Assembly (NCBI GenBank): GCA_001751225.1
Contig: MAXT01000202.1
Coordinates: 1 to 11,592, forward strand
Source: Desulfuromonadales bacterium C00003107
Lineage (GTDB): Bacteria; Desulfobacterota; Desulfuromonadia; Desulfuromonadales; Syntrophotaleaceae
Length of the DNA: 11,592 bases
Direction of reading: 5' to 3'
In this document: positions 1-11,592 of the stretch, in pieces
Position numbering within the stretch: position 1 is the stretch's first letter
How the letters are laid out: the number at the start of each line of letters is the position of its first letter
Program-made: the position numbers and the translations under genes
Notes under the pieces: generated by a model
Told to the model about the DNA's origin: nothing
What the model saw: the letters and a program-made list of their open reading frames with translations, nothing else
Database searches by the model: none

Positions 1-389
1 GCTCTTTATCGACCACCGCGGCTCTGGCGATCAGTGTTTTTGTCGCGGTGCCCTGGTGGGGGATTCGGCGTCGGGGGTGGGGTGGCTTTTTCGGGATGTA
101 TATCAAGCCCTCTGTCTTCATGCTGCCCTTTAACATTCTCGGCGAACTGTCCCGAACCTTGGCTCTGGCGGTGCGCCTCTTCGGCAATATCATGAGCGGC
201 AGTATGATTGCCGGCATTTTGTTGACGGTCACGCCGTTGTTCTTTCCGGTGGTCATGCAACTTCTCGGGCTGATTACCGGCGTTATTCAAGCCTATATTT
301 TTGCCATTCTGGCGGCGGTCTATATCGCGGCCGCAGCCAAGGTGCAACTGGTTCGGGAAGATGACGGACAAGGAGGTTTACATGGATAG
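1..389 (+). CDS. atpB: N-type ATPase subunit a, C-terminal part (5' end outside window)
   Basis: This is the membrane stator subunit that forms the ion half-channels against the c ring. The first complete codon starts at position 3, and 128 codons remain before TAG at 387-389. The essential stator arginine is visible in the conserved stretch LALAVRLFGN (Arg codon 174-176), which matches the E. coli subunit a segment holding Arg210. The last helix, with the motif QAYIFAILAAVYI, is also typical of subunit a. The fragment spans about the last three membrane segments. Its final codons contain the ribosome binding site of atpE, and its stop lies 8 bp inside atpE, which suggests translational coupling. 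The start at 48 suggested by the first in-frame ATG is not real, because the frame is open to the window edge and already reads as subunit a sequence. Assignment to the N-ATPase family rests on the gene order downstream. Confidence 0.95.
   Translation, partial: SLSTTAALAISVFVAVPWWGIRRRGWGGFFGMYIKPSVFMLPFNILGELSRTLALAVRLFGNIMSGSMIAGILLTVTPLFFPVVMQLLGLITGVIQAYIFAILAAVYIAAAAKVQLVREDDGQGGLHG
371..376 (+). promoter_or_regulatory. Ribosome binding site of atpE
   Basis: AGGAGG lies 5 nt before the ATG at 382 and inside the last codons of atpB. It fixes the atpE start at 382, giving a normal 93-residue c subunit, rather than an upstream in-frame ATG at 301. Confidence 0.85.
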
Positions 390-663
390 TCTCGGATGGG
401 TGGCCGTTGCCTCAATTATCTCGGCCGGACTGTGTATCGCTATCGGCGCCATCGGCCCGGCTCTCGGTGAAGGGCGAGCTTTGGCTCAGGCCTTAAGCGC
501 CCTAGCTCAGCAACCCGATGAAGCCAATACCATCACCCGCACCCTGTTTGTCGGGTTGGCGATGGTCGAATCGACGGCCATCTATTGTTTTGTCGTGGCC
601 ATGATCCTGATTTTCGCCAACCCCTTCTGGCAGCATTTTATCGCCCAGTCGGCGGGAGGCTAG
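382..663 (+). CDS. atpE: N-type ATPase subunit c (rotor ring proteolipid)
   Basis: This 93-residue, two-helix proteolipid forms the rotating ion-carrying ring. Helix 1 (about residues 8-30) contains GAIGPALGEG, with a glutamate at residue 30. Helix 2 (about 53-80) contains V62-E63-S64-T65 and Y68, followed by ANPF. In characterised Na+-binding c rings (Ilyobacter tartaricus type) the ligands are Gln in helix 1 and Glu, Val, Ser, Thr and Tyr in helix 2. Here the helix 2 set is complete, and the helix 1 Gln position is Glu, giving two carboxylates as described for N-ATPases. By family knowledge this fits Na+ transport, but the c17 ring of the Burkholderia pseudomallei N-ATPase was reported to be proton specific, so the ion remains open. 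In the polar loop the usual Arg-Gln-Pro reads Gln43-Gln44-Pro45, a departure from the family norm. The start at 382 overlaps the end of atpB by 8 bp. Confidence 0.96.
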   Translation: MDSLGWVAVASIISAGLCIAIGAIGPALGEGRALAQALSALAQQPDEANTITRTLFVGLAMVESTAIYCFVVAMILIFANPFWQHFIAQSAGG

Positions 664-666
664 ACG

Positions 667-1452
667 ATGCTCATCGACTGGTTTACCGTCGCAGCCCAGA
701 CGGTCAACTTTCTGCTGCTGATCTGGCTGTTAAAACGGTTTCTTTACGGGCCGATTCTGCAGGCTATGGAGCGGCGCGAGGCCCGCATCGAAGGTCGGCT
801 GCAGGAGGCTCGCCTGGAGCATGAGGTCGCTAGAGAAGAGGCCGCCGAATATCAGCGCCTGAATCGGGAGATGGAAGAAAGGCGGACGGACAGTCTGCGC
901 CAGGTAGCCGAAGAAGCTGGGCAGCACCGTCAGCAATTGATCGACCAGGGACGAGCCGAGGCCTCCGCATTGGCAGAAGCCTGGAAGGCCGCGGTCTGCC
1001 GAGACAGGCAGCTGTTCATGTCCGATTTGAAAAAGCGCATCGGCAGCGAAGTCTTGCAGATCGCCCGTAAATCCCTCAACGATCTGACCGGTTGCGATCT
1101 GGCTACGCTGTTAGCGGAGCGTTTTGTCGCCCGTTTCGCCACTCTGGACCAGGAGCAGCAGTCGAGTTGTCGCACGGCGGCGGAAACCTCTGGGGTTCTG
1201 GTGCGAAGCGCGGTAACCCTGGAGGATCCCATCCGTAGCCGTCTTGAAGCCGGCCTGCAACCGCTAGTTGGCCCAGATGCGGAGATCAGCTATTGCATCG
1301 CCGACGATATGTCTCTTGGTATCGAATTAATTCTCGGCGGATTGAAGCTGTCCTGGGGGGTGGATAGCTACTTTGCCGAACTGGAGCGGCAGATCGACCT
1401 GCAGCTAGAAGAGGTTGACGGGACTGGGGAAGGGGGCGGGAGGAGTTTATGA
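667..1452 (+). CDS. atpF: N-type ATPase subunit b with delta-like C-terminal domain
   Basis: This is the peripheral stalk subunit. The protein has 261 residues, against about 156 for a standard bacterial b. One membrane helix occupies about residues 5-26 (rich in F, L, I and W), and a long charged, Glu/Arg/Gln-rich coiled coil occupies about 33-130. The C-terminal part, about residues 178-245, resembles the C-terminal domain of the delta subunit: it has the pattern of a '[20 protein letters not shown]' type stretch near residues 218-239. No separate delta (atpH) gene lies between atpF and atpA, so the C-terminal part is inferred to connect the stalk to the top of the alpha3beta3 head. A GGGAGG site at 654-659 precedes the ATG at 667, which starts 3 nt after the atpE stop. 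The stop overlaps the atpA start (ATGA). The b identity is firm; the delta-like reading is by eye only. Confidence 0.93.
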
Positions 1453-2960
1453 GCGGTTTCAGCGGCTTGCTGGACGAAACCCTCGGAGTTTTGCGCCGGA
1501 CCATGACCACTATGGAGCCGCAGCTGCTGCTGCAGCAGGTCGGACGGCTTTCCTATGTCGGACGGGGCATCGCCCGGGTTCGAGGCTTGCAAAGGGTTCG
1601 CAGCGAAGAGCTGCTGGCTTTTCCCGGTGGCGTACTGGGGCTGGCCTTTGACCTCGACTGTCGGGAGATCGGGGTGGCCATGCTCGGTGATTATAGCGCC
1701 TTGCAAGCAGGTGATGAGGTGGTCAGCACCGACCGGGTTCTGGATGTGGCGGTGGGCGAGGGGCTCCTTGGCCGGGTGGTTGATCCGACGGGCCAGGCTC
1801 GGGACGGGGGCGGGCCGGTTCCCTATCATGAGCGGCGGCCGCTGGAGCGACCGGCCCCGGCTATCATGGAGCGGCTGCCGGTAACCGAACCGCTGATGAC
1901 CGGTATCAAGGTGGTCGACGCCCTGGTCCCCATTGGTCGCGGTCAGCGCGAATTGATTCTCGGTGACCGGCAGACCGGTAAGACGACCCTGGCCGTTGAC
2001 ACCATCCTCAACCAGCACGACAAAGGGGTATTGTGTGTCTATTGTGCCATTGGCCAGCGGGCATCCAGTGTCGCTTCGGTGGTGGCACAGTTACGGGAAC
2101 GGGGGGCGATGGATTACACCACGGTGGTCGTCGCCGAAGGGGATGATCCGCCGGGCCAGCAGTACATTGCTCCCTATGCCGCCACCACCATTGGCGAATA
2201 TTTTATGGAACAGGGGCGGGATGTGCTGGTGGTCTATGACGATCTGACCCGCCATGCCCGGGCCTACCGTGAATTGTCCCTGTTGTTGCGCCGCCCCCCC
2301 GGTCGGGAAGCCTTTCCTGGCGATATCTTCTATATCCATTCGCGACTGCTGGAACGGGCCACCCGGCTAAAGGAGCAATTTGGCGGCGGCTCCCTGACCG
2401 CTTTACCGATTATTGAAACCGAAGCGCAGAATCTTGCCGCCTATATTCCCACCAACCTGATTTCCATCACCGACGGTCAGATCTATTTGTCCCCCGGTCT
2501 GTTTCAGAAGGGGCTGCTACCAGCCGTCGATATCACCCGTTCGGTCTCCCGAGTCGGCGGCAAGGCTCAACTGCCTGCTTATCGCGCCGTGGTCGGTGAT
2601 CTGCGCCTGGCCTATGCCCAGTTCACCGAACTGGAAGCCTTTGCTCGTTTCGGCACTCGCCTCGACGATGCGACTAGCCAGCTGCTGAATCGCGGTCGGA
2701 GGGTACGGGCCGTACTCAAACAGGGTCAGTGTGCGCCGCGTACAGCCGTCGAGCAGGTGATGGTTCTGCATGCAGTCAATTGTGGTCTGTTCGACGACAT
2801 CGGCGAAGGGGACATGGCCCGGGCCGAGAATCGGGTTTGCGAAGCGCTGGTGTTGCTGCCGGAGATCACCTCCAGAATAGAGGGGGGCGAAAAACTCGTT
2901 GAAGATGATTTGCAGGTACTTCAGCAAGCTGCCGCCGAGGCGCTGAAGGAAGCACCATGA
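1449..2960 (+). CDS. atpA: N-type ATPase subunit alpha
   Basis: This is the non-catalytic nucleotide-binding subunit of the F1-like head. The 503 residues are close to the usual alpha length of about 510. The Walker A motif GDRQTGKT is at residues 172-179, and the Walker B-like VLVVYDD is at about 259-265. The alpha signature [11 protein letters not shown] is at 358-368, with the arginine finger at Arg368 that reaches into the catalytic site of the neighbouring beta subunit. The N-terminal beta barrel (about 25-95) includes the stretch around [18 protein letters not shown] rather than a GGAGVGKT-type P-loop separates it from beta. The ATG at 1449 overlaps the atpF stop by 4 bp and has GGAGG at 1439-1443. 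In an ordinary F-type operon a delta gene would precede alpha and beta plus epsilon would follow gamma. Neither is the case here, which supports the N-ATPase assignment. Confidence 0.97.
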
Positions 2961-3853
2961 GCCAGGCCCTGCTGGAACTGCAGCGACGTATTCGCAGCGC
3001 CGACGACCTGTATACCGTAGTGCGCACCATGAAGACTATGGCTGCGGTCAATATCCATCAGTACGAACGATCGCTGCGCTCTCTGGACGATTATTATCGG
3101 ACCGTAGAAATGGGCTTGCAGGCCGTTTTGCGTGATCGGCCGCTGGTTGGGTCGATTAAACGGCCCCGCCAGACGGTGTTGCTGGTCTTCGGCTCGGATC
3201 AGGGTATGGTCGGGCGTTTTAACGAATTGCTGCTCGATGGGGTCGAAGGGGTTTATCGACAGGTGCGCCAGGAGGGTGGCTGTTGCCTAGTCTGGGCGGT
3301 CGGCGAAAAGGCTGCCGCAGGGCTCGCCCCGCGGCTCCAGGAGGCGCAGGAATTCTTTCGGTTACCCTCTTCGGCCCAGGCGATCACCGGAGCTGTACAG
3401 CAGGTGTTGCTCCGTTTCGAGGCCTGGCGAAGCCAGCACGGTGAAACCCGTCTGCAGCTGTTTCATAATGCTCCGGCCACAGCCACCCATTATGAACAGC
3501 TGCAGGTTGATTTGCTGCCTCCCGACGATGAGTGGTTGGCCACCATGAGCGGCCGACGGTGGCCGGGGTGCTGCCTGCCTCTCTACTCCCCGCCCTGGCA
3601 GCCCCTGTTTGCCGCTCTGATCGCCGAGTATCTGTTCGTCTCTTTGTTTCGGGCCTTTGCCGCGTCCCTGGCCTCGGAGAACGCAGCTCGCTTGGCGGCC
3701 ATGCAGCGAGCCGAAAAAAACATCGAAGAAATGTGCACTGTCTTTCGCGCTGATTATCATACCCTGCGCCAGAACAGCGTGACTGAAGAACTGTTCGATG
3801 TGATTGCCGGCTTTGAGGCCCTGGTCGATGCCCAGGATGATAGCGAGTTGTGA
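2957..3853 (+). CDS. atpG: N-type ATPase subunit gamma
   Basis: This is the central rotor shaft linking the c ring to the catalytic head. It has 298 residues. The N-terminal helix begins with the typical pattern of a short polar lead followed by [20 protein letters not shown] (about residues 10-29), corresponding to the conserved 'I.s....kiT.AM.mva' helix. A Rossmann-like middle section starts with the [16 protein letters not shown] strand and turn near residue 75. The C-terminal helix carries [20 protein letters not shown] and then [16 protein letters not shown], the hallmark of gamma subunits. The start at 2957 overlaps the atpA stop by 4 bp, and AAGGA at 2946-2950 gives a 6-nt spacing. It is the last gene of the operon: nothing on the + strand after its TGA reads as beta or epsilon, as expected in N-ATPase operons, where those genes come first. 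The divergent sequence compared with F-type gammas is normal for the family. Confidence 0.95.
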
Positions 3854-3928
3854 ATTTGCGCGGCTTATAAAAGCCGACCTATAAACCAAACAAAAAACAA
3901 AACCGACGGGTCGCGTCCCGCCAGACGC

Positions 3929-3962
3929 CTTCCTTTTTATCCAAGCGGCAACAAAAAGGAAG
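3929..3962. repeat. 10-bp perfect inverted repeat, possible transcript end of the atp operon
   Basis: CTTCCTTTTT (3929-3938) and AAAAAGGAAG (3953-3962) pair perfectly across a 14-nt loop. The hairpin lies 75 bp past the atpG stop and could mark the end of the atp transcript. It is AT-rich and has no U tract after it on the + strand, so a terminator role is uncertain. Confidence 0.4.
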
Positions 3963-3996
3963 CAAAAAGTGCCTTGCCACTGCGTGGAGCATACCG

Positions 3997-4218
3997 TCAC
4001 GCAGGTAAGGAGGTGGCTAATAACCCTAGAGTCATCCCACACGGCAGCAATTTCTTTGAGCGGCCCCTCTTCCGACAGTTGGTTGCTGAAACTCTCGGTC
4101 CGTTTCTCTTTCCAGCAGTGATCGAAGAGGCTGTTGGGTTTAAAACCAACAATGCATCTGCAATGCCGATACGCCACCCTCTGTCGTTCCCGTTGGATGG
4201 GTGACTAACTTTCGGCAT
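3997..4218 (-). CDS. Weakly supported small ORF, 73 residues, unknown function
   Basis: The support is a textbook ribosome binding site: AAGGAGGT on the minus strand (4233-4226) ends 7 nt before the ATG at 4218-4216. The ORF lies just past the probable terminator of the efflux operon, on the same strand. The predicted peptide is basic, with no membrane segment, signal peptide or motif that I recognise. Against it are the undistinguished codon use, the overlap of the first codons with one arm of a 7-bp hairpin (4214-4220), and the lack of any visible promoter. The region also sits inside a repeat-bounded segment (4007-4233). It could be a leader peptide, a fragment of a decayed gene, or not translated at all. 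Confidence 0.2.
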   Translation of the reverse strand: MPKVSHPSNGNDRGWRIGIADALLVLNPTASSITAGKRNGPRVSATNCRKRGRSKKLLPCGMTLGLLATSLPA

Positions 4219-4233
4219 GAGATACCTCCTTGT
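4007..4233. repeat. Segment bounded by inward-facing AAGGAGGT octamers
   Basis: AAGGAGGT at 4007-4014 is matched by its reverse complement ACCTCCTT at 4226-4233. Read inward from each side, 12 of the first 15 bases agree (AAGGAGGTnnCTnAT). The enclosed 227 bp has no recognised gene and contains a near-perfect palindrome at 4134-4153 and a hairpin at 4165-4220. The octamer is also the perfect anti-Shine-Dalgarno complement, so the match may reflect two ribosome binding sites rather than element ends. No convincing target-site duplication was seen outside the repeats. Confidence 0.35.
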
Positions 4234-4239
4234 AAGAAT

Positions 4240-4269
4240 AAGGCCCCGGCTATTGCCGGGGCCTTATCG
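4240..4269 (-). terminator. Probable intrinsic terminator of the efflux operon
   Basis: A perfect 13-bp stem (4240-4252 paired with 4257-4269) with a TATT/AATA tetraloop and a GC-rich core (GGCCCCGGC type) lies 61 bp past the stop of the RND permease gene. On the minus strand it is followed by TTCTTAC, a short and imperfect U-rich stretch. On the + strand the following bases are not U-rich. It is therefore read mainly as the minus-strand terminator, although a stem this stable could also slow + strand transcripts arriving from the atp side. Confidence 0.75.
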
Positions 4270-4330
4270 TGTCGGTGGTCTGTTTTATGGATACCCTTCA
4301 GGAGGGGGTGACAAGGGAAGCAAGTCAGAA

Positions 4331-7300
4331 TCAGAGCGTGCCGCCGGGCGGCCGATAGGAGAAATCGCGAAAACTGACGCGAAAGAAGAGACTATAGAGG
4401 ACCGGCACCAGACCCAGGGTCAGAATGGTCGCGAACAGCAGGCCAAAAATGATGGAGATCGCCATCGGTTCCCACATGGGTCCCCCACTAAACCATAGGG
4501 GCATCAGGCCGCCCATGGTGGTCGCCGTGGTGAGCAGAATCGGTCGCAGTCGGCGCTGGGCCGATTCAATGATCGCCGTGGCCGGATCCTGACCGTTCTT
4601 GTCGATCTCGATATTGATGCGATCGATAAGCACGATGGCGTTGTTGATGACGATCCCGCACAGGGCGATGATGCCTAGCAGGGTCATGAAGCCAAAGTAA
4701 GAACCGGTAACCAGCAGGCCGAAGGTGACCCCAATCATACCTAAGGGGATGGTCAACAGGATGATTAGTGGCCTGCGCAGCGAATTGAATTGACCCACCA
4801 GCAGCAGTAGGATGAGTAAGGCAGTCAAGGGCAGGTTGACCGCGATCGAGGTGTTGGCTTTACCGGAGGTTTCGATCTCCCCGCCGAGTTGGTATTTGTC
4901 GCCAAAGGGCCAGCTTTCACTCTTCTCTTTTAGCCAGGCCTCGATTTGTTGGCCGATGGCGATGGCGTTGGCACCGCTGTCGATGTTGGATTGTACAGTG
5001 ATGGTCCGGACTCGATCGCGACGGATGATTTTACCGGGCTGCCAGGCGAGGTTGATATCAGCCACCTGTTTCAAGGGCACCGATTGCCCCGTATGCTGTA
5101 CGAAGATGTTGTGGCTTTCCAGTTTGCCGATATCTTTGCGGTCGGCGGCTACGGAGCGCAGAGTGACGGGAATCAGCTCATCCTTTTCGCGATATTCGGT
5201 GGTTTGAATGCCGCTCAGGATCGTCTGTAGGGAGATGGCGATGTCGCGGCTGGTGAGGCCGGCCCGCAGAGCTCTCGGCTGGTTGATCTGAACCACCAGT
5301 TTTTTAGTGCGTGCGCCCCAGTTATCGGTGATGTTGCGGGTGCCGGGAATCTTGGCCAATCGATCCTTGGTCTGTTGTGCCAGCTCGAAAAGGCGGTCCG
5401 TATCCTTACCCGAAAGGCGCACTTCAACGGGGTTATCTATGGGCGGGCCGAGAATCAAGGGGCGAATCTTCGGCGTCAGGTCGGGAAAGTTGTTCAGGCA
5501 GTAGGCCTCCAGGCGCGGAATCATTTCTGCCAGGTTGTATTCGCGACTGGTGCCGTTGATGAGCATATAGGTGTATTCGGGGCTAGGCGCCTCGGGTGAG
5601 TAGGGCAGCATATAGCGGGGGGCGCCGGAGCCGATATAGCTGACCCAGCTAACCAGACCTTCTTTGTCCTGTTTCGGGTCAGCCATCATTTCCGCTTGCA
5701 TGAAGTTTTCGATCTGCTGCACCACTGCTTCCATGCGTTTCAACGGGGTGCCGACGGGCAGGCGTAGTTCGGCGCTGAAGATCGGCTTGTTGTGGGGCGG
5801 AAAAAACATCTTCGGTACAAACCGGAAGCTGGCCATGGCGACCACAAAGACCAGCATTATCGCGGCCAGAGTCATGAACCGGTTGCGTAGCATCAACAGT
5901 AAGAAGCCACGATAGCGGCGGTAAAAGGCGGTATTGTAGCCGCTCTTTCCAGAAGAAGGTTTGATGCGGATTAGATAGACGCAAAACAGCGGCGTCATAG
6001 TCAGAGACAGAATCCAAGAGCACAGCAAGGTGATGGTGACCACCTTGAATAGTGGTGCGGTGTATTCGCCTGTCGATGACTTGGCCAGGTAGATGGGCAG
6101 AAAGGCGGCGGCAGTGGTCAGGGAGGAGGTCAGTAGTGGAATTTTCAGTTCCTGTGCCGACTCGATGGCCGCCTCGACCGCTGATTTGCCTTCGCCCATC
6201 AGCACCATGATCGATTCGGACATGACGATGGCATTGTCGACCAACATGCCCAAGGCGATAATCATGGCCGCCAAAGACATCTGGTCGATGCCGATTCCGA
6301 GCAGGCCCATCACCAGCAAGGCCATGATCATGGCCATAGGGATCAAGCTGGATACCGCCAAGCCGGTGCGCAGGCCGAGAAACACCAGCATCACCGCCAG
6401 CACGATGACCATCGCCTGCAGCAGGTTGGTGACGAACTCATCGACCTTGCGTTTAACATGCTCGGGCTGAAAGGCGACAATGTCGAAATCGACGCCGATG
6501 GGGTAGGCCTGGCGAAAGCGTTTCAGAGATAGCTTTACTTCCTCGCCGAGGGCCAGCATGTCGCCGCCTTCCCGCAGGTTGAGGGACAGGGTTAGAGCCG
6601 GCTTGCCCTTATAGTGCACACGGCTGGTCGGCGGGTCGATATAGTGGCGGCGAATGTTGACGATATCTTCCAGATAGACGACGTCGTCGCGGCCAGGCAG
6701 GGTGATAACGGTGCGCTTGAGATCGGCTACCGAGTCGAAGTTGCCGGTCGGTTCAAGGACGATCTGCTCTCGATCAGTAAAGATTTCACCACCGGGAATG
6801 ATGATGTTGCGCGCTTCAAGAATACCTTTGAGCTGAAAGGGCGACAGGCCGAGTTCCGCAAGTCGGGCGTTTTGATACTCGACAAAGATCCGTTCCTGCT
6901 GGATGCCTTGAATGCTGACTTTGGCGATGTGCGGACTGAGCAGCAGCTCATTGCGGCAGTCGTCGGCAATCTCTTTGAGTTCCGCGTAGCTGAAATCCTC
7001 ACCGCTGATGGCGACAATGATGCCGAAGATATCACCGAATTCATCGTTGACGAAGGGGCCGACCACTTCGTCGGGCAGTTCGCCGGTGGCCCGGGTAACC
7101 TTGCGCCGCAAATCGTCCCAGATGGGCCGCATCTCTTTGTGGCGCTCAAGGATGTTGACCCAGATGATCGAAACGCCCGGCTTCGACTCACTCTCGATAT
7201 AGTCGATCTGGGGGATTTCCTGAATGACCTTTTCCAGCTTGTCGGTGACCAGCTGCTCCACCCGTTCGGGACTGGCCCCGGGGAAATAGGTCAGTACCTG

Positions 7301-7435
7301 GGCTACGCGCACCACAAAGCCAGGGTCTTCGGCGCGGGGCAGGGTAGAAAAGTGGAACAGCCCAGCCAGGGCGATGACTAGCAGGGCGACCAGGGTGACC
7401 CGGTTCTTTTCAATGGCGGAGCGGGTCAGATTCAT
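4331..7435 (-). CDS. RND-family efflux permease (HAE1/AcrB-like)
   Basis: This inner-membrane pump drives export with the ion-motive force and works with a membrane fusion protein and a TolC channel. Its 1034 residues are the usual length for AcrB relatives. TM1 is at about residues 12-30. The first porter loop carries FPGASPERVEQ (51-61). TM2-TM6 are at about 337-490, the second periplasmic loop at about 540-865, and TM8-TM12 at about 867-1018, with the RRLRPILLTTATTMGGLMPL signature at 961-980. The TM4 motif reads GMLVDNAIV, with Asp400 kept and the second relay aspartate replaced by Asn401. In TM10 the lysine position of AcrB (Lys940) is Asn931 in GIVINNAIVLID. Such variants occur in RND subfamilies, but they mean the AcrB proton relay cannot be assumed. 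The ATG at 7435 overlaps the stop of the fusion-protein gene by 4 bp (ATGA), so the two are translationally coupled. The substrate cannot be told from sequence. Confidence 0.96.
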   Translation of the reverse strand: MNLTRSAIEKNRVTLVALLVIALAGLFHFSTLPRAEDPGFVVRVAQVLTYFPGASPERVEQLVTDKLEKVIQEIPQIDYIESESKPGVSIIWVNILERHKEMRPIWDDLRRKVTRATGELPDEVVGPFVNDEFGDIFGIIVAISGEDFSYAELKEIADDCRNELLLSPHIAKVSIQGIQQERIFVEYQNARLAELGLSPFQLKGILEARNIIIPGGEIFTDREQIVLEPTGNFDSVADLKRTVITLPGRDDVVYLEDIVNIRRHYIDPPTSRVHYKGKPALTLSLNLREGGDMLALGEEVKLSLKRFRQAYPIGVDFDIVAFQPEHVKRKVDEFVTNLLQAMVIVLAVMLVFLGLRTGLAVSSLIPMAMIMALLVMGLLGIGIDQMSLAAMIIALGMLVDNAIVMSESIMVLMGEGKSAVEAAIESAQELKIPLLTSSLTTAAAFLPIYLAKSSTGEYTAPLFKVVTITLLCSWILSLTMTPLFCVYLIRIKPSSGKSGYNTAFYRRYRGFLLLMLRNRFMTLAAIMLVFVVAMASFRFVPKMFFPPHNKPIFSAELRLPVGTPLKRMEAVVQQIENFMQAEMMADPKQDKEGLVSWVSYIGSGAPRYMLPYSPEAPSPEYTYMLINGTSREYNLAEMIPRLEAYCLNNFPDLTPKIRPLILGPPIDNPVEVRLSGKDTDRLFELAQQTKDRLAKIPGTRNITDNWGARTKKLVVQINQPRALRAGLTSRDIAISLQTILSGIQTTEYREKDELIPVTLRSVAADRKDIGKLESHNIFVQHTGQSVPLKQVADINLAWQPGKIIRRDRVRTITVQSNIDSGANAIAIGQQIEAWLKEKSESWPFGDKYQLGGEIETSGKANTSIAVNLPLTALLILLLLVGQFNSLRRPLIILLTIPLGMIGVTFGLLVTGSYFGFMTLLGIIALCGIVINNAIVLIDRINIEIDKNGQDPATAIIESAQRRLRPILLTTATTMGGLMPLWFSGGPMWEPMAISIIFGLLFATILTLGLVPVLYSLFFRVSFRDFSYRPPGGTL

Positions 7436-8532
7436 GGCCGAACCTCGTTGCTGGCCAGAATCTGTACCTGCTGGCCTTCGTGGATACGGCTGATCCCGGC
7501 GGTGACGACCAGATCACTGTCTTGCAGGCCGCTGAGCACTTCCAGGCCGTCCGAAGTCAGTTCACCGACGGTGACCGCCCGCCGATGGATAATCCCCAGA
7601 CCATCCTTGGCGGATTCGACCACAAAGGCAAAACGTCCTTTACGGTCTTCGCCGATAGCCTCTGGCGCCACTAGAACTGGAGTGTCGTTACCGGTTTTAG
7701 GCAAGAGGAAAATAATAGCCGCTGCCATGCCGGGACGGATCTGCCCAGAGCTCTGCTCAAGGCGCACGGTGACTGGAAAAGTTGTTCCTTGGCCGGTGGC
7801 CGCGACGCCGACTTCGGTGACCTTGGCTGCAAACGTCCGTTCAGGCAGGGCGTCAAACACAACGCTGACCGGCATCTTCTGATTTATTTTGGTGATGAGA
7901 CTCTCCGGAACGGTACAGCCGACTTCGGTCAGTTTACCGGAGGTCAGCAGTGCCACCATCTGGCCGGCGGCAACGTTTTCGTTGACCTCAATGGGCACGC
8001 TGGCGATGGCACCGGCGCTGGGAGCGGTGAGCCGGGTGTAGCCCCGCTGGGACTGGGCCAGCTCCAGGCGGGTGTTGCTGGCCCGGACCAGCGCTTCGGT
8101 CGATTCGCTGGCAGCTCGAGCGGCGTCCAGGTCATTGCGCGAAGCGTTACGGTTTTCGTACAGTCCTCTCACCCGCTCGTAATTGGCTTCGGCGTTACGG
8201 GCCTGGGCTCGTGCGTTGGCCAAGGCCGCCTGCGCTTCCTGTACCTGTAGTCGATAGTCGGTGACATCCAGGCGGGCGATCAGTTGACCCTGTTTGACCT
8301 TATCCCCAACCTGAACCGCCAATTCTTTCACCGCACCGGGAACACGAAAGCTGAGCCGTGACTCCACACCCGCCTGGGCCATGCCGGAAAAGGTCCGTTT
8401 CAGCTGGCTGCTGCCCGGCTTGACCTTCTGGTAACGAATTGGTCGAATCAGCTCCGGTTGTGGAGCAGGTTCACTTCCGCAGGCGAGCAGACATAAAGGC
8501 AACAGTAACACCAGCAGGGTGCGGTTTAGCAT
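7432..8532 (-). CDS. RND efflux membrane fusion protein, lipoprotein (HlyD/AcrA family)
   Basis: This periplasmic adaptor joins the RND permease to the outer-membrane channel. With the start at 8532 it has 366 residues and begins with a lipoprotein signal, a hydrophobic run ending in the lipobox LLAC (Cys18) followed by Gly-Ser, so it should be lipid-anchored like AcrA. A beta-barrel/lipoyl half is at about 35-90 (GAVKELAVQVGDKVKQGQL, the lipoyl-like strand and turn). A helical hairpin rich in Ala, Arg, Glu and Gln is at about 95-165, the second lipoyl half is around YTRLTAPSAGAI, and beta-barrel and membrane-proximal domains follow. An in-frame ATG at 8601 would add 23 residues that destroy the signal peptide arrangement and lacks a good binding site, whereas AAGGAGA at 8541-8547 sits 8 nt before the chosen ATG. 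The stop overlaps the permease start. Function by family is clear; the substrate is unknown. Confidence 0.95.
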   Translation of the reverse strand: MLNRTLLVLLLPLCLLACGSEPAPQPELIRPIRYQKVKPGSSQLKRTFSGMAQAGVESRLSFRVPGAVKELAVQVGDKVKQGQLIARLDVTDYRLQVQEAQAALANARAQARNAEANYERVRGLYENRNASRNDLDAARAASESTEALVRASNTRLELAQSQRGYTRLTAPSAGAIASVPIEVNENVAAGQMVALLTSGKLTEVGCTVPESLITKINQKMPVSVVFDALPERTFAAKVTEVGVAATGQGTTFPVTVRLEQSSGQIRPGMAAAIIFLLPKTGNDTPVLVAPEAIGEDRKGRFAFVVESAKDGLGIIHRRAVTVGELTSDGLEVLSGLQDSDLVVTAGISRIHEGQQVQILASNEVRP

Positions 8533-8656
8533 GTGGTATCTCTCCTTGATGGCCATTATGGCTTGGCGGCCAAAATAAAACCGAAAATCCAGATCGGTCA
8601 AATGTGTTTAGCCGGGTCGCGAACCATCCGACAGTTTCTTTATTAAACTCGGCAGC
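8533..8656 (-). other. 124-bp spacer between the outer-membrane factor and fusion-protein genes
   Basis: Apart from the ribosome binding site described separately, the spacer holds no strong hairpin with a U tract, so read-through from the upstream TolC-family gene is likely. A short imperfect inverted repeat (TGGCC...GGCCA, about 8551-8573) sits just upstream of the binding site. No clear promoter was identified, although a secondary promoter cannot be excluded. Confidence 0.4.
8541..8547 (-). promoter_or_regulatory. Ribosome binding site fixing the fusion-protein start
   Basis: On the minus strand AAGGAGA lies 8 nt before the ATG at 8532-8530. It decides between this start, which yields a clean lipoprotein signal, and the longer in-frame ATG at 8601. 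Confidence 0.8.
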
Positions 8657-11095
8657 TCAGGGGGCGGCAGTGACGTCCTGACGCCAGAATTCTTCCAGGC
8701 GGCCGAACCAGTCTTCCCGTTGTTGAGGGCCAAGGAAAAAGTCGAAACGACCGACGGCACGTTGTGTTTCCATCAGATCGATAAAAAAGTCGTAGACAGA
8801 GCTAGCCGCCACGCTGTCGGCGACCAGGGCCGCATTCTGGGCATCAATCAGTTCGATAATCGATACCAGGCCGCGGGAATAGGCATCCGTCACCAGGTCG
8901 AGATTCTTACGGGCGGCGGTAGCTCCCTGAGCCGACAGGCGGATGATGGTCTGAGAAGCTCGTGCTCGTTGCAAGGCCGAGCGGATGCGTTGTTCAAAGC
9001 GATCGGACAATGCCCGGCGCTCGATGTGCAGCTGTGCCAACTCTTCGTTGGCTTGCTCTAGCTCGGCACTACGGGCACCGCCGGTGAACAGGGGTAGGGC
9101 CAGATTGAGGCCGACGCTCCAATCCGTATCGTTGGACTGGGGGATCTCGATGGGCAGGCTGCCTGTGAAGGGAGGGTCAACACCTGCACCTCCTTCGTAG
9201 AAATGTTGGCTAAGGCCAGCGCGCAGGGATACTTCAGGGGTCCAAAAAGAACGACGGGCTGCCAGTCGGATACGTTCCTGAGCGTCGATGGCCCGGTCGA
9301 TACGCTGCAGCTCCGGTATCTCGGCCAGGCCTTCCTGGACCATAAAATCACGATAACGGGCAAAGGCAGTGGGGGTGGCCAGATAGGGTTCGAGTCGTTG
9401 ATTGGAAACAAGAAACTCAGGAGCACCTAGATCGACTTCTGCTGTGGTGAAGGTCTCCTCTGCTGGACGTTGCAGTAGCCGGTTGAGGTCCAGTTCGGCC
9501 AGGGAACGTTGGGTGGCCGCTTGCACGACTGTTTTGCGGTCCCGTGCCAGTTGGCTCTCCCAGCGATAGACTTCAGCAGGCCCACTAAAGCCCACGGTTT
9601 GGCGTCGACGGGCCAAATTCAGGTTGGAACGGGTCTCAAGTAGATTATTTTTCTGGATGGTTTGCAGGGTCTTGGCGCGCAGCACAGTGAGATAGCCGGC
9701 TGCCGCAGCCTGGACGATGTCGAGTCGCAGTTGGCGGCGTTCCTGCAGCCTGGCCTCCTGCTGTTGCCCCTGCACGTCATAATTAGTCCGCCGTGATTCG
9801 GAATAGAGGGACTGTTCCAATACCAGAGATCCGGTCATCGACCGTTCGGTTCGGCTGCCGAAGCTGGCTTCGGCCCGATCTTCATCTATTAGCAAACCGT
9901 TGGCGACAGCGGTCAGTTGAGGTAGTAGGGCTGCCCGGGCTTTACGTACCTCGGCTTCACCGGCGGCGATGCGGCGGTCGGATGCTGCAAGGTCGAGATT
10001 GATGTTCAGAGCCTCTTTGACGGTTTCAGCCAGAGTCAATTGCCGGGTCGGAACATTGGCTTCTTCGGCTATCAGTTCCGCTTCGATAAGTTGTTCCCAG
10101 GTCGGGGAAAACCCAATGGCCCGAGCGGTGCGCATGTTGATACTAACTTTGTCTTCTTGGGAGAAAAAGACCGGCAGCTCGCCAGGGTCTTTGCCCAACA
10201 GAATGCTCTGTATAGTCAGGGCGGTACGACGAGCCAGTCGCGGAAAATCCGACTTTGGCGCTGCGCCTGCCAAAATGCCCTGTACTACTTCGCTGTGACC
10301 AAAATAGGAAAAGCTTGGCACCCTTCGAGATTTGAGCCCCTCTATCAAAATCTGAAGTTCTGCCTGCGGCAGCCGCAACAGGGGAGTTACATAAACCGCG
10401 TCGATATCCTTCGGTAGGGCCGCAAGGGCTGCTTCCGCCGAACTATCGACGGCGATAGCGGTCATTGCGATGCCTTTGCTGGCCAAATTGACAGCCAGTT
10501 CATCTGTGAGGGCAGGAATGAAGTCGAGGTAAGGGCGGTTGGTTAACACCGCCAATCGTTGGAATGGCAGAAGTTCTCCGAATGCCTGCATATCCCGGCG
10601 GATCGGTGAGGGGGAGGCAAGGTAGCTGAAATTGTGAACTCCACTGGCCGATTGCAGCAGTGGATAATCCTGGATTTCACGGTCGACAGTGAAGGGCGCT
10701 ACCGTCGGTTTGGGCAGCGGGCCACGGTGGGCCAGGTCGTGGGAGGTCAGGACGCCGATGGCTAACAGCAGATCGACGTCTGGGTCTTGCAATAGTTGGT
10801 CGGCTGCCAGTTTAACTCCCGCCATGGTCCAGTCGCTGGTGATGGTTTTGTCGGCAGGAAAGCTGATTGGGAATTCGCCACTGGTCAGGGCGACAACCTC
10901 TGTCTTGAACAGTTCCAGTAGCGGCTCGTTTCCGGCCCAGGGGCCATCCATGATTACACCGATACGCAGAGGAGCGGCTGCAGCCGGAAGGGCCATAAGT
11001 AGCAGGGTCAGTAGCCAGACTGCCAGGCAGATCATGCGACCCGGATGAGTCAAAAGGTTCGGCGCGGCCGTATTGCGCATCGGGAGGCTGGCCAT
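8657..11095 (-). CDS. Fusion: periplasmic-binding-protein-like domain plus TolC-family outer-membrane factor
   Basis: One 812-residue polypeptide contains two modules. Residues 1-41 form a signal peptide: a basic N-terminus, a hydrophobic core around LAVWLLTLLLMALP, and a probable cut after AAA. Residues about 42-345 read as an ABC-transporter substrate-binding-like domain of the PF04392 kind. It opens with a LRIGVIMDGP strand, has a middle AVYVTPLL strand, and ends with ARRTALTIQSILLGKDPGELPV-type and NMRTARAIGFSP segments, close to the end of that family. Residues about 351-790 are a TolC/OEP domain with two repeats. The first starts at LTLAETVKEALNINLDL, and the second contains the SLRAGLS strand and LNLALPLFTGGARSAELEQA. 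Typical OMFs are about 420-490 residues, so the N-terminal module is an extra. The start at 11095 has AAGGA at 11105-11109 with a 9-nt spacing; a longer in-frame ATG at 11197 would hide the signal peptide. The gene heads the efflux operon, so the channel very probably serves the downstream fusion protein and permease. A role of the extra domain in substrate capture or sensing is inference. Confidence 0.93.
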   Translation of the reverse strand: MASLPMRNTAAPNLLTHPGRMICLAVWLLTLLLMALPAAAAPLRIGVIMDGPWAGNEPLLELFKTEVVALTSGEFPISFPADKTITSDWTMAGVKLAADQLLQDPDVDLLLAIGVLTSHDLAHRGPLPKPTVAPFTVDREIQDYPLLQSASGVHNFSYLASPSPIRRDMQAFGELLPFQRLAVLTNRPYLDFIPALTDELAVNLASKGIAMTAIAVDSSAEAALAALPKDIDAVYVTPLLRLPQAELQILIEGLKSRRVPSFSYFGHSEVVQGILAGAAPKSDFPRLARRTALTIQSILLGKDPGELPVFFSQEDKVSINMRTARAIGFSPTWEQLIEAELIAEEANVPTRQLTLAETVKEALNINLDLAASDRRIAAGEAEVRKARAALLPQLTAVANGLLIDEDRAEASFGSRTERSMTGSLVLEQSLYSESRRTNYDVQGQQQEARLQERRQLRLDIVQAAAAGYLTVLRAKTLQTIQKNNLLETRSNLNLARRRQTVGFSGPAEVYRWESQLARDRKTVVQAATQRSLAELDLNRLLQRPAEETFTTAEVDLGAPEFLVSNQRLEPYLATPTAFARYRDFMVQEGLAEIPELQRIDRAIDAQERIRLAARRSFWTPEVSLRAGLSQHFYEGGAGVDPPFTGSLPIEIPQSNDTDWSVGLNLALPLFTGGARSAELEQANEELAQLHIERRALSDRFEQRIRSALQRARASQTIIRLSAQGATAARKNLDLVTDAYSRGLVSIIELIDAQNAALVADSVAASSVYDFFIDLMETQRAVGRFDFFLGPQQREDWFGRLEEFWRQDVTAAP

Positions 11096-11104
11096 GGTGA
11101 GCTG

Positions 11105-11109
11105 TCCTT
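11105..11109 (-). promoter_or_regulatory. Ribosome binding site fixing the start of the TolC fusion gene
   Basis: AAGGA on the minus strand lies 9 nt before the ATG at 11095-11093. The other in-frame starts (11197, and later ones at residues 6 and 21) have no comparable site at proper spacing. Confidence 0.65.
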
Positions 11110-11162
11110 TCAAGGGGTCTCTGGCGGGGCTGCAGGAAAAAGCCCTGCCGACGTCTGGACCC

Positions 11163-11191
11163 AATATGAATTTAATAAGATGCATTTGCAA
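11163..11191 (-). promoter_or_regulatory. Possible sigma-70-type promoter for the efflux genes
   Basis: On the minus strand TTGCAA (11191-11186) and CATATT (11168-11163) are separated by exactly 17 bp; each matches 4 of 6 consensus bases. The -35 box overlaps an imperfect palindrome, TGCAAATGCA (11190-11181), that could be a regulator site. The location, about 70 bp before the TolC-fusion start, is sensible. The AT-rich context makes chance matches likely. Confidence 0.35.
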
Positions 11192-11340
11192 AAACATATA
11201 GGATGGCTAAGCAAAGATTTCGTCCTACAAGGCCTGGTGTTTTTTTAGGGGTGAAGGCATACATCTCGTATGTCGAGGTCCTGAAAAAAACGCCGTAACG
11301 CCGTAGAGCGGACTTTTTGCGACGCCATCAATAAAAAGAA

Positions 11341-11592
11341 TCAGTGCAGAGCCTTTTCCATCAATTCCAGAAACTGTTTAAACTCGCCATCGGTTAGCCG
11401 CCGATGGATACCGTCCACGTATTCGCGTCGTGAGTCCTCGTAGGCTTCGGCAATCTGTTTCCCGGATTCCGTCAGGTAGATAAAAAACCCCCGCCGGTCA
11501 TTGGTCGACTGTTTCTTGTAGACATAGCCCTGATCGATCAACTTGTGGATAATTGAGGTGACGGCCGGTTTGCTGAGTTTCAGGGCCTGGGC
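11341..11592 (-). CDS. MarR-family transcriptional regulator, C-terminal part (5' end outside window)
   Basis: The frame is open from the window edge at 11592 to a stop at 11343-11341, giving 83 codons of the C-terminal part. It opens with the winged helix-turn-helix: the recognition helix reads LSKPAVTSIIHKLIDQGYV, and the wing carries the typical DRRGFFIYLTESG. A C-terminal dimerisation helix containing LTDGEFKQFLELMEKAL follows. This order (recognition helix, D-R-R-G wing, L-T-x-x-G, long helix) is diagnostic of MarR. Proteins of this family are usually dimeric repressors released by small aromatic or phenolic ligands and often sit beside the efflux operon they control. The gene lies directly upstream of the pump genes on the same strand, so control of the pump and of itself is a reasonable inference. 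The internal ATG at 11541 is not a start, since the helix-turn-helix is already in progress before it. Confidence 0.9.
   Translation of the reverse strand, partial: AQALKLSKPAVTSIIHKLIDQGYVYKKQSTNDRRGFFIYLTESGKQIAEAYEDSRREYVDGIHRRLTDGEFKQFLELMEKALH

Follow-up and report, generated by a model that had tools for sequence, protein, structure and literature searches.

Outer-membrane factors (OMFs) are usually regarded as passive exit ducts. One study of mutants has suggested, nonetheless, that TolC may vet the substrates that pass through it (PMC7396618). Midway up the periplasmic barrel of OMFs runs an equatorial belt, to which the first helix (H1) contributes (PMC8277102). This belt matters both for channel function and for partner choice (PMC8277102; PMC7396618). 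It is this equatorial domain that decides which pump and adaptor are engaged, and TolC mutations in its vicinity alter substrate specificity (PMC7396618). A survey that covered 76 families of outer-membrane pores gives OMFs a length of 472 +/- 30 residues and describes fusions of pores to other domains as rare (PMC4827864). The second group of proteins relevant here comprises periplasmic solute-binding proteins (SBPs) of Pfam family PF04392, of which the solved relatives of the domain described below bind phenylalanine, tyrosine and tryptophan (PMC6816091). In the literature that we searched, most of it open-access, no description of an SBP-OMF fusion was found, although the architecture may be recorded in automatic domain databases.

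A TolC-type channel with an N-terminal solute-binding domain

The DNA analysed here, referred to as the window, is a stretch of 11,592 nucleotides from Desulfuromonadales bacterium C00003107. On its minus strand, positions 8660-11095 translate into 812 residues without a stop, within a frame of 849 residues from stop to stop; an alternative ATG farther upstream, at position 11197, would yield a protein of 846 residues. The coordinates and domain bounds given for this gene in an earlier note, made from the sequence alone, are correct, and we add the strand, which the note had left out. The features of the window are as follows:

8657..11095, minus strand, SBP-TolC fusion gene encoding 812 residues, with the stop codon at 8657-8659
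10973..11095, minus strand, residues 1-41, signal-peptide-like N-terminal stretch, judged by eye from a hydrophobic run ending in AAA
10061..10972, minus strand, residues 42-345, PF04392-type periplasmic solute-binding (SBP) domain, placed by profile matches
9998..10081, minus strand, residues 339-366, stretch linking the final conserved alanine of the SBP domain with the asparagine conserved in the first TolC helix
8660..10045, minus strand, residues 351-812, complete TolC/OMF domain, with OEP repeats at 9473-10033 and 8753-9343
7432..8601, minus strand, periplasmic adaptor (RND_mfp, TIGR01730, 234.7 bits against a cut-off of 94.9)
4331..7435, minus strand, RND permease (PF00873, E = 1.2e-159), overlapping the adaptor gene by 4 bases
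11341..11592, minus strand, MarR-family regulator, partial at the contig end
3-3853, plus strand, ATP-synthase subunits of an alternate F1F0 ATPase (N-ATPase type)

By eye, no lipobox cysteine was seen at the end of residues 1-41. The whole protein matches PF02321 (OEP) with an E-value of 1.1e-39 over two stretches (window 8753-9343 and 9473-10033), and residues 351-812 searched alone match it with 1.3e-40, both OEP repeats being present. The channel half is an OMF by Pfam that lies outside the NCBI subfamily TIGR01844 (type_I_sec_TolC), against which it scores 113.5 bits, below the cut-off of 225.15.

The earlier note had likened residues 42-345 to periplasmic substrate-binding proteins and proposed searching them separately. 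Their sole Pfam match is PF04392 (E = 3.5e-4), and the score of 20.3 bits falls below the gathering score of 25.9, as does that of the whole protein (17.2 bits); in a PF04392 search of the window's own genome, the fusion locus was again below the cut-off. By contrast with this sub-threshold match, a profile built from 19 fused SBP domains retrieved three solved SBPs from the PDB, namely, 3lkv (E = 4.8e-11), 6hni (2.8e-6) and 3lft (1.2e-5). Searched individually, 9 of the 19 fused domains match PF04392 at E <= 1e-3 (the best at 1.6e-10) and 10 do not, and of the relatives from the same clade that are fused to a BON domain, two (L146 and L148) exceed Pfam's PF04392 cut-off and one (L149) stays under it. 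Taken alone, the window protein would make a weak case for an SBP domain; together with its relatives the case appears good, with most of the doubt removed. The Pfam and profile matches of the two halves bear out the note's reading of a PF04392-like domain and a two-repeat TolC domain in a single frame, and the fusion of the two is confirmed as real.

Occurrence and gene neighbourhoods of the fusion

The genome that contains the window is fragmented (423 contigs, 86.83% complete, 7.31% contamination), a state in which an assembly or sequencing error might join two genes. However, a scan of public genome contigs yielded five loci with single-frame relatives at 91, 85, 46 and 46% identity, the first from the Desulfuromonadales, the second represented by two contigs of one metagenome-assembled genome (MAG), and the last two from Acidobacteria-labelled MAGs (L003 and L004). 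The survey was extended to the window's phylum (297 genomes), its order (98 genomes), the phylum of L003 (247 genomes) and plasmid records. Within the window's phylum, the SBP domain was matched in 34/297 genomes, with the fusion in 14 and unfused relatives in the remainder; within the order, the SBP profile matched 35/98 genomes, and 16 carry the fusion; within the family, the fusion is present in 12 of 14 genomes, and the other two are 67% and 78% complete. In the phylum of L003, 21/247 genomes match and 15/247 carry the fusion. Two plasmid records match as well: Sulfuricurvum pSULKU01 encodes a fusion, and in the Aureimonas record a TolC part is absent from the annotation of the SBP match.

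The resulting alignment comprises 47 single-frame fusions from 46 genomes or records. Two duplicates, L001 (the very contig of L098) and L151 (the same as L003), were left out, L002 (identical with the contig of L113, judging by length and match position) and L005 were not entered, and L051, with its halves in separate frames, and the partial L063 were excluded. Because these 47 fusions include three in single-contig genomes (G318, G299 and G308, all in the window's order), a misassembly can be dismissed, and we consider the probability of an artefact negligible. The earlier note had also pointed out that the fusion would be undermined by related genomes in which the two parts are separate genes. 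To look for these, we searched the genomes of the order with the TolC half (E <= 1e-20); it was found in 16/98 genomes, the identical 16, every time in the fusion frame (in one of them, G353, the fusion is split over two contigs), and no separate TolC half outside the fusion turned up in the 98 genomes at this threshold. The sole split copy that we saw, L051, looks broken: in-frame stops interrupt its halves and the region between them, and the SBP and TolC parts lie in separate frames. Its genome, G186, has a further copy, L053, that is open. The broken copy adjoins adaptor and RND genes that are apparently open. Given the single-frame relatives, the single-contig genomes and the lack of a detached TolC half in the order, both the artefact and the split-gene readings were rejected. 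The Sulfuricurvum kujiense plasmid protein (L038 7902-10313; NC_014754.1) illustrates how annotation hides the architecture: this SBP-TolC fusion carries no label beyond 'ABC transporter substrate binding protein'.

In the window, the RND permease, the adaptor and the OMF together make up the gene set of an RND tripartite exporter. Among the scanned genes of the window there is neither a permease nor an ATPase of an ABC importer, and both this absence and the presence of RND genes next to the fusion (the PF00873 permease and the RND_mfp adaptor) agree with what had been noted before. In a search of up to 6 kb around the fusions, 41/47 loci proved to have a same-strand adaptor gene no more than 4 kb away; an RND permease is present as well at 40 of these, and an ABC-2 exporter at the remaining one (L038). 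The conjecture that the architecture always neighbours RND genes, for which the earlier note had suggested a survey, accordingly holds for 40/47 fusions and fails for Sulfuricurvum pSULKU01, in which the fusion pairs with an adaptor and an ABC-2 exporter; RND pumps as the only partner were rejected on account of this locus. At the six loci without an adaptor match (L041, L042, L050, L052, L113 and L140), the contig ends at most 601 bases away on one side, and in the genome of L050 another contig, L063, terminates in an adaptor, an RND gene and the beginning of an SBP domain. The order fusion-adaptor-transporter is seen at 34 loci, and the RND gene lies upstream of the fusion at 7. The RND permeases linked to fusions are diverse, with E-values against the permease of the window from 0 to about 1e-176.

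Other neighbours recur to various extents. Counting the window itself, 11/12 fusion loci in its family have a MarR homologue. The N-ATPase subunits c, b, alpha and gamma of the window exceed their NCBIfam cut-offs (TIGR03322, TIGR03321, TIGR03324 and TIGR03323, respectively), whereas subunit a, clipped by the contig start, is below that of TIGR03306; an N-ATPase alpha-type gene lies near the fusion at nine further loci. A potassium-channel-like gene accompanies the pump genes at 11/47 fusion loci (L040, L045, L048, L049, L050, L052, L055, L109, L110, L136 and L138), directly adjoining them with no intervening gene in eight; the ten proteins scanned contain PF07885, with filter-like motifs such as TLGYGD, TLGFGD, TVGYGD and similar. 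In L048 (7854-11241), the fusion is followed by genes for an NhaA-type antiporter (PF06965) and PqiA (PF04403), with the channel-like gene between them. Within the window's phylum, channel genes occur in 11/14 genomes with the fusion versus 38/283 others, counts uncorrected for relatedness. However, when 30 channel loci of the phylum were examined, a pump component was present in the flank of 7, of which only 2 were fusions. A fusion-specific channel-like neighbour was consequently rejected; the link of the channel is with efflux genes more broadly.

Constraint on the fused domain and its relatives

Conservation of the SBP part approaches that of the channel: across the 47 fusions, the mean relative entropy is 1.89 for the SBP part versus 2.03 for the TolC part, and the mean pairwise identity 0.350 versus 0.402. 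Pairwise identities of the two parts correlate at 0.90 (1081 pairs), as expected from shared descent, which is no proof of interaction. Estimates of dN/dS by the NG86 method range from 0.08 to 0.20 for the SBP part (ten pairs) and from 0.06 to 0.19 for the TolC part (nine pairs, the tenth being saturated), and both parts are under purifying selection. Constraint on the SBP part is somewhat weaker than on the TolC part in six of the nine comparable pairs, but not in window-L098, window-L113 and L098-L113, which involve the closest relatives of the window and their like, and possibly also L099-L100. In the comparison of the window with L098, dS reaches 0.77 in the SBP part but 0.32, less than half as much, in the TolC part, perhaps owing to recombination. 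Several residues of the SBP domain are invariant, including D50 (44/44 rows that cover it), G114, P130, R289 and N320 (47/47 each), and others nearly so (K129 in 45, N155 in 44 and Y158 in 42 of the 47 fusions).

These values bear on the suggestion that the domain might be a degenerate scaffold or a functionless passenger. The sub-threshold PF04392 score of the window's own domain and the in-frame stops between and within the halves of L051 would fit such decay; against it weigh a dN/dS of 0.08-0.20, conservation almost as strong as the channel's and the retention of the SBP domain in all 16 of the 98 order genomes that have the TolC half. A degenerate scaffold, which the earlier note had entertained, is thus unlikely, and loss of all function very improbable.

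The relationships among the SBP domains were explored in an unrooted tree of 78 domains, built by a quick method; seven rows were left off, three as duplicates (L065, L068 and L069, of L030, L033 and L034, respectively) and four as partial or short (L179, L004, L050 and L113). A long branch (SH-aLRT 100) separates 44 fused and 3 BON-fused domains from 18 stand-alone sensor-like and 13 importer-like domains. The sensor-like and importer-like rows lie together across this branch, and a sister relation of the fused clade to the sensor-like group is not supported. The BON-fused proteins, found in the phylum of L003 (L146, L148 and L149), have an SBP domain inside the fused clade but a BON domain at the C-terminus, where the fusions have the TolC part, and on their contigs (4.1-6.9 kb) there are no RND or adaptor matches. 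Since they are nested among the TolC fusions, so that the label 'fusion' requires 2 changes on the tree, either a BON protein acquired its SBP domain from the channel or there was more than one origin of the fusion.

By profile score, the closest unfused relatives are stand-alone PF04392-like proteins with an EGGP...GTWAGQD pattern: the fused-domain profile matches 18 of these stand-alone relatives with E-values of 2e-17 to 5e-34, versus 1e-4 to 4e-16 for 20 importer-like hits (duplicates included). They share the GGP-like first loop and the Trp at position 89 with the fused domains, but measure about 370-410 residues and have no TolC part. Among eight stand-alone loci inspected for selected genes, four (L039, L056, L061 and L067) lie by histidine-kinase or SpoIIE genes; three (L054, L058 and L060) have a protein of 700-800 residues with an MFS domain nearby, its gene adjoining the SBP gene at two of these loci and lying two genes off at one; and the neighbourhood of L057 was uninformative. 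The histidine-kinase and SpoIIE neighbours, taken with the profile scores, may point to sensing, which we regard as a fair lead, not a result. In L111 and L112, frames of 750-751 residues contain two PF04392-type domains in tandem.

Possible roles of the fused domain

In profile alignments, the solved binders 3lkv, 6hni and 3lft contain an Asp-Asn motif in the form of IDN, TDN and IDN, respectively, which we take to touch the ligand in the solved amino-acid binders. This motif falls, by the same alignments, in the loop that carries ligand contacts, among them Val-235/Pro-236 of CD0873 (PMC6816091). In the fusions, the residue after the conserved Pro-238 (position 239) is Leu in 43/47, and an Asp occurs anywhere in 238-243 in 7/47. 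As judged from these positions, the fused domain likely has another ligand or another binding mode, or binds nothing small. The equivalent of the Glu/Ala specificity position of CD0873/VC_1101, at about residue 266, is Gly in 40/47 fusions; we dropped this as an argument against amino-acid binding because Ala occupies that position in two of the three solved relatives (PMC6816091).

The SBP domain ends right before H1, the first TolC helix, and the distance from A339, its last conserved alanine, to N366 in that helix is 26-28 residues in 46/47 fusions. Because a connection of near-constant length enters the first TolC helix directly, we infer that the three SBP domains of a trimeric channel would hang on its outside at the height of the equatorial belt, coupled stiffly to the barrel. 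The ligand of each domain would be a small molecule, either distinct from the aromatic amino acids of the solved relatives or bound in a different manner, and closing of the clamshell could change the belt and thereby alter adaptor recruitment or channel opening. Such a ligand-responsive exit duct, with a putative sensing domain at the equatorial belt, is the reading that we prefer, with a probability of roughly 0.4 that takes in the presumed ligand, position and coupling. It draws on the 47 fusions, the adaptor and transporter genes near 41/47 of them, the conservation of the SBP domain, the 26-28-residue connection, the kinship by profile score with stand-alone proteins of which some lie by sensor-type genes, and the part that the equatorial domain plays in pump and adaptor choice. 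Weighing against it are the MFS-type genes at three stand-alone loci, the tree, in which the fused clade is not sister to the sensor-like group, and strong conservation, which also fits protein docking. A more general version, in which a periplasmic clamshell on each protomer of a ligand-gated OMF would set channel recruitment or opening whichever the pump, RND or ABC-2, appears possible but more doubtful.

Docking without a ligand ranks next, being somewhat less probable than regulation or recruitment by a ligand. The SBP fold would then serve as a spacer or hold on to the adaptor, the peptidoglycan or parts of the outer membrane and steady the assembled pump. The replacement of the solved binders' Asp-Asn motif (Leu at 239 in 43/47, Asp in 238-243 in 7/47) is consistent with this idea, as are the adaptor gene beside 41/47 fusions and the two adjacent arginines, R289 being invariant in the fusions (47/47) but Arg in only 16/38 unfused or BON-fused rows, and R290 being Arg in 41/47. 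Conservation is not confined to one surface patch, however, but is also found around the expected cleft, placed by motif (D50, G114 and N155-Y158), which is less readily explained by docking. Capture of substrate, proposed in the earlier note as one possible role, is the least likely of these three. A solute-binding fold in constant association with exporters would suit a domain that picks up the pump's substrate in the periplasm and passes it to the pump or the channel. Yet the domain is attached where the OMF begins, a part that the topology places in the equatorial belt, on the outer side of an unbroken barrel (PMC8277102) and presumably far from the inner-membrane entry of the RND pump, which makes capture geometrically weaker. 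Moreover, the partners are RND pumps of diverse sequence and an ABC-2 exporter, so that a single substrate path is not implied.

Collectively, our results show that the window protein is an OMF of the TolC kind with an N-terminal PF04392-family domain, and that it belongs to a stable family serving tripartite exporters. The architecture recurs in distantly related bacteria and suggests an exit channel with its own sensor or docking module. A natural family of ducts with a conserved SBP domain would make the question of whether TolC vets substrates directly testable, and, should the ligand-responsive reading prove true, there would be a class of tripartite exporters in which the exit duct acts as a receptor. 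Among outer-membrane pore proteins, rare fusions to extra domains do exist, for instance, to an N-terminal SLH domain or to TPRs, but of those described in section 17 of the survey none is an OMF and none has an SBP domain (PMC4827864). The fused domain resembles the PF04392 ABC_sub_bind/TrpX-type SBPs (3lkv, 3lft and 6hni, the latter being CD0873) in a profile match over ~240 residues and in the C-terminal N-x-x-T/A-A motif; it differs from them in its covalent attachment to an OMF, with no importer in the window, and in the loss of the Asp-Asn motif of the solved binders, and its membership of the TrpX importer group appears doubtful. With the TolC/OMF family (PF02321; TCDB 1.B.17), the fusion shares the two OEP repeats and a gene that adjoins those of the adaptor and the RND permease, and it departs from that family in its length of 812 residues, to which an added N-terminal domain contributes 300.
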